Source: Mycolicibacterium goodii (GTDB taxonomy: Bacteria > Actinomycetota > Actinomycetes > Mycobacteriales > Mycobacteriaceae). From it: a stretch of 64,000 nucleotides of DNA. Shown piece by piece: positions 1 to 64,000 of the stretch (the stretch's first letter is position 1; each line of letters starts with the position of its first letter). A program made the position numbers and the translations under genes. The stretch is from NCBI RefSeq assembly GCF_022370755.2, contig NZ_CP092364.2:2728001-2792000 (forward strand), read 5' to 3'. The notes under the pieces were generated by a model. The model ran no database searches. It saw only the letters and a list, made by a program, of their open reading frames with translations, and was not told the DNA's origin.

Positions 1-1
1 A

Positions 2-1327
2 CCGGATTCCGGGACGATCACGCTCGACGGGGTCGAGACCTCGTTCAGTTCACCGGTCGACGGCGTTCGGGCCGGAATCAGCACGATCTACCAGGAGTTG
101 GATCTGGTACCGGATCTGACGGTGGCGCAGAACCTGTTCCTGGGCCATGAGCCGAAACGCGGACCGTTCGTCTCCCGCCGCAAGCGAGATCGGTTGGCAC
201 AAGCAGCGATCCAAAGGGTCGGAGGTGGTTTCGCGCCATCGGATGTGGTCGCGAATCTCTCTGTGGCCGATCAGCAGCTGACCGCGATCGCGAAGGCACT
301 CACCACCGATGCCCGGGTCGTCATCATGGACGAGCCGAGCGCCGCGCTCACCGATCACGATCTCGCCGCGGTGTTCCGCGTCATCCGCGAGCTCACCGCG
401 GCGGGCAAGTCGGTGATCTACATATCGCACCGACTGGACGAGGTGAAGGCGATCGGAGATCGCGCGACCGTCATGCGCGACGGCTCGACCGTCGGCGTGT
501 TCGAGGTCGCCGACGTGACGAAAGACGAACTGGTCGAGGCCATGATCGGCCGTGGACTGCAATCGCTGCCGCCGAGGCGGCCCCGCCCGGACAGTGCGAG
601 AACCCGGCTGCTTGAGGTTCGTCGCGCCGCGATTCCCGGCATCCTGGACGTCTCGGGCATCACCGTCGGACGCGGAGAGATCATCGGACTGGCTGGGCTG
701 GGAGGTGCGGGCCGATCCACATTGCTGGCGACCCTGTTCGGCGACCGAACCGCCACGCTCGATCTCACCCTGGACGGCGTACGCCTCGACCGACTGACGC
801 CACGGCGCGCCGTCTCTGCCGGCATCGGCCTGGTGCCCGAGGACCGCAAGAGCCAAGGCCTGTTCCTGGAACAGTCGATCTTGCGTAACTCCGCGGTCGC
901 GGCACTCGCGCCGTTCGGCCTCAATCCGCTGAAGGCCGCCCGGCAGCTCTGCACGCCGCCGCTGCAACGCCTCGGCGTCAAATTCGCCGACCTGGATCAG
1001 CCGGTCGGTCAACTGTCGGGCGGTAACCAGCAGAAGGTCGTGCTGGCCAAATGGATGGCCCGCGGAATCGATCTGTTGCTGCTCGACGAACCGACCCGAG
1101 GGCTGGACATCGGTGCGAAAGCTGATCTGTTCGAACAGGTTCAAGCACTCGCCGATACCGGCGTCGGGGTGCTGATGGCATCGAGTGAACTCAGTGAGCT
1201 CACCGAGAACTGCGATCTGATCTGGGTCATGCACGAAGGCAGGAACATCGCGGCCTTCGACCCGAGAACCACATCAGCTGCGGACATCGCCCGCTGCGTC
1301 GTCACAGGAAGACACGACCATGACTGA
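2..1327 (+). CDS. Sugar ABC transporter ATP-binding protein, RbsA/MglA type (5' end outside window)
   Basis: This is the energy-coupling ATPase of a carbohydrate importer, a cytoplasmic protein with two tandem nucleotide-binding domains. The reading frame is open from base 2, so the start codon and first Walker A lie upstream of the window. The visible part begins just after the first Walker A, then shows the first-domain Walker B (VIMDEPSAAL) and switch His (YISHRLDEV). The second domain has GLGGAGRST in place of a normal Walker A, with Arg where Lys is usual, as is typical of the second domain of the RbsA family. Its signature LSGGNQQKVVLAKW and Walker B LLLDEPTRGLD follow. The stop overlaps the start of the permease gene by 8 nt. 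The downstream deoC suggests a pentose, deoxyribose or nucleoside-derived substrate, but this is inference from context. Confidence 0.93.
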   Translation, partial: PDSGTITLDGVETSFSSPVDGVRAGISTIYQELDLVPDLTVAQNLFLGHEPKRGPFVSRRKRDRLAQAAIQRVGGGFAPSDVVANLSVADQQLTAIAKALTTDARVVIMDEPSAALTDHDLAAVFRVIRELTAAGKSVIYISHRLDEVKAIGDRATVMRDGSTVGVFEVADVTKDELVEAMIGRGLQSLPPRRPRPDSARTRLLEVRRAAIPGILDVSGITVGRGEIIGLAGLGGAGRSTLLATLFGDRTATLDLTLDGVRLDRLTPRRAVSAGIGLVPEDRKSQGLFLEQSILRNSAVAALAPFGLNPLKAARQLCTPPLQRLGVKFADLDQPVGQLSGGNQQKVVLAKWMARGIDLLLLDEPTRGLDIGAKADLFEQVQALADTGVGVLMASSELSELTENCDLIWVMHEGRNIAAFDPRTTSAADIARCVVTGRHDHD

Positions 1328-2321
1328 CCTCATCGAGGACACCCCCTCCGCATCCACCGCGACGGGTTCCGGACGCACACGGCGCCAGAACATCATCGTG
1401 CGTTTCAATCTGCTGTTCATCTTCGTCGCGCTGTTCGCCGTCGCATCCGTCACCGCGCCACAGTTCCTCACCTCGCAGAACCTGGCGAACCTGCTGCAGC
1501 AGTCCAGCCTGACGGGGATCGTGGCGATCGGGATGACCGTGGTGATCCTGACCTCGGGCATCGACCTCTCGGTGGGAAGCGTCGCGGCGCTGTCAGGAAT
1601 GCTGGTCGCGATCCTCATCGGGCTGGGAATCGCGTGGCCGCTGGCCATGCTGCTGGCGATCATGAGCGGGCTGATCCTCGGCGGGATCATGGGCGGGTTG
1701 AGCGCCTATCTGGCACTGCCTGCGTTCATGGTGACGCTCGCCGGGATGCAGAGCATCCGCGGACTGACCTTTCTGACCACCAATGGCACACCCACAACGG
1801 CCGAGATCCCCCTCGGCCTACGGTTTCTGGGCGCCGGATCGGTGGCAGGTATTCCTGTCGTCGGCCTGATCTTCGTGTTCACGACGGTGATCGTCGGTCT
1901 GGTTCTTCGCCGGACGACATTCGGCGAACACGTCTACGCAGTGGGCAGCAACGCCAAGGCGGCGCGGCTGTCCGGACTGCCGGTGCAGCGCATCACCACT
2001 GCGGCATATGTGATCTGCAGCGGCCTGGCCGCGCTCACCGGGGTGCTGCTGACCGCGCGGCTCACGATCGGCCAACCCACGGCCAACGCGGGCCTGGAAC
2101 TGGACGCGATCGCTGCGGTGGTGTTGGGCGGGACCAGCCTGTTCGGCGGGAAGGGCGGCGTCATGGGCACCTTCATCGCCGTGCTGCTGCTGTCGGTGCT
2201 GCGCAATCTGTTCAACCTGCTGGGTTTGAGTTCGTTCTTCCAGATGCTCGTGACCGGACTCATCCTGGTCGCGGCCCTGATCATGAACTACGTCCTCGAC
2301 CGCCAAGCGAAAACCTCCTGA
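1320..2321 (+). CDS. Sugar ABC transporter permease, RbsC/BPD_transp_2 family
   Basis: A 333-residue inner-membrane permease that would form the channel for the ATPase encoded just upstream, with which it overlaps by 8 nt. Hydrophobic segments run through the whole protein. The RbsC-type landmarks are present: a conserved block after the second helix ([18 protein letters not shown]), the cytoplasmic loop around residue 200 ([14 protein letters not shown]), and the late motif [19 protein letters not shown]. The N-terminal 25 residues are hydrophilic and cytoplasmic. No substrate-binding protein gene is visible downstream, so it must lie upstream of the window. The transported sugar cannot be read from the sequence; ribose, deoxyribose or a related pentose is suggested by the adjoining aldolase. 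Confidence 0.93.
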
Positions 2322-2346
2322 CACCGAACCGAAGGATCCGAACCTG

Positions 2347-3039
2347 ATGACGACCGAACCGACCACCGTGGAGATCGCGGCTCTGATCGACCACACTCTG
2401 CTCAAACCGGAGGCCACGGCGGCCGACGTCGACGCCCTCATTGCCGAGGCGTTGGCACTGGGGACCTATTCGGTCTGTGTGTCACCGTCGATGCTGCCGA
2501 TCGAGATCCCTCCCGGACATGATCTCAAAGTTGCCGCAGTGTGCGGCTTTCCGAGCGGGAAGCACAGTTCGGCGGTCAAAGCCGCCGAGGCCGCCGAGGC
2601 GGTGCGGCACGGCGCCGACGAGATCGACATGGTGATCGACGTCGGCGCCGCCAAAGCGGGAGCGTTCGACAGGGTCGAAGCCGACATCGCCGCGGTGCGT
2701 GCGGCCGCACCGGCACCGACGGTGCTGAAGGTGATCATCGAGTCGGCCGCCCTGACCGATGACGAGATCGTCGCGGTATGCCGCGCGGCCGTCGCGGCGC
2801 GCGCCGACTTCGTCAAGACGTCGACAGGTTTCCACCCGTCGGGCGGTGCCACCGTTCACGCGGTGGCGCTCATGGCCCGAACCGTCGCAGACGCCGGACT
2901 CCAGGTCAAGGCATCCGGTGGGGTGCGAACGCTCGAGGCTGCGCAGGCCATGATCGCGGCAGGGGCGACGCGGCTGGGGGTGTCGGGGACCCGTGCGCTG
3001 CTCAGCGCCGCCGAGTCGCAGTCGGGTTCGGGCTACTGA
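2347..3039 (+). CDS. deoC: Deoxyribose-phosphate aldolase DeoC
   Basis: A cytoplasmic class I aldolase that splits 2-deoxyribose 5-phosphate into glyceraldehyde 3-phosphate and acetaldehyde. It is 230 residues long, the usual bacterial size. Family motifs are clear: [13 protein letters not shown] near the N-terminus, [12 protein letters not shown] in the middle, and the Schiff-base lysine in [16 protein letters not shown], followed by the phosphate-binding [12 protein letters not shown]. It sits 25 nt after the permease gene, with GAAGGAT as a plausible ribosome binding site, so it is probably the last gene of the sugar-import operon. Together the genes suggest import and breakdown of a deoxysugar or nucleoside sugar into the glycolytic pool. 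By chance or not, tpiA and gap, which use its product, are encoded next door on the other strand. Confidence 0.95.
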
Positions 3040-3083
3040 TACCGCTCAATGACCGAGCCGAGCGCCCGGCGAGGAAGAACAGA

Positions 3084-3320
3084 TCAGACGTTGTACTTGA
3101 TCTGGAGCGCGACCCCGACGATCGACACCAACCAGATGCCGACCACGAACAGGGTGAGCCGGTCGAGGTTCTTCTCGACCACCGTGGAGCCCGACAGGCT
3201 GGACTGCACACCACCGCCGAACAGGGTGGACAGGCCACCACCCTTGGCACGGTGCAGCAGTACCAAGAGCACGACCAGGACACTGGTCACGACCAGGATG
3301 ATCTGCAGGGCCAATTGCAT
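3084..3320 (-). CDS. secG: Protein translocase subunit SecG
   Basis: The small membrane subunit of the SecYEG export channel. The 78-residue protein has two hydrophobic helices (residues about 3-22 and 53-73) separated by a glycine/serine-rich loop with GGGLSTLFGG, the SecG hallmark. It lies downstream of tpiA in the same direction, an order also known in Mycobacterium tuberculosis. The ATG at 3320 has no Shine-Dalgarno, but TAGTCT lies 7 nt before it, which suggests a leaderless transcript of its own. A GC hairpin separates it from tpiA, so it can probably be transcribed independently of the glycolytic operon. Confidence 0.94.
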   Translation of the reverse strand: MQLALQIILVVTSVLVVLLVLLHRAKGGGLSTLFGGGVQSSLSGSTVVEKNLDRLTLFVVGIWLVSIVGVALQIKYNV

Positions 3321-3327
3321 GGCCGCA

Positions 3328-3333
3328 AGACTA
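3328..3333 (-). promoter_or_regulatory. Candidate -10 box (TAGTCT) of leaderless secG
   Basis: TAGTCT on the minus strand ends 7 nt before the secG ATG and fits the mycobacterial SigA -10 pattern TANNNT. The spacing predicts transcription starting at or within a base of the start codon. Confidence 0.5.
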
Positions 3334-3357
3334 CCTGGTGGCGGTGCCCACCCTGTT

Positions 3358-3375
3358 CCGGGGTTACCTCCCCGG
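3358..3375 (-). terminator. Possible hairpin terminator after tpiA
   Basis: CCGGGG and CCCCGG form a 6-bp stem around a 6-nt loop, between the tpiA stop and the secG promoter. There is no U tract, which is common for mycobacterial terminators. The short stem makes this only a candidate. Confidence 0.35.
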
Positions 3376-3386
3376 GTTACCGACGG

Positions 3387-4172
3387 TCACGGAAGGGGTC
3401 CGCCCGCGGCGATCGCCGACAACGTCGCGAACTGTTCGCCGTCCAGCGACGCCCCGCCGACCAGCGCGCCGTCCACATCACCCTGGGACACGATCTCGCC
3501 GACGTTCTTGGCGTTCACCGAACCGCCGTAGAGGACCCGCACGCCCGCCGCGACGTCGGGCGATGCGAGGTTCGCAAGCTCACCGCGGATGGCCTTGCAG
3601 ACCTCCTGCGCGTCCGCGGCGCCGGCGACGCGGCCGGTGCCGATCGCCCACACCGGCTCGTAGGCGATGACCGTCTGGCCGATCTGCTCGGCCGTCAGAC
3701 CCGCCAGCGAGCCGCGCAGCGAGTTCACGTTGAACTCGACGTGGTCGCCCGCCTCGCGGACCTCGAGTTGCTCACCGATGCAGACGATCGGGACGAGCCC
3801 GTGCTTGTGCGCCGCCTTGGCCTTCGCCGCGACCAGTTCGTCGGTCTCACCGTGGTAGGTGCGACGCTCGGAGTGTCCGACGATGACGTACGTGCAGCCC
3901 AGCTTGGACAGGAACGCGCCACTGATCTCGCCGGTGTAGGCACCCGAATCGTGCTGCGACAGATCCTGCGCGCCGTAGGTGAGCCGCAGCTTGTCCCCGT
4001 CGACCAGGGTCTGCACACTGCGCAGATCGGTGAACGGCGGGATGACGGTGACATCGACCTTGTCGAAGTACTTGTCCGGCAGGGCGAATGCGATCTTCTG
4101 CACCAGCGCGATGGCCTCGAAGTGATTGAGGTTCATCTTCCAGTTGCCCGCGATCAGCGGCTTACGTGCCAT
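3387..4172 (-). CDS. tpiA: Triosephosphate isomerase
   Basis: The glycolytic enzyme that interconverts dihydroxyacetone phosphate and glyceraldehyde 3-phosphate. It is 261 residues, the normal length. The N-terminal GNWKMN carries the catalytic Lys, the electrophilic His is in VIVGHSERR, the catalytic Glu is in [11 protein letters not shown], and the phosphate-binding loop near the C-terminus reads [10 protein letters not shown]. It begins 3 nt after the pgk stop and is the third gene of the gap-pgk-tpiA operon, so translation is probably coupled. Nothing in the sequence departs from the family. Confidence 0.97.
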
Positions 4173-4175
4173 GGT

Positions 4176-5402
4176 TCACGACTCCAGAACTTGGATGCCG
4201 GGCAATTCCTTGCCCTCGAGGTATTCCAGGGACGCACCACCACCGGTGGAGATGTGCGAGAAGCCGTCCTCCGGCAGGCCGAGCTGACGCACCGCGGCCG
4301 CCGAGTCGCCACCGCCGACGACGCTGAACGCGCCCTTGCCGGTGGCACCGATGATCGCCTCGGCGACGCCCTTGGTGCCCGCAGCGAAGGCCGGGAACTC
4401 GAACACGCCCATGGGTCCGTTCCAGAACACGGTCTTTGCGTTGCTCAGCAGAGCGGTGAACCGCTCCACCGAGCCCGGACCGATGTCGAGGCCCATCTTG
4501 CCGTCCGGAATGCGGTCGGCGGCGACGGTCGCGGGTTCGGCGTCGGCGGCGAACTTCTCGGCCACGACGATGTCCACCGGCAGGTGGATCACGTCGGCAT
4601 ACTTGTCGAGCAGGTGCCGACAGGTTTCCAGCATCTCTTCCTGCAGCAACGAGCTTCCCACCGAAAAACCCTGCGCGGCAAGGAATGTGAAGCACATGCC
4701 GCCGCCGATGATGAGGCTGTCGGCCTTGGTCGCGAGGTTCTCGATGACCGCGAGCTTGTCGGACACCTTCGAGCCGCCGAGCACAACCGCGTAGGGCCGG
4801 TCCGTCGAGCTGGTCAACTGCTCCAGCACCTTGACCTCGGCGGCCACGAGCGTGCCCGCGTAGTGCGGCAGCAGGGTCGCCACGTCGTACACCGAGGCCT
4901 GCTTACGGTGCACCACACCGAAACCGTCGGAGACGAAGACGCCGGGCGAACCGTCGGGCCCTTCGACGAGCGCGGCGAGGGCCTTGGCCAGCGCGAGGCG
5001 CTCGCTGTCGTCCTTGCTGGTCTCGCGGGGGTCGAACCGGATGTTCTCCAGCAGCAGCACGTCGCCGTCGGTCAGGCCCTCGGCGCGGGCGAGCGCATCG
5101 GTGCCGACGACGTCACCGGCGAGTTGCACGTGCCGGCCCAGCTTCTCCGCCAGCGCCGCCGCGACGGGGGCGAGGGACAACTTCGGATCGGGCTCGCCCT
5201 TGGGGCGACCGAGATGTGCGGTGACGATGACCTTGGCGCCCGCCTCGGCGAGGGCCTTCAGTGTCGGCACCGACGCGATGACGCGTCCCGGATCGGTGAT
5301 GTTGTTGTCGTCGTCGAGAGGGACGTTGAGGTCGGAGCGCACCAGCACGCCCCGACCCTCGACTCCCTCCGCGAGCAGGTCCGCGAGGGATTTGATGGCC
5401 AC
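4176..5402 (-). CDS. pgk: Phosphoglycerate kinase
   Basis: A cytoplasmic glycolytic kinase that makes ATP and 3-phosphoglycerate from 1,3-bisphosphoglycerate. I place the start at the GTG at 5402 because the protein from there ([10 protein letters not shown]) has the standard PGK N-terminus and is 408 residues, the expected size; the frame remains open upstream only because it reads antisense-like sequence through gap. Family motifs include [11 protein letters not shown] near the N-terminus, [22 protein letters not shown], the hinge-region [12 protein letters not shown] and the C-terminal nucleotide loop [14 protein letters not shown]. The start is 11 nt after the gap stop. One small note: the usual DAFG of the substrate-binding segment reads DGFG here. 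Confidence 0.97.
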
Positions 5403-5413
5403 GGTCGCCTCGA

Positions 5414-6478
<1,065 letters not shown>

Positions 6479-6519
6479 CTAATGGGGCCGTTTCCGCCGC
6501 GTGCGGTGTGGTCAGTGCA

Positions 6520-7872
6520 TTACAGCGCCCGGCCCAGCACGTGCCGCAACGCGGAGTCGAGATCCGGGTGACGGAAACGGTGCCCGGCCTGCCTGAGCTT
6601 GGCAGACACGACGTGTTGGGTCGCCAGAGCCACCTCCCGGGCGCCCTGCTCACCCAGCAGCAACCTCGGCCCCATCACAGGCACCGGCAGCACCGCGGGC
6701 CGCTGCAGCACCCGCGCCAGCGTGCGGGTGTACTCGGCGTTTCGTACCGGCTCGGGCGCGACGGCATTGACCGGGCCGGTTAGGCCCGTGTCCCACAGTG
6801 CACGCAGGTAGATGTCGACGAGGTCGTCGATCCCGATCCACGACAGCCACTGCGTGCCGTCGCCGACGCGCCCCCCGAGACCGAGCCGGAACAGCGGCCC
6901 CAAGAAACGCAGGATCCCGCCGCGCGGTGACTGCACGACGCCCGTGCGCACCCGCACCACGCGCACACCGGCCTGTTCGGCCGGAGCGCCGGCATCCTCC
7001 CAATCCGCGACCACGTCGGCGAGGAAGCCGTCGCCGCGTTCGGACTCCTCGGTCACCGGGCCGCCGGGGCAAACGCCGTAGAAGCCGATCGCCGAGGCGC
7101 TGACGAACGTCCCCAGACCGGTGGCGGCCGCGAGTTCGGCGAGTCGCCGCGTCGGCCCGACCCGGCTGTCACGGATCGCGCGCCGATGCCCATCGGTGAA
7201 CCGGCCCGCGATCGACGCTCCGGCGAGGTGGATCACGGCATCCACACCGGCCAGCAGATCCGGGTCCGGGTTCTCGGGATTCCAGCGCCGCTCGTCGAGG
7301 CCGGCAGGGATGCGGCGCACCAGTCGGATGACACGGTGTCCCCCGGTGCTCAGGAATGCCGACAACGCGGTGCCCACGAGGCCCGACGAACCGGTCACCG
7401 CGATGGTCATCGGTCGCAGCCCGTGTGCGCGGGCCTGCTCGTGCGCGGCGAGATCGTCGGCGAGCTGACGGTGCCGGTAGTCGAACATGGGACGCAGCAC
7501 GCGCTCGGGAACGTAGGTCCGCACACGGTCGGTCATGCGGGTGCGACCGTCACCGGTGTCGTCGAACTCGTGGATGTGACGCCAGCGCACCGCCGCACGC
7601 GCGGGCAGCGACGTCACACCGTCGGCTGCGATGGTGTCCACGAAACACCGTGGCGGATCGTAGGATTCCGCCACATGCCGCGCCACCCAGGTCAACCCGC
7701 CCGGCAGCGCGAGGCGCGCCTTCCCGTCGGCGAGCGACGCGGCCTCGGCCTCGATCCGCAGCGGCTGCCACGGCGGGAACAACCGGTGGATCGCGCCGGG
7801 GCGGGCATGCCAGGCGAACACCTCGTCGCGCGGGGCGTCGATCACCGTGGCGAAAACCCGCTCGCTACACAT
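6520..7872 (-). CDS. TIGR01777-family epimerase with N-terminal SRPBCC domain
   Basis: A 450-residue, two-domain protein. Residues about 1-145 resemble an SRPBCC/START-like hydrophobic-ligand fold (opening CSERVFATVIDAP). From about residue 150 there is a short-chain dehydrogenase/epimerase domain with the nucleotide-binding motif VTGSSGLVGTAL, and the C-terminus matches the DUF1731 tail (LLGEQGAREVAL). Such proteins are annotated as NAD(P)-dependent sugar-nucleotide epimerase-like, but no substrate is established. I chose the ATG at 7872 rather than an upstream codon because it overlaps the stop of the preceding SOUL gene by only 8 nt and gives the expected N-terminus. Co-transcription with the SOUL haem-binding gene is likely; a functional link between them is not known. 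Confidence 0.85.
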   Translation of the reverse strand: MCSERVFATVIDAPRDEVFAWHARPGAIHRLFPPWQPLRIEAEAASLADGKARLALPGGLTWVARHVAESYDPPRCFVDTIAADGVTSLPARAAVRWRHIHEFDDTGDGRTRMTDRVRTYVPERVLRPMFDYRHRQLADDLAAHEQARAHGLRPMTIAVTGSSGLVGTALSAFLSTGGHRVIRLVRRIPAGLDERRWNPENPDPDLLAGVDAVIHLAGASIAGRFTDGHRRAIRDSRVGPTRRLAELAAATGLGTFVSASAIGFYGVCPGGPVTEESERGDGFLADVVADWEDAGAPAEQAGVRVVRVRTGVVQSPRGGILRFLGPLFRLGLGGRVGDGTQWLSWIGIDDLVDIYLRALWDTGLTGPVNAVAPEPVRNAEYTRTLARVLQRPAVLPVPVMGPRLLLGEQGAREVALATQHVVSAKLRQAGHRFRHPDLDSALRHVLGRAL

Positions 7873-8464
7873 CAACCGGGATCGCGATCTCGTTGCGACG
7901 CAAAAACGGTGGCGTCCACGGCGGGTCGTAGAACCACGCCGTGGGCTCACCGCGCTCCTCTAAGCCGCTGGAGCGCAACGCTTCCCTCAATTTCGCGGTG
8001 TGCCGCGCGACCGCGTCGGCACCTCGGTCGCCGCTGAACCGCAACACCGCGACGGACTGTTCGGGCAACTCGACGATCCGGACCCGGCTGTCGTCGGGCG
8101 TGGGCACGGTCTGCATCGTCATGCCCGACGGCAGGTAGAACCGCACGTCCCAGCCCTGCTCGGCGTCGCCGCCCTGGGCCACCGGCGCGGTCATCGCGAT
8201 CTTCTGATTACCGATCCCGCCACCGTGGTTACGGCCGAAGATGTAACCGGCCAACCGCCGGAACCCGGCCTGCAACGCCGCGTCGCGGTCACCGGTGGTG
8301 ACGGTGGTCTCGGCGGCCAGACGCGGCCCGTAACGCCGCAACTCCACCCCGCCGGCCAGCGGTTCGGCCCGATAGGACGGTTCCTCGGTGCCCACGCGGC
8401 ATCCGATCGCCGATGCGGCGCCCTGGACGACGCCGACGACGAGTTTCCTTACCTGGTTGAACAC
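7865..8464 (-). CDS. SOUL family haem-binding protein
   Basis: A 199-residue protein of the SOUL/HBP family, which bind haem or related tetrapyrroles. The family pattern is visible: VELRRYGPRLAAETTV near residue 40, a glycine-rich GRNHGG loop, KIAMTAPV at about residue 90, and the late PTAWFYDPPWTPPFLRRNEI, which is the conserved C-terminal signature. Residues 1-25 are mildly hydrophobic and could be a signal or anchor segment, but no convincing lipobox is seen. The start is GTG at 8464, with AAAGGGG seven nt upstream as ribosome binding site. It is translated just ahead of the epimerase gene. Physiological ligand and role in mycobacteria are not known from the sequence. Confidence 0.85.
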   Translation of the reverse strand: MFNQVRKLVVGVVQGAASAIGCRVGTEEPSYRAEPLAGGVELRRYGPRLAAETTVTTGDRDAALQAGFRRLAGYIFGRNHGGGIGNQKIAMTAPVAQGGDAEQGWDVRFYLPSGMTMQTVPTPDDSRVRIVELPEQSVAVLRFSGDRGADAVARHTAKLREALRSSGLEERGEPTAWFYDPPWTPPFLRRNEIAIPVDV

Positions 8465-8555
8465 GGTGCTGCCCCTTTGAGTCTGATGCCGCGCCGGACA
8501 TCAGGTGTGTTCGGAGCCACCGCGACCGCGGATGGGTACCCCCGGCCGCGGCCAG

Positions 8556-9539
8556 TTATGCGTCGTCGAGCAGATCCGGCGTCACGGCCGACTCGGTGTC
8601 GGGGATGCCTTCCTGCTTGGCCTTGCGGTCGGCCATCGACAGCAGGCGCCTGATCCGGCCCGCCACAGCGTCTTTCGTCATCGGCGGGTCGGCCAGGCGG
8701 CCGAGCTCCTCGAGCGACGCCTGGCGGTGCTCGACACGCAACTTGCCTGCAGCGGCAAGGTGGTCGGGCACGCTGTCGCCGAGGATCTCCAGTGCCCGCT
8801 CGACGCGTGCGGCCGCGGCCACCGCGGCGCGCGCGGAGCGGCGCAGGTTGGCGTCGTCGAAGTTGGCCAGGCGGTTGGCGGTGGCTCGCACCTCGCGGCG
8901 CATCCGCCGCTCCTCCCAGGTCAACCGGGTGTCCTGCGCACCCATACGGGTCAGCAGCGCACCGATCGCCTCGCCGTCGCGCACCACCACGCGGTCGCTG
9001 CCGCGGACCTCACGGGCCTTGGCGCTCACCCCGAGCCTGCGCGCGGCACCCACGAGGGCCAGCGCGGCCTCCGGGCCCGGGCAACTGACCTCGAGCGCCG
9101 ATGAGCGCCCGGGCTCGGTCAGCGAACCGTGCGCGAGGAAAGCACCACGCCACGCGGCCTCGGCGTCACCGACGCTGCCACCGACGACCTGGGCGGGCAG
9201 CCCGCGCACAGGCCGTCCACGCATGTCCAGCAGGCCGGTCTGGCGTGCCAGCGCCTCACCGTCGTTCGCGACCCGCACCACATAGCGGGTGTTCTTGCGA
9301 ATACCGCTGGCGGACAACACATGAACGACCGCGTTGTACCCGTAGAGGTCATAGATGTCCTTGCGCAGCCTGCGGGCGATGATGCCGAGGTCCACCTCGG
9401 CCTCGACCACGACACGGCCGCCGACGATGTGCAGCCCGCCGGCAAAGCGCAGAAGCGATGCCACCTCGGCGCGGCGCGCGCTGACCGAATTGACCACGAG
9501 ACGGCTCAGCTCGTCCTTCACCTCGGCTGTCATCGCCAC
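8556..9539 (-). CDS. whiA: Sporulation-type transcription regulator WhiA
   Basis: A DNA-binding protein that combines an N-terminal LAGLIDADG-homing-endonuclease-like fold with a C-terminal helix-turn-helix. It is required for sporulation septation in Streptomyces and linked to cell division more widely. The 327-residue protein opens with [11 protein letters not shown], and the C-terminal HTH region has [23 protein letters not shown]. The GTG at 9539 is favoured by GAGAGGGG about 8 nt upstream; an ATG two codons later (9533) would instead give an ATGA overlap with yvcK and 325 residues. It is the last gene of uvrC-rapZ-yvcK-whiA, an order conserved in many Gram-positive bacteria. The target genes in mycobacteria cannot be read here. 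Confidence 0.95.
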
Positions 9540-10591
9540 GGGGCATCCCCTCTCGATCTATCCGGTGCCTGATCACGACGCGCGGCGTCGACCGATCGGG
9601 CGGTGGGCGTTGGCACAGTCCGTTCCTGCACGCTCGTACCGGGTGCAGACGCACGCAACCGGACCCCCTCCAGCGCCGCGGCCAACCTTGCCGGGTCATG
9701 TAAAGGTGTACCAGGTCGAGATACGTCAGCAAACTCGACTCGGGCCTGGAGAATGTTGGCCGTTCGGCTGAGCTGCTCGCGCTCCCGGTCGCTGGGAACG
9801 CGACTGGCATCCACGATGATGTCATGGACCCGGAAGTCGGGTGCATGCTGGCTCAGCACGTGGATGTGACGCTCCGCGGAAAAGCCCGCCGTCTCGCCCG
9901 GTTCGGCCGCCAGGTTCAGCACCAATGCCCGCCGTGCGGTCGTTTCGCGCAGCGCGGCCGCCAGTTCGGGCACCAGGACGTGCGGGATCACACTCGTGAA
10001 CCACGACCCGGGTCCGAGCACCACGAGGTCGGCCGACATGATCGCCTCTATCGCCTGCCGGGTGGCCGGTGGGTCGCCCGGCAACAGCCGTACGCGGCGC
10101 ACCTTGCCGACCGTCGTCGCGATCGCCACCTGGCCGCGGATCACCCGGCTCATGCGCGGATCGGCCTCAAGTCCCGCGACATCCGCCTCGATCTGCAACG
10201 CGATCGGGCACATCGGCAGCACCCGCCCCTTGACGCCGAGGATGCGGCCCAGCTCGTCGAGGGCGGCGACCGGGTCGGCGAGCACCTCGTTGAGCCCCGC
10301 CAGAATCAGGTTGCCGATCGGATGGCCGGCCAACGCGCCGCTGCCGCCGAACCGGTGCTGGATGATCGTGGCCCACAACCGGCCATGCGGGCTGTCGGAG
10401 GCCAACGCCGCCAACGCCATTCGCAGATCGCCCGGTGGCACGATGTCGAGTTCACTGCGCAACCGCCCCGATGAGCCGCCGTCGTCGGCGACGGTCACCA
10501 CCGCGGTCACATGCGGTGTGAGCCGCCGCGCGGCCGACAGTGTCGCGTACAACCCGTGCCCTCCTCCGAGGGCGACGATGCGTGGTGTCAT
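9530..10591 (-). CDS. YvcK/CofD-like gluconeogenesis factor
   Basis: A 353-residue cytoplasmic protein of the YvcK (GluM-like, UPF0052) family. In other bacteria YvcK binds UDP-N-acetylglucosamine and is needed for cell shape and growth on gluconeogenic carbon sources; in mycobacteria its counterpart is known as CuvA, a protein of polar growth. The N-terminal nucleotide-binding stretch [16 protein letters not shown] and the following [14 protein letters not shown] are the family signature. The ATG at 10591 overlaps the rapZ stop by 4 nt (ATGA), so upstream in-frame codons are rejected. At its 3' end it overlaps whiA by 4 or 10 nt depending on the whiA start. The context with rapZ and whiA ties it to amino-sugar and envelope control. 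Confidence 0.93.
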
Positions 10592-11541
10592 TCGCGACCC
10601 AGGTCCCGGTGGAGCACACGCACGGTGAGCCCGTCGCCGCCCTCGAGGCGCTCGGCCAGGGCTTCGGCGATGGCGACGCTGCGATGCTTGCCGCCGGTGC
10701 ACCCGATCGCGACGGTCATATAGCGCTTCCCCTCCCGTCGATATCCATCGATCACCACGTTCAACAGCCGATGGTAGGTGTCGAGGAACTCCAGGGCGCC
10801 CGGTTGACCGAGCACGTAGTCGCGGACATCGGGATGCTGGCCGCTGTGCGGGCGCAATTCGTCCACCCAGTGCGGGTTCGGCAGGAACCGCACGTCCATC
10901 ACCGTGTCGGCGTCCATCGGCAGCCCGTACTTGTACCCGAACGACTCCACGGTGACGTTGGTGTACGCCACGGCCTCGCCGCCGAAGGCGCGTTCGATGC
11001 TCTCGCGCAACGCGGGCACCGGAAGCGCCGATGTGTCGATCACCAGGTCGGCCGCCGCCCGCACGGGCGCCAGCATGGCCCGCTCGGCCGCGATCCCCTC
11101 GGCCAGCGTCTGCGTGCCCTGCAGGGGGTGGCTACGCCGGTTCTGCTCGTAGCGGCGCACCAGGATGTCGTCGGAGGCCTCCATGAACAACACCCGTGGC
11201 GCGATGTTGCGGGTGGCCAGTTCGTTGCGCACCCAGTCCAGATCGCCCGTGAAACCCTTGGAACGCACGTCCATGACGACCGCGAGCTGCGTGATCCGCG
11301 ACCCGGCCGCCAGGCCCAGGTCGACCATGCGCGCGATGAGTTCCGGCGGCAGGTTGTCGGCGACGTACCAGCCGAGGTCCTCCAGCACCTTGGCGGCGGT
11401 ACCGCGCCCGGCGCCCGACAAGCCGGTCACCAACACCACGTCGATGCCCTCGTGTGACTCCACACCGTCCATCTCCGGGGTGCCTCCCGATGCGCCCCCC
11501 GACGTCGCGCCGGAAGTGCCGTTGTGCACTGCTTCGCTCAT
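10588..11541 (-). CDS. rapZ: RNase adapter/nucleotide-binding protein RapZ (YvcJ) family
   Basis: A 317-residue P-loop protein. In E. coli RapZ senses glucosamine-6-phosphate and steers small-RNA decay to control GlmS; the role in actinobacteria is less clear. The first 25 residues are a low-complexity Ser/Gly/Thr tail. The Walker A region reads VTGLSGAGRGTA, with Arg-Gly where Lys-Ser is expected, which might lower NTP hydrolysis. The conserved C-terminal block IAIGCTGGKHRSV-type is present as VAIGCTGGKHRSVAIAE, the proposed ligand site. It is the second gene after uvrC (31-nt gap) and overlaps yvcK by 4 nt, so it is translationally coupled to it. Confidence 0.93.
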   Translation of the reverse strand: MSEAVHNGTSGATSGGASGGTPEMDGVESHEGIDVVLVTGLSGAGRGTAAKVLEDLGWYVADNLPPELIARMVDLGLAAGSRITQLAVVMDVRSKGFTGDLDWVRNELATRNIAPRVLFMEASDDILVRRYEQNRRSHPLQGTQTLAEGIAAERAMLAPVRAAADLVIDTSALPVPALRESIERAFGGEAVAYTNVTVESFGYKYGLPMDADTVMDVRFLPNPHWVDELRPHSGQHPDVRDYVLGQPGALEFLDTYHRLLNVVIDGYRREGKRYMTVAIGCTGGKHRSVAIAEALAERLEGGDGLTVRVLHRDLGRE

Positions 11542-11572
11542 GAACGATCGACCTCCGGGCTGACCTCGGTCC

Positions 11573-13648
11573 TCATACCCGGTCCACCTGCTGCTCGCTT
11601 CCGTTCAGTTCAGACTCTGCCGCGTGTCGATCATCCTCGATATCGGCGGCCGGTGCCCCCGAATGCGGGTCCGGAGCCGCTTGCGGCTCGTCAGCCTCCG
11701 GCGGAGTGCCGTCCTGCGGTGCCGTCCCCAGCGCCTCCTGCACGGCACGCGCGGTGGCGACACCGATACCCGGCACCGCGGTGATCTCCTCCACGGTGGC
11801 CTCCTTGAGCCGGGCGACGGACCCGAAGTGCGCCACGAGTGCCTTGCGGCGATGCTCGCCGAGCCCGCGCACCGAGTCGAGCGCCGAGGCCGTCATTCGT
11901 TTCGAACGCTTGCTGCGGTGGTAGCTGATGGCGAACCGGTGTGCCTCGTCACGTACGCGCTGCAGCAGGTACAGCCCCTCGCTGTTGCGCGGCATGATCA
12001 CCGGATCCGGTTCCGACGGGACCCAGACCTCTTCGAGGCGTTTGGCGAGACCGATCACCGCGACGTCGTCGACACCGAGTTCTTCGAGCACCGCGGCGGC
12101 CGCGTTGACCTGCGGCGCGCCGCCGTCGACCACGAAAAGGTTGGGCGGGTAGGCAAATCGCCGCGGCCGCTGATCGGTGCTGGGATCGGGTTGCGCGTCG
12201 GACACATGCCGCAGGAACCGGCGCCGCGTCACCTCGGCGATCGACGCGACGTCGTCGGACCGGCCGTCACCCGCCGCTTCGCGGATCGCATAGTGCCGGT
12301 AGTCGGACTTGCGCGGCAGGCCGTCCTCGAACACCACGAGCGACGCCACCACGTCGGTGCCCTGCACGTGGCTGATGTCGACGCATTCGATGCGCAGCGG
12401 GGCGTCGGCCAGCCCGAGCGCCTCCTGAATGCTCTGCAGCGCTTCCGATCTCGCGTTGAAATCGCCCGCTCGTTTGAGCTTGTGCTGTGCCAGGGCCTCC
12501 TGCGCGTTGCGCTGCACCGTATCGGCCAGTGCTCGTTTGTCACCGCGCACGGGAACCCGCAGGCTCACGCGTGAGCCGCGAAGCCGTGACAGCCACGTCG
12601 CCAGCTCATCGGCGTTGGGCGGCAACACCGGAACCAGCACCTGGCGCGGCACCGGGTTGGTCGCCTCGTCACCGCCGGTGTCGCTGGCACTGCCGAGTTC
12701 GGCCTGCTCACCGTAGAACTGGGTGAGGAACTGCTCGACGAGTTGTTCCTGGCCGGACTGTTCGGGATCGCCGGACTTCTCGACGATCCAGCCCCGCTGG
12801 CCGCGGACCCGGCCGCCGCGGACATGGAACACCTGCACCGCGGCCTCGAGATCGTCGTCGGCGAACGCGACCACGTCGGCATCGGTGCCGTCGCCGAACA
12901 CCACGGCCTGTTTCTCCAAAGCCCGTTTGAGCGCCGAGATGTCGTCGCGCAGGCGCGCCGCGCGCTCGAAGTCCAGCTCCTCGGCGGCCGCGGTCATCTG
13001 CTGTTCCATGTCCTTGGCCAGCCGGTCGGTCTTGCCTGCCAGGAAGTCGCAGAAGTCCAGCACGATCTGCCGGTGTTGTTCTGCACTGACCCGGCCCACG
13101 CAGGGCGCGGAGCACTTGTCGATGTAGCCGAGCAGGCAGGGCCGGTCGATCTGCTTGTGCCGCTTGAACACTCCGGCCGAGCACGTCCGGGCCGGGAAGA
13201 CCCGGGTCAGCAGGTCGAGGGTCTCACGGATGGCCCACGCGTGCGAATACGGGCCGAAGTACCGCACGCCCTTGCGCCGCGGACCGCGGTACACCATGAG
13301 CCTCGGGTACTCCTCGTTGAGCGTGACGGCCAGTACCGGATACGACTTGTCATCGCGGTAGCGGACGTTGAACCGCGGATCGAATTCCTTGATCCAGTTG
13401 TATTCGAGCTGCAGCGCCTCGACTTCGGTGGTCACCACGGTCCACTCGACACTGCCCGCGGTCATCACCATCTGGCGGGTGCGCGGAGCCAGGCTCGTGA
13501 TGTCCGCGAAATACGACGTCAGCCGGCTGCGCAGGCTCTTGGCCTTGCCGACATAGATGACCCGGCCGTGCGGGTCGCGGAACCGGTAGACACCCGGCTC
13601 CACGGGTATCGACCCGGGCGCGGGCCGGTACGTCGCTGGATCGGGCAC
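11573..13648 (-). CDS. uvrC: UvrABC system protein C
   Basis: The nuclease of nucleotide excision repair; it makes both incisions around a UvrB-marked lesion. In the 691-residue protein the order is GIY-YIG domain ([20 protein letters not shown], residues about 18-37), a Cys-containing linker, the UvrB-binding UVR motif ([17 protein letters not shown], about 210), the RNase-H-like 5' nuclease ([17 protein letters not shown], about 405) and tandem helix-hairpin-helix motifs ([12 protein letters not shown] and [13 protein letters not shown]). The C-terminal 60 residues are an acidic low-complexity extension. The GTG at 13648 has TAACCT 7 nt before it and no Shine-Dalgarno, which fits a leaderless start. 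It leads the uvrC-rapZ-yvcK-whiA operon and is divergent from ggt. Confidence 0.96.
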
Positions 13649-13655
13649 GGTTTCC

Positions 13656-13661
13656 AGGTTA
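13656..13661 (-). promoter_or_regulatory. Candidate -10 box (TAACCT) of leaderless uvrC
   Basis: TAACCT on the minus strand lies 7 nt before the uvrC GTG. Together with the ggt -10 box on the other strand it forms a very compact divergent promoter of 50 nt. Confidence 0.5.
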
Positions 13662-13686
13662 CTGCCGCGATCCGACGGAACTCCGC

Positions 13687-13692
13687 TACCGT
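13687..13692 (+). promoter_or_regulatory. Candidate -10 box (TACCGT) of leaderless ggt
   Basis: TACCGT ends 6 nt before the GTG of the gamma-glutamyltranspeptidase gene, matching TANNNT at leaderless spacing. Only a weak GAGG precedes the GTG directly. Confidence 0.5.
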
Positions 13693-13698
13693 CGAGGT

Positions 13699-15657
13699 GT
13701 GCGATTGCTGGGGTCCGCGCGTGCGGTCATCGCCCTGCTCAGTGGCGTTGTGCTGATCGCGGCGGGATGCGCCGACGGCGCCGAACGCCCACGTCGGCCC
13801 GCCGCGGGCCCGTGCGAGATTGTGTCGAACGGCACACCCGTACCGAAACCGCCCCCGGCGCCACCACCACCCGGCGCGGCGACCGAACGGGACATCGCCA
13901 CACAACCGGAGGTCGCCACGGGCTACCGCACCGACATGACTGCGGTACGAACCGCGACGTATGCGGTGGCCACCGCGAACCCGCTGGCGACCGAGGCCGC
14001 CTGCAAGGTGCTGCGGGACGGAGGCACCGCGGCCGACGCGCTCGTCACGGCGCAGGCCGTGCTGGGCCTCGTGGAGCCGCAGGCGTCCGGCATCGGCGGC
14101 GGGGGCTTCCTGCTGTACTACGACGCCGCCTCCAACTCAGTGCGCGCATTCGACGGCCGGGAGACAGCACCGGCCGCGGCCACCGAGAACTACCTGCGGT
14201 GGGTGTCCGACACCGATCGCACCGAACCGAAACCCGATGCGCGGGCGTCGGGCCGCTCGATCGGCGTGCCCGGCATCGTGCGCCTGCTCGACGTGGTGCA
14301 CCGCGAATACGGCAAGAAGACGTGGCGCGATCTGTTCGACCCCGCGGTCAACCTGGCCGATCGGGGTTTCGACATCAGCCCACGGCTTGCCGCGGCGCTC
14401 GTCGACGCCGCGCCCCAGCTGCGGCTCGATCCGGCCGCGGCGGCCTACTTCCTCAACGACGACGGCACACCCAAACGGGTCGGCACGCGGCTGACCAATC
14501 CCGCCTACTCGAAGACGCTGGGCGCCATCGCATCCGGGGGCGCGGACGCGTTCTACTCCGGCGACGTCGCGCGCGCGATCGTCGCCGCTGCGGCCGATCC
14601 GGCCGGCGGGCGCACGCCGTCGCTGCTCACCGAACAGGACCTCGCCGGATACACCGTGAAGACCCGCGAACCGCTGTGCACGACGTACCGGGGTCGCGAG
14701 ATATGCGGGATGCCGCCGCCGTCGTCGGGCGGCATCGCGGTGGCCGCCACGCTCGGCATCCTCGAGCACTTCGCGATGGGTGAACACCGGCCCACCGACC
14801 TCGACCTCAACGGCGGGCGCCCCACGGTCATGGGCGTGCACCTCATCTCCGAGGCGGAGCGGCTCGCATACGCCGACCGGGATCGTTACGTCGCCGACAC
14901 CGACTTCGTCCCGCTTCCGGGCGGTTCGCCGGAAACTCTGCTGGACAGCGCCTATCTGACCGGCCGGGCCGCGCTGATCTCGAAGGACCGCTCGATGGGC
15001 ATCGCACAGCCCGGCAGCTTCGGCCCGCCCGTCACGGCTCCCCCGGTTCGCGAGCACGGCACCAGCCAGGTCAGCATCGTCGACGGTTTCGGCAATGCGG
15101 CCGCGCTCACCACCACCGTGGAGTCCGCGTTCGGCTCGTTCCACATGGTCGACGGATTCCTGCTCAACAATCAGCTCACCGACTTCTCCGCCGAGCCGGT
15201 CAGCCCTGAGGGCACCCCGATCCCCAATCGGGTGGAACCCGGCAAGCGGCCGCGCAGCACCATGGCGCCCACGCTGATCTTCGATCAGGACGCGGGCAAA
15301 CGCGGGACCCTGTACGCGGTCCTGGGATCGCCCGGCGGGTCGGTGATCATCCAGTTCGTCGTCAAGACCGTTGTCGGGTTGCTCGATTGGGGTCTCGATC
15401 CGCAGCAGGCGGTGTCGATGGTGGACTTCGGCGCCGCGAACACCCCCAAGACCAACGTCGGCGGTGAACATCCCAACATCGACACCTCCGGCAACGGTGC
15501 CCACGACCCGCTCGTACAGGGCCTGCGGGACCTCGGACACGACGTCGACCTGGCCGATCAGTCCAGCGGGTTGTCGGCGATCATGCGGACCGACCCCGGC
15601 TGGATCGGCGGCGCCGATCCCCGCCGCGAAGGACTCGTGATGGGTGACCCCGGATGA
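13699..15657 (+). CDS. Gamma-glutamyltranspeptidase, lipoprotein
   Basis: An exported Ntn-hydrolase that transfers or hydrolyses the gamma-glutamyl group of glutathione-like substrates. The 652-residue precursor begins with a lipoprotein signal ending in AAGC (lipid-modified Cys 24), then a Pro-rich linker. The large subunit has the family motif [10 protein letters not shown]. Autocleavage is expected before Thr 455 in [10 protein letters not shown], which aligns with the nucleophile threonine of E. coli GGT. Substrate-loop residues [10 protein letters not shown] and the late [10 protein letters not shown] are conserved. M. tuberculosis encodes a comparable lipoprotein (GgtB). It is divergent from uvrC, probably leaderless, and overlaps the next gene by 4 nt (ATGA), suggesting coupled expression of a GNAT acetyltransferase. 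Confidence 0.93.
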
Positions 15658-16128
15658 CGGGTACCCCGGTCATCATGGACGTGATGCGCCTGACCCCCGC
15701 CGACTGGCGGTTGTTCTCGGCGATCCGGCTGCGCGCCCTCGCCGATTCGCTCGGGGCCGACGACCCGCACTACCGCCACGAGTGCAGGTTCACCGCGGGC
15801 CAGTGGCGCCGGCGGCTCTGCGAGCACGCGCAGTTCGCCGCCACGTCCGACGGCCGGGTGGTCGGCCTGATCGGCGCGCAGTACCAGAACACCGAGACCA
15901 TCTACCTGTACTCGTTGTGGGTGGATCCGTCGGCGCGCAACTGTGGAGTCGGCCGCCAGTTGATCAGCACCGCCGTGCAGTGGGCGCGCGACTGCCGGGT
16001 CCATACGATCCGGCTGCGGGTGGCCGCGGACAACACGGTGGCCCGCAGCATCTACGAGGACCTCGGTTTCGGGGTGTGCGACACCAGCGGCGCGACCGAG
16101 ACCCGAGAACTGGCGATGGCGTTGTCGG

Positions 16129-16136
<8 letters not shown>
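15654..16136 (+). CDS. GNAT family N-acetyltransferase
   Basis: A 160-residue acetyl-CoA-dependent acetyltransferase of the GCN5-related family. The acetyl-CoA binding motif A is LWVDPSARNCGVGRQLI at about residues 88-104, a variant of the usual R/Q-x-x-G-x-G/A with CGVG. The C-terminal segment (VAADNTVARSIYEDLGF) is the standard motif B. The gene starts on the ATGA that overlaps the ggt stop, so it is the second gene of that operon. At its 3' end it overlaps by 8 nt with the convergent gene on the minus strand. The acetyl acceptor cannot be predicted; amine products of peptide breakdown would fit the context but this is speculation. Confidence 0.85.
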
Positions 16137-18397
<2,261 letters not shown>

Positions 18398-18517
18398 ACT
18401 CGCCACCTTGCCTGTTAGCTGCCTGTTCGAAGGCGGAGTTCCGACGCCAGTTCCGACGGGGGGTCCGCGCTGCCGACTCCAGTATGAACCACCGGAAACC
18501 AGCGGTTACACGAGCAC

Positions 18518-19117
18518 TTACCGACCGGAACCCGTCATCAGCCGCTCAACGTATTTCGCGATGATGTCGACTTCGAGGTTCACCGTCGTGCCCACCGCGG
18601 CGGTACCGAGTGTGGTGAGCTCGCGCGTAGTGGGGATCAGCGAAATCTCAAACCAGTCATCACCGATGGCGGAAACGGTCAGCGACACGCCGTCGACGGT
18701 GATCGATCCCTTCTCCACGACGTACCGCGACAACGCCTGCGGCAGCGCCACACGCACCACTTCCCAGTGCTCGTGCGGCGTGCGCGAAATCACAGTCCCG
18801 GTGCCGTCGACATGCCCCTGCACGATATGTCCGCCCAGTCGGCTGTTGACCGCCGCGGCGCGCTCCAGGTTGACCCGGTCGCCCACGGCGACACCGGCCA
18901 GGCTGGACCGGTTGAGCGTCTCGCCCATGACGTCGGCGGTGAACGCGCCGTCCGGTAGTACGTCCACCACGGTGAGACACACACCGTTCACCGCGATCGA
19001 ATCCCCATGGCCTGCGTCGGCCGTGACGACGGGTCCGCGGATGGTCAATCGGGCGGAGTCGTCCAGTTCCGCCTTGTCGACCAGTACGCCCAGTTCCTCA
19101 ACGATTCCGGTGAACAC
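18518..19117 (-). CDS. ribC: Riboflavin synthase alpha chain
   Basis: The last enzyme of riboflavin synthesis, which dismutates two dimethylribityllumazine molecules. The 199-residue protein opens FTGIVEELG and holds two lumazine-binding barrels in tandem, each with a similar signature (DSIAVNGVCLTVV in the first, GSITVDGVSLTVS in the second), plus GGHIVQGHVDGTG. The start is placed at the GTG at 19117, which yields the canonical N-terminus; TAGTCT sits 7 nt upstream, so the mRNA is probably leaderless. The frame is open further upstream only because it runs antisense to lprG. It is divergent from lprG and separated from ribA2 by about 120 nt with no recognisable FMN riboswitch. Confidence 0.96.
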   Translation of the reverse strand: MFTGIVEELGVLVDKAELDDSARLTIRGPVVTADAGHGDSIAVNGVCLTVVDVLPDGAFTADVMGETLNRSSLAGVAVGDRVNLERAAAVNSRLGGHIVQGHVDGTGTVISRTPHEHWEVVRVALPQALSRYVVEKGSITVDGVSLTVSAIGDDWFEISLIPTTRELTTLGTAAVGTTVNLEVDIIAKYVERLMTGSGR

Positions 19118-19124
19118 GCCGACC

Positions 19125-19130
19125 AGACTA
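19125..19130 (-). promoter_or_regulatory. Candidate -10 box (TAGTCT) of leaderless ribC
   Basis: TAGTCT on the minus strand lies 7 nt before the ribC GTG, matching TANNNT at leaderless spacing and supporting that start over the long upstream extension. Confidence 0.5.
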
Positions 19131-19177
19131 TTCAGTCGGCGAGCCGTCGGGAAAAGCAGTTCGTCACAGTGAGCCTC

Positions 19178-19183
19178 TACGAT
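19178..19183 (+). promoter_or_regulatory. Candidate -10 box (TACGAT) of leaderless lprG
   Basis: TACGAT ends 6 nt before the lprG ATG. No Shine-Dalgarno is seen. With the ribC -10 box it makes a 72-nt divergent promoter region. Confidence 0.5.
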
Positions 19184-19189
19184 GCAGAT

Positions 19190-19900
19190 ATGCAGACGCG
19201 CCCACGCTTCGCAGTCCAGTCCCTGTTCGCAGTCCTTGCCACCGCCGCCGCGCTGGTCGCGGGGTGTTCTTCGTCGTCGGAGACCTCCGACGCGCCGCTT
19301 CCCGACGGTGCCACGCTGCTTCAGGAGTCGGCCTCGAAGACGAAGACGCAGGAGAGCGTGCATCTGCTGCTGACCGTGCAGGGCAAGGTCGACGGGCTGC
19401 CCGTGGAGAAGCTCGACGGTGACCTCACCAATGCGCCGGCCGTGGCCGCCGAAGGCACCGCCGATCTGATCGCGTTCGGACAGAAGATCGCCGACGCGAA
19501 GTTCGTGATCGCCGACGGCAACCTCTACGCGGCGTTGACGCCCGGCGATCCGCTGTCGAACTACGGTGCCGCCACCAACATCTACGACGTGTCGGCGATC
19601 CTGAACCCGGACACCGGCCTGGCCAACGTGCTGGCCAACTTCTCGGATGCCAAGGCCGATGGTCGCGAGGCCATCAACGGCACCGAGGCGGTGCGGGTGA
19701 CCGGCAACGTGAGCGCCGACGCGGTCAACAAGATCGCCCCGCAGCTCAAGGCCGACGGTCCGGTGCCTGGCACGGCGTGGATCACCGAGGACGACCACAC
19801 GCTGCTACAGGCACAGCTCGAACCCACGCCGGGCAACAGCGTCAGGATGACGCTGTCGGACTGGGGTAAGCAGGTCAACGTCACCAAGCCCGCGTCCTGA
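19190..19900 (+). CDS. lprG: Lipoprotein LprG
   Basis: A mycobacterial cell-envelope lipoprotein with a large hydrophobic cavity that carries triacylated glycolipids and triacylglycerides to the cell surface; it works with the P55 pump encoded directly downstream. The start is the ATG at 19190, which gives a classical signal peptide ending in the lipobox LVAGC (Cys 26) and 236 residues; the frame is open further upstream only across the antisense of ribC. The mature part begins with a Ser-rich tether (SSSSETS) and contains the LppX/LprAFG-type fold with [19 protein letters not shown]. Its stop overlaps the next start by one base (TGATG), the conserved lprG-P55 arrangement. Confidence 0.96.
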
Positions 19901-21588
19901 TGCGGGGCGCGAAGGCGGTGGCATCCCGGCCTATGACATCCCGGGGTAACCGCAACATCGCGATCAGCGCAGGCAGCCTGGCGGTGCTGCTCGGCGCGCT
20001 CGACACCTATGTCGTGATCACGATCATCGTCGACATCATGCAAGACGTCGGCATCGCGATCAATCAGATTCAGCAGGTCACGCCCATCATCACCGGGTAT
20101 CTGCTGGGCTACATCGCCGCGATGCCACTGCTGGGCCGCGCGTCGGACCGCTTCGGGCGCAAGCTGCTCATCCAGGTGGGCCTGGCCGGCTTCGCGATCG
20201 GCTCTGTCGTCACGGCGCTGTCCACCGATCTGGTGCCACTTGTCATCGGCCGGTTCATCCAGGGTTCGGCGAGTGGCGCGCTGCTGCCCGTGACGCTGGC
20301 ACTGGCGGCCGATCTGTGGTCGGCGCGTAACCGCGCGGCGGTGCTGGGCGGTGTCGGTGCCGCGCAGGAGCTCGGCGCGGTGCTCGGCCCGATGTACGGC
20401 ATCGCCCTGGTCTGGCTGTTCAACCACTGGCAGGCCGTGTTCTGGGTCAACGTGCCGCTGGCCGTCATCGCGATGGTGATGATCCACTTCAGCCTGCCCG
20501 CGCGGCAGGCCGACGACGAACCGGAGCGCGTCGACGTCGTCGGCGGTGTCCTGCTCGCGATCGTCCTCGGTCTCATCGTGGTGGGCCTGTACAACCCCGA
20601 ACCCGACGGCAAGCAGGTGCTGCCGAGCTGGGGACTACCGGTTCTGGTGGGCGCGCTGATCGCGGCCATCGCGTTCTTCGTGTGGGAGAAGGTCGCCAAG
20701 ACCCGGCTGATCGACCCGGCCGGGGTGCGGTTCGGGCCGTTCCTGGCCGCGTTGGGTGCGTCGTTGTGTGCCGGCGCGGCGCTGATGGTGACGCTGGTCA
20801 ACGTCGAACTGTTCGGCCAGGGCGTCCTCGGCCAGGACCAGGACCACGCGGCGTTTCTGCTGCTGAGGTTCCTGATCGCGCTGCCCATCGGCGCTCTGAT
20901 CGGCGGCTGGCTGGCCACCAGGATCGGTGACCGGCTCGTGGTGCTCGTCGGTCTGCTGATCGCCGCGGGCGGCTTCGTGCTGATCTCGCACTGGAGCGTC
21001 AACGTGCTGTCGGATCGCCACGACCTGGGGCTGTTCACCCTCCCGGTCCTGGACACCGATCTGGCGATCGTCGGCCTCGGCCTCGGCCTGGTGATCGGCC
21101 CGCTGACCTCGGCGACGCTGCGCGCCGTGCCCGCCGCCGAGCACGGCATCGCCTCGGCCGCCGTCGTCGTGGCACGCATGATCGGCATGCTGATCGGTAT
21201 CGCCGCGCTGGGCGCGTGGGGTTTCTACCGGTTCAATCAGCACCTGGCCACGCTGGCCGCGGCTGCCGCCGCGGCCGCGGGCAGCCCGATGTCACTGGCC
21301 GAACGGCTCACCGCGCAGGCCGTGCGGTATCGCGAGGCCTACGTGATGATGTACGGCGACATCTTCCTGAGCGCGGCTGTCGTGTGCGTCGTCGGCGCCC
21401 TTCTGGGCCTGCTGATCAGCGGCATGCACGAACACGCGGAGAAGTCAGAACCGGTCCACACCGCCGCACACGACGCGGTCGATGCGGACGACGCCCCGAC
21501 CGAGCTGCTGGATCTTCCCACACAGGTGCTCTCGGCGCAGCCGACAGACTCCGGCGACCATCCGCCGGGACGCCACCGCGCCCCCTAG
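19900..21588 (+). CDS. MFS transporter P55 (Rv1410c family)
   Basis: A 562-residue major facilitator of the DHA2-like type with about 14 transmembrane helices. The counterpart in M. tuberculosis and M. smegmatis acts with LprG in triacylglyceride and lipoglycan export and in drug tolerance. Landmarks are [18 protein letters not shown] in the first helix, the antiporter loop motif [10 protein letters not shown] (about residues 77-86) and RDxxLI-like segments later. The C-terminal 50 residues are acidic and cytoplasmic ([20 protein letters not shown]). A central long loop between helices 9 and 10 carries [10 protein letters not shown], consistent with the periplasmic beta-hairpin known in this family. 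An in-frame ATG at codon 12 could also serve as start, but the TGATG coupling to lprG favours 19900. Confidence 0.95.
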
Positions 21589-21600
21589 GCGCGCCGCGCC

Positions 21601-21774
21601 TCAGCAGCGCTCGATACCGGGCTGCAGGCGTGGTGGCGTCGGGTCCGCCTGCGGTCGTGGCGTGCGCGCGGGCCGCACGACCCGCAGCGGGGCGCACACG
21701 ACGGCCCGGATCGTGCCGAGGATGGCGCTCGGAGTGGATGGAGAGACGGTGAGCCAGCCCTGAAGTGTGGTCAC
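21601..21774 (-). CDS. Small hypothetical protein, 57 residues
   Basis: A short open frame, too small for usual cut-offs, lying alone between the convergent 3' end of the P55 gene and ribG. It starts at the GTG at 21774 (TTLQGWLTVSPS...) with a strong Shine-Dalgarno, AAAGGA, 7 nt upstream, and ends at TGA 21601. The N-terminal half is moderately hydrophobic (PSAILGTIRAVVCAPLRVV) and could form one amphipathic or membrane-associated helix; the C-terminal half is Pro/Arg-rich and ends with a Cys. I do not recognise a family. A possible promoter with TACACT lies about 60 nt upstream. It might be a regulatory or membrane-associated small protein, or a leader peptide, although nothing downstream is in the same orientation for nearly 2.5 kb. 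Confidence 0.5.
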   Translation of the reverse strand: MTTLQGWLTVSPSTPSAILGTIRAVVCAPLRVVRPARTPRPQADPTPPRLQPGIERC

Positions 21775-21828
21775 GCTCGTGTCCTTTGCTCGTGTTCATC
21801 TGGCGCATACGGCAGTGAACGCGCATCT

Positions 21829-21842
21829 GGTACGAGTGTACC
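21829..21842 (-). promoter_or_regulatory. Possible promoter/operator of the 57-residue gene
   Basis: GGTAC and GTACC form a perfect inverted repeat around 4 nt. On the minus strand it contains TACACT (positions 21840-21835), a TANNNT -10 match, placing transcription start near 21828 and leaving about 54 nt of leader. The overlap of a palindrome with a -10 box is what an operator for a dimeric repressor would look like; no -35 is evident. Confidence 0.3.
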
Positions 21843-21905
21843 GAGACGCGGGCAGGACACGGCCCGCACGGTGCGGCCACGTGAGCCAGTTGACCTGCTC
21901 GCCGT

Positions 21906-22913
21906 CTAGCTCGGGACGAGGCTCATCAGGACATCCGGGCCGATGGTGTCGACGCCGTCGAACCGCCAGCGTTGCGCGTGCACGATGCTCGGCACACCGA
22001 CGTCGTCGACCGCGGTGATGGGTCCCCCCAACAGGATCGGCGCAACGTACGCCAAAATCCGGTTGACCACACCGGCGCGCAGGAACGCACCCGCCAGGGT
22101 CGGGCCACCCTCCAGCAGGATGTCGGTACGGTCCGACAACGCCTTGATCACCTCGTGGGGGTCGTGCGTGCGGATCACCATGGTGCGCGAATCATCGTTG
22201 AGCACCTTGGCGTCCGATGACACCTCGCGCCGCCCCACGACGACGCGCAGCGGTTGGTTCTCGGCGAGGCTGCCGTCGGGCAGGCGCGCCGTCAGCGACG
22301 GATCGTCGACGAACACCGTGCCGGTGCCGACCACGATGGCGTCGGCCGCCGCGCGCCTGCGGTGCACGTCGGCGCGCGCCTCCGCACTGGTGATCCACTG
22401 GCTCGACCCGTCGGCGGCCGCACTGCGACCGTCCACGCTCGTCGCGAATTTCCAAGTGACGTGGGGCATCCCGGTGCGCTGCTTGTGCAGCCACTCACGC
22501 AGTGGTCCGGCGGCCACCGCATCGGACAACACACCCGAGGTCACCTCGATGCCCGACTCGGCCATGCGCGCCGATCCACCGGCCGCCACCGGGTTGGGAT
22601 CGGAGACCGCATAGACGACGCGTGAGATCTGTGCTGCGACAAGGCCATCCACGCATGGCGGGGTGCGTCCGTGATGGTTGCACGGTTCGAGGGTCACCAC
22701 CGCGGTGCCGCCCGCGGCGCGGTCACCGGCCGCCCGCAGGGCCATCACCTCGGCGTGTGGGCCGCCGGTGGGCTGGGTGCCCCCGACGCCGGCGACCTGA
22801 CCGTCGCGATCCAGGATCACCGCCCCGACCGGAGGATTGGGGTAGGTCGATCCCTTGACCTGTTCGGCCTGGTCGATGGCGAGCCGCATCGCGGCGTCGA
22901 CCGAAATGCTCAC
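21906..22913 (-). CDS. ribG: Bifunctional diaminohydroxyphosphoribosylaminopyrimidine deaminase / 5-amino-6-(5-phosphoribosylamino)uracil reductase
   Basis: Performs the second and third steps of riboflavin synthesis. The 335-residue protein has an N-terminal zinc deaminase domain (zinc motif GPHAEVMAL and [13 protein letters not shown], residues about 45-90) and a C-terminal NADPH reductase domain ([20 protein letters not shown], then [17 protein letters not shown]). Its ATG overlaps the rpe stop by 4 nt, so it is translated with the pentose-phosphate enzyme that makes ribulose 5-phosphate from xylulose 5-phosphate available; ribulose 5-phosphate is the substrate of RibA2. The reductase motif is complete. 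About 130 nt downstream lie before the next small gene. Confidence 0.96.
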
Positions 22914-23587
22914 AACGACAGGTGCTTTGAGGCGTCGGCCGCACGTCGGCGCAGCGCCTTCACCGCCGCGGCGGGATCTTCGGCACTGTAGACCGCCGAA
23001 CCGGCGACGAAGCAGTCCACACCGGCCTCGGCGGCCTGCTCGATCGTGTCGGCGTTGATCCCGCCGTCGATCTCGACGACCACCGTCAGCTCACCGGAGT
23101 CCACGAGGCGACGCGCGGTGCCCACCTTCGACAGCACCTCCGGGATGAACTTCTGCCCGCCGAAACCGGGCTCGACCGACATCACCAGCAGGGTGTCGAA
23201 CTCGCGAAGGATCTCCAGGTACGGCTCAAGCGGGGTGCCCGGTTTGACCGACAGGCCCGCCTTGGCGCCCGCCGCCCGGATGTCGCGGGCCACCGCGATC
23301 GGGTTGTCTGTCGCCTCGGCGTGGAACGTCACGTTGTAGGCGCCGGCCTCGGCGTAGCCGGGCGCCCACCGCTCGGGCTCCTCGATCATCAGATGGCAGT
23401 CCATCGGGATGTCGGTCACCTTGAGCAACGATTCGACCACCGGCAGCCCCAGGGTGAGGTTGGGCACGAAATGGTTGTCCATCACGTCGACGTGCAGCCA
23501 GTCGGCCCCACCGACCGCCGCGACCTCGTCCGCCAGTCGCGCGAAATCCGCGGAGAGAATCGACGGCGCAATCAGGGGTTCTGCCAT
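22910..23587 (-). CDS. rpe: Ribulose-phosphate 3-epimerase
   Basis: A TIM-barrel enzyme of the pentose phosphate pathway that interconverts ribulose and xylulose 5-phosphate. The 225-residue protein opens [13 protein letters not shown], has the metal-binding [18 protein letters not shown] and [29 protein letters not shown], and the second catalytic Asp in [10 protein letters not shown]. It leads a two-gene operon with ribG, whose start it overlaps. The ATG at 23587 is preceded by TAGGCT at 7 nt, so the transcript is probably leaderless and separate from rsmB, whose stop lies 68 nt upstream. Confidence 0.97.
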
Positions 23588-23594
23588 GGACGTC

Positions 23595-23600
23595 AGCCTA
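23595..23600 (-). promoter_or_regulatory. Candidate -10 box (TAGGCT) of leaderless rpe-ribG
   Basis: TAGGCT on the minus strand is 7 nt upstream of the rpe ATG, matching the leaderless pattern seen repeatedly in this window. Confidence 0.45.
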
Positions 23601-23655
23601 ACAACGCCGTGACGACGTGCTCCGTGCGATCCTCACCGCACCGGGAACCGAACCT

Positions 23656-25047
23656 TCACGGCTGAACTTTCAAGGCCGCGGCGAACATCGCGTCGGTACC
23701 GTGCCGGTGCGGCCACAGCTGGACGTGCGGCCCGTCGCCGAGATCCTCGACCGGAGCGAACAACGGCCGCGTGTCGATCGCCGTCACGGGATGCCTGCGC
23801 ACGGCGTCGGCCACGACGCCGACCGTCTCGGCCAGGTGCGGTGAACACGTCGCGTACAGGACCACCCCGCCGGGCCGCGCCAACCGGATCGCGGCGGCGA
23901 GAAGTTCGCGCTGCAGCCGGGTCAGCGCCGCGACATCGCCGGGTTGGCGCCGCCAGCGGGACTCGGGACGTCGCCGCAACGCCCCCAGGCCCGTGCATGG
24001 GGCGTCGACGAGCACGCGGTCGAATCCGGGTTCGAGCCCGGATTCGCGGCCGTCCACACGATGCACCTCGACCCCGAGGCCCCTGGTGTTCTCCTCGACC
24101 AGGTCGGCACGCCGTTCGGCGGGTTCCACCGCGGTGACGCGGGCACCGCTGCCCGCGCCGATCGCTGCGAGCAGCGCGGTCTTACCGCCCGGCCCGGAGC
24201 ACAGGTCCAGCCAACGGCCATGGTCGGTACCGTCGACCTCGGCGAGGGTGAGTGCGCGGGCCACGAGCTGGCTGCCCTCGTCCTGCACACCGGCGGCGCC
24301 CTCGCGCACCGCAGACAGCCGACCGGGATCCCCGCCGGGCAGGTACACCGCGAACGGCGAGTATCTGCCGACGGTGCCGCCGATCTGCGCGGCGAGCTCC
24401 TCGGCGGTGATCGAGGTGGGACGGGCCGCCAGATGGACGACGGGCCGCGCGTCGTCGCTGGCGAGCAGTGCGTCCAGTTCGCCGGCCGCGGGGCCGAGGG
24501 CATCGGTGAACGCCTGAGCGATCCACCGCGGGTGCGCGTGCACGAAGGCGGTGTGGCCCACCGGATCGGTTTCGGCGGACGGCGCCAGCTCGTCGATCCA
24601 GGCCTGCTCGTCGCGGCCGGAGATGGTACGCAGCACGCCGTTGACGAATCCGGCTCGGGCCGAGTCGAATTCGATGCCGGCCTGCTCGACGGTGGTCGAC
24701 ACCGCAGCGTGTGGTTCGACGCGGGTGCGCAGCAATTGATAGGTGCCCAGCCGCAGCAGATCCAGCAGGACCGGATCGATGCGGTCGGTCGGGCGTCCGG
24801 CGGCGCGCGCGATGACCGCGTCGAGCAGGCCCAGGCTGCGGCACGCGCCGTAGGTCAACTCGGTGGCGAACGCGGCGTCGCGGCCGTCGATACCGCGCTC
24901 CCGCAGCAGCGCGGGCAGCGCGAGGTTGGCGTACGCGTCGCGCTCGGACACCGCGCGCAGCACATCGAAGGCGACTCGGCGGGCCGGGTCGAGCGGTTTG
25001 CGGCGCGGCGGGCGCTTACGCTGCGGCCGATTGCGCGGATTCGTCAT
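23656..25047 (-). CDS. rsmB: 16S rRNA (cytosine-967-C5)-methyltransferase RsmB (Sun/Fmu)
   Basis: A SAM-dependent RNA methyltransferase. The 463-residue protein starts with a basic tail ([20 protein letters not shown]), followed by a NusB-like N-terminal domain ([24 protein letters not shown]) and a Rossmann catalytic domain from about residue 240. Motif I is [16 protein letters not shown], motif IV is [15 protein letters not shown] and motif VI, with the nucleophile Cys, is [12 protein letters not shown]. The start overlaps the fmt stop by 4 nt. The pair fmt-rsmB is common in bacteria. The basic N-terminal extension could help in rRNA binding; this is inference. Confidence 0.95.
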
Positions 25048-25982
25048 GTGGCACGCACCGGTTCGTCGAGGCGGGCACCGCGGGCCCAGTCGGCGGCGTC
25101 CATCGGCTTCTTGCCCGGCGGTTGGATCTGCCCGAGCCGCACCGCATGTGACCCGGTGCCGACGTGAACGCTGTTGCGGCCCACTCGCATCTGCCCCGGA
25201 GCCAGCGGCTCGGCGCCCGCGGCGTCTTTGTCGATGATCACCGGCCCGACCTTGACCCGTAGCTCACCGATCATGGTCCACGCGCCCGGGTTGGGGGTGA
25301 CCGCGCGGATGCGCCGGTCGACCACGTGCGCGGGCAGATCCCAGCGCACGCGCGCCGATTCGACGGTGATCTTGGGGGCGACGGTGACCCCCTCGGACGG
25401 TTGCGGCACCGCGGTCAGCGACCCGTCGGCGATGCCGTCGATCGTGGTCTCCAGCAGGGCGGCCCCCGAATCGGCAAGGCGGGCAAGAAGATCGCCCGCG
25501 GTGTCGGTGTCCCGCACGGTCTCGGTCACCACGCCGTACACCGGCCCGGAATCCAGTGCGGGCTCGATCTGGAACGTCGTCGCACCGGTCACGGTGTCAC
25601 CGGCGGCGATCGCGGCCTGCACCGGGGCGGCGCCGCGCCACGCGGGCAACAGCGAGAAGTGCAGGTTGATCCAGCCGTGCCGCGGCACCGCGAGGAGCCG
25701 TTCGCTCAGCAGCGCCCCGTAGGCGACGACGGCACAGCAGTCCGGGGCCAGCTCGGTGAGTTCGGCGATGAAGTCGTCGCCGTTCGGGCGCTCGGGGCGC
25801 AGCAGCGGAATGCCGTGTTCGAGTGCCAGCTGGGCCACCGGTGAGGGTCTGGGTTTGCCGCGTCGCCCGGCGGCCGCGTCGGGCCGCGACAGCACCGCCA
25901 CCACCTCGTGACGTGGGGATTCGATCAGGCGGCGCAGCGACGGCAACGCGGGTTCAGGGGTTCCGGCAAAGACGAGGCGCAC
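25044..25982 (-). CDS. fmt: Methionyl-tRNA formyltransferase
   Basis: Formylates initiator Met-tRNA using 10-formyltetrahydrofolate. It is 312 residues. The N-terminal hydrolase-like domain has [17 protein letters not shown], the folate/catalytic segment [18 protein letters not shown] (with the conserved His and the SLLP motif) and ALDSGPVY, followed by a C-terminal oligonucleotide-binding-like domain from about residue 210. The GTG start at 25982 has TACACT exactly 6 nt upstream and no Shine-Dalgarno, so it is likely leaderless and leads the fmt-rsmB operon. Thirty nt separate it from the LemA gene upstream on the same strand. Confidence 0.96.
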
Positions 25983-25988
25983 TGCGTC

Positions 25989-25994
25989 AGTGTA
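25989..25994 (-). promoter_or_regulatory. Candidate -10 box (TACACT) of leaderless fmt
   Basis: TACACT on the minus strand is 6 nt before the fmt GTG. The position within the 30-nt gap after the LemA gene suggests an independent promoter for fmt-rsmB. Confidence 0.5.
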
Positions 25995-26012
25995 GGGAAG
26001 CCCGGCGTCGCC

Positions 26013-26549
26013 TCACCGCGGTGTCTGGTAGTACTCCCGCTCGGACACCCCGGCCACCGATGCCACGTACATCCACGGGATGCTGCCCACCATGCGGTTG
26101 AGCGTGGCCACGGCGTCGTTGTAGTACTGGCGTGCGAACGCCAGCTTGTTCTCGGTGTCGGCGAGGTTGTGCTGCAGGTGCAGGAAATTGTTCGACGACC
26201 TCAACTCGGGATACGCCGAGCCGAGCGACAGCACCCCCGCGATCGCGGCGTCGAGTTGGTGTTCGGCGGCGCTGCGCTGTGCCACCGATGTCCCGGTGGT
26301 GGCGGCGGCCAACGCCGCGCGGGCCGTGGCGACCTGGTTGAGGATCGCCTGCTCGTGGGCCGCGAAGGTCTGCACGGTGTTGACCAGGCCGGGGATCAGC
26401 GCGGCCCGCCTGGTCAACTCGACATCGATACCGCTGAGCGCCTCGGCCACGTGCACGTCGGCGGCGCGAAGCCGGTTGTAGCCCACGACGAAACCGATCA
26501 GCACCGCCACCGCGAGCAGCAGCACCACGACCAGCAACACGGTCACCAC
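26013..26549 (-). CDS. LemA family protein
   Basis: A 178-residue LemA-like protein: one N-terminal transmembrane helix (residues about 2-24) followed by a long helical, coiled-coil-prone domain with RRAALIPGLVNTVQTFAAHE, the family hallmark, and the late ENKLAFARQYYNDAVATLN. The C-terminus (YYQTPR) is short. It overlaps the upstream DUF2207 gene by 7 nt. LemA and DUF2207 genes are paired in many bacteria, which suggests a common membrane-associated complex, but the biochemical role is unknown. Confidence 0.9.
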   Translation of the reverse strand: MVTVLLVVVLLLAVAVLIGFVVGYNRLRAADVHVAEALSGIDVELTRRAALIPGLVNTVQTFAAHEQAILNQVATARAALAAATTGTSVAQRSAAEHQLDAAIAGVLSLGSAYPELRSSNNFLHLQHNLADTENKLAFARQYYNDAVATLNRMVGSIPWMYVASVAGVSEREYYQTPR

Positions 26550-28351
26550 GAACCGCCTCCTCCCCCACCGCCGCCACCGCCACCGCCGCCGCTGGATCCG
26601 CCGCCGCCCGATGAGGACGAGGACGACGACTGCGACGCGGTGTATGCGCTTATCGACGACGATAGCGCCGACTCGAAACTGTCGAAGCTCATGCCGCCGC
26701 CCCCACTAGCCGTCCCCCACCCGCTGTCGGACGACGAGTGGTACCAACCCGGTTGCGGGGCAACCTCACCCACCGACGCCTGGTACTTCTTGGCCCACAG
26801 CGCCGCGGTTCCCGCGGCGACCGCGTACGGGATGTAGGCGACGTAGAGGTCCTTGCGTGCGGCGAAGTCGAACCGGGTCTCGGCCGAATCCGTCGACAGG
26901 AGGCGGTGGAATCCGCCTGCCCGCGACCACAATTCGCGTCCGGCCGGAGTGCGTCGCGTGCCCAGCCCCGCGAGCCAGCAGCCCACGGAGAACGCGAAGA
27001 ACGCCGCGAACGGCAGCCCCACCATCGTGGTCGAGATGCCGAACCACAGACAGAAACTGGCCAGTGCCGCGATGAATGCGAGCACGTTGGCCACCCGCAG
27101 CCACAGTTCCTTGCGGCGACGGACCATGAGCCCGCCGTCGAACGCCCACTTCTTGACCGCGGCCGCCATGTCGGTCTTGGCCCGGTTGAGCTTCTTGCCC
27201 GCGGTGACCGAACCGTCGGCGCGGAACGTCGCGCCCGGGCTCATCACCTTGAGCGCGGCCCCCACCGCGATCCCGACCTCGTCGACGTCGGCCCACTCCG
27301 CGGGAGCCGCCATGCCCCGGATCTTCCAGCGGGTTTCGCTCTCCTGGTGCAGCGAGATCAGGCCGCGGTCGGCGAGATGGAACAGCGTCGCGGTGAGCCC
27401 CTCCGACGACACCGACTCGGTGCGGATGAACTCCAGTTGCACCGGTCCCAGCCCATCGGGCGGTGCGTACTGCAGCGGGAATCCCGGTGACGGTTCGATC
27501 GTGGTCCGCAGCCACCACAACGCTCCCAGCGCGGCGAGGACCGTGAGGACACCGACGGTGACCACGCGCGGAACCGACCGTCCCAGCACCGGGTCCCACG
27601 TGTAGGGCCACGGCAACTCGACCTGTGCCGGTGTGGGCACGTCGACCCCGGCACGCAGGGTGACCGGGGTCCTTGGCCCGAGGTTGTCCGTCTGAAGGCG
27701 CACGGTGCCACCCGAGACCGTGAGATCACACGGTGTTCCGACGCCGTACCCGACGCTGCACTGGGCGCCCGTGGCGTCGGCGGGCAGCACCACGGTGATG
27801 TCGGCGTGCAGGATGCGGTTGTTCCACGCCGGGGCGATCACGTTCCAGTAGAAAGCGGTCCGCGCTTGCGGGTCACCGGTGTGGGCGGCGAATCGTCGGT
27901 CGGCACCGACGCTGCCCGGATCGAGAACGCCGGGCACCCTGTAGGCGATCTCGAACACGTGGCTGCCATATGACAGCGTTTCGTCGGGATCACCGATCTT
28001 GGCGATCCGGAAGCGCTTGTTGTCGGTCCACTGAAGCTCGTACGGGGCCGGCTCGCCGTCGAGGTCGATCGAGACGATCTCGGGTTCCTGCCGGATGTGC
28101 GGATTGTTCGGGTTGGCCACATCCCAGTACCGGAAGATGCCGTGCCTGCCGCTCGGAAAATCCGCGGTGATGGTCTCCACGGCCGTCATCTGACCGTCGG
28201 CGTCGACGTTGAACTCGGCACGGTAGTGAGTGATCACCACGGGATCGTCGGTGTTCGCGGCGCCGCCACCCCCGCCGTCGAAGATCACCGGCCACAACAG
28301 ACCGAACACGATGAGCGCCAAGGTGAACGACCATGCCAGGCCTCGTCGCAC
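26543..28351 (-). CDS. DUF2207 membrane protein with Gly-rich C-terminus
   Basis: A 602-residue membrane protein of the DUF2207 family. An N-terminal hydrophobic segment (LAWSFTLALIVFGLLWPVIF) is followed by an extracytoplasmic beta-rich domain (YRAEFNVDADGQMTAVETIT, then GIFRYWDV), a second membrane helix near residue 250, a cytoplasmic winged-helix-like region (ATLFHLADRGLISLHQESE), two closely spaced helices near residues 410-450, and a tail of Ser and Gly runs ending in SW. The start is the GTG at 28351 because ACAGGAGG lies 5 nt upstream; an upstream ATG at 28372 lacks such a site. It is encoded in one transcript with LemA. Function unknown; a membrane-associated quality-control or envelope role is often suspected. 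Confidence 0.88.
   Translation of the reverse strand: MRRGLAWSFTLALIVFGLLWPVIFDGGGGGAANTDDPVVITHYRAEFNVDADGQMTAVETITADFPSGRHGIFRYWDVANPNNPHIRQEPEIVSIDLDGEPAPYELQWTDNKRFRIAKIGDPDETLSYGSHVFEIAYRVPGVLDPGSVGADRRFAAHTGDPQARTAFYWNVIAPAWNNRILHADITVVLPADATGAQCSVGYGVGTPCDLTVSGGTVRLQTDNLGPRTPVTLRAGVDVPTPAQVELPWPYTWDPVLGRSVPRVVTVGVLTVLAALGALWWLRTTIEPSPGFPLQYAPPDGLGPVQLEFIRTESVSSEGLTATLFHLADRGLISLHQESETRWKIRGMAAPAEWADVDEVGIAVGAALKVMSPGATFRADGSVTAGKKLNRAKTDMAAAVKKWAFDGGLMVRRRKELWLRVANVLAFIAALASFCLWFGISTTMVGLPFAAFFAFSVGCWLAGLGTRRTPAGRELWSRAGGFHRLLSTDSAETRFDFAARKDLYVAYIPYAVAAGTAALWAKKYQASVGEVAPQPGWYHSSSDSGWGTASGGGGMSFDSFESALSSSISAYTASQSSSSSSSGGGGSSGGGGGGGGGGGGGSW
26553..26608 (-). repeat. Gly-codon microsatellite in the DUF2207 gene
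   Basis: A run of (CCG/CCA/CCT) triplets on the plus strand encodes the poly-Gly tail on the minus strand. Its low complexity makes it prone to length change by slippage, in frame if by triplets. Confidence 0.7.
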
Positions 28352-28397
28352 TCCAGCCTCCTGTCCGAGCATCCTGGTTCGCGCATCGGCCCCGTGT

Positions 28398-28440
28398 GCG
28401 GAGCGTGCGCATCAGCACCGCGCGGAGCGTGCGCATCAGC
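28398..28440. repeat. Short direct repeat upstream of the DUF2207 gene
   Basis: Two exact 19-nt copies (GCGGAGCGTGCGCATCAGC) at 28398-28416 and 28422-28440, 24 nt apart. The second copy covers the priA stop codon. The repeat fills about half of the gap between priA and the DUF2207 gene. Confidence 0.8.
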
Positions 28441-30436
28441 CTATGTGCAACGGGTCGATCTGGACGCGGGATGGCTCCTGATCGTGGCGGGCGCTGAGCA
28501 CCGCAGCCGCGCGTCGCAGCGCGGCCGAAAGCGCCAGACCGCCGGTGCGGGGAACCCGCACGAGCATGCGACTGACCTCGGCACCGGGGTCCACCCCGGG
28601 TGGTCTGCGGGCTCCGATCGGCAGGTCCACGGGGCCCAATTGTTCGGCGCCCTCGGGTAACTGGGCATGGTCGAGCAGCGCGGTCACGGCCATCGCGGAG
28701 CCGTCCACTGCGGCGATGTGCACGGCAGGTGGCAACCCGACCTCGCCGCGGCTGTCGAGTTCGGCCTCGGCGTGGCCCACGGGATCCCAGCGGATGAGCG
28801 CCTGCACGGTGGGCAGGACCGATTCCGCGACCACCGCGACCACACCACCGTCGCCGCGGGGCCGCACGAGCGCCGCGGCGGCCATCCACCGCCGAAGTGT
28901 GTCCTCGGCGGCGCGCAGGTCCTGCCTGCCGAGCAGCGCCCACGCGTCGAGCAGCAGCGCCGCGCCGTAACCGCCGTCGGCGACGGGTTCGGCCCCCGGC
29001 GTGGACACCACGAGCGCGCGGGCGCCACGCACGTCGGACACCACGGTGTCCCCGCCCGAGGTGATCACCGGTGTGCCGGGGAAGGCCCGACCGAGCTCCT
29101 CGGCGGTGCGGCGCGCCCCCACCACGACCGCGCGGACCGCGTCGGAACCGCAACGCGCGCACCGCAACACGGGTTCGGCGCGTCCACACCACCGGCATTC
29201 GGCGGCGGCGCTGTCCCGGTCGGGCAACGCGAGGGGGCCCGTGCAGTGCCTGCATCGGGTCACGGTGCGGCAGCGCGCACACGCCAGCGCGGGTACGTAA
29301 CCGCGGCGCGGCACCTGGATGAGCACCGGGCGGTCGGCCTCCAGCGCCGCACGGGCGGCCCGCAACGCCATCGACGGCAGCCGCGCGCTGTGCGCGGCCG
29401 GGTCCCGCTCCTGCAGATAGCCGCTGTCGTCCAACGCCACGACGCGCGGCGCGACCGACCGGACCATCGCCCTGGTCGCGACGAGGTCGTGCGCCCACCG
29501 CGTGCGCACCAGCGCCTGCGCCTCCGCGGTGCGGGCATAGCCGCCGATGATTGCCGCACAACGCAGTTGGTGGGCCCGGAGCATCGCGACCTCACGGGCG
29601 TGCGGATACGGGGCGCGCGGCTCGGCGAGATTGTCGTCGCCGTCGTCCCACACCAGGATCAATCCCAGGTCGGCCACCGGTGCGAAAACCGCACTGCGGG
29701 TACCGATCACGACCCGGGCGTGCCCGCGCAGCGCCGCGAGCCAGCGCCGGTATCGCGCCGACGGTCCGAGTCCCGCCGAGAGCGCCACGACGCGCGATTC
29801 CGGGAGGTGGGCGGTGACGGCCGCGTACAGCGCGTCGACGTCACGTTGATCGGGCATGATCGCGAGCACGCCCTGTCCGGCGTTCACGGTCGCCGCGGCG
29901 GCCTCGGCCAGCCGCTGCGGCCACTGTTCGCCCGGGAGCGTCTGCCACACGGCGCGCGCGGCGCGTCCCTCGCCGAGTGCGGTGAGGAACTGTTCGCCAC
30001 GCGCGTAGCGTGCCCACCCGTCCGGATCGACGTCGATGGCCTGGATCGGCTCGGGTTCGGCGGGTGTCTGCTTCTCCACCGTGGCGTGGCGTGGCGGGAT
30101 GGCCAACCGCAGCACGTCGGGGCGGGTGCCGGCGTACCGGGCGGCGACCGCGTCGACCAGACGCCGGACGTCGGACGTGAGCACCGGCTCGGGCGAGACC
30201 ACCTTGTCGAGCCAACCCAGCTTGCCCTCGTGGTCGGTGTCGGATCGGCGTTCCAGGATGAACGCGTCGACCAGCCGCCCGTGAAAACGCACCTTGGCCC
30301 GCACGCCGGGCTGGGCGTTGTCCGACAGTTCCTCCGACACGAGGTAGTCGAACTCGCGGTCCAGATGAGGAACCGACAGCATCGGCAGCACCCGGGCGAT
30401 CGGTTCGTGTTCTGCTGCGCGCCGGGTGATGGTCAC
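28436..30436 (-). CDS. priA: Primosomal protein N' PriA, apparently without a functional helicase ATP site
   Basis: Replication-restart protein that recognises stalled forks. The 666-residue protein has the N-terminal 3'-DNA-binding domain ([18 protein letters not shown]), a helicase-like core and zinc-binding Cys pairs ([13 protein letters not shown] and [19 protein letters not shown]). However, where other PriA proteins carry the Walker A GxTGSGKT, this one reads [13 protein letters not shown], and the DEEH box is replaced by VWDDGDDN. Loss of these motifs is known for actinobacterial PriA, so the protein probably cannot unwind DNA. The GTG at 30436 overlaps the stop of the YhhN gene by 4 nt. 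The frame is open much further upstream only by reading through other genes. Confidence 0.92.
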
Positions 30437-31176
30437 TGCGCAGGCGTCCCGCGACCTGTGAACAATCCGGCGGTGATCAGCAACAGCGACGCCGCATACG
30501 CCCACCAGATCGGCACGGCGAGCAGTTGATCGTCGCGCACGAACTCGGAGATGCCGATCATCGCGTCGGACACCGCGAAGCACACCGCACCCGCGGCCGT
30601 CCACGGCGTCGGGAGCCCGGCCAGCAGCGCCGCGCACACCATCGCGCCCAGCACCGCGATGTAGGCGGTCACCGGCACGGCCATGCCCTGTTCGACGAGC
30701 CGGGGCCAGAACCACGCGAGCAGCGCGAGGCACGCGACGATCGTGATGGCCACCGCGATCAGGCGGCCCCGAGTCCGGCGCGCGAGCGGCAGCAGAGCGG
30801 CCAGAAAACACAGATGCGCGACGAGGAACGCGGCCAGTCCGCCGACGAACGACGGCTCCCACCACGGGATTGCCAGCAGGAAGTCGCCGACGGCCGAGAG
30901 CAGGAGCGCCGCGACCAACCAGCGCCGCTCCCGCGGGATCGGGTGCGCCCACGCGGCGGCGGCCAGGAGGACCGCGGCGAGCGCCTTGACAGCGGGCTGT
31001 GCGGGGAATTGACCGGTGAGCGCGGCACCCGCGGGCAGCCGCAGCGCGGTGACGACGAGAAAGACGCCGTAACCTGCACCGACGACCGCAGCAGCGCCCC
31101 ACAGCCACAGGGTCGCGCGGTGTGCGTACGGTGTCGGTGTGTCTGTTGCTGACGAGAAACCGGCCCTCGATGCCAT
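30433..31176 (-). CDS. YhhN/TMEM86-family membrane protein (start uncertain)
   Basis: An integral membrane protein like M. tuberculosis Rv1401, with about seven to eight predicted helices. The YhhN family includes mammalian lysoplasmalogenase TMEM86. Typical stretches are [14 protein letters not shown], with the conserved Asp in the helix, and [27 protein letters not shown]. The start is a problem: the only ATG/GTG/TTG before the first helix in frame is the ATG at 31176, which lies inside the divergent esterase gene and has no ribosome binding site. A CTG near 31113, or another unusual start, may be used instead. It overlaps priA by 4 nt. Confidence 0.72.
31127..31132 (+). promoter_or_regulatory. 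Candidate -10 box (TACGGT) of leaderless esterase gene
   Basis: TACGGT ends 6 nt before the GTG of the esterase gene, fitting TANNNT at leaderless spacing. Confidence 0.45.
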
Positions 31177-32086
31177 TCTGCAGAAGGTACTGGAGCTTGT
31201 GCCGTTCCAATTGTCCACCGCCGACGGAGTCGAGGTGGCGCGCCGAAAGTTCAGCGAACTTCCGCGCGCCGAGATCCATCCGGAGCTGAACGTGCAGGAC
31301 CGCACGATCGACGGTCCGGCCGGTCCGATCCCGGTCCGCGTGTACCGCCCGCCGACACCCGAGAATGTGAAATTGCCGGTCGTGCTGTTCTTCCACGGCG
31401 GCGGCTGGTCCGTCGGCGACCTGGACAGCTACGACACCACAGCCCGGCGTCACGCCGCGGGCGCCGAGGCGGTCGTGGTGTCGGTGGACTACCGGCTCGC
31501 CCCCGAGCATCCGTACCCGGCCGCAGTCGACGATGTGTGGGCGGCCACGCAATGGGTCGCCGCGCATGCCGACGAATTCGGCGGTGACGCCGAGCGGCTC
31601 GCCGTCGCCGGGGACTCCGCGGGCGGCAATCTGGCGGCGGTGGTCTCTCAGCTCGCGCGTGACACCGGTGCGCCGGCTCTGCGGTTCCAACTGCTGTGGT
31701 ATCCGGCCACCACGTGGGACACGTCGCTGCCGTCGTTCACCGAGAACGCCGACGCCCCGATCCTCGCGATCGACGCGGTCAAGGGTTTCTCGGCGTGGTA
31801 CGCCGGACATGTCGACCTCACCGATCCGCCTGCCACGCTGGTTCCCGCCCGCGCCGCCGATCTGTCGGGCCTTGCCCCGGCCTACATCGCCGTCGCGGGC
31901 CATGATCCGTTGCGCGACGACGGCGTGCGCTACGGCGAACTGCTTGCCGCGGCCGGCGTCGCGGTGGAGGTGCACAACGCCGATACCCTCGTGCACGGCT
32001 ACCTCGGCTACTCGGGCGTGGTGCCCGCCGCCACCGAGGCGTTCGACCGGGGGCTCGCCGCCCTGCGCGCCGCGCTGTACCGCTAG
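31139..32086 (+). CDS. Alpha/beta-hydrolase esterase of the hormone-sensitive lipase family (LipH/NlhH type)
   Basis: A 315-residue cytoplasmic carboxylesterase. The oxyanion-hole motif [18 protein letters not shown] (residues about 80-97), the nucleophile in [13 protein letters not shown], the acid in [12 protein letters not shown] and the His in LVHGYLGY define the HSL family. M. tuberculosis LipH and NlhH (Rv1400c, Rv1399c) occupy the same place next to the YhhN and priA genes. Substrates are probably short-chain acyl esters. The GTG start has a TANNNT box 6 nt upstream and no Shine-Dalgarno. Followed by a strong bidirectional hairpin. Confidence 0.92.
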
Positions 32087-32094
32087 ACCGAGAC

Positions 32095-32139
32095 CGACGA
32101 AAACGTCGCAATCGGAGTGCGACTGCGACGTTTTCGTCG
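32095..32139. terminator. Bidirectional hairpin terminator, 16-bp perfect stem
   Basis: CGACGAAAACGTCGCA and its exact reverse complement flank a 13-nt loop. It lies between the 3' ends of the convergent esterase and MetQ genes, so it can end both transcripts; the stem includes AAAA/TTTT near its outer part. Confidence 0.8.
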
Positions 32140-32152
32140 ATCTGGCGGGGTG

Positions 32153-32992
32153 TCAGAACGCCGGTGAGACGTCTCCACCGGGCCAGCGCTGCTCGATGAA
32201 CTCGCGCGTGGCATCGCTGTGCAGCAACTCGTCGAGCTTGACGATGTCGGGATCGTCCTGGTTGTCCGCACGGCTGACCAGGAAATTCGAGTACTGGTTG
32301 TCCTCGAGCGATTCGATGATCAACGCGTCTTTGAGTGTGTAGCCGGCGTCCAGGAAATAGTTGCCGTTGAGGATCGCGAGATCCACCTCCGGGACGGCCT
32401 TGGCCTGCAGATCCGGTGCGGCCTCGATGAACTGGAGGTTCTTCGGGTTTCCGACGGTGTGCACGTTCACGGGTCCGTCGGCGGGCAGCGTGACGAGATG
32501 CTCGGAGGCCAGCAGGGCCAGCGCGCGGGCCTGATTGGATCCGTCGTCGGTGATACTGATCCTGGCACCGTCCGGGAGATCGTGTGCGCTGCGGAATTTC
32601 TCGGAGAACGCGGCGTATGGCTCGATGTGCACTCCGGGGAACGCGTGCAGCTGGTAGCCGAAGTCGGCGACCTGCTCATCGAGGTAAGGATGGTGCTGGA
32701 AGTAGTTGGCGTCGATGTCGCCCTCGGCGAGCCAGCGGTTGCCCAACGAGTAGTCGTCGAACACGCGGATGTCGAAATCCAGCCCGGCGTCCTTGGCCTG
32801 ACCGTTCTTGATGAACTCGAGGATCTCGGCGTGCGGCACCTGCGTCGCGGCGACCGTGAGCCGTTTCTCGCCGGATCCGCGCAGCCAGAGGAACCCGGCG
32901 ACGACGAGCACCACCACGATGACCGCGGCGATACCCGCGTACAACGGGGCCTTCCGTTTGGGTGGGCCGTCGATGCTCTCGGGTGTGGACAT
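32153..32992 (-). CDS. metQ: Methionine ABC transporter substrate-binding protein (MetQ/NlpA family), transmembrane-anchored
   Basis: A 279-residue extracytoplasmic binding protein of the NlpA/MetQ family, which captures L- or D-methionine. The binding domain starts near residue 45 (LTVAATQVPHAEILEF) and has NYFQHHPYLDE and ISITDDGSNQARAL, typical of the family. The N-terminus is unusual: instead of a lipobox there is a basic stretch (PPKRKAPL) and a single uninterrupted hydrophobic helix without Cys, so it is probably anchored by a transmembrane segment. It lies about 50 nt after metI and completes metN-metI-metQ. The convergent esterase lies beyond the hairpin. Confidence 0.92.
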   Translation of the reverse strand: MSTPESIDGPPKRKAPLYAGIAAVIVVVLVVAGFLWLRGSGEKRLTVAATQVPHAEILEFIKNGQAKDAGLDFDIRVFDDYSLGNRWLAEGDIDANYFQHHPYLDEQVADFGYQLHAFPGVHIEPYAAFSEKFRSAHDLPDGARISITDDGSNQARALALLASEHLVTLPADGPVNVHTVGNPKNLQFIEAAPDLQAKAVPEVDLAILNGNYFLDAGYTLKDALIIESLEDNQYSNFLVSRADNQDDPDIVKLDELLHSDATREFIEQRWPGGDVSPAF

Positions 32993-33045
32993 AGTGAATT
33001 TCCGTTCCTGTCAGTTGAACTCAGTGGGATAGGTGAGGTGGAAAA

Positions 33046-33777
33046 CTATGCGGAGCGGCGCTGGGCCTCACCGGCGGCGCCGCTGGAACGCCGCGCGCGG
33101 TGATCGGTCTTGCGCGCGAAATAGTCGCCGACGACCTGGAAGACCTGTGCGAACGCGATGAGCAGCAGCACCGTGGACCACAGCACCGGGCCGTCGTACG
33201 AGCGGGCGCCGTAGCGGATCGCGAGATCGCCCAGTCCCCCGCCACCGATCACGCCGGCGAGAGCCGAGAAGCCCAGCAGCGCAATGATCGTGATGGTGAG
33301 CCCGGCGATGATGCCGCTCACCGCCTCGGGCAGAAGTGTTTTCACGATGATCTGCCAGCGGGTGGCGCCGACCACGCGGGCCGCGTCGATCTTGCCCGAA
33401 TCGACCTCGCGCAGCGACGATTCCACGAGCCGGGCGAGGAACGGGATGGTGCCGATGGTCAGCGGCACCATCGCGGCGACCGTGCCAAGGCTGGAACCCA
33501 CCAACAACCGGCCGAGCGGCCACAGCGCGATCACCAACACCAGGAACGGCAGGGACCGGGTGACGTTCACCACGACACCCAGCGAGCTGTTGAGCCAGCG
33601 GATCGGGGCCAGCCCGCCCGGTGCGGTGACGTACAGCAGGACACCCAGCGGGATACCGAGGAGCACCACGAAGAAGAACGGCACGAACACCAGTTGCAGG
33701 GTTTCGACGACGGCCACCGGCACGGCGTCGGTCGTGAACAGGATCGAATCGTCGAGCCACTGCGTGAACGCGTTCAC
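33046..33777 (-). CDS. metI: Methionine ABC transporter permease
   Basis: A 243-residue inner-membrane permease with five to six helices. The cytoplasmic loop that contacts the ATPase reads EAVSGIIAGLTITIIALLG, and the upstream VGATRWQIIVKTLLPEA is the classical EAA loop. The start is the GTG at 33777: GAAAGGAG lies 6 nt upstream and the codon overlaps the metN stop by 4 nt. Conserved pieces such as TRSLPFLVLVIALWP match MetI. The C-terminal 25 residues are a polar, cytoplasmic tail (RKTDHRARRSSGAAGE). Confidence 0.93.
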   Translation of the reverse strand: MNAFTQWLDDSILFTTDAVPVAVVETLQLVFVPFFFVVLLGIPLGVLLYVTAPGGLAPIRWLNSSLGVVVNVTRSLPFLVLVIALWPLGRLLVGSSLGTVAAMVPLTIGTIPFLARLVESSLREVDSGKIDAARVVGATRWQIIVKTLLPEAVSGIIAGLTITIIALLGFSALAGVIGGGGLGDLAIRYGARSYDGPVLWSTVLLLIAFAQVFQVVGDYFARKTDHRARRSSGAAGEAQRRSA

Positions 33778-34763
33778 ACCAGGCTCCTTTCGGGGCTCAC
33801 TGCGGTCAGCCCGTTGTGCTCGAACCACCGCAGGTAGTCGTCGACACGATCGGCGGCCGAGTGGTCGACACCGGTGAGTGCCAGTTGGAACTGCGAAACC
33901 GACTGACCGCCGAGGCGGAGCACCTCACCGTCGAGGATTCGCACATCGGCGTTGAGCTCGCGGGCCAGTGCACTGATGAACGAGCCCGAGACGTCGGTGC
34001 CGGCGTGCACGTTGATGATCAGTTCGCCGTCGGTGGGTGGCGGCGGATCACTCAGGGGTGGCAGCAGACCCGATGCCGGGTCTGCTGCCACCTCGGCCAG
34101 CGTGCCCTGCGCGACGACGCGGCCCTCGCTGAGCACGGTCACCCGGTCGGCGATCTGGCGCACGATCGCCAGGTCGTGGGTGATCAAGAGCACGGTGACG
34201 CCGAGCTCGTCGCGCAGATTGGTCAGCAGCGTGAGGATCTCCTGCGTGGTGGCCGGATCGAGCGCGCTGGTGGGTTCGTCGGCCAGGATGACCGTGGGAT
34301 GCGCCGCGAGCGCGCGGGCGATGCCCACCCGTTGCTGTTGTCCGCCCGACAATTGCGCCGGGTAGGCGTCGCCACGGCCCGGCAGCCCGACGAGCTCGAG
34401 GAGTTCCTGCGCGCGGTACCACCGCTTCTTGCGGTCCCAGCCCGCGATCTCCAGCGGGTACTCGATGTTGGCGCGGGCCGTGCGGTTGTCGAGCAGGTTC
34501 GCCGATTGGAAGACGTTGCCGAGCCGGCGCCGCGCGTCGCGCAGTTCCCTCTCCGACAGCACGGTCAGGTCCTGCCCGTCCAGCACGACACGACCGCGTG
34601 TGGGGCGTTCGAGCAGCGCGATGGTGCGGACCAGGGTGCTCTTACCCGATCCGCTGCTGCCCACGACACCGAGAATCTCGCCCTGGTCGACGGAGATCGA
34701 CACGCCTTCCAGGGCTCGCGTCGTTCCGTAGAACTTCGTGAGGTCTTCGGTGTAGATCGACAT
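33774..34763 (-). CDS. metN: Methionine ABC transporter ATP-binding protein
   Basis: The 329-residue ATPase of a MetNIQ importer. Walker A (VGSSGSGKSTLVR, residues about 34-46), signature (LSGGQQQRVGIARAL), Walker B (VILADEPTSALDP) and switch His (ITHDLAIV) are all intact. The last 90 residues form a NIL-type domain (HAGTDVSGSFISALARELNADVRI), which in other MetN proteins binds methionine and inhibits transport when the amino acid is plentiful. The ATG at 34763 is preceded by AGGTGA. It heads the metN-metI-metQ operon. No SAM riboswitch is recognisable in the upstream 170 nt. Confidence 0.94.
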   Translation of the reverse strand: MSIYTEDLTKFYGTTRALEGVSISVDQGEILGVVGSSGSGKSTLVRTIALLERPTRGRVVLDGQDLTVLSERELRDARRRLGNVFQSANLLDNRTARANIEYPLEIAGWDRKKRWYRAQELLELVGLPGRGDAYPAQLSGGQQQRVGIARALAAHPTVILADEPTSALDPATTQEILTLLTNLRDELGVTVLLITHDLAIVRQIADRVTVLSEGRVVAQGTLAEVAADPASGLLPPLSDPPPPTDGELIINVHAGTDVSGSFISALARELNADVRILDGEVLRLGGQSVSQFQLALTGVDHSAADRVDDYLRWFEHNGLTAVSPERSLV

Positions 34764-34864
34764 CGCTCACCTATCTGCCGGGCACTCAAACGGGCCGAAC
34801 TGTAAACGAGTTGAACGTTTCAAACCAGGGTTGTGCTCACCGGTTTTCGAACCGTGTCACGGCG

Positions 34865-34922
34865 CGAGCAGACGCAAAACTGCCCAATCTCCGAAGAAAT
34901 TGGGCAGTTTTACGTCTGCTCG
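34865..34922. terminator. 24-bp inverted repeat, terminator after metK
   Basis: Two 24-nt arms with one mismatch flank a 10-nt loop. The element sits 15 nt past the metK stop and upstream of the metN promoter region, so it should end metK transcription and insulate metN. Confidence 0.8.
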
Positions 34923-34936
34923 GCGAAGGAGTGAAC

Positions 34937-36136
<1,200 letters not shown>

Positions 36137-36181
36137 GGTCCGCGTCCTTCCTCGAAACTTCTCAAACTAGTTAGTTGGGCG

Positions 36182-36187
36182 AATATA
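36182..36187 (-). promoter_or_regulatory. Candidate -10 box (TATATT) of metK
   Basis: TATATT on the minus strand fits TANNNT and stands out in this GC-rich DNA. It predicts transcription starting about 40 nt before the metK GTG. Confidence 0.5.
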
Positions 36188-36204
36188 ACTTCTGCCCTGT
36201 TGCA

Positions 36205-36218
36205 CCCAAGCGCTTGGG
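36205..36218. promoter_or_regulatory. 14-bp perfect palindrome at the metK -35 position
   Basis: CCCAAGCGCTTGGG is a perfect palindrome located where the -35 element of the predicted metK promoter should be. It could be an operator. It could alternatively belong to the coaBC 3' region as a short terminator stem, though it has no loop. Confidence 0.4.
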
Positions 36219-36264
36219 ACGCTCACGCGCAACCCTTTCGCGCACCCGGATGCGGTGGTTTGTG

Positions 36265-37509
36265 CTACCCGTCCTGGCTCTTCAGGAACGCCGCGATCGA
36301 GTCAACGATACGGGTGGCCATGAGCGTCTTCGACCCGTGCTCCAGTGCGGACTCGGTGCCGTCGGCGCTCAGCAACCAACCATCGTTGTGATCGACCTCG
36401 AACGCACGGTTTTCCCCCACGGCGTTCACGACGAGCAGGTCACAGCCCTTACGCTCGAGTTTCGCCCTGGCGTGGAACAAGACGTCGCCGTTGGCGTCGC
36501 CGGTTTCGGCGGCGAATCCGACAATCGCGCGCATGTTTGGCAACTGTCCTTCTGCCCTGGCACGTACCGCGCCTGCCAGCACGTCGTCGTTGCGGACGAG
36601 ATCGATCGAGGTGGGCTCCGAGGCGCCCTTCTTGATCTTGGCGGTGGCCACGTGCGCGGGGCGGAAGTCGGCGACCGCGGCAGCCATCACGAGAACGTGC
36701 GCGTCGGGTGCGTGCTTGGACACCGCGTCGCGCAGCTGGGTCGCCGAGCCGATGTGGACCATGTCGACTCCGGCCGGGTCGACGAGGCCCGCGGTGTTGC
36801 CCGCGATGAGGGTCACGTCGGCGCCGCGCTGTGCCATCACACGCGCGACGGCGTAACCCTGCTTGCCGGAACTGCGGTTGCCGATGAAGCGCACCGGGTC
36901 GAGGGGCTCACGCGTGCCGCCCGCAGTCACCAGCGCCTTGACGCCGGACAGGTCGTACGGGAGCGCGTCGCCGCGTTCGAGCAGCAGCTGCGCGAGCGTC
37001 GTGATCTCCTCGGCCTCGGGCAGCCGGCCCGGTCCGCTGTCGGCGCCGGTGAGACGCCCCGCGGCGGGTTCGAGGACCACCGAGCCGCGGCGGCGAAGGG
37101 TCTCCACGTTCTCGACGGTCGCCGGGTGCAACCACATCTCGGTGTGCATCGCCGGCGCGAACATGACGGGACATCGCGCGGTGAGCAGCGTTGCGGTCAG
37201 CAGATCGTCGGCGCGCCCCGCGGCCGCGCGGGCCAGGAGATCGGCGGTGGCGGGTGCGATGACGACAAGGTCTGCGTGCTGGCCGATGCGGACGTGCTGC
37301 ACCTCGTGGACATCGGTGAACACGCCGGTGTGCACCGGGTTACCGGACAGCGCCTCGAACGTCGCGGCGCCGACGAAGCGCAGGGCGGATTCGGTGGGGA
37401 CCACCCGCACCGAATGCCCGGCCTCGGTGAGTTGACGGACGACCGTGCACGCCTTGTAGGCGGCAATTCCGCCGGCGACGCCGACGACGATCCGCTTGCG
37501 CGCGCTCAC
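36265..37509 (-). CDS. coaBC: Bifunctional phosphopantothenoylcysteine decarboxylase / phosphopantothenate-cysteine ligase
   Basis: Carries out the second and third steps of coenzyme A synthesis. The 414-residue protein has an N-terminal FMN-binding decarboxylase domain (CoaC: VGVAGGIAAYKACTVVRQL, then IAPATADLLARAAAG and APAMHTEMW) and a C-terminal ligase domain (CoaB: ALVTAGGTREPLDPVRFIGNRSSGKQGYAVA). The start at 37509 is 18 nt after the rpoZ stop, so it is expected to be transcribed with gmk and rpoZ. The GNRSSG motif for nucleotide binding is intact. No oddities were found. Confidence 0.96.
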   Translation of the reverse strand: MSARKRIVVGVAGGIAAYKACTVVRQLTEAGHSVRVVPTESALRFVGAATFEALSGNPVHTGVFTDVHEVQHVRIGQHADLVVIAPATADLLARAAAGRADDLLTATLLTARCPVMFAPAMHTEMWLHPATVENVETLRRRGSVVLEPAAGRLTGADSGPGRLPEAEEITTLAQLLLERGDALPYDLSGVKALVTAGGTREPLDPVRFIGNRSSGKQGYAVARVMAQRGADVTLIAGNTAGLVDPAGVDMVHIGSATQLRDAVSKHAPDAHVLVMAAAVADFRPAHVATAKIKKGASEPTSIDLVRNDDVLAGAVRARAEGQLPNMRAIVGFAAETGDANGDVLFHARAKLERKGCDLLVVNAVGENRAFEVDHNDGWLLSADGTESALEHGSKTLMATRIVDSIAAFLKSQDG

Positions 37510-37527
37510 GAACCGGCCCTGGCCTGG

Positions 37528-37851
37528 CTATTCGCCTTCGGTGTGCTCGAGCAGGTCCCCGTGGATCTCGCGCAGCGCGATCGACAGGGGCTTCTCCTGC
37601 AGGCCGGGCTCGACGAGCGGGCCGACGTATTCGAGGATGCCGTCGCCCAGCTGGTTGTAGTAATCGTTGATCTGGCGGGCCCGCTTGGCGGCGTAGATCA
37701 CCAGCGCATACTTGCTCGAAGCGCGGTCCAGCAACTCGTCGATGGGCGGGTTGGTGATGCCCAGCGGCGTGTCGTAGGCGCCTGCGGCGGACGAGTCGAT
37801 ACCGAGGTCGTCCACAGCGGTCAGCTGCGCGTCGGCGTGCGGGGTGCTCAC
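37528..37851 (-). CDS. rpoZ: RNA polymerase omega subunit
   Basis: The small subunit that folds and stabilises the beta' subunit of RNA polymerase. The GTG at 37851, with AGGAG 8 nt upstream, gives the 107-residue mycobacterial form ([14 protein letters not shown]...). The conserved core is [27 protein letters not shown], followed by [16 protein letters not shown], typical of omega in actinobacteria. It lies between gmk and coaBC, the standard gmk-rpoZ-coaBC order. About 110 nt separate it from the gmk stop. Confidence 0.95.
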
Positions 37852-37962
37852 GAAGAAGTCTCCTGGCGGTTGTTGGCACGAATGCCGTGAATGCATTTGT
37901 GAACAGCGTGGTGGTGGCTCACAGACCCGAATGCGCCCGAGTGTCGATCACGGCACGATGAG

Positions 37963-38568
37963 TCATCGGCTGTCCACCAGCAAGGATACCAATTCCGCGC
38001 ATGCCGAATCCAACTGCCGGTTCACCACGACCCGGTCGAAATCGGATTGTGCAGCCATTTCGGCCCTCGCGGTGTCCAGGCGACGGGCCATCACCTCGGG
38101 CGTTTCGGTGCCGCGATCGGACAACCTGCGTACGAGCTCGTCCCAGCTCGGCGGTGCCAGGAACACCGACACGACCTCCGGCATGGCATGTTTGACCGCC
38201 CTGGCGCCGGCCAGATCGACCTCGATCAGCACCGGGCGTCCTGCCCGGGTGGCCTCGCGGACCGGCGCCGCCGGAGTACCCGAGCGGTGCAGGCCGCCGT
38301 GGATCTCCGCCCATTCGAGCAGTTCCCCGTCGTCGATCAACTGCTGGAAGTGTTCCGGGGTCACGAAGGTGTAATCCACGCCGTCGACCTCCCCGGGACG
38401 GGGCGCCCTGGTGGTGACGGACACGGAAAAGTACAGGTCGGGAAGCCGCTGCCGTAGACAGCGGACCACGGTGGACTTCCCGACAGCTGAGGGGCCGGAC
38501 AGCACCACGACCCGAGCCCTTGCGGGCTCATCAGTCGCGCGTTGTCCGGCCCCACGGCCGACAGTCAA
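37963..38568 (-). CDS. gmk: Guanylate kinase
   Basis: Phosphorylates GMP to GDP. In the 201-residue protein the Walker A is GPSAVGKS at residues 25-32, the GMP-binding stretch is [20 protein letters not shown] and the lid follows ([13 protein letters not shown]). The 20-residue N-terminal extension is polar. The start codon is TTG (38568), 10 nt after the mIHF stop, with AAGG upstream as a weak ribosome binding site; the next in-frame GTG would cut into the core strand, so the TTG is preferred. It forms a cluster with mIHF and rpoZ. Confidence 0.94.
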
Positions 38569-38578
38569 TCTGCGCGCC

Positions 38579-38896
38579 TTACGACTGGTCGAACTTCTCC
38601 AGCAAGGCCTTGCGCTGGCGATCGCCGAGGCCGCGCAGACGGCGGGTCGGAGCGATCTCCAGTTCGGTCATGATTTCCTGCGCCTTGACCTTGCCCACCT
38701 TGGGCAGAGCCTCCAGCAGCGCGGAAACCTTCATCTTGCCGAGAACCTCGTCGGTCTCGGCGTCGGTGAGCACCTGCTTGAGGTTGGTGCCGCCGCGCTT
38801 GAGTCGATCCTTGAGCTCGGCTCGCGCTCGACGTGCGGCAGCAGCCTTCTCCAACGCTGCCGCGCGCTGTTCGTCGGTCAACTGGGGAAGGGCCAC
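38579..38896 (-). CDS. mihF: Mycobacterial integration host factor mIHF
   Basis: An essential nucleoid-associated protein of actinobacteria, first found as the host factor for mycobacteriophage L5 integration. The GTG at 38896 has GGAGGAA 3 nt upstream and gives the known 105-residue form ([16 protein letters not shown]...). The helical N-terminus precedes an S13-like helix-two-turn-helix with [19 protein letters not shown] and [16 protein letters not shown], which binds DNA. The frame is open for another 470 nt upstream, but the strong ribosome binding site and family length argue against the extended form. Confidence 0.95.
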
Positions 38897-39393
38897 GGGT
38901 TCCTCCGTCTCCTGGCGATCTTCTCGGCCATCACTTGATTTGTCTCGGCTGGAGCACAAACACAGCCAGCGACGACGACCGTACCCAGGCAAGCTGACGA
39001 AAGCTAACCCCACCCCCTGGTTACAACGCCAAAAGCCCAGCGTGTAGTGCACCCGGGCAGCCGCCCGCGGCCCGCCGTCCGCGCGCCGGCCCGACGGCGG
39101 GATTTCGCCGGATTTTTGGATGTTTTTGCACGTCAACGGTTTTCGGAGGGCACCAGCCGACGCCTCGGACACGGTGGCCGGTCGACGACCTCCCCCGCGT
39201 GCCGGCCGTGGCAGAGCCGAAAGAAAATTTTCGCTGGTCACGGCGTGTCGGGCGTGTCGAGGGCCTGACGGGCGGGTCAAATCACGCGGTCGCGCCGCTC
39301 GACGCGGGCACAACTCACACCGAGCCGACACACAGAGCGGTCGAATGACCTTCGTCACCGGTTGCACCGACCCGGACCGAACGGCGGCCCGAC
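38897..39393. other. Gene-poor stretch upstream of mIHF
   Basis: About 500 nt without a convincing gene. On the minus strand it must hold the mIHF promoter; TAGCTT at 39006-39001 would give a leader of about 100 nt, but a -35 is not clear. No repeats or RNA gene are recognised. Confidence 0.4.
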
Positions 39394-39696
39394 GTGGCTA
39401 TCAGGCGCCTGACCTGCGGGTCTGCGGTCGTCGCCGCCCTCGGGGGCACGCCGTTGGCCGTCCGCGCGGCCGTGCCGGGCACCCAACCCCGTCGCCCCTG
39501 GGGTGACTTCGGCGGTTGTCAGGACCCGGGTGGGCACCCCGACAGTGGATCGGGAGGGCACGACGACGGCGGATCGGCCCACCCGATCGACGCCCCAGGG
39601 CGACCCGGGGGCCCCGGCGGACCCGCAGGGCCGGGCGCACCCGGCGGACCCGAGGATCCCGGCGAAGGGCCGCCCACTCCCACCGTCCTGGCCTGA
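39394..39696 (+). CDS. Possible exported Gly/Pro-rich protein
   Basis: A 100-codon frame that may encode a small secreted protein. From the GTG at 39394 the first 26 residues look like a signal peptide: basic start (AIRRL), hydrophobic core (SAVVAALGGTPLAV) and a possible cleavage after RAA. The mature part is rich in Gly, Asp and Pro, with GRPGGPGGPAGPGAPGGP near the C-terminus. No ribosome binding site is obvious. On the opposite strand the same DNA (39519-39911) reads as seven collagen-like G-X-Y triplets, a mirror effect of the GGN/CCN repeats, so the coding strand is not certain. I do not recognise a family. In M. tuberculosis this place holds PE15/PPE20, which are absent here. Confidence 0.38.
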   Translation: MAIRRLTCGSAVVAALGGTPLAVRAAVPGTQPRRPWGDFGGCQDPGGHPDSGSGGHDDGGSAHPIDAPGRPGGPGGPAGPGAPGGPEDPGEGPPTPTVLA

Positions 39697-40000
39697 CGCG
39701 GCGACGACCAGGCCCACGACGATCGCCGACCGTTCCACTCCCGCGGGCCCCGTTGCACGCCTCGATGTACGACAATCGGGGCGGCCGGCTCCTCGGCACC
39801 ACGGACGCCGCCGTGAGCGGCCGGTGACCGACCGGGCCACAGTGTGTTTGGACAGTGAACGTGAATCATGTTGCGCGCCAGCCGGTCCAGACGGCACGCC
39901 GATGACCGCACGCATGCACGCGCACCAGCGGCACCGGTGAACGACGCACGGGAGCCCTTCGGCCACTGTGGTTGTCGTCCGCGTCCGACACCGTCGACTA
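39697..40000. other. Gene-poor stretch between the Gly/Pro-rich ORF and pyrF
   Basis: About 300 nt in which open frames on both strands overlap but none has a good start, ribosome binding site or recognisable product. No repeat or RNA gene was identified. Confidence 0.4.
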
Positions 40001-40025
40001 CGCGGGCGACTCTGGAACGCCCGTG
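40001..40025 (-). terminator. Possible hairpin terminator of the pyr operon
   Basis: CGCGGGCG and CGCCCGTG pair over 8 bp (one G-U) around a 9-nt loop, beginning 7 nt after the pyrF stop. The location suits the end of the pyrimidine operon. Confidence 0.45.
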
Positions 40026-40031
40026 CGCTCG

Positions 40032-40870
40032 TCAGGCCAAATAGGCGACCTGGTCACGCAGACGTTCGGCCGCGGTGCGCACATCGGCGACGCCGGGCCC
40101 GGCCCGCAGGACCTCGCGGGAGACCGCCGGCAACACCCGTCGCGCACCGCCGAGACCCCCCAGGGCCTCCGGCCTGCCGCCCTGCGCGCCGACACCGGGA
40201 ACCAGGACCGGACCACCCAACGCATGCAGGTCGGGCGGATCGGGCACCGTCGCACCGACGACGACACCGAAGGGACCCACCGGATGCCCGTCGTGGGCCG
40301 CCGGATTCGCCTCCCGGTGCGCCACCCGATTGGCTTCCGCGACGGCGTCGACGATCGACTGCGCGACGGTGACGTGTCCGGCCATCGCGCGTTGCAGACC
40401 GATGCCTTCGGGGTTGGAGGTCGCGGCGAGCACGAACACCCCGCGGCCGTTGGCCACCGCGGTGTCCAGAAGCGGTTGCAGCGAGCCGAATCCGAGGTAC
40501 GGGGACGCCGTCACGGCGTCGGCGGCCAGTGGCGACTCACCGGCCCATGCCGCCGCGTAGGCCGCCATCGTGGAGCCGATGTCGCCGCGTTTGGCGTCGG
40601 CGAGCACCAGCACACCCGCGCTGCGCAGCGCCGCGATCGTGTCCTCCAGCACCGCGAAACCCGCCGAGCCGTACGCCTCGAAGAACGCGACCTGAGGTTT
40701 GACGATCGCGAAGTCGGCGAACGCCTCCACACAGATGTCGCAGAACGCGCGGAGGCCGTCGGTGTCGACGGTCAGACCCCACGCCTTCATGAGTTCGGGG
40801 TGCGGGTCGATGCCGGGGCACAGCGGCCCGCGCGCCGACACCGCGGCGTCGAGCCGCTCCCCGAATGCCG

Positions 40871-40874
<4 letters not shown>
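40032..40874 (-). CDS. pyrF: Orotidine 5'-phosphate decarboxylase, type 2
   Basis: Catalyses the last step of UMP synthesis. The 280-residue length and the motif [10 protein letters not shown] (catalytic Lys 95) define the type 2 subfamily found in mycobacteria. The N-terminus [14 protein letters not shown] and the phosphate-binding [10 protein letters not shown] near residue 230 are conserved. Its ATG overlaps the carB stop by 4 nt, so it is the last gene of the pyr operon, followed by a candidate terminator hairpin. Confidence 0.96.
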
Positions 40875-44218
<3,344 letters not shown>

Positions 44219-44240
44219 TGAGCGCACCCCCAGTCAGGCA

Positions 44241-44299
44241 CGAGCGTGCGTGCGTACAGATGAAATGACGGCGTGGCGTGCAACAGACACGCACGCTCG
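44241..44299 (-). repeat. Inverted repeat between carA and carB
   Basis: CGAGCGTGCGTG and CACGCACGCTCG form a perfect 12-bp stem around a 35-nt loop within the carA-carB gap. As RNA it would form a stable hairpin directly before carB translation. It may be an attenuator, a processing or stability site, or an inserted intergenic palindrome. Confidence 0.7.
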
Positions 44300-44317
44300 C
44301 GGTGGAAATTGGGTAGG

Positions 44318-45496
44318 TCACGAGTGGTTCTCCCCGGCCATCAGGTCGATGAACTGGTCGAACAGGTACTCGGCGTCGTGCGGACCACCCGCGGCCTCGG
44401 GGTGGTACTGCACCGAGAACGCCTTGCCGTTGACCAGGCGGACGCCTTCCACCACACCGTCGTTGGCGCAGGTGTGGCTGACCTCGGCGGTCCCGAACGG
44501 CGTGTCGAACTTCTCGCCGGCCTCGCCTTCGAGGGCGAAACCGTGGTTCTGCGCGGTGATCGCGACGCGGCCGGTGATGTGGTCGACGACCGGGATGTTG
44601 ATCCCGCGGTGCCCGAAGACCATCTTGTAGGTCGACCGGCCGAGCGCTCGGCCGAGGATCTGGTTGCCGAAGCAGATGCCGAACAACGGGATTCCGGCGC
44701 CGAGCACCTCACGGGTCACCTCGACGATGTGGTCCGCGGTGGCGGGGTCACCCGGACCGTTGGACAGGAACACGCCGTCGGGCTTGAGGTCGGCGATCTG
44801 GTCGAAACCCGCCGACGCGGGCAACACGTGGGTGCGGACGCCGCGGCGCGCGAAGTTGCGCGGTGTGTTGGTCTTGATGCCGAGGTCGACGGCCGCGACC
44901 GTGAATCGGTGATCGCCATCGGGGTCGACGACGTAGGCGGTGTCGGTGGTGACCTTGCCCGCGAGGTCCGCGCCGAGCATGGACGGCTGGTTGCGGACGC
45001 GTTCGAGCAGTTCGTCGGTGCCGGCGAGGGCCTCGCCTGAGCCTGATGCCGCCGCCAACGCGGCTCCGGAGAACACACCGGCCTTCATCGACCCGCGGGT
45101 GCGCAGGTGACGCACCACGGCCCGGGTGTCGATGCCCGCGATACCGACGATGCCCTGGGCCTGCAGCTCGTCGTCGAGGGTCCCGGTGGCACGCCAGCTC
45201 GATGCGCGCGGCGAGGGATCACGCACCGCGTAACCCGCGACCCAGATCTTGTCGCCGCGGCTCTCGGCATCCTCGTTGTTCCATCCGGTGTTGCCGATCT
45301 GCGGCGCGGTGGCCACCACGATCTGCCCGTAGTAGCTCGGGTCGGTCAGCGTCTCCTGGTAGCCCGACATGCCGGTGGAGAACACGGCCTCGCCGAGCGT
45401 CTGACCGACCGCCCCGAACGGGACGCCGGTGAAGACGCGGCCGTCCTCAAGCACCAGGACCGCCTTCTCGCCGCTCCGCTTTCCATTGCGCGTCAT
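44318..45496 (-). CDS. carA: Carbamoyl-phosphate synthase small (glutaminase) subunit
   Basis: Hydrolyses glutamine and delivers ammonia to CarB. The 392-residue protein has an N-terminal CPSase domain ([16 protein letters not shown], then [20 protein letters not shown]) and a C-terminal class I amidotransferase domain with the nucleophile Cys 275 in [12 protein letters not shown] and the His-Glu pair near the end ([11 protein letters not shown]). The start overlaps the stop of the upstream small membrane protein by 4 nt. It is the fifth gene of the pyr operon. Confidence 0.97.
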
Positions 45497-45993
45497 GCGT
45501 TTTCCTCCAGCCAGCGATTCAGTTCCGCGCGCACGTCAGCACGGAAGCCTGTGTCGATCTCGACACCCGACGGCAGTCGCCACCGGATCACGAGAATGCC
45601 GTCGTGTGTCAGTGCCTTGCCCGCGATGGCGCGCTCGGTCCGGACCGCGACGATCGACTCGTCGGGGATCCAGATCGGCCCGGCACCGGTGCGTTGCACC
45701 ATGATTCCCTCGGGGTAGCGCGTCAAAACGGCCTTGGCGCGGAACCCCAGGTCGCCCACGGCCACCTTGTCGTTCCAGTGCGGCACCAGGGTGGTGCCCA
45801 CGTAGAGCCCCTTGGTGGGGGGCACGATCGCAGGACCGACCGTGTCGGGCAGCGGGGGCAGGGTCCCGATCAACTCGGCCTGACGCTGCGCCCGGTGCAA
45901 CCAACCGCGCATCATCTGGCGGATGAAGAACGCGATCAGCAGCGCGAGCAGGGCCGCCATCACCAGTGAGGTGATGAGCGTCGGTGTGTTCAC
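45493..45993 (-). CDS. Small membrane protein with PH-like domain in the pyr operon
   Basis: A 166-residue protein like M. tuberculosis Rv1382. One N-terminal transmembrane helix ([20 protein letters not shown]) is followed by a soluble, cytoplasmic beta-rich domain ([15 protein letters not shown], then [12 protein letters not shown] and [18 protein letters not shown]), which I judge to be similar to bacterial PH-like domains. Function is unknown. It overlaps pyrC and carA by 4 nt at either end, so its synthesis must be coupled to pyrimidine enzymes. A membrane anchor or organiser for the pathway is a possible but untested idea. Confidence 0.85.
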
Positions 45994-47324
45994 TGTACCG
46001 ATCCCCCACCGGCAGGCGCACTCTTGCCGTCACGTGCGGTGACGCGGCCGCGCAGCAGGGTCGCGGTGACCGTGGCGGGCAGGGTCATGGTCTCGAACGG
46101 CGTGTTGTCCGAGCGGCTCGCCAATTCGGCGCCGGCCACCGTCCAGGTGGCCTCCGGGTCGACGATGGTCAGGTTGGCGGGCTCGCCGACCTCAAGCGGC
46201 CTGCCCTGATCGGTCAGGCCGACGATGGCCGCCGGGGCCTCGCTCATCACCTTGGCCACTCCACGCCAGGTCAGCAGTCCGGGCCGCACCATGGTCTCCA
46301 CCACCACCGACAGCGCGGTCTGCAGTCCCAGCATGCCGGGACGCGCCACCGAGAACTCACAGCACTTCTCATGTTCGGCGTGCGGGGCGTGGTCGGTGGC
46401 CACGCAGTCGATGACGCCGTCGGCCAAGGCCTGGCGCAGCGCCTGCGCGTCGCCGGTCTCACGCAGCGGCGGGTTCACCCGGTTGCGCCCGTCATAGGTC
46501 TCCAGCCGCGTGTCGTCCAGCAGCAGGTGGTGCGGTGTCACTTCGGCGGTGATCGAGATACCTTGCGCCTTCGCCCATTTCAGCAGTTCCACGGTGCCCG
46601 CGGTGGACGCGTGGCAGATGTGCACCCGCGCTCCGGCGTCACGGGCCAGCAGCGCGTCACGCGCGACGATCGACTCCTCTGCGGCCCGCGGCCAGCCCGC
46701 CAGACCCAACCGGGCGGCGTTCGGACCCTCGTGCGCGACGGCGCCGACGGTGAGCCGGGGCTCCTCGGCGTGCTGGGCGATGAGCACGCCGAGGCCGGTC
46801 GCATACTCCAGGGCCCGACGCATCACCAGCGGGTTCTCGACGCACACGCCGTCGTCGGAGAACATCCGGACCTGGCCGGCCCCTGCCGCCATCAACCCCA
46901 TCTCGGTGAGCTGGGCGCCCTTGAGGCCCACGGTGATCGCGCCGACCGGATGCACGTCGACCAGCCCGACCTCCTGGCCGCGGCGCCACACATGGTCGGT
47001 GACCACGGCGGTGTCGGCGACCGGATCGGTGTTGGCCATCGCGAACACCGCGGTGTAGCCACCCAGCGCGGCTGCTGCCGAGCCGGTTTCGATGTCCTCG
47101 GCGTATTCGCGGCCCGGCTCGCGCAGATGCGTGTGCAGATCGACGAATCCGGGGAGCAGCACCTGCCCGCGGGCATCGATCACATCGGCCGTGTCCGGAA
47201 TCGACAGCCCACTGCCGATCTTGGCGATCTGGCCGTCGTCGACGAGAACCTCGACGGGCTCACCCTCGCCGTAGAGCCGTACACCGCGGATCAGAACCGG
47301 CGGGTTCGAATTGTGCTCACTCAT
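45990..47324 (-). CDS. pyrC: Dihydroorotase
   Basis: The zinc amidohydrolase that cyclises carbamoyl aspartate to dihydroorotate. The 444-residue protein is of the class I type: [15 protein letters not shown] carries the first metal ligands, the carboxylated Lys lies further on, and [14 protein letters not shown] and [14 protein letters not shown] supply the later His and Asp ligands. It overlaps pyrB upstream and the small membrane protein gene downstream by 4 nt each. An ordinary active enzyme, not the inactive pseudo-dihydroorotase found in some aspartate transcarbamoylase complexes, since the metal ligands are all there. Confidence 0.96.
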
Positions 47325-48277
47325 ACGCTGATCGCCTCCCGGTCCGCGCCGACGAGCAGATGGAACAGCACCGCCATCCGCACGTGGACGCCATTGGAAA
47401 CCTGTTGCAGTACTGCGGATTGGGGTGAATCGGCCACCGGGAACGAGATCTCCATGCCGCGCAGCATCGGTCCGGGGTGCAGGACGACCGCGCGGTCGGG
47501 CAGCATGGCCTGCCGCTTCTCCGACAATCCGTAGCGCACCGAGTACTCACGCGCGGACGGGAAGAAGCCGCCGTTCATGCGTTCGGCCTGCACCCGCAGC
47601 ATGAGCACCGCGTCGGCCGCGGGCAGTTCGGCGTCGAGGTCGTAGGAAACCGTCACCGGCCAGTTCTCGACCCCCACCGGAAGCAGCGTCGGCGGCGCCA
47701 CCAGCACCACCTCGGCACCGAGCGTGTGCAGCAGCGTCACGTTGGAGCGGGCCACGCGGCTGTGCAGCACATCGCCGACGATCACCACGCGCCTGCCCTC
47801 GACGCTGCCGAGGCGCTGCCGGATGGTCAGCGCGTCGAGCAGCGCCTGTGTGGGATGTTCGTGGGTGCCGTCGCCTGCGTTGATCACACTGGGCCCGCCG
47901 CCGCCGTCCTCGACGGTCCACTCGGCGAGCTGTTGTGCCGCACCGGAGGCCGGATGACGGATGATCAGCGCGTCGGCGCCGGCGGCGCGCAGGGTCAGCG
48001 CGGTGTCGCGCAGCGATTCCCCCTTGGCCACCGAGGACCCCGAGGCGCTCACGTTGATCACGTCGGCGCTCATCCATTTCCCGGCCACCTCGAACGACAC
48101 CCGCGTGCGGGTGGAGTTCTCGTAGAACATCGTGATGACCGTGCGTCCGCGCAGCGTCGGGAGCTTCTTGACCTCGCGGCCCAGCAGCGCCTCCTTGAAG
48201 CGGTCGGCGTCGTCGAGGATCGCGGTGGCGTCGTCGTGGGACAGGTCGGCCGCCGACAGCAGATGACGTGTCGTCAT
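47321..48277 (-). CDS. pyrB: Aspartate carbamoyltransferase catalytic subunit
   Basis: Joins carbamoyl phosphate and aspartate, the committed step of pyrimidine synthesis. In the 318-residue protein the carbamoyl phosphate motif STRTR is at residues 55-59 in [17 protein letters not shown], the aspartate region has [12 protein letters not shown], and the C-terminus has [13 protein letters not shown]. No regulatory-subunit gene (pyrI) is seen, consistent with control by PyrR instead. Overlaps pyrR and pyrC by 4 nt. Confidence 0.96.
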
Positions 48278-48831
48278 TTCGAGATCACCACTCCGTCGCG
48301 GTCGTCGTGTTCGCTGAGCAGCACGTGGACACTTTCGCTGCGCGAGGTCGGGACGTTCTTGCCGACGTAGTCGGCCCGGATGGGCAGCTCGCGGTGCCCG
48401 CGGTCGACCAGCACCGCCAACTGCACGCTGCGGGGCCGGCCGATGTCGCGCAGGGCGTCCAGCGCCGAGCGGACCGAGCGGCCCGAGTACAGGACGTCGT
48501 CGACGAGGATCACGATCGCGTCGTCGATTCCCCCGGCCGGAATGGAGGTGCTGGCCAGCGGGCGCGGCGGCTTGATGTTGAGATCGTCGCGATACAGCGT
48601 GATGTCCAGTGCGCCGTGCGGCAGATCCACCCCGGCGAATTCCCTGATCCTGGCGGCCAGTCGGGTGGCGAGAATCACTCCACGGGTCGGGATTCCCAGC
48701 AATACGACGCGGGTGCGCTCGGCCGGATCGTCCAGAGCGGTTTTCTCGATGATCTGATGGGCGATGCGGGAAACTGTCCGGCCGACGTCCGCCGCGGACA
48801 GCAACTCCCGGTCGGTACTTGAAGAGCCCAT
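48274..48831 (-). CDS. pyrR: Pyrimidine operon regulator / uracil phosphoribosyltransferase PyrR
   Basis: A UMP-sensing RNA-binding protein that represses the operon it leads, with phosphoribosyltransferase activity as a relic or second function. The 185-residue protein has the PRPP-binding motif [18 protein letters not shown] at about residues 107-124 and [16 protein letters not shown] earlier. The ATG at 48831 gives the usual N-terminus [15 protein letters not shown]; the frame is open for a further 580 nt only as antisense of the methyltransferase gene. AAGGAGGT is the ribosome binding site and a PyrR-binding loop lies next to it. Confidence 0.96.
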
Positions 48832-48842
48832 GATGAACCCAG

Positions 48843-48872
48843 ACCTCCTTCTCCGCCTCGCTGGACGGATCG
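48843..48872 (-). promoter_or_regulatory. PyrR-binding RNA loop overlapping the pyrR leader, beside the ribosome binding site
   Basis: On the minus strand, CCG-TCCAGCGAGG-CGG (48868-48853) matches the core of the PyrR-binding loop known from Bacillus and mycobacterial pyr leaders (UCCAGnGAGGC). It ends a few nt before AAGGAGGT (48850-48843), the pyrR ribosome binding site. Binding of PyrR-UMP would therefore block translation initiation rather than act through a terminator, as proposed for M. smegmatis pyr regulation. Confidence 0.75.
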
Positions 48873-48914
48873 TTAAAGGACGTCGAACTGCCGGGCAGCT
48901 TAACAGAGCCGCAC

Positions 48915-48920
48915 TACGCT
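48915..48920 (+). promoter_or_regulatory. Candidate -10 box (TACGCT) of the leaderless methyltransferase gene
   Basis: TACGCT ends 7 nt before the ATG at 48928, fitting the leaderless pattern. It shares the 96-nt divergent region with the pyrR leader. Confidence 0.5.
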
Positions 48921-48927
48921 GGGGAAA

Positions 48928-49593
48928 ATGACAGGCCCCACCGGATCCGAGTTCGACTTCGATGCGCTGTACCGCGGCGAGAGTCCCGCCGAAGGTGTGC
49001 CACCGATCACGTCCGTGCCTTGGGACACCAAGGCACCCAAAGAAAATGTCGTCGCCTGGGAGCAGGCCGGCCTCGTCCACGGGCATGTGCTCGACATCGG
49101 ATGTGGCCTGGGTGACAACGCCATCTACCTCGCCAAACAAGGTTACCGTGTGACCGCACTCGATATTTCGCCGACCGCGTTGATCACCGCCGAGCGGCGG
49201 GCGGCCGATGCCGGCGCGGACGTCACCTTCGCGGTCGCCGACGCGACCCGGCTCGACGGCTACGACGACGTGTTCGACACCGTCGTCGACAGCGGCATGT
49301 TCCATTGCCTGTCCGACGACGGGAAGCGCAGCTACGCCGCCGCCGCGCACCGGGCCACCCGCACCGGGGCCACGCTGCTGCTGGGGGCGTTCTCCGACGC
49401 CAACCTGCGACACGGCAACTGGCAGGCCGCGGCGGTCTCCGAGGGGACCCTGCGCAGCACGCTCGATGACGGCGGATGGGACATCACGTCGCTGACCACC
49501 GAGACCACCAAGGTTCCGTCGGCCGTGCTGGCCGGCGGAGGCGAGGGCGACCTCGACGCGACGTTCTGGCTGCTGCAGGCGCAGCGCCGCTGA
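48928..49593 (+). CDS. SAM-dependent methyltransferase (class I)
   Basis: A 221-residue Rossmann methyltransferase similar to M. tuberculosis Rv1377c, which lies at the same place by the pyr operon. The SAM-binding motif I is [16 protein letters not shown] (residues about 54-69), motif II is [11 protein letters not shown], and an acidic post-motif ([22 protein letters not shown]) follows. The N-terminal segment [24 protein letters not shown] resembles tellurite/thiopurine-type small-molecule methyltransferases; PW-D before the SAM domain is typical of those. The acceptor is unknown. The mRNA is probably leaderless. Confidence 0.87.
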
Positions 49594-49646
49594 GCCCGGG
49601 CGTCCCGCGCGACGTCCCGTCGCAAAGGCGTCGAGAAGTCACTGAC

Positions 49647-49652
49647 TACCCT
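49647..49652 (+). promoter_or_regulatory. Candidate -10 box (TACCCT) of the leaderless serine-hydrolase gene
   Basis: TACCCT lies 7 nt before the ATG at 49660 in the 66-nt gap after the methyltransferase gene. Confidence 0.5.
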
Positions 49653-49659
49653 GGCCCGG

Positions 49660-50862
49660 ATGAACCTCGACGGCAATCAGACGTCCATCCGTGAGGCGAT
49701 CGACGCAGGCCTGCTCGCCGGCGCGGTCACCCTGGTGTGGCAGGCGGGCAAGGTGCTGCAGGTCAACACTCTGGGCAACCGTGATGTCGAGGCCCGGCTG
49801 CCCATGCAGCGCGACACGATCTTCCGCATCGCGTCGATGACCAAGCCCGTCACCGTCGCCGCCGCGATGGCGTTGGTCGAAGAGGGCAGGTTCGCGCTGA
49901 GCGACCCGGTGACCAACTGGTTGCCGGAACTGTCGCACATGCGGGTGCTCCGCCAGGCGCGTGGACCACTGGATCAGACCGTCCCGGCGCGGCGGCCCAT
50001 CACGTTCGACGATCTCATGACCCACCGCAGTGGCCTGGCATACGTGTTCTCGGTGCTCGGCCCGCTGGCGTCGGCGTACGGGAAGGTGTCCCAGCGCCAG
50101 GATCAGGACCGCTGGCTGGCCGAGGTGGCCGCATTGCCGCTGGCGCACCAACCCGGCGAACGGCTCACCTACAGCCATTCGACCGATGTGCTGGGCATCG
50201 CGTTGTCGCGCATCGAGGGCAAACCGCTGTCGCAGGTACTCGCCGAGCGGATCTTCGAGCCCCTCGGCATGACCGACACCGGGTTCTCCCTCGGCGCGGC
50301 GGGCCGTCGCCGCGCCGCGACCATGTACAAGCTGACCGCCGACAACACCCTGACCCACGATGTGATGGGTCCGCCCCCGATCGCCGATCCGCCGTTCTGC
50401 ACAGGGGGCGCCGGCCTGTTCTCCACGGTCGACGACTACCTCAGGTTCGCGCGCATGCTGCTCGCCGGCGGCACCGTGGACGGCGTGCGCGTGCTGACAG
50501 AGGAATCGGTGCGCACGATGCGCACCGACCGGCTCACCCCCGAGCAGAAGCAGCACGAGTTCCTGGGGGCCCCGTTCTGGGTGGGCCGCGGCTTCGGACT
50601 GAACCTGTCGGTGGTGACCGACCCGGCCAAGTCGCGGCAGTTCTTCGGTCCGGGTGGGCTGGGCACGTTCAGTTGGCCGGGTGCTTACGGCACGTGGTGG
50701 CAGGCCGACCCGTCGGCGGATCTGATCATCATCTACCTGATCCAGAACTTCCCGGATCTCGGCGTCGACGCCGCCGCCATCGCGGGCAACACGTCGCTGG
50801 CCAAACTGCAGTCGGCACAACCGAAGTTCGTCCGCCGCACCTATCAAGCGCTCGGTCTGTAA
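49660..50862 (+). CDS. Serine hydrolase of the beta-lactamase class C / esterase EstB family
   Basis: A 400-residue cytoplasmic protein of the penicillin-binding-protein-like fold. The nucleophile motif is SMTK in FRIASMTKPVTVAAAM (S about 59), and the second motif is Y-S-H in RLTYSHSTDVLG, which takes the place of YxN in true class C beta-lactamases. The third KTG-like motif reads as a GPGGLGTFSWPGAYGTWW stretch, typical of family VIII carboxylesterases. There is no signal peptide. An esterase or peptidase role is thus more likely than antibiotic resistance. It seems to have its own promoter. Confidence 0.87.
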   Translation: MNLDGNQTSIREAIDAGLLAGAVTLVWQAGKVLQVNTLGNRDVEARLPMQRDTIFRIASMTKPVTVAAAMALVEEGRFALSDPVTNWLPELSHMRVLRQARGPLDQTVPARRPITFDDLMTHRSGLAYVFSVLGPLASAYGKVSQRQDQDRWLAEVAALPLAHQPGERLTYSHSTDVLGIALSRIEGKPLSQVLAERIFEPLGMTDTGFSLGAAGRRRAATMYKLTADNTLTHDVMGPPPIADPPFCTGGAGLFSTVDDYLRFARMLLAGGTVDGVRVLTEESVRTMRTDRLTPEQKQHEFLGAPFWVGRGFGLNLSVVTDPAKSRQFFGPGGLGTFSWPGAYGTWWQADPSADLIIIYLIQNFPDLGVDAAAIAGNTSLAKLQSAQPKFVRRTYQALGL

Positions 50863-50920
50863 ACCTGTTGCACCCCAGCCTGTTTCGGGCCAACCCCCCA
50901 CCGGGAGCACGGGTTTGACC

Positions 50921-50926
50921 TAGTCT
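50921..50926 (+). promoter_or_regulatory. Candidate -10 box (TAGTCT) of the leaderless monooxygenase gene
   Basis: TAGTCT ends 6 nt before the ATG at 50933. The TTGACC directly before it is too near to be its -35. Confidence 0.5.
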
Positions 50927-50932
50927 TGGCAC

Positions 50933-52144
50933 ATGGGACAGCCGACAGTGCTCATCAGCGGCGCGGGGGTGGCGGGCACCTCGCTTGCCCACTGGCTGGC
51001 CGACCTGGGCTACCGCGCCGTCGTCGTCGAGTCCGCATCCGCGCTCCGGCTGGGCGGTCAGACGGTCGACCTGCGCGGCGCGGGCCGCGATGTGGTCACC
51101 CGCATGGGGTTGCTGGACGAGATGCGCGGGCGGTCACTGGATCAACGCGGCGCCGCGTGGATCCGCAGCGACGGTAGGCGACGGGCCGAGATGCCGGTGG
51201 AGGCCTTCGGAGGCAACGGCATGGTCTCGGCGCTGGAGATCCTGCGCGGCGATCTCGTCGAGGTGCTCTACACCGCCACGAGAACACGCGCCGAGTACCG
51301 CTTCGGGACGCGGATCACCGAGCTCGACGAGTCAGGGGCCACGCTCAGCGACGGCACCCGCGTCGACGCCGACCTCGTCGTCGGCGCCGACGGACCGCAT
51401 TCCGCCGTCCGCAGAATGGTGTTCGGCCCCGAGGAACAGTTCGTGACGCTGTTGGGCGGCTACAACGCGTGGTTCACCGCGCCCGACACCGCAGGCCTCG
51501 ACGGGTGGTACCTGATGTATCAGGCGCCCGGCCTCAACGCGTCGATGCGGCCGTCACACGATCCGGCGCTGTGCAAGGCCGGGCTCGCGTTCCGATCGGG
51601 ACCGGTCGATTACGACCGGCGGGATCCCGCAACGCAGTTGGCGTTGCTCAACACGCATTTCGCCGGTGCGGGCTGGCGCTGCCCGGAGCTGCTGGCCGCC
51701 GCCGCCGAGGCCGACGACTTCTATTTCGACGCCTTCCTTCAGGTGCACATGCCGACGCTGTCGCGCGGACCGGTGACCCTCGTCGGCGACGCCGGCTACT
51801 GTGCGTCGCCCCTGTCGGGAATGGGGACCAGCCTGGCGCTCGTCGGCGCCTACGTGCTGGCCGGCGAACTCGGACCGGCGGACCTGTTCGCCCCGGCGAA
51901 GCTCGGTCTGGCGCTGGCCAGGTACGAGTCCACCATGCGACCGTACATCCAGCGTTGTCAGGAGCTACCGACCGGCATCGACGGGTATCTGCCGAAATCC
52001 GCGCTGGACATCACGATCTACACGCAGGTGATGAAGTGGATGCAGCGTCGGCCTTTTCGGTCGTTCGCCGAACGCAAATGGTTCACCACCGCCGACGCCA
52101 TCGAACTCCCCGACTATCCCGCGGTCTCCCGGCCCCAGCACTAG
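50933..52144 (+). CDS. FAD-dependent monooxygenase, PHBH/TetX-like
   Basis: A 403-residue class A flavoprotein hydroxylase. The FAD Rossmann motif is ISGAGVAGTSLAHWLADLG (about residues 7-25) ending in VVVESA, the DG motif is LVVGADGPHSAVRRMVFG, and the second FAD motif is TLVGDAGYCASPLSGMGTSLALVGAYVLA. These are the marks of the p-hydroxybenzoate hydroxylase and tetracycline/rifampicin monooxygenase group. The substrate is likely an aromatic or polyketide-like compound and cannot be predicted. The gene seems to be transcribed by itself and faces the small gene at 52151 in a convergent arrangement with only 6 nt between them. Confidence 0.9.
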   Translation: MGQPTVLISGAGVAGTSLAHWLADLGYRAVVVESASALRLGGQTVDLRGAGRDVVTRMGLLDEMRGRSLDQRGAAWIRSDGRRRAEMPVEAFGGNGMVSALEILRGDLVEVLYTATRTRAEYRFGTRITELDESGATLSDGTRVDADLVVGADGPHSAVRRMVFGPEEQFVTLLGGYNAWFTAPDTAGLDGWYLMYQAPGLNASMRPSHDPALCKAGLAFRSGPVDYDRRDPATQLALLNTHFAGAGWRCPELLAAAAEADDFYFDAFLQVHMPTLSRGPVTLVGDAGYCASPLSGMGTSLALVGAYVLAGELGPADLFAPAKLGLALARYESTMRPYIQRCQELPTGIDGYLPKSALDITIYTQVMKWMQRRPFRSFAERKWFTTADAIELPDYPAVSRPQH

Positions 52145-52150
52145 GGGCTC

Positions 52151-52375
52151 TCAGTTCGCGTCCGGGTCGAGGGCACCGGCGCGGTGTGCGGGCAGCGCCG
52201 CCGCAAGCTTCTCCTCCGCGATCCGGTAGAAGCCGTCGAGCGCTGATTCTTCGATGCTGAGATACTCACTCACGACGTCGCGAGCCACCCCGGCGTCGCG
52301 CAGCCGAAGCGCCAGCGAGTACGGAAGCGGCAACTCCCGCAGCGCCTGCTCTCTGGCCTCGCGGAGGTCGGTCAT
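52151..52375 (-). CDS. Small HTH-like protein, 74 residues
   Basis: A small, largely helical protein. The stretch LPLPYSLALRLRDAGVARDVVSEYLSIEESALDGFYRIAEEKL resembles, in spacing of Leu and Gly, the sigma-70 region 4 helix-turn-helix, but split here: YSLALRLRDAG then VVSEYLSIEESAL. I do not know an established function. No Shine-Dalgarno or -10 box precedes the ATG, and the gene lies 45 nt after the LuxR-type regulator gene on the same strand, so it is probably co-transcribed with it. It may be a DNA-binding or anti-regulator accessory protein; this is inference. Confidence 0.65.
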   Translation of the reverse strand: MTDLREAREQALRELPLPYSLALRLRDAGVARDVVSEYLSIEESALDGFYRIAEEKLAAALPAHRAGALDPDAN

Positions 52376-52420
52376 GGGAACAGGATGCGACCGGGCGCGC
52401 GACGCGGATCGAGTACCCGG

Positions 52421-55045
52421 TTACTCGAATCTGCGGTGCGGCCGCTTCACGAGCTCGATGAGCTCGGCGCGCGAGGCGGCCCCGGTCTTCGACATGGCGC
52501 GGTAAACATGCCCCTCCACGGTGCGCACCGACAGCCGCAGGCGTTGCGCCACGGCACGACTGGATGCCCCGGCCGCGAGCAGCGCGACGATCTCGCGTTC
52601 ACGGTCGGTCAGTGGCAGGTGTTCGAGACATGCCAGCAGCGCCGGCGTCGCTGCGCCGCCGCACCGGTCGGCGAGTCCCTCGGCGCGGTGCGCCTGACCG
52701 AGTGCCGAACCTCGCCGGTGTTTCCGGCGGTGCATGATCGAGGCGTGGGCGGCGGCGTCCGCGGCCGCGACCAGGTCGCCGATCCGCTCGAGTTCGCCCG
52801 ACACCCGGGCGAGCGCATCAGGGTCCTCACGTCGCAGCGCATGCGCGAAGGCGGCGGCCGCCCCGCAACGGGGACCGTCGACGTGGGCGGCGAGTTCGTG
52901 GAGCCGTTGCGCCCCGGCGGGATCACCGAACTGAGCCGCGGTCTGCAGGCACAGCACCTCGGCCGCCCACTGCCCGTTGTCGGCAGCCATCTGGGCCGCA
53001 GCGATCGCCATCTCGGCGGCCTGCGACACCGCGCCCTGCGCCGCCGCGACCCACGCGTGCGCCAGGGCGTGCTCGTAGTGCAGATACCGCCAACCGGGAT
53101 GGCGCCACCGGTCGAGGTCGGTCAACGTCGATTCGTCGCCCACGCCCCGCATGGCCAATGCGGTCGCACGCGGTAGCGAGAATCGGTATGCGAAGCCGTT
53201 GGTGTCCCCGGCCGCGCGCAGCAGATCCACCACGGGGCCCAGCTTTTCGGACGCCACGTCGAGGTGACCCGCGGCGAGCGCGACCCGTCCGGTCAAGGCG
53301 GTGCCGAACAGGTGCGCTGCACCGGGCAGGTCGACGGCGCAGGCGTTCTGGCGTTCGGCTTCCTGTTCGGCCCCAACGATGTCGCCGGCGAGCAGCAGCG
53401 CACCGATGTGCGCGTCGGCGATCACGAATCGCACATGCCCCGCGTCGTACGCGTGGTCGGCGATGCGGTAGCCGCGCTCTGCTGCGCGCACGGCGTCTGT
53501 GAGCCGTCCGGCATCGCCTGCCGAGACCGCCGCCGCCCACTCGGTCACCGCGCCGACCACCGCAGGAAGTGCCGCGGTGTCGAGTCGGTCGGCGGCGATC
53601 GCGGCCATGTCGGGTGCTCCGATGGCGGCGCCGAGGACCACGTCGAACGCATCGAGACACGGCCGCGCGTCCGCCGGTGTCACGGACGACACCGCGTCGA
53701 CGACCGACCTGGCGCCGTCGGGATCGGCCAACGCCCAGAGCCGATTGCACGCGCGTAGGAAGGCCAGGCGTGCACGCCCGGCGTCGGTCAGCTCCGAGAC
53801 GTTGACGGCGGCGAGCACCGCATCGGACTCCTCGCCGCGACTCAACCACGACAAGGCATGGGCCTGAACGAAATACGACTCGGGACCACCACCCGCGCGG
53901 ACGGCGGCCGCCGCGAGCCGCTCGGCCAGTACCAGGTCGGCGAGCCACACCGCGCCCTGTGCGGCACGGGTCAGCAGGTCCGGGTCGGCGGGTAGGTCCG
54001 ATTCGAGCGTCAGCGCCGCGCGTCGCACCACCACGCGCAGCTCGTCGCGGTCGTCGCCGCGGGCGAGTTCGGCGGCCACCAGACCGCGCAACCGCCGCAG
54101 CCGGGTTCCCGGGGCGCGGTTCCGACGGGTCTCGGCGTACAGCGGGTGTGCCGCACGCACCTCGACGCCGGTGTCGAGGTGGCCCAGCGTGATCAGACCG
54201 CGCCGCTCGGCCTCGTCCACCGCAGCCGGTTCGGTGATGCTGGTCAGCGTGCGAAGCGGCATCGGTTCTGCGACGGCCAGGACATCGATGACCTCGCTGA
54301 CCGCCGGGGGCAGGGCACCGATACGTTCCTCGATCAGCTCGACAAGTCCCGGCGGCAGTACCGGGTCTCCGGCCCAGCGCCAGTAGCCGTGTTGGCGGGT
54401 CAGACGCCCGTGTGCCACTTCCTGCTCGACGATGTTGCGTAGGTACAGCACATTGCCGCGCGTCAGGCGCCACAACCGCTGTGCGGCGTCGGGGTCGATC
54501 GGTCCGTCGAGCGCCGTCGTCAGCAGGTGCGTCGACTCGCCGCGGGACAGCGGTTGCAGGTCGAGACGTTCGAAGCCCGCTTCGGCCCACACATCCCGAA
54601 CGGCATCGGGCACCGTGCTGCCGTCGCGCACCGTCAGCAACAGCTTCGCCGCGCGCCTGCCGACGATTTGCCGCAGCACGAACGCCGACAGGTCATCGAG
54701 GTGGTGGGCGTCATCCACACCGATGACCGCGGGGCGGTCCGGGGTCGAGCCCACGGTCATCGCGTCGATGACCCGGCCGACGAGAGCGCCGGTGTCGGCA
54801 TCAGCGGTACCGACCCACCGCGCAAAGGCTCCCAGCGGCAACGCACCGGCCACCGATGTACCGACCACCCAACGGGTTTCACGCCCGGCCGACGCCATCG
54901 CGACTACCGCCTCGTGGGCGATGCGGCTCTTGCCGACCCCCGCGGCGCCGTGGATCACGATTCCCGCCCGATCGGCCGACGTCAGCGCGGCATCGATCAA
55001 CCGCGTTTCCTCAAGCCGCCCGGTCAGCGGCCAGGCGAGTCGCAC
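52421..55045 (-). CDS. Large AAA/LuxR-family transcriptional regulator
   Basis: An 874-residue STAND-type regulator of the LAL/MalT-like class. The N-terminal ATPase has Walker A GAAGVGKS at residues 33-40 and a Walker B-like AVIGVDDAHHLDDLSAFVL. The long helical middle part looks like TPR-like repeats. The C-terminal LuxR helix-turn-helix is LTDREREIVALLAAGASSRAVAQRLRLSVRTVEGHVYRA-type (residues about 805-860), intact. The GTG at 55045 has TAGTCT 6 nt upstream, so it is probably leaderless. It lies 59 nt after the flavoprotein gene of the accessory operon, in the same direction, and could respond to the same metabolite, but no direct link can be seen. Confidence 0.92.
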   Translation of the reverse strand: MRLAWPLTGRLEETRLIDAALTSADRAGIVIHGAAGVGKSRIAHEAVVAMASAGRETRWVVGTSVAGALPLGAFARWVGTADADTGALVGRVIDAMTVGSTPDRPAVIGVDDAHHLDDLSAFVLRQIVGRRAAKLLLTVRDGSTVPDAVRDVWAEAGFERLDLQPLSRGESTHLLTTALDGPIDPDAAQRLWRLTRGNVLYLRNIVEQEVAHGRLTRQHGYWRWAGDPVLPPGLVELIEERIGALPPAVSEVIDVLAVAEPMPLRTLTSITEPAAVDEAERRGLITLGHLDTGVEVRAAHPLYAETRRNRAPGTRLRRLRGLVAAELARGDDRDELRVVVRRAALTLESDLPADPDLLTRAAQGAVWLADLVLAERLAAAAVRAGGGPESYFVQAHALSWLSRGEESDAVLAAVNVSELTDAGRARLAFLRACNRLWALADPDGARSVVDAVSSVTPADARPCLDAFDVVLGAAIGAPDMAAIAADRLDTAALPAVVGAVTEWAAAVSAGDAGRLTDAVRAAERGYRIADHAYDAGHVRFVIADAHIGALLLAGDIVGAEQEAERQNACAVDLPGAAHLFGTALTGRVALAAGHLDVASEKLGPVVDLLRAAGDTNGFAYRFSLPRATALAMRGVGDESTLTDLDRWRHPGWRYLHYEHALAHAWVAAAQGAVSQAAEMAIAAAQMAADNGQWAAEVLCLQTAAQFGDPAGAQRLHELAAHVDGPRCGAAAAFAHALRREDPDALARVSGELERIGDLVAAADAAAHASIMHRRKHRRGSALGQAHRAEGLADRCGGAATPALLACLEHLPLTDREREIVALLAAGASSRAVAQRLRLSVRTVEGHVYRAMSKTGAASRAELIELVKRPHRRFE

Positions 55046-55051
55046 GGATCG

Positions 55052-55057
55052 AGACTA
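55052..55057 (-). promoter_or_regulatory. Candidate -10 box (TAGTCT) of the leaderless LuxR-type regulator gene
   Basis: TAGTCT on the minus strand is 6 nt before the GTG at 55045, giving the regulator its own promoter in the gap after the flavoprotein gene. Confidence 0.5.
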
Positions 55058-55104
55058 TGCCGCGCAGGGGTCGTTAGCAAAAGTAATGACCGAGTCGGTC
55101 AGTA

Positions 55105-57813
55105 TCACCCCTTGCGCGTCAACGCCTGCCGGGCGTATGCGCGGACGTCGGCGTCGGAGTCCTGCAGCGCGCCGGTCAGGGCGTCGCGCGCCGCGGATTC
55201 CGTGTCCGCCCACCGGCTGAGGCTCAGCACGGCGGCCTTGCGGACGTCGAGATGCTCATCGGTCAGTGCGCGCGACAACGCAGGAACAGCAACCACCGCT
55301 TCGGCTCCGGCGAGCGCTCGTACCGCGCCCTGGCGGATCTGCCATGCCGATTCCGTCAGCGCCTTCTCGGCGCTCACCACGCCGTCGGCGTCGCACCCGA
55401 CGGCGCCGAGGGCCGTCAGTGCAGCGGCGCGCACCAACGGATCCGGATCCTCCAGGAGCGCATGCACGGCGTCCGTGCCGGTGCGCAGCGTCGCCAACCC
55501 GCCGAGCGCGGCGATGCGCACCTCGCGGTTGTCGTCGGTCGTGGCAGCCGCGACGCCGGTCGCGTCGTCGACGGACACCGATGCCCGCACCGCCTCGATA
55601 CGCACGCGGTGGTCGGGGTCGGTGAGCGCCGAACGGTACGCGACCGCGCTGCCGGCCCGCCGCGCACTCAGCACGTACACCGTGACGGCACGGACGGCGG
55701 GGTCGTCCGACGTCAACCGGATCGCGAACGCCTCGGGACGGGGCAGCACCTCGACGAGTTCACGCACCACGTCGGCCGTCTGCAGGCGCACCCCGGCATC
55801 CGCGTCGTCGAGCGCGGCGACCAGCGCATCCTGGTAACCGTCGGGCAGGTGCTCGCCGAGTGTCGCGATCGCGGTGCGGCGCACCCCCGGGTCGGGATCG
55901 GCGAGGAACTCGTCGAGGTCGGTCAGGGCGGGATCCTCGAGGGCCAGCACGGCCGCGATGCGCGGAGACGGCGGCCGGACCGGGGCGGCGTCGCGGATCC
56001 GGGAGCGTTCGGCCGTGGGTGCCCGCCCCACGTGCAGCTCGGGTTGGCCCACCTCGCTCACCGGATGTTCCGACGGCAGATGGTCGAGTTCCGGAACGGG
56101 CACGAGATATGGTGCGACCGGTCGTTTCACGAACCGCATCCGCCCTTCGTGGTCCTTGTGGAGGTTGAGGTGATAGCGCCACTGTTCGTCGTCGCGCTCG
56201 GGCAGATCGGCACGCTCGTGGTACAGGCCCCACCGTGATTCGGTCCGCGTCAGTGACGAGCGTGCCGCCATCTCCGCGCAGTCGCGGATGAAAGACACCT
56301 CCACCGCGCGCATCAGTTCGTGTGGTGTCCGTGCGCCGATCTCCTCGATCTCGGCGGCCATCCGTTCGAAGGTCTGCACCGCGATCGACAGCTTGGTCGC
56401 GGTCTTCGGCGGGGCCACATAGTCGTTGACGAAACGCCGCAGCTTGTATTCGACCTGCGGTTGTGGCGGACCGTCGGGGTTGCGCAGCGGGCGGTAGATC
56501 AGCTCGTGCGCCTCGATGATCTGATCCTCCGGAAGGTGCTGCGGCACAGGGACGCCGGAGAGGGTGGATGCGGCGTGCTGACCCGCGAGGTCGCCGTAGA
56601 CGAACGCGCCGATCATGTAGTTGTGGGGCACACACGCCAGGTCGCCGGCGGCGTACAGCCCGGGAACCGTGGTGCGGGCGTGCTCGTCGACCCACACCCC
56701 CGAAGCGGAATGACCTGAGCACAGCCCGATCTCGGAGATGTGCATCTCGATGTCATGGGTTCGGTAGTCGTGTCCGCGGTTGGCGTGGAACGTGCCACGC
56801 GTGGGCCGCTCCGTGGTGTGCAGGATGTTCTCGAGCGCCGTGATGGTCTCGTCGGGCAGATGGCTGACCTTCAGGTAGATCGGCCCCCGCGCCGATTCGA
56901 TCTCGCGTTTGACCTCGGCCATCATCTGGCCGGACCAGTAGTCGGAGTCGACGAACCGCTCTCCCAGCGCGTTGACCTGGTATCCCCCGAACGGATTGGC
57001 CACATACGCACAGGCGGGCCCGTTGTAGTCCTTGATCAACGGGTTGACCTGGAAGCACTCGATTCCGGAGAGTTCCGCGCCCGCGTGGTAGGCCATGGCG
57101 TAGCCGTCGCCGGCGTTGGTGGGGTTCTCGTAGGTGCCGTACAGATAACCCGAGGCGGGCAGACCGAGGCGCCCGCACGCGCCGGTCGACAAGATCACGG
57201 CTCGGGCGGCGACGACGACGAACTCACCGGTTCGGGTGTTGAACGCCGCGGCGCCGACCGCACGCCCGTTGTCGGTGAGCACACGCACCGGCATCAACCG
57301 GTTCTCGATGCGGATCTTCTCGCGCATCGACCGCTGCCGCAGCACGCGGTAGAGCGCCTTTTTGACGTCCTTGCCCTCTGGCATCGGCAACACGTACGAA
57401 CCGGACCGGTGCACCCGGCGCACCGCGTACTCACCGTGCTCGTCCTTCTCGAACTTGACGCCGTAACGCTCGAGCCGCTGCACCATGGCGAATCCGCGGG
57501 TCGCGGTCTGGTAGACGGTGCGCTGGTTGACGATTCCGTCGTTGGCGCGCGTGATCTCGGCGACGTAGTCCTCGGGTTCCGCCTTGCCGGGGATCACGGC
57601 GTTGTTGACGCCGTCCATGCCCATCGCGAGCGCACCCGAATGGCGCACATGGGCCTTCTCCAGAAGCAGCACCCGGGCACCGTTCTCGGCCGCGGTCAAC
57701 GCGGCCATGGTGCCCGCCGTGCCGCCACCGATCACGAGGACGTCGCAGTCCATGCGGACGGCGTCGGTGACCTGGGGTGCGGTGAACGGCGGCGACGGGA
57801 TCGATACGGTCAT
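55105..57813 (-). CDS. Fumarate-reductase/AprA-like flavoprotein fused to HEAT repeats
   Basis: A 902-residue fusion. Residues 1 to about 590 are an FAD-dependent oxidoreductase of the succinate dehydrogenase/fumarate reductase/adenylylsulfate reductase (AprA) superfamily: dinucleotide motif VIGGGTAGTMAAL (Gly 29-34), LLLEKAHVRHSGALAMG, and the late FAD block VPGLYAAGDLACVPHNYM. From about residue 600 to the end there are some nine HEAT-like repeats, each with a D-P-D/x-V-R-x-A-A pattern (for example DPDPLVRAAALTALGAVG). The ATG at 57813 overlaps the ATPase stop by 4 nt, so upstream extension is rejected. The ferredoxin of the same operon is the likely electron partner, as AprB is for AprA. 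The substrate is unknown. Confidence 0.88.
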   Translation of the reverse strand: MTVSIPSPPFTAPQVTDAVRMDCDVLVIGGGTAGTMAALTAAENGARVLLLEKAHVRHSGALAMGMDGVNNAVIPGKAEPEDYVAEITRANDGIVNQRTVYQTATRGFAMVQRLERYGVKFEKDEHGEYAVRRVHRSGSYVLPMPEGKDVKKALYRVLRQRSMREKIRIENRLMPVRVLTDNGRAVGAAAFNTRTGEFVVVAARAVILSTGACGRLGLPASGYLYGTYENPTNAGDGYAMAYHAGAELSGIECFQVNPLIKDYNGPACAYVANPFGGYQVNALGERFVDSDYWSGQMMAEVKREIESARGPIYLKVSHLPDETITALENILHTTERPTRGTFHANRGHDYRTHDIEMHISEIGLCSGHSASGVWVDEHARTTVPGLYAAGDLACVPHNYMIGAFVYGDLAGQHAASTLSGVPVPQHLPEDQIIEAHELIYRPLRNPDGPPQPQVEYKLRRFVNDYVAPPKTATKLSIAVQTFERMAAEIEEIGARTPHELMRAVEVSFIRDCAEMAARSSLTRTESRWGLYHERADLPERDDEQWRYHLNLHKDHEGRMRFVKRPVAPYLVPVPELDHLPSEHPVSEVGQPELHVGRAPTAERSRIRDAAPVRPPSPRIAAVLALEDPALTDLDEFLADPDPGVRRTAIATLGEHLPDGYQDALVAALDDADAGVRLQTADVVRELVEVLPRPEAFAIRLTSDDPAVRAVTVYVLSARRAGSAVAYRSALTDPDHRVRIEAVRASVSVDDATGVAAATTDDNREVRIAALGGLATLRTGTDAVHALLEDPDPLVRAAALTALGAVGCDADGVVSAEKALTESAWQIRQGAVRALAGAEAVVAVPALSRALTDEHLDVRKAAVLSLSRWADTESAARDALTGALQDSDADVRAYARQALTRKG

Positions 57814-58583
57814 GGTTGCTCCAGTGCGGCAATGACGTCGGCGCGCGGCGACGAACGATCGGGGTGGTCGGAACGCGGCAGCGGCACGTCGATGAGGGCC
57901 CGCAGCGGTTGGCCGGCCCGGCCGAGCACCGCGATGCGGTCCCCGAGTCTCAGCGCCTCGTCGACGTCGTGGGTGACGAACACGATCGTGGTGGGATGCG
58001 CGCGCCACGTGTCGATCAGCAGTCGTTGCATGGCCGCGCGGGTCTGAGAGTCGAGCGCGGCGAAGGGTTCGTCCATCATCACCGCACGCGGTGCGCCGGC
58101 CAGGCCGCGCGCCAACTGGACGCGTTGCCGCATCCCGCCGGACAGACTCTTGGGCAGGAAGTCGGCGAAACCCGACAGCCCGACCTCGTCGATCCAGCGG
58201 TCGGCCCGCGCCCGGCGGCCGGCCTTGGGCTCGCCCCGAAGTTGCAGCGCCAGTTCGATGTTGGATCGGACGGTGCGCCACGGCAGCAGCGCGCTGTCCT
58301 GGAATACCATGCCCCGGTCACGTGAGGTGGTGGTGACGGGGACCCCGTCGGCCAGCACCCGGCCCGTGTCGGGGCGGAGCAGGCCCGTCAGCGCACGCAG
58401 GATCGTGGACTTGCCGCATCCGGACGGGCCGGTGAGGACGAGGATCTCACCCGGACACACGGTCAGGCTCAGATCGTCGATCACGGGTGTGCCCGTGTAG
58501 GACAACCGGACGCCGTCGAGTTCGAGGCGCATACCCGCGGTTGTGGTCGCGGTGGTCGCCGGTGTCGTCTCTGTGATGCTCAT
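57810..58583 (-). CDS. ABC transporter ATP-binding protein, SsuB/TauB type
   Basis: A 257-residue ATPase of the nitrate/sulfonate/taurine importer class. Walker A is TGPSGCGKSTILRALTG (about residues 52-68), the signature LSGGMRQRVQLARGL, Walker B RAVMMDEPFAALDSQ and the switch FVTHDVDEALRLGDRIAVLG; all are intact. It overlaps both neighbours by 4 nt (permease upstream, flavoprotein downstream). With the permease and binding protein it forms a complete importer for a small, probably organic anion-like or sulfur/nitrogen-containing solute. Confidence 0.93.
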   Translation of the reverse strand: MSITETTPATTATTTAGMRLELDGVRLSYTGTPVIDDLSLTVCPGEILVLTGPSGCGKSTILRALTGLLRPDTGRVLADGVPVTTTSRDRGMVFQDSALLPWRTVRSNIELALQLRGEPKAGRRARADRWIDEVGLSGFADFLPKSLSGGMRQRVQLARGLAGAPRAVMMDEPFAALDSQTRAAMQRLLIDTWRAHPTTIVFVTHDVDEALRLGDRIAVLGRAGQPLRALIDVPLPRSDHPDRSSPRADVIAALEQP

Positions 58584-59452
58584 CGGATGTTGTCCTCACC
58601 GCGCGGCAGCCAGCGTGTTGCGCGGCGGCCGATCAGTTCCACCGCTGCCGCGGTCGTGAATCCGAGGGCACCGATCGTGATGATGCCGACGAACACGTCC
58701 GGGTAGTTGAGCACGGTGTAGGCCTGCCAGGTGCGGTAGCCGACGCCGAGGCGGCCGGAGATCATCTCGGCCGAGATCACGCAGATCCATGCCACGCCCA
58801 TTCCGACCGACAGACCGCCGAACAGTCCAGGCAGCACACCCGGCAGCACCACCTGGCGCAGGACGTCGAGGCGTCCCCCGCCGAGGGTGCGTACCGAGTC
58901 CTCCCAGATTGTCGGCAGTGCCCGGACCGCGTGGCGCACGCTGACCATGATCGGGAAGTACGCCGCGAGGAACGTGATGAACACAATTCCGGCCTCATCG
59001 GTCGGGAACAGCAGGATCGCGACGGGCACCATGGCGATCGCCGGGATGGGCCTGGCCAGCTCGGTGAGCGGGCCGAAGATGTCGGCGAAGAGCGCCGAGC
59101 GGCCCAGCAGGATGCCGGTGACGACGCCGAGTACCGCTGCCAGGCCGAATCCGGTGAGAATCCGGATCAGCGACTGCGCGAGGTCGAGCCAGTATTCCGG
59201 CGTGGCCAACCGGTGGCCCAGTGCGACCGCGATCTCGGTGACCGTCGGCAACGTGTCGAATCGCAGGCCCAGACGAAAGTCGTTGGCGGTCAACAGCTGC
59301 CACAGCGCGATCACGGCCAGCACCGAGGCGATGCGCACCAGCCGACGCGGCCACGGTGATCCGGTGCGGCGGGTTTCCGTCGTCGACTGCGCCACATCGG
59401 TGGTGACAGCCGGCGCGTCGGCGCGGCCGGGAGCGAGGTCGGCGGCGGTCAT
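58580..59452 (-). CDS. ABC transporter permease, SsuC/TauC type
   Basis: A 290-residue inner-membrane permease with about six helices. The N-terminal 35 residues are polar (cytoplasmic). The family loop that docks the ATPase reads VRTLGGGRLDVLRQVVLPGVLPGLFGGLSVGMG-like (positions about 195-225), the EAA motif. Upstream of it, FGPLTELARPIPAIAMVPVAILLF is the typical SsuC/TauC stretch. The ATG at 59452 overlaps the binding-protein stop by 4 nt, which excludes the upstream extension of the frame. Confidence 0.92.
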   Translation of the reverse strand: MTAADLAPGRADAPAVTTDVAQSTTETRRTGSPWPRRLVRIASVLAVIALWQLLTANDFRLGLRFDTLPTVTEIAVALGHRLATPEYWLDLAQSLIRILTGFGLAAVLGVVTGILLGRSALFADIFGPLTELARPIPAIAMVPVAILLFPTDEAGIVFITFLAAYFPIMVSVRHAVRALPTIWEDSVRTLGGGRLDVLRQVVLPGVLPGLFGGLSVGMGVAWICVISAEMISGRLGVGYRTWQAYTVLNYPDVFVGIITIGALGFTTAAAVELIGRRATRWLPRGEDNIR

Positions 59453-60879
59453 ATGACGCCCGCCAGCGCGCTGCGGTAGTCGACGACGGTGCTGCCCGGA
59501 TGCGCTGCCACGTACCGCTGGGCGCCCGCCTGGGTACCGAACGGAAGGTGGTCCGTCCCGGCCCGCCCCGGTTGGCGCACCCAGACGGCCTTGTCGGCGA
59601 ACCACCGGGTACCCAGTTCGGCGTCGGGCACGTAGGCCGCGCGAACCGATTCACCGCGAGCCTGAGCACCGCGGATGGCCTTGAGCAGGCAGTTCGGGGA
59701 TGACGCCGCGATGGTGGTGTCGGACCCGTCGAGCCACAGTTCACTCGCCGTCGCCGGATCGTCCACTGTCGCGTTGCACGCCTGGTCATGTCCGCTGAGC
59801 GCCGACGGGTTGCTGTTCGACCTCGACGCCGCGTCGTAGTCCTGCCCGCGTTCGGCGTACGCCTCACGCAGCGGCCCGTCGTTCACGAAGGTGTCGACAT
59901 CGAGGTCGGCAAAGGTGTCGATCGACTTGAGGTACGGGACATCACCTTTGAGCGCTTCGACGAGAGAGGGCTTGAGGGTGGGGTCGAACGACGTGCCTCC
60001 GGGACCGTTGTAGAGATAGACCACCTCCTGCGGGAGACCACTGCCCTCGGCGACGATGCGCGCGGCCTCCAACGGTTGGGCGTTGAGGAACTCGGTCGCG
60101 TCGAGTTGCGCCTGCAGGAACGCCTGGAGTACCTCGGGGTGCTGTTGGGCGTACGCGCGACGCACCACCACGCCGTGCAGCGTCGGGTAGTCGAGTTCGG
60201 CGCCGTCGTAGAGCAGTTTGGCCTTGCCCTGGTGGACCAGCAGTCCCGGCCACGCCACGAACTGTGAGAAAGCCTGTACTTGATCGGATTCCAAGGCAGA
60301 CGCGCCGACCTGGGGTTGTTGGTTGAGCACCTCGACGCCGGTTCTGGGGTCGATGCCCGCCTTGGTCAGCGCCTGTACGAGCATGCCGTGCCCGGCCGAT
60401 CCGACGCTCGCCGAGATCTTCTTGCCCGCCAGGTCGGCCAGGTTCTGTGCGGCCGAATCGGTAGGCGCCACAACCATGTTCAACGCGCCCCTGGGGTGGT
60501 ACCCGGTGACCGAGACCACCTCGGTGCGGGCGCGTTCGTTGGCCTGGGTCTTGGATCCGTTGATCAGCATCGGGTAGTCCCCCATCGACCCGATGTCGGT
60601 CTTCTCGGCCACCATCTGCGCCGTGATCGGCGCTCCGGTGTCGTAGTCCTGCCACGTCACGTTGTACCGGGTTCCGGTGTCGGCGGTGATGTCGGAGAGC
60701 CGACGTTCAAGAAATCCCTTGGCCCGCAGCAAGGTTCCGGCAGTTACGGTGTTGATGGTCTTCGACTGGTATCCGATGACCACGTCGACGGTGTCGGCGG
60801 TCCGGGTCGCCGAGTCCAGTGCGCAGCCGGCCGTGGCGAACACGAGACCAGCGGTCAGGGTGATCAGGGCTGTTTTCAC
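59449..60879 (-). CDS. ABC substrate-binding lipoprotein with NosL-like C-terminal region
   Basis: A 476-residue extracytoplasmic binding protein. From the GTG at 60879 (AGAGGT just upstream) it begins with a lipoprotein signal (KTALITLTAGLVFATAGC, Cys 19). Residues about 35-350 resemble SsuA/TauA/NMT1-type binding proteins (VVIGYQSKTINTVTAGTLL; DIGSMGDYPMLINGS). The last 90 residues are extra: AAYVPDAELGTRWFADKAVWV then HLPFGTQAGAQRYVAAHPG, a pattern similar to the NosL copper-accessory fold. Two Cys (in DQACNAT and SPNCLLK) precede it. Fusion of a binding protein with such a tail is uncommon. The 8-nt gap to the ferredoxin stop suggests co-translation. Confidence 0.86.
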   Translation of the reverse strand: MKTALITLTAGLVFATAGCALDSATRTADTVDVVIGYQSKTINTVTAGTLLRAKGFLERRLSDITADTGTRYNVTWQDYDTGAPITAQMVAEKTDIGSMGDYPMLINGSKTQANERARTEVVSVTGYHPRGALNMVVAPTDSAAQNLADLAGKKISASVGSAGHGMLVQALTKAGIDPRTGVEVLNQQPQVGASALESDQVQAFSQFVAWPGLLVHQGKAKLLYDGAELDYPTLHGVVVRRAYAQQHPEVLQAFLQAQLDATEFLNAQPLEAARIVAEGSGLPQEVVYLYNGPGGTSFDPTLKPSLVEALKGDVPYLKSIDTFADLDVDTFVNDGPLREAYAERGQDYDAASRSNSNPSALSGHDQACNATVDDPATASELWLDGSDTTIAASSPNCLLKAIRGAQARGESVRAAYVPDAELGTRWFADKAVWVRQPGRAGTDHLPFGTQAGAQRYVAAHPGSTVVDYRSALAGVI

Positions 60880-60887
60880 GTCCACCT

Positions 60888-61115
60888 CTAACGGATCAGA
60901 TAGGGCATGTTGACGGTCACCGCGCCGGTGGGACACCGCGCCGCGCAGGGCCCGCAGTACCAGCACTCGTCGACGTGCATGTAGGCCTTGCCGTTCTGTG
61001 GATTGATCGCCAGTGAATCGAGCGGACACACATCGACGCACAGCGTGCACCCGTCGATGCACAGCGATTCGTCGATCGTCACCGGCACATCGGCACGCTG
61101 ATTGACAAGTGTCAT
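60888..61115 (-). CDS. 2x[4Fe-4S] ferredoxin, AprB-like
   Basis: A 75-residue ferredoxin with two four-cysteine motifs, Cys 19-23-26-30 (CIDGCTLCVDVCP) and Cys 51-54-57-61 (CWYCGPCAARCP). The first spacing, C-x3-C rather than C-x2-C, and the tryptophan in the second motif resemble the beta subunit of adenylylsulfate reductase. It overlaps the GntR gene by 4 nt and lies 8 nt before the binding protein. With the flavoprotein at the other end of the operon it makes a plausible two-component redox pair; it could also pass electrons to an unlinked enzyme. Confidence 0.93.
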   Translation of the reverse strand: MTLVNQRADVPVTIDESLCIDGCTLCVDVCPLDSLAINPQNGKAYMHVDECWYCGPCAARCPTGAVTVNMPYLIR

Positions 61116-61870
61116 GTGTCTCTCCTGAAGAGGTTGCCGCGCATGGTGATCCGGTCACCACGCATCCGGATGTATTCGAGGTCGACGGGTCTGCCGTCGT
61201 CGAGGCTGGTGAGACGCTCGGCCATCAGCAACGCGGAGCCGTTGGGCACTTGCAGGGTGGCCGCCGAGTGCGGGTCGGCCGAGACGGCCTCCAACGCGAG
61301 CGTCGCACCGCCGAGGCGCTGTCCGCTGACCCGTTCGATCAGCGTGAAGATGTCGTTGGTCTCCAGGTCGTAACCGATGACCTGTTCGCCGATATCCGGC
61401 ACCAGGTAGGTCAGGTCGAGCGACAGCGGCAGGTCACCGAGGTAGCGGAGCCGCTCGACGAAGACGACCTCGGCCCCTGGTTCGAGGCCCAGCTTTCGCG
61501 CCACCGCAGGCGGGGCGGCGGGCCGGAGTGCGGCGCGCACCTCGTTGTGGACCTCGCCGTAGTCCTTGAAGGTTTCTTTCAGACCGACGAGCGCGTCGAG
61601 CCCGTGGTCGAACTTGCGGACGGCCACATGGGTGCCGACCTTGGTGCCGCGCTCGATCAGTCCTTCGTGCTTGAGCACGGCGAGCGCTTCACGAACGGTG
61701 TTGCGGGAGACGAAGAACTCGGCGGCCAGCTCGGTCTCCGACGGCAGACCCTGCTCGTATGCGCCTTCGTAGATCTGATGGCGCAGGACGTCGGCCACCT
61801 GGCGGGCCTGGTCGGCGCGAGGACGGCGGATCGGTGAGACGGCGGGGGTATCGGGCTGCGACACGCCCAT
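61112..61870 (-). CDS. GntR/HutC-family transcriptional regulator with UTRA domain
   Basis: The likely local regulator of the accessory operon, which it leads. The N-terminal winged helix (ADVLRHQIYEGAYEQGLPSETELAAEFFVSRNTVREALAVLKHEGLI-like, residues about 25-75) is followed by a UTRA effector domain (VERLRYLGDLPLSLDLTYL; EAVSADPHSAATLQVPNGSALLMAERL). Start choice is open: ATG at 61870 or GTG at 61873; but TACCGT at 61877-61872 is 7 nt before the in-frame GTG at 61864, so a leaderless start there (250 residues) is also plausible. It overlaps the ferredoxin gene by 4 nt. Autoregulation through an operator in the upstream 340 nt is expected for the family. Confidence 0.9.
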   Translation of the reverse strand: MGVSQPDTPAVSPIRRPRADQARQVADVLRHQIYEGAYEQGLPSETELAAEFFVSRNTVREALAVLKHEGLIERGTKVGTHVAVRKFDHGLDALVGLKETFKDYGEVHNEVRAALRPAAPPAVARKLGLEPGAEVVFVERLRYLGDLPLSLDLTYLVPDIGEQVIGYDLETNDIFTLIERVSGQRLGGATLALEAVSADPHSAATLQVPNGSALLMAERLTSLDDGRPVDLEYIRMRGDRITMRGNLFRRDT

Positions 61871-61871
61871 C

Positions 61872-61877
61872 ACGGTA
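61872..61877 (-). promoter_or_regulatory. Candidate -10 box (TACCGT) of the GntR-led operon
   Basis: TACCGT on the minus strand lies 7 nt before GTG 61864, in frame with the GntR gene. If used, the mRNA is leaderless and begins at that codon. Confidence 0.35.
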
Positions 61878-62173
61878 AATGCGGATTTCGTGCCCTTGTG
61901 CGCGGCGAGTTGAGCTCATCGGCGGGCCGTCGGATTGCGCCGCCCCGATGGTGCGCTCACCTGGTCGAACCGCCCGCAACCCCGGGCATTGCGCCACCTG
62001 GGTGGCGGCGAGAAATTTTCAATCGGGCTGAGAATAAATGTCCGCCGACACGCACGGCGGTGAGCGGGATCCTCACAGCTGCGACAAAATCGTGGCCCGG
62101 CCGCAGGATCGGGCGACGGTGCGCATGGTCAGAATGGGGCGAAAACGGTTGTGAGGCATCGCCGCCGACGCGA
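61878..62173. other. Regulatory gap between nusB and the GntR-led operon
   Basis: About 300 nt without a convincing gene. It contains an AT-rich patch (about 62011-62039, with TATTCT on the minus strand), a 16-bp palindrome at 61992-62007 and a 5-bp hairpin (GCCCG/CGGGC, 61972-61987). A 136-codon frame on the plus strand runs into nusB antisense and has no coding features. Confidence 0.5.
61992..62007. promoter_or_regulatory. Palindrome CGCCACC-TG-GGTGGCG, possible operator
   Basis: Two perfect 7-nt arms around TG, about 120 nt upstream of the GntR gene and just beside an AT-rich patch with a possible -10 (TATTCT). It is a candidate binding site for the encoded GntR regulator. Confidence 0.35.
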
Positions 62174-62206
62174 CGGCGTCGCAGATCCGCATTGTCTGCG
62201 ACGCCG
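62174..62206 (-). terminator. Hairpin terminator after nusB
   Basis: CGGCGTCGCAGA and TCTGCGACGCCG form a perfect 12-bp stem around a 9-nt loop, 11 nt past the nusB stop. No U tract follows. Confidence 0.65.
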
Positions 62207-62216
62207 CGCACGACGA

Positions 62217-62699
62217 TCAGCCCTCGTGCGATCCGCTCCGCCGGACGGCCTGCGAGGCCGCTCGTATCTGCGGCGTCACGAGCATCACCTGCCCCAGCAC
62301 GCCGTTGACGAATCCCGGCGATTCGTCGGTGGAGAGCTCCTTGGCGAGCTCGACGGCCTCATCGACGGCGACCGGCTCCGGCACGTCGTCGGCGTGCAGC
62401 AACTCCCACACCGCGACGCGCAGGATCGCCCGGTCCACGGCGGGCAGGCGCTCGAGCGTCCAGCCCTGCAGATGGGCCGAGATCAGGTCGTCGATGTGGG
62501 CGGCGTGTTCGGTGACCCCGCGGGCCACCGTCACCGTATAGGGATTGAGCGGCGCGACGTCGTCCTGGTCCTCGGCGAGCGCGGCACGCGAATCGGCCAC
62601 GGCCTCCGGGGTCAGACTGCGCGCCTCGGCCTCGAACAGCAGGTCGACAGCGCGTTTGCGGGCCTGGTGACGGCCCCGGTCACCACGACGGTCAGGCAT
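62217..62699 (-). CDS. nusB: Transcription antitermination factor NusB
   Basis: Part of the rRNA antitermination complex, where it binds boxA RNA with NusE. The 160-residue helical protein opens [25 protein letters not shown], an Arg-rich RNA-binding start, and has [37 protein letters not shown], the family signature, near the C-terminus. It overlaps efp by 8 nt and is the last gene of pepQ-efp-nusB, ending in a hairpin. Confidence 0.96.
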
Positions 62700-63255
62700 T
62701 CACCCGGCCCAGGTAGCTGCCGTCGCGGGTGTCGACCTTGAGCCGGTCGCCGGTGTTGATGAACAGCGGCACCTGGATCTCGGCACCGGTCTCGACGGTG
62801 GCCGGCTTGGTGCCCGCGCTGGACCGGTCGCCCTGCAGACCCGGCTCGGTGTGGGTGACCTCGAGCTCGACCGACACCGGGAGCTCCAGGTACAGCGGGT
62901 TGCCGTCGTGGAACGCGATCTGCACCGGCATGCTCTCCAGCAGGAAGTTGGCGGCGTTGCCGACCAGCGATTCGGGCAGCGGGTGCTGCTCGAAGTCCTC
63001 GGAGTCCATGAACACGAAATCGCTGCCGTCGCGGTAGAGGTAGGTGGCGTCGCGGCGGTCCACGGTCGCGGTCTCGACCTTCACACCGGCGTTGTAGGTC
63101 TTGTCGACCACCTTGCCGGATACCACGTTCTTGAGCTTCGTCCGCACGAACGCAGGGCCCTTACCCGGCTTGACGTGCTGAAATTCGACGATCTGCCACA
63201 GTTGCCCGTCGATCTGGAGGACGAGTCCGTTCTTGAAGTCGGCAGTCGATGCCAT
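62692..63255 (-). CDS. efp: Elongation factor P
   Basis: Relieves ribosome stalling at consecutive prolines. The 187-residue protein has the KOW-like first domain with [19 protein letters not shown]; the loop lysine of PGKG is the residue that is modified in many bacteria. Domains II and III follow, with the C-terminal signature [24 protein letters not shown]. The ATG at 63255 gives the standard start [11 protein letters not shown], with AGGAG 10 nt upstream. The frame is open further upstream only through pepQ antisense-like sequence. It is 25 nt after the pepQ stop. Confidence 0.97.
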
Positions 63256-63280
63256 GGTCGGTGCAGCTCCTAGCTTTCGG

Positions 63281-64000
63281 TCACACGATGGCCAGTTCCT
63301 TGGGGAACCGGGTAAGCAGTTCAGGTGCGGCGTCGCTGATGTTGTGTGTGAGTTTGTCCACGACACCCTCGGCGCTTTCACCGCCGGGCACCACCAGTGT
63401 GTCCTCGATCCGGACACCGCCGCGGCCCGGCAGGTACACACCAGGCTCCACGGTCACCGCGGAGCCAGCAAGCAGTGTACCGGCGGCGGCGGAGTTCAGT
63501 CCCGGCGCTTCGTGGATCTGCAGTCCGACGCCGTGGCCGAGTCCGTGGTTGAAGTTGTCGCCGTATCCGGCGTCGATGATCACCTGGCGCGAGGCGGCAT
63601 CGACCGCCTTGAGCTCGACCCCGGCGGCCAGGGCGGCGCGACCCGCGGCCTGAGACGTCGCGACCAGCTCGTACAGGTCGAGCTGCCACTGCTCGGCCCG
63701 TCCCAGGATGAACGTCCGCGTCATGTCCGAGTGGTATCCAGACACCAGCGCGCCGAAATCGATCTTGACGAAGTCACCGACCGCGAGGACGGCGTCGGTG
63801 GGCCGGTGGTGCGGTATCGCCGAGTTCGCGCCGGTCGCCACGATCGTCTCGAAGGACGGACCGTCGGCGCCGTGGTCGAGCATGAGTGACTCCAGATCCC
63901 GTCGGACCTCTTTCTCGGTGCGACCGGGCCGCAGCCCGCCACGTTCCAGCAGGTCCGTCAGTGCGGCGTCGGCGGCCTCGCACGCGAGCCGCAACATCGC
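63281..64000 (-). CDS. pepQ: Xaa-Pro dipeptidase PepQ (M24 family), 5' end outside window
   Basis: A cytoplasmic metallopeptidase that splits dipeptides with a C-terminal proline. Only the C-terminal 240 residues are here, which is the complete pita-bread catalytic domain. Metal ligands are visible: the two Asp in [19 protein letters not shown], the His in [17 protein letters not shown], and the Glu residues in [23 protein letters not shown]. The frame continues past the window end, so the N-terminal creatinase-like domain and the start codon lie outside. Its place before efp and nusB is the mycobacterial order. The link between a proline peptidase and a factor for polyproline translation is suggestive but common operon context only. 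Confidence 0.94.

Follow-up and report, generated by a model that had tools for sequence, protein, structure and literature searches.

What is the function of an operon that places an SsuABC-like importer beside a flavoprotein and a ferredoxin resembling the two subunits of adenylylsulfate (APS) reductase? We addressed this question computationally for such an operon in a 64,000-nucleotide stretch of Mycolicibacterium goodii DNA, hereafter called the window (Table 1). A first-pass annotation made from the letters alone had described six tightly packed genes on one strand, and their coordinates bear this out. Overlaps of 4 nt join the GntR and ferredoxin genes, the binding protein and permease genes, the permease and ATPase genes, and the ATPase and flavoprotein genes; a gap of 8 nt separates the ferredoxin and binding protein genes, and Pfam confirms the family of each product. 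The motifs singled out in that annotation are also present, namely HVRHSGALAMG in the flavoprotein and the ferredoxin cysteine pattern (C-x3-C-x2-C-x3-CP, then C-W-x-C-x2-C-x3-CP, where Trp immediately follows the leading Cys of the second motif). It was silent on the HEAT repeats, the NosL-fold domain, the sister operon, and the common upstream element described below. A literature search, with subscription journals mostly outside its reach, listed no title or abstract opening that concerned such an operon.

Table 1. Features of the operon and its upstream region, numbered from the first letter of the window.
Feature	Position	Strand	Remarks
GntR/UTRA regulator gene	61112-61870	-	GTG alternative at 61873; Pfam GntR and UTRA
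2x[4Fe-4S] ferredoxin gene, beta-subunit-like	60888-61115	-	75 aa
SsuA/NMT1-type binding lipoprotein gene	59449-60879	-	476 aa; Pfam NMT1
Predicted NosL-fold domain, binding protein residues ~345-476	59452..59847	-	Structure model and fold search
ABC permease gene, SsuC/TauC/NtrB type	58580-59452	-	Pfam, NCBIfam
ABC ATPase gene, TauB/SsuB/NtrCD type	57810-58583	-	Pfam, NCBIfam
FAD flavoprotein gene, FrdA/AprA superfamily, fused to HEAT repeats	55105-57813	-	902 aa; Pfam, NCBIfam
HEAT-repeat part of the flavoprotein fusion	55108..56031 (approximate limits)	-	Pfam HEAT_2, four stretches
Candidate operator/promoter element GGTGGCGCAAT	61988..61998	-	Upstream of the GntR gene

The flavoprotein is a clear member of a catalogued NCBIfam family. 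It matches NF010374 (PRK13800) at 1710.9 bits (curated cut-off 1196) over residues 12-899 of 902, and NF006131 (PRK08275) at 892 bits (cut-off 587); Pfam detects FAD_binding_2, Succ_DH_flav_C, and HEAT_2. The first-pass annotation had asked whether the protein falls within a characterised subfamily of known substrate. The name of its family, 'fumarate reductase/succinate dehydrogenase flavoprotein subunit', reflects the superfamily only, and neither this name nor the description gives a substrate. Identity as a fumarate reductase or succinate dehydrogenase is rejected on scores under the cut-offs of the corresponding models (TIGR01812, 159/567 bits; TIGR01816, 132.5/727 bits). The HEAT part is a separate annotated gene in the proteobacterial and cyanobacterial loci inspected (L109, L110, L112, L114, L115, and others).

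The description 'AprBA-like' holds as a statement of relationship. The solved structures nearest to the flavoprotein are the alpha subunit of the Methanothermococcus PAPS reductase (MtPAPSR) and then AprA, and the beta subunits of MtPAPSR and of one dissimilatory APS reductase are among the 14 matches to the ferredoxin. In a tree rooted at its midpoint, whose reference branches are long, the flavoprotein groups with two APS/PAPS reductases and separately from four further FAD proteins encoded by the host. Like AprBA and MtPAPSR (PDB 2FJA, 8A8O), the window system pairs a 2x[4Fe-4S] beta subunit with an FAD alpha subunit from the same branch, and 25/25 family members retain the equivalents of Asn74 of the A. 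fulgidus APS reductase (AfAPSR) and of the GGH histidine of MtPAPSR. Unlike them, it has a HEAT partner, a linked importer, and AprA scores well under the cut-offs (TIGR02061, 140/641.75 bits; NF005331, 278/557 bits).

As a claim about APS or PAPS reductase proper, the same description is weakened by an alignment of 25 family members. The position of AfAPSR Arg265, which we take to be a substrate-binding residue, is Leu in all 25, and this replacement makes APS or PAPS reductase activity unlikely. Val replaces Gln145 and an aromatic residue replaces Arg260 in every member, and the Trp234 position is never Trp. Given the changes at Arg265, Arg260, and Trp234, a mechanism identical to the known FAD-sulfite chemistry is not assured. 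The AfAPSR row was aligned as two segments, with its positions 274-278 unaligned and excluded, and the Gln145 numbering agrees with PMC10322725. Although a PAPS reductase is the closest solved structure, genuine assimilatory reduction of APS or PAPS is extremely improbable here: besides the low AprA scores and the lost Arg265 and Gln145 equivalents, an importer adjoins, neither ATP sulfurylase nor APS kinase is among the six operon genes, and the host already has a CysH-type gene at another place. Genes for sulfate activation or sulfite reduction are missing nearby, as had been noted (PF01507 and PF01077 have no match in the 64 kb window), and the host carries one PF01507 (CysH/CysD-type) match adjoining one PF01077 (sulfite/nitrite reductase) match elsewhere, at 1.39 Mb of its genome.

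The lost Arg265 equivalent would also fit a flavoprotein that oxidises or reduces the organic part of a sulfated or otherwise anionic import, in the manner of FrdA or AspO, with no release of sulfite. Most superfamily NCBIfam matches of the protein are indeed dehydrogenases or fumarate reductases. We nevertheless consider this reading unlikely in view of the grouping with APS/PAPS reductases, of operon genes among which Pfam finds no membrane anchor or quinone subunit, and of the finding, detailed below, that sulfatase and flavoprotein never occur at one locus.

We also examined how consistently the importer accompanies the redox genes. The flavoprotein occurs in 46 of 394 Actinomycetes genomes, and in 46/46 a NosL-fused binding protein is encoded on the same contig within ~5 kb. 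All six genes are present in 74 of the 80 flavoprotein loci listed by a genome-contig search, a recurrence well beyond chance; four of the other loci (L039, L047, L058, L065) lie at contig ends and two (L059, L079) differ. Among plasmid records with the flavoprotein, 39/51 have the binding protein, which is absent at 80% coverage in 12/51. The module is found in Actinobacteria, alpha-, beta-, and gammaproteobacteria, Acidithiobacillus, and cyanobacteria. Transporter and redox genes thus do not behave independently elsewhere, and the counts support the earlier proposal that importer and flavoprotein/ferredoxin form one evolutionary module. We infer that the imported compound is the substrate of a new oxidoreductase.

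The importer is of the same class as the organosulfur importers SsuABC, TauABC, and AtsRBC in its binding protein, permease, and ATPase. It differs from these in its GntR/UTRA control, in listed matches that lie below their cut-offs, and in an additional domain. The binding protein matches Pfam NMT1 at 53.2 bits (cut-off 20.5) and falls short of SsuA_fam TIGR01728 (126 bits; cut-off 163.5). In its predicted structure it ends in a domain whose nearest folds are NosL, a component of the NosDFYL complex, and then MerB. Unlike NosL, this predicted NosL-fold domain is fused to a binding protein and has no invariant Met or Cys in 27 alignment rows, and Pfam NosL matches it only below threshold. Its fusion to an importer binding protein would be an occurrence of the fold beyond the NosDFYL setting.

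These folds raise the possibility of a system for copper or an organometal, and SaoA, SaoP, and SaoX are among the NCBIfam matches. The SAO system is reportedly the subject of a 2023 paper by Haft and Gwadz. However, the Sao scores lie far under the cut-offs (SaoA, 174 bits against 360; SaoP, 119 against 295; SaoX, 31 against 300), and the one His invariant in the 27 rows is not kept in proteobacterial rows. Cys368 and Cys397 are both present in 15 of the 27 rows and both missing in 12, never one alone, a pattern as in a disulfide that weakens the case for metal binding. A metal or organometal role is therefore very unlikely.

A clue to the substrate comes from a sister operon of the host (L176), which is of the FGly arylsulfatase kind. 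Together with a transporter of the same family it encodes a formylglycine-generating enzyme (FGE), a sulfatase with C-T-P-T-R, and SulP. In place of the sulfatase and FGE, the window operon carries flavoprotein, ferredoxin, and HEAT repeats, and its six genes give no Pfam match to PF00884 sulfatase or FGE. Among nine transporter loci without flavoprotein and ferredoxin, sulfatase is found in 7, FGE in 6, and SulP in 7, and one flavoprotein-less locus (L188) lies amid apparent sugar genes with no sulfatase. A match to any of the three proteins occurs in 0/112 flavoprotein loci. These counts come from tblastn with proteins of L176 and L121, and Pfam was applied to the sulfatase loci L176, L121, and L145. 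Sulfatase-associated binding proteins branch at two distinct, well-supported points among those associated with the flavoprotein, which implies at least two switches. Because three genomes (G000, G380, G109) hold both operon types, with binding proteins only ~50% identical, the two substrates probably differ. An organosulfur substrate, already suggested by the transporter class in the first-pass annotation, is favoured because the sister operon carries a sulfatase. By analogy, the sister operon suggests that the flavoprotein enzyme likewise removes sulfur from sulfated compounds, though by a putative reductive chemistry.

Regulation points to the same kinship. The closest paralog of the window GntR protein in the genome is that of the sulfatase operon (47%, 174 bits; the next scores 74), and both operon types in Actinobacteria have the element GGTGGCGYAAY upstream. 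Within 340 nt that take in the GntR match and the sequence upstream of it, the element occurs in 59/95 flavoprotein loci (the window among them) against 1.1 sites predicted from locus background, and in 5/7 sulfatase loci against 0.08; it was first spotted by eye and then counted, so these counts are not blind, and the loci are related, so they are not independent. Across 94 loci (1.66 Mb), 59 copies lie upstream and 9 elsewhere. The window has a single copy, as do 15/100 shuffles. The strict element is absent from 36/95 flavoprotein loci and from every proteobacterial locus among those counted, and no perfect dyad common to both operon types was found in the upstream regions. The element also precedes further genes of the sulfatase island and is missing from the host 12 kb region of CysH and sulfite reductase and from the region of another host FGE/sulfatase pair.

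Our preferred reading, to which we give a probability of roughly 0.4, is a sulfur-scavenging module that releases sulfite reductively from an imported sulfo-compound, for which a sulfate ester is the most likely candidate. The SsuABC-type importer, with its NosL-fold binding protein, would bring in the compound; the flavoprotein would serve as alpha and the ferredoxin as beta subunit of a soluble complex resembling APS reductase, scaffolded by the HEAT part. Electrons would pass from the ferredoxin clusters to FAD, and reduced FAD would attack the sulfo-sulfur, so that an alcohol leaves and sulfite is freed for assimilation. FdxA and ferredoxin-NADP reductase genes adjoin one flavoprotein locus, which fits electrons from NADPH. 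The GntR/UTRA protein may sense the compound or its product, acting at GGTGGCGYAAY. Counting against this reading, we estimate that an ordinary sulfate ester requires about -0.39 V to be reduced, which is demanding for an aerobe. An FAD N5 attack that releases sulfite from a sulfo group has been proposed for the nearest solved relatives of the flavoprotein (PMC10322725).

The same module could instead take up a sulfonate (C-SO3-), with the enzyme as a reductive desulfonase freeing sulfite. The transporter scores are of SsuA/TauA/SsuC type, genes for ssuD, tauABC, an LLM monooxygenase, or a sulfonate transporter adjoin several flavoprotein loci, and reductive C-S cleavage should, by our estimate, be easier than reduction of a sulfate ester. 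The sulfatase and FGE of the sister operon, in contrast, act on sulfate esters, and we regard a sulfonate substrate as rather unlikely.

If the substrate is indeed a sulfate ester, the flavoprotein-ferredoxin-HEAT complex may be a reductive sulfatase that converts the ester to alcohol and sulfite through attack by reduced FAD on sulfur. Bacteria would then have swapped this enzyme and hydrolytic sulfatases for one another while keeping one transporter family and, in Actinobacteria, a single control element. We put this forward as a possible but doubtful proposal. PMC3920027 distinguishes aryl sulfatases, Fe(II)/2-oxoglutarate-dependent oxidative sulfatases, and alkyl sulfatases, beside which a reductive sulfatase would be a fourth mechanistic class; AtsK and Rv3406 are described as oxidative alkylsulfatases in PMC3920027 and PMC3675115.

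Sulfate esters and sulfonates are given as the major forms of soil organic sulfur in PMC4267179. The module is spread over several bacterial groups, yet its flavoprotein bears a superfamily name only; the common element and the exchanged enzyme give this orphan operon a likely substrate class. If sulfite release is reductive, APS-reductase chemistry would serve scavenging in aerobes and spare them the ATP that sulfate activation consumes.

Finally, clustering of flanking ORFs at 61 loci, with clusters named by eye from annotation, gave no recurring extra enzyme beside the flavoprotein loci. A TauE/SafE gene adjoins two flavoprotein loci (2/112 with queries taken from those same two). The clusters comprised apparent antisense frames, two groups fitting a Crp/Fnr regulator in 8 alphaproteobacterial loci, and a few scattered clusters consistent with LLM monooxygenases or sulfonate binding proteins.

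The operon is real, conserved and coherent. When checked on the window sequence, its six genes had the strand, order and junctions described in the first-pass annotation, and Pfam assigned them UTRA and GntR domains, a 4Fe-4S dicluster ferredoxin, an NMT1-type binding protein, a BPD permease, an ABC ATPase and a FAD_binding_2/Succ_DH_flav_C flavoprotein with HEAT repeats. The window lies in a single-contig host genome of 6.74 Mb, and its nearest named relatives are Mycolicibacterium/Mycobacterium. Immediately downstream of the operon, window 50933-55045 holds, as judged by eye, an 874 aa ORF resembling a LuxR-type ATP-binding regulator and, farther along, one resembling a FAD monooxygenase.

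The flavoprotein scored 1711 bits against the NCBIfam equivalog NF010374 (cut-off 1196), and its FAD part is NF006131; both models are named merely 'fumarate reductase/succinate dehydrogenase flavoprotein subunit'. It fell far under the cut-offs of the NCBIfam AprA and Sdh/Frd models. Among solved structures, the nearest is the PAPS reductase of Methanothermococcus (MtPAPSR), through its alpha subunit, followed by APS reductases. In a midpoint-rooted tree of 31 rows (25 members plus references, whose branches are long; 2 of 8 reference rows dropped out), a fully supported branch sets the members, which span Actinobacteria, alpha-, beta- and gammaproteobacteria, Acidithiobacillia and cyanobacteria, apart from the other rows. 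MtPAPSR pairs with the A. fulgidus APS reductase (AfAPSR) on the member side of the root, and the host's four other FAD proteins lie opposite. All 25 members keep the equivalents of AfAPSR Asn74 and of the MtPAPSR GGH histidine, whereas AfAPSR Arg265, Gln145 and Trp234 are replaced in every member by Leu, Val and Tyr, respectively. Together, this placement and these residues indicate an APS reductase relative with an altered substrate site. The earlier description 'AprBA-like' holds as kinship to APS/PAPS reductases, but a true APS reductase is improbable, given the replacement of Arg265 and Gln145 and the low AprA scores. The family is patchily distributed, with NF006131 passing its cut-off in 12 of 396 genomes sampled across the phylum and in 46 of 394 sampled across the class. 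A distant relative that dropped out of the tree (locus L134, G288:C65:7002-8684; 366 bits vs the 587-bit cut-off) occurs in a 1.8 Mb genome of the phylum.

The flavoprotein travels with the transporter, as its co-occurrence across genomes confirmed. The NosL-fused binding protein was found in 48/394 and the flavoprotein in 46/394 Actinomycetes genomes (apparently one draw, with identical handles), and all 46 flavoprotein-bearing genomes carried the binding protein on the same contig, at most ~5 kb away. Among plasmid records, 39 of 41 with the binding protein (≥80% coverage) also had the flavoprotein, and 39 of 51 with the flavoprotein also had the binding protein at that coverage. All six genes were present in 74 of 80 loci kept from the flavoprotein search. 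HEAT is a separate gene in the annotated non-actinobacterial loci inspected, examples of which come from Cupriavidus, Acinetobacter, Aquabacterium, Mesorhizobium, Methylobacterium, Methylocystis, Leptolyngbya and Pseudanabaena; in the actinobacterial variant L185, it lies by eye between flavoprotein and ferredoxin. DUF971 and Mrp/NBP35 matched in 13 and 6 of 112 flavoprotein loci, respectively. On Nostoc edaphicum plasmid pNe_5 (L111:8899-15054), in contrast to the other annotated loci inspected, flavoprotein and ferredoxin are separated by genes for HAD hydrolases, a methyltransferase, a GNAT and a VOC protein. On Acidithiobacillus caldus plasmids (L135, L120), fragments of the module sit next to genes for a transposase or recombinase; L135 also has FdxA and a 1153 aa Pyr_redox_2 protein.

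The host encodes a second transporter of the same kind at 4.63 Mb (L176), without flavoprotein or ferredoxin. This locus contains a sulfatase with C-T-P-T-R, an FGE, a GntR/UTRA regulator, a SulP permease and an extra GyrB; the whole genome has only 3 FGE and 6 sulfatase matches. Similar sulfatase loci occur in four other genomes (L177-L180; FGE was not found in L178 or its adjoining stretch L193), on Gordonia plasmid pCP113 (L145) and, without GyrB, on a Paraburkholderia plasmid (L121). We surveyed 121 loci with flavoprotein or binding protein, using queries from L176 and L121 and flanks of at most ~10 kb, often cut. Sulfatase, FGE and SulP were each absent from all 112 flavoprotein loci (80 fetched via the flavoprotein itself, possibly with some species counted twice) and present in 7, 6 and 7, respectively, of the 9 flavoprotein-less loci, SulP accompanying sulfatase in 7/7. 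Two of these nine have no sulfatase: in L120 the binding-protein gene adjoins a transposase gene, and in L188 the neighbours resemble, by eye, sugar genes. In the binding-protein tree, sulfatase loci occupy two strongly supported positions, L121 next to L136 of Variovorax, and all six loci from Actinobacteria inside a group that holds flavoprotein loci L185 and L189-L191. The enzyme behind the transporter has therefore been exchanged at least twice.

Regulation also connects the two operon types. The closest host paralog of the window GntR is that of the sulfatase operon (174 bits vs 74 for the next; 24 matches including itself). Within 340 nt around or upstream of the GntR match, the candidate operator GGTGGCGYAAY occurs in 59/95 flavoprotein loci, where locus background predicts 1.1 sites, and in 5/7 sulfatase loci, where it predicts 0.08. 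Across 94 loci (1.66 Mb), 59 copies lie upstream of GntR and 9 elsewhere. In another count, each of 68 copies was on the coding strand, although some of these stretches overlap within the same genome. The single copy in the 64-kb window is not in itself rare, as 15 of 100 shuffles had at least one. With the first two bases relaxed to G/A, the element precedes GntR in 6/6 actinobacterial sulfatase loci, with no copy before GntR in L121; others stand ahead of the binding-protein gene (L176, L177, L178, L180) or of FGE (L145), and stray copies occur in L121, L145 and L176. GGTGGCGYAAY was not found in proteobacterial loci with a GntR match. Seven alphaproteobacterial plasmid loci, mostly rhizobial (L109, L117, L118, L137-L139, L143), have no GntR match but a regulator annotated as Crp/Fnr-type close by.

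Since both operon types draw on a single transporter family, on related regulators and on a common element, flavoprotein and ferredoxin most likely meet the same need as the sulfatase, obtaining sulfur from a sulfo-compound. The same evidence, with the sister operon itself, strengthens the initial guess of an organosulfur substrate. For APS/PAPS reductases, it has been proposed that FAD N5 attacks the sulfur of the sulfo group and thereby sets sulfite free (PMC10322725). By analogy, an imported sulfate ester would be attacked in the same way, with electrons reaching the flavoprotein via the ferredoxin. Two flavoprotein loci have a neighbouring gene of the sulfite-exporter type, and a third adjoins FdxA with ferredoxin-NADP reductase. 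In the host, a sulfite/nitrite-reductase-type gene, adjoining a CysH-type gene, could consume the product. Such a reductive sulfatase, if true, would be a new enzyme class. The sulfate-ester proposal is weakened by the loss of Arg265 and by the low potential that ordinary esters need. A sulfonate is a possible alternative substrate: several loci have ssuD, tauABC and LLM monooxygenase genes at their sides. Further weak points of the proposal are the presence of both operon types in three genomes (G000, G380, G109), the flavoprotein-less L188 transporter and the plasmids with flavoprotein but without NosL-fused binding protein. Genome G673 has both transporter copies, an observation covering the transporter only.

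Two kinds of additional gene accompany these loci (see table). The LysR proteins of two cyanobacterial loci perhaps reuse the transporter domain as a cytosolic sensor. The extra gyrB was matched in 6/6 actinobacterial sulfatase loci with this transporter (L176, L145, L177-L180) and 0/112 flavoprotein loci, a possible hint that gyrase encounters the imported compound or what is made from it.

Coordinates of additional genes at transporter loci
Feature	Location	Evidence
LysR regulator with SBP-like domain	L114:13283-14485	matches module binding proteins, 203 bits; Pfam LysR + NMT1
LysR regulator with SBP-like domain	L115:12323-13306	matches module binding proteins, 181 bits
Extra DNA gyrase B gene	L176:10095-12014, host genome 4.63 Mb	above NCBIfam gyrB cut-off
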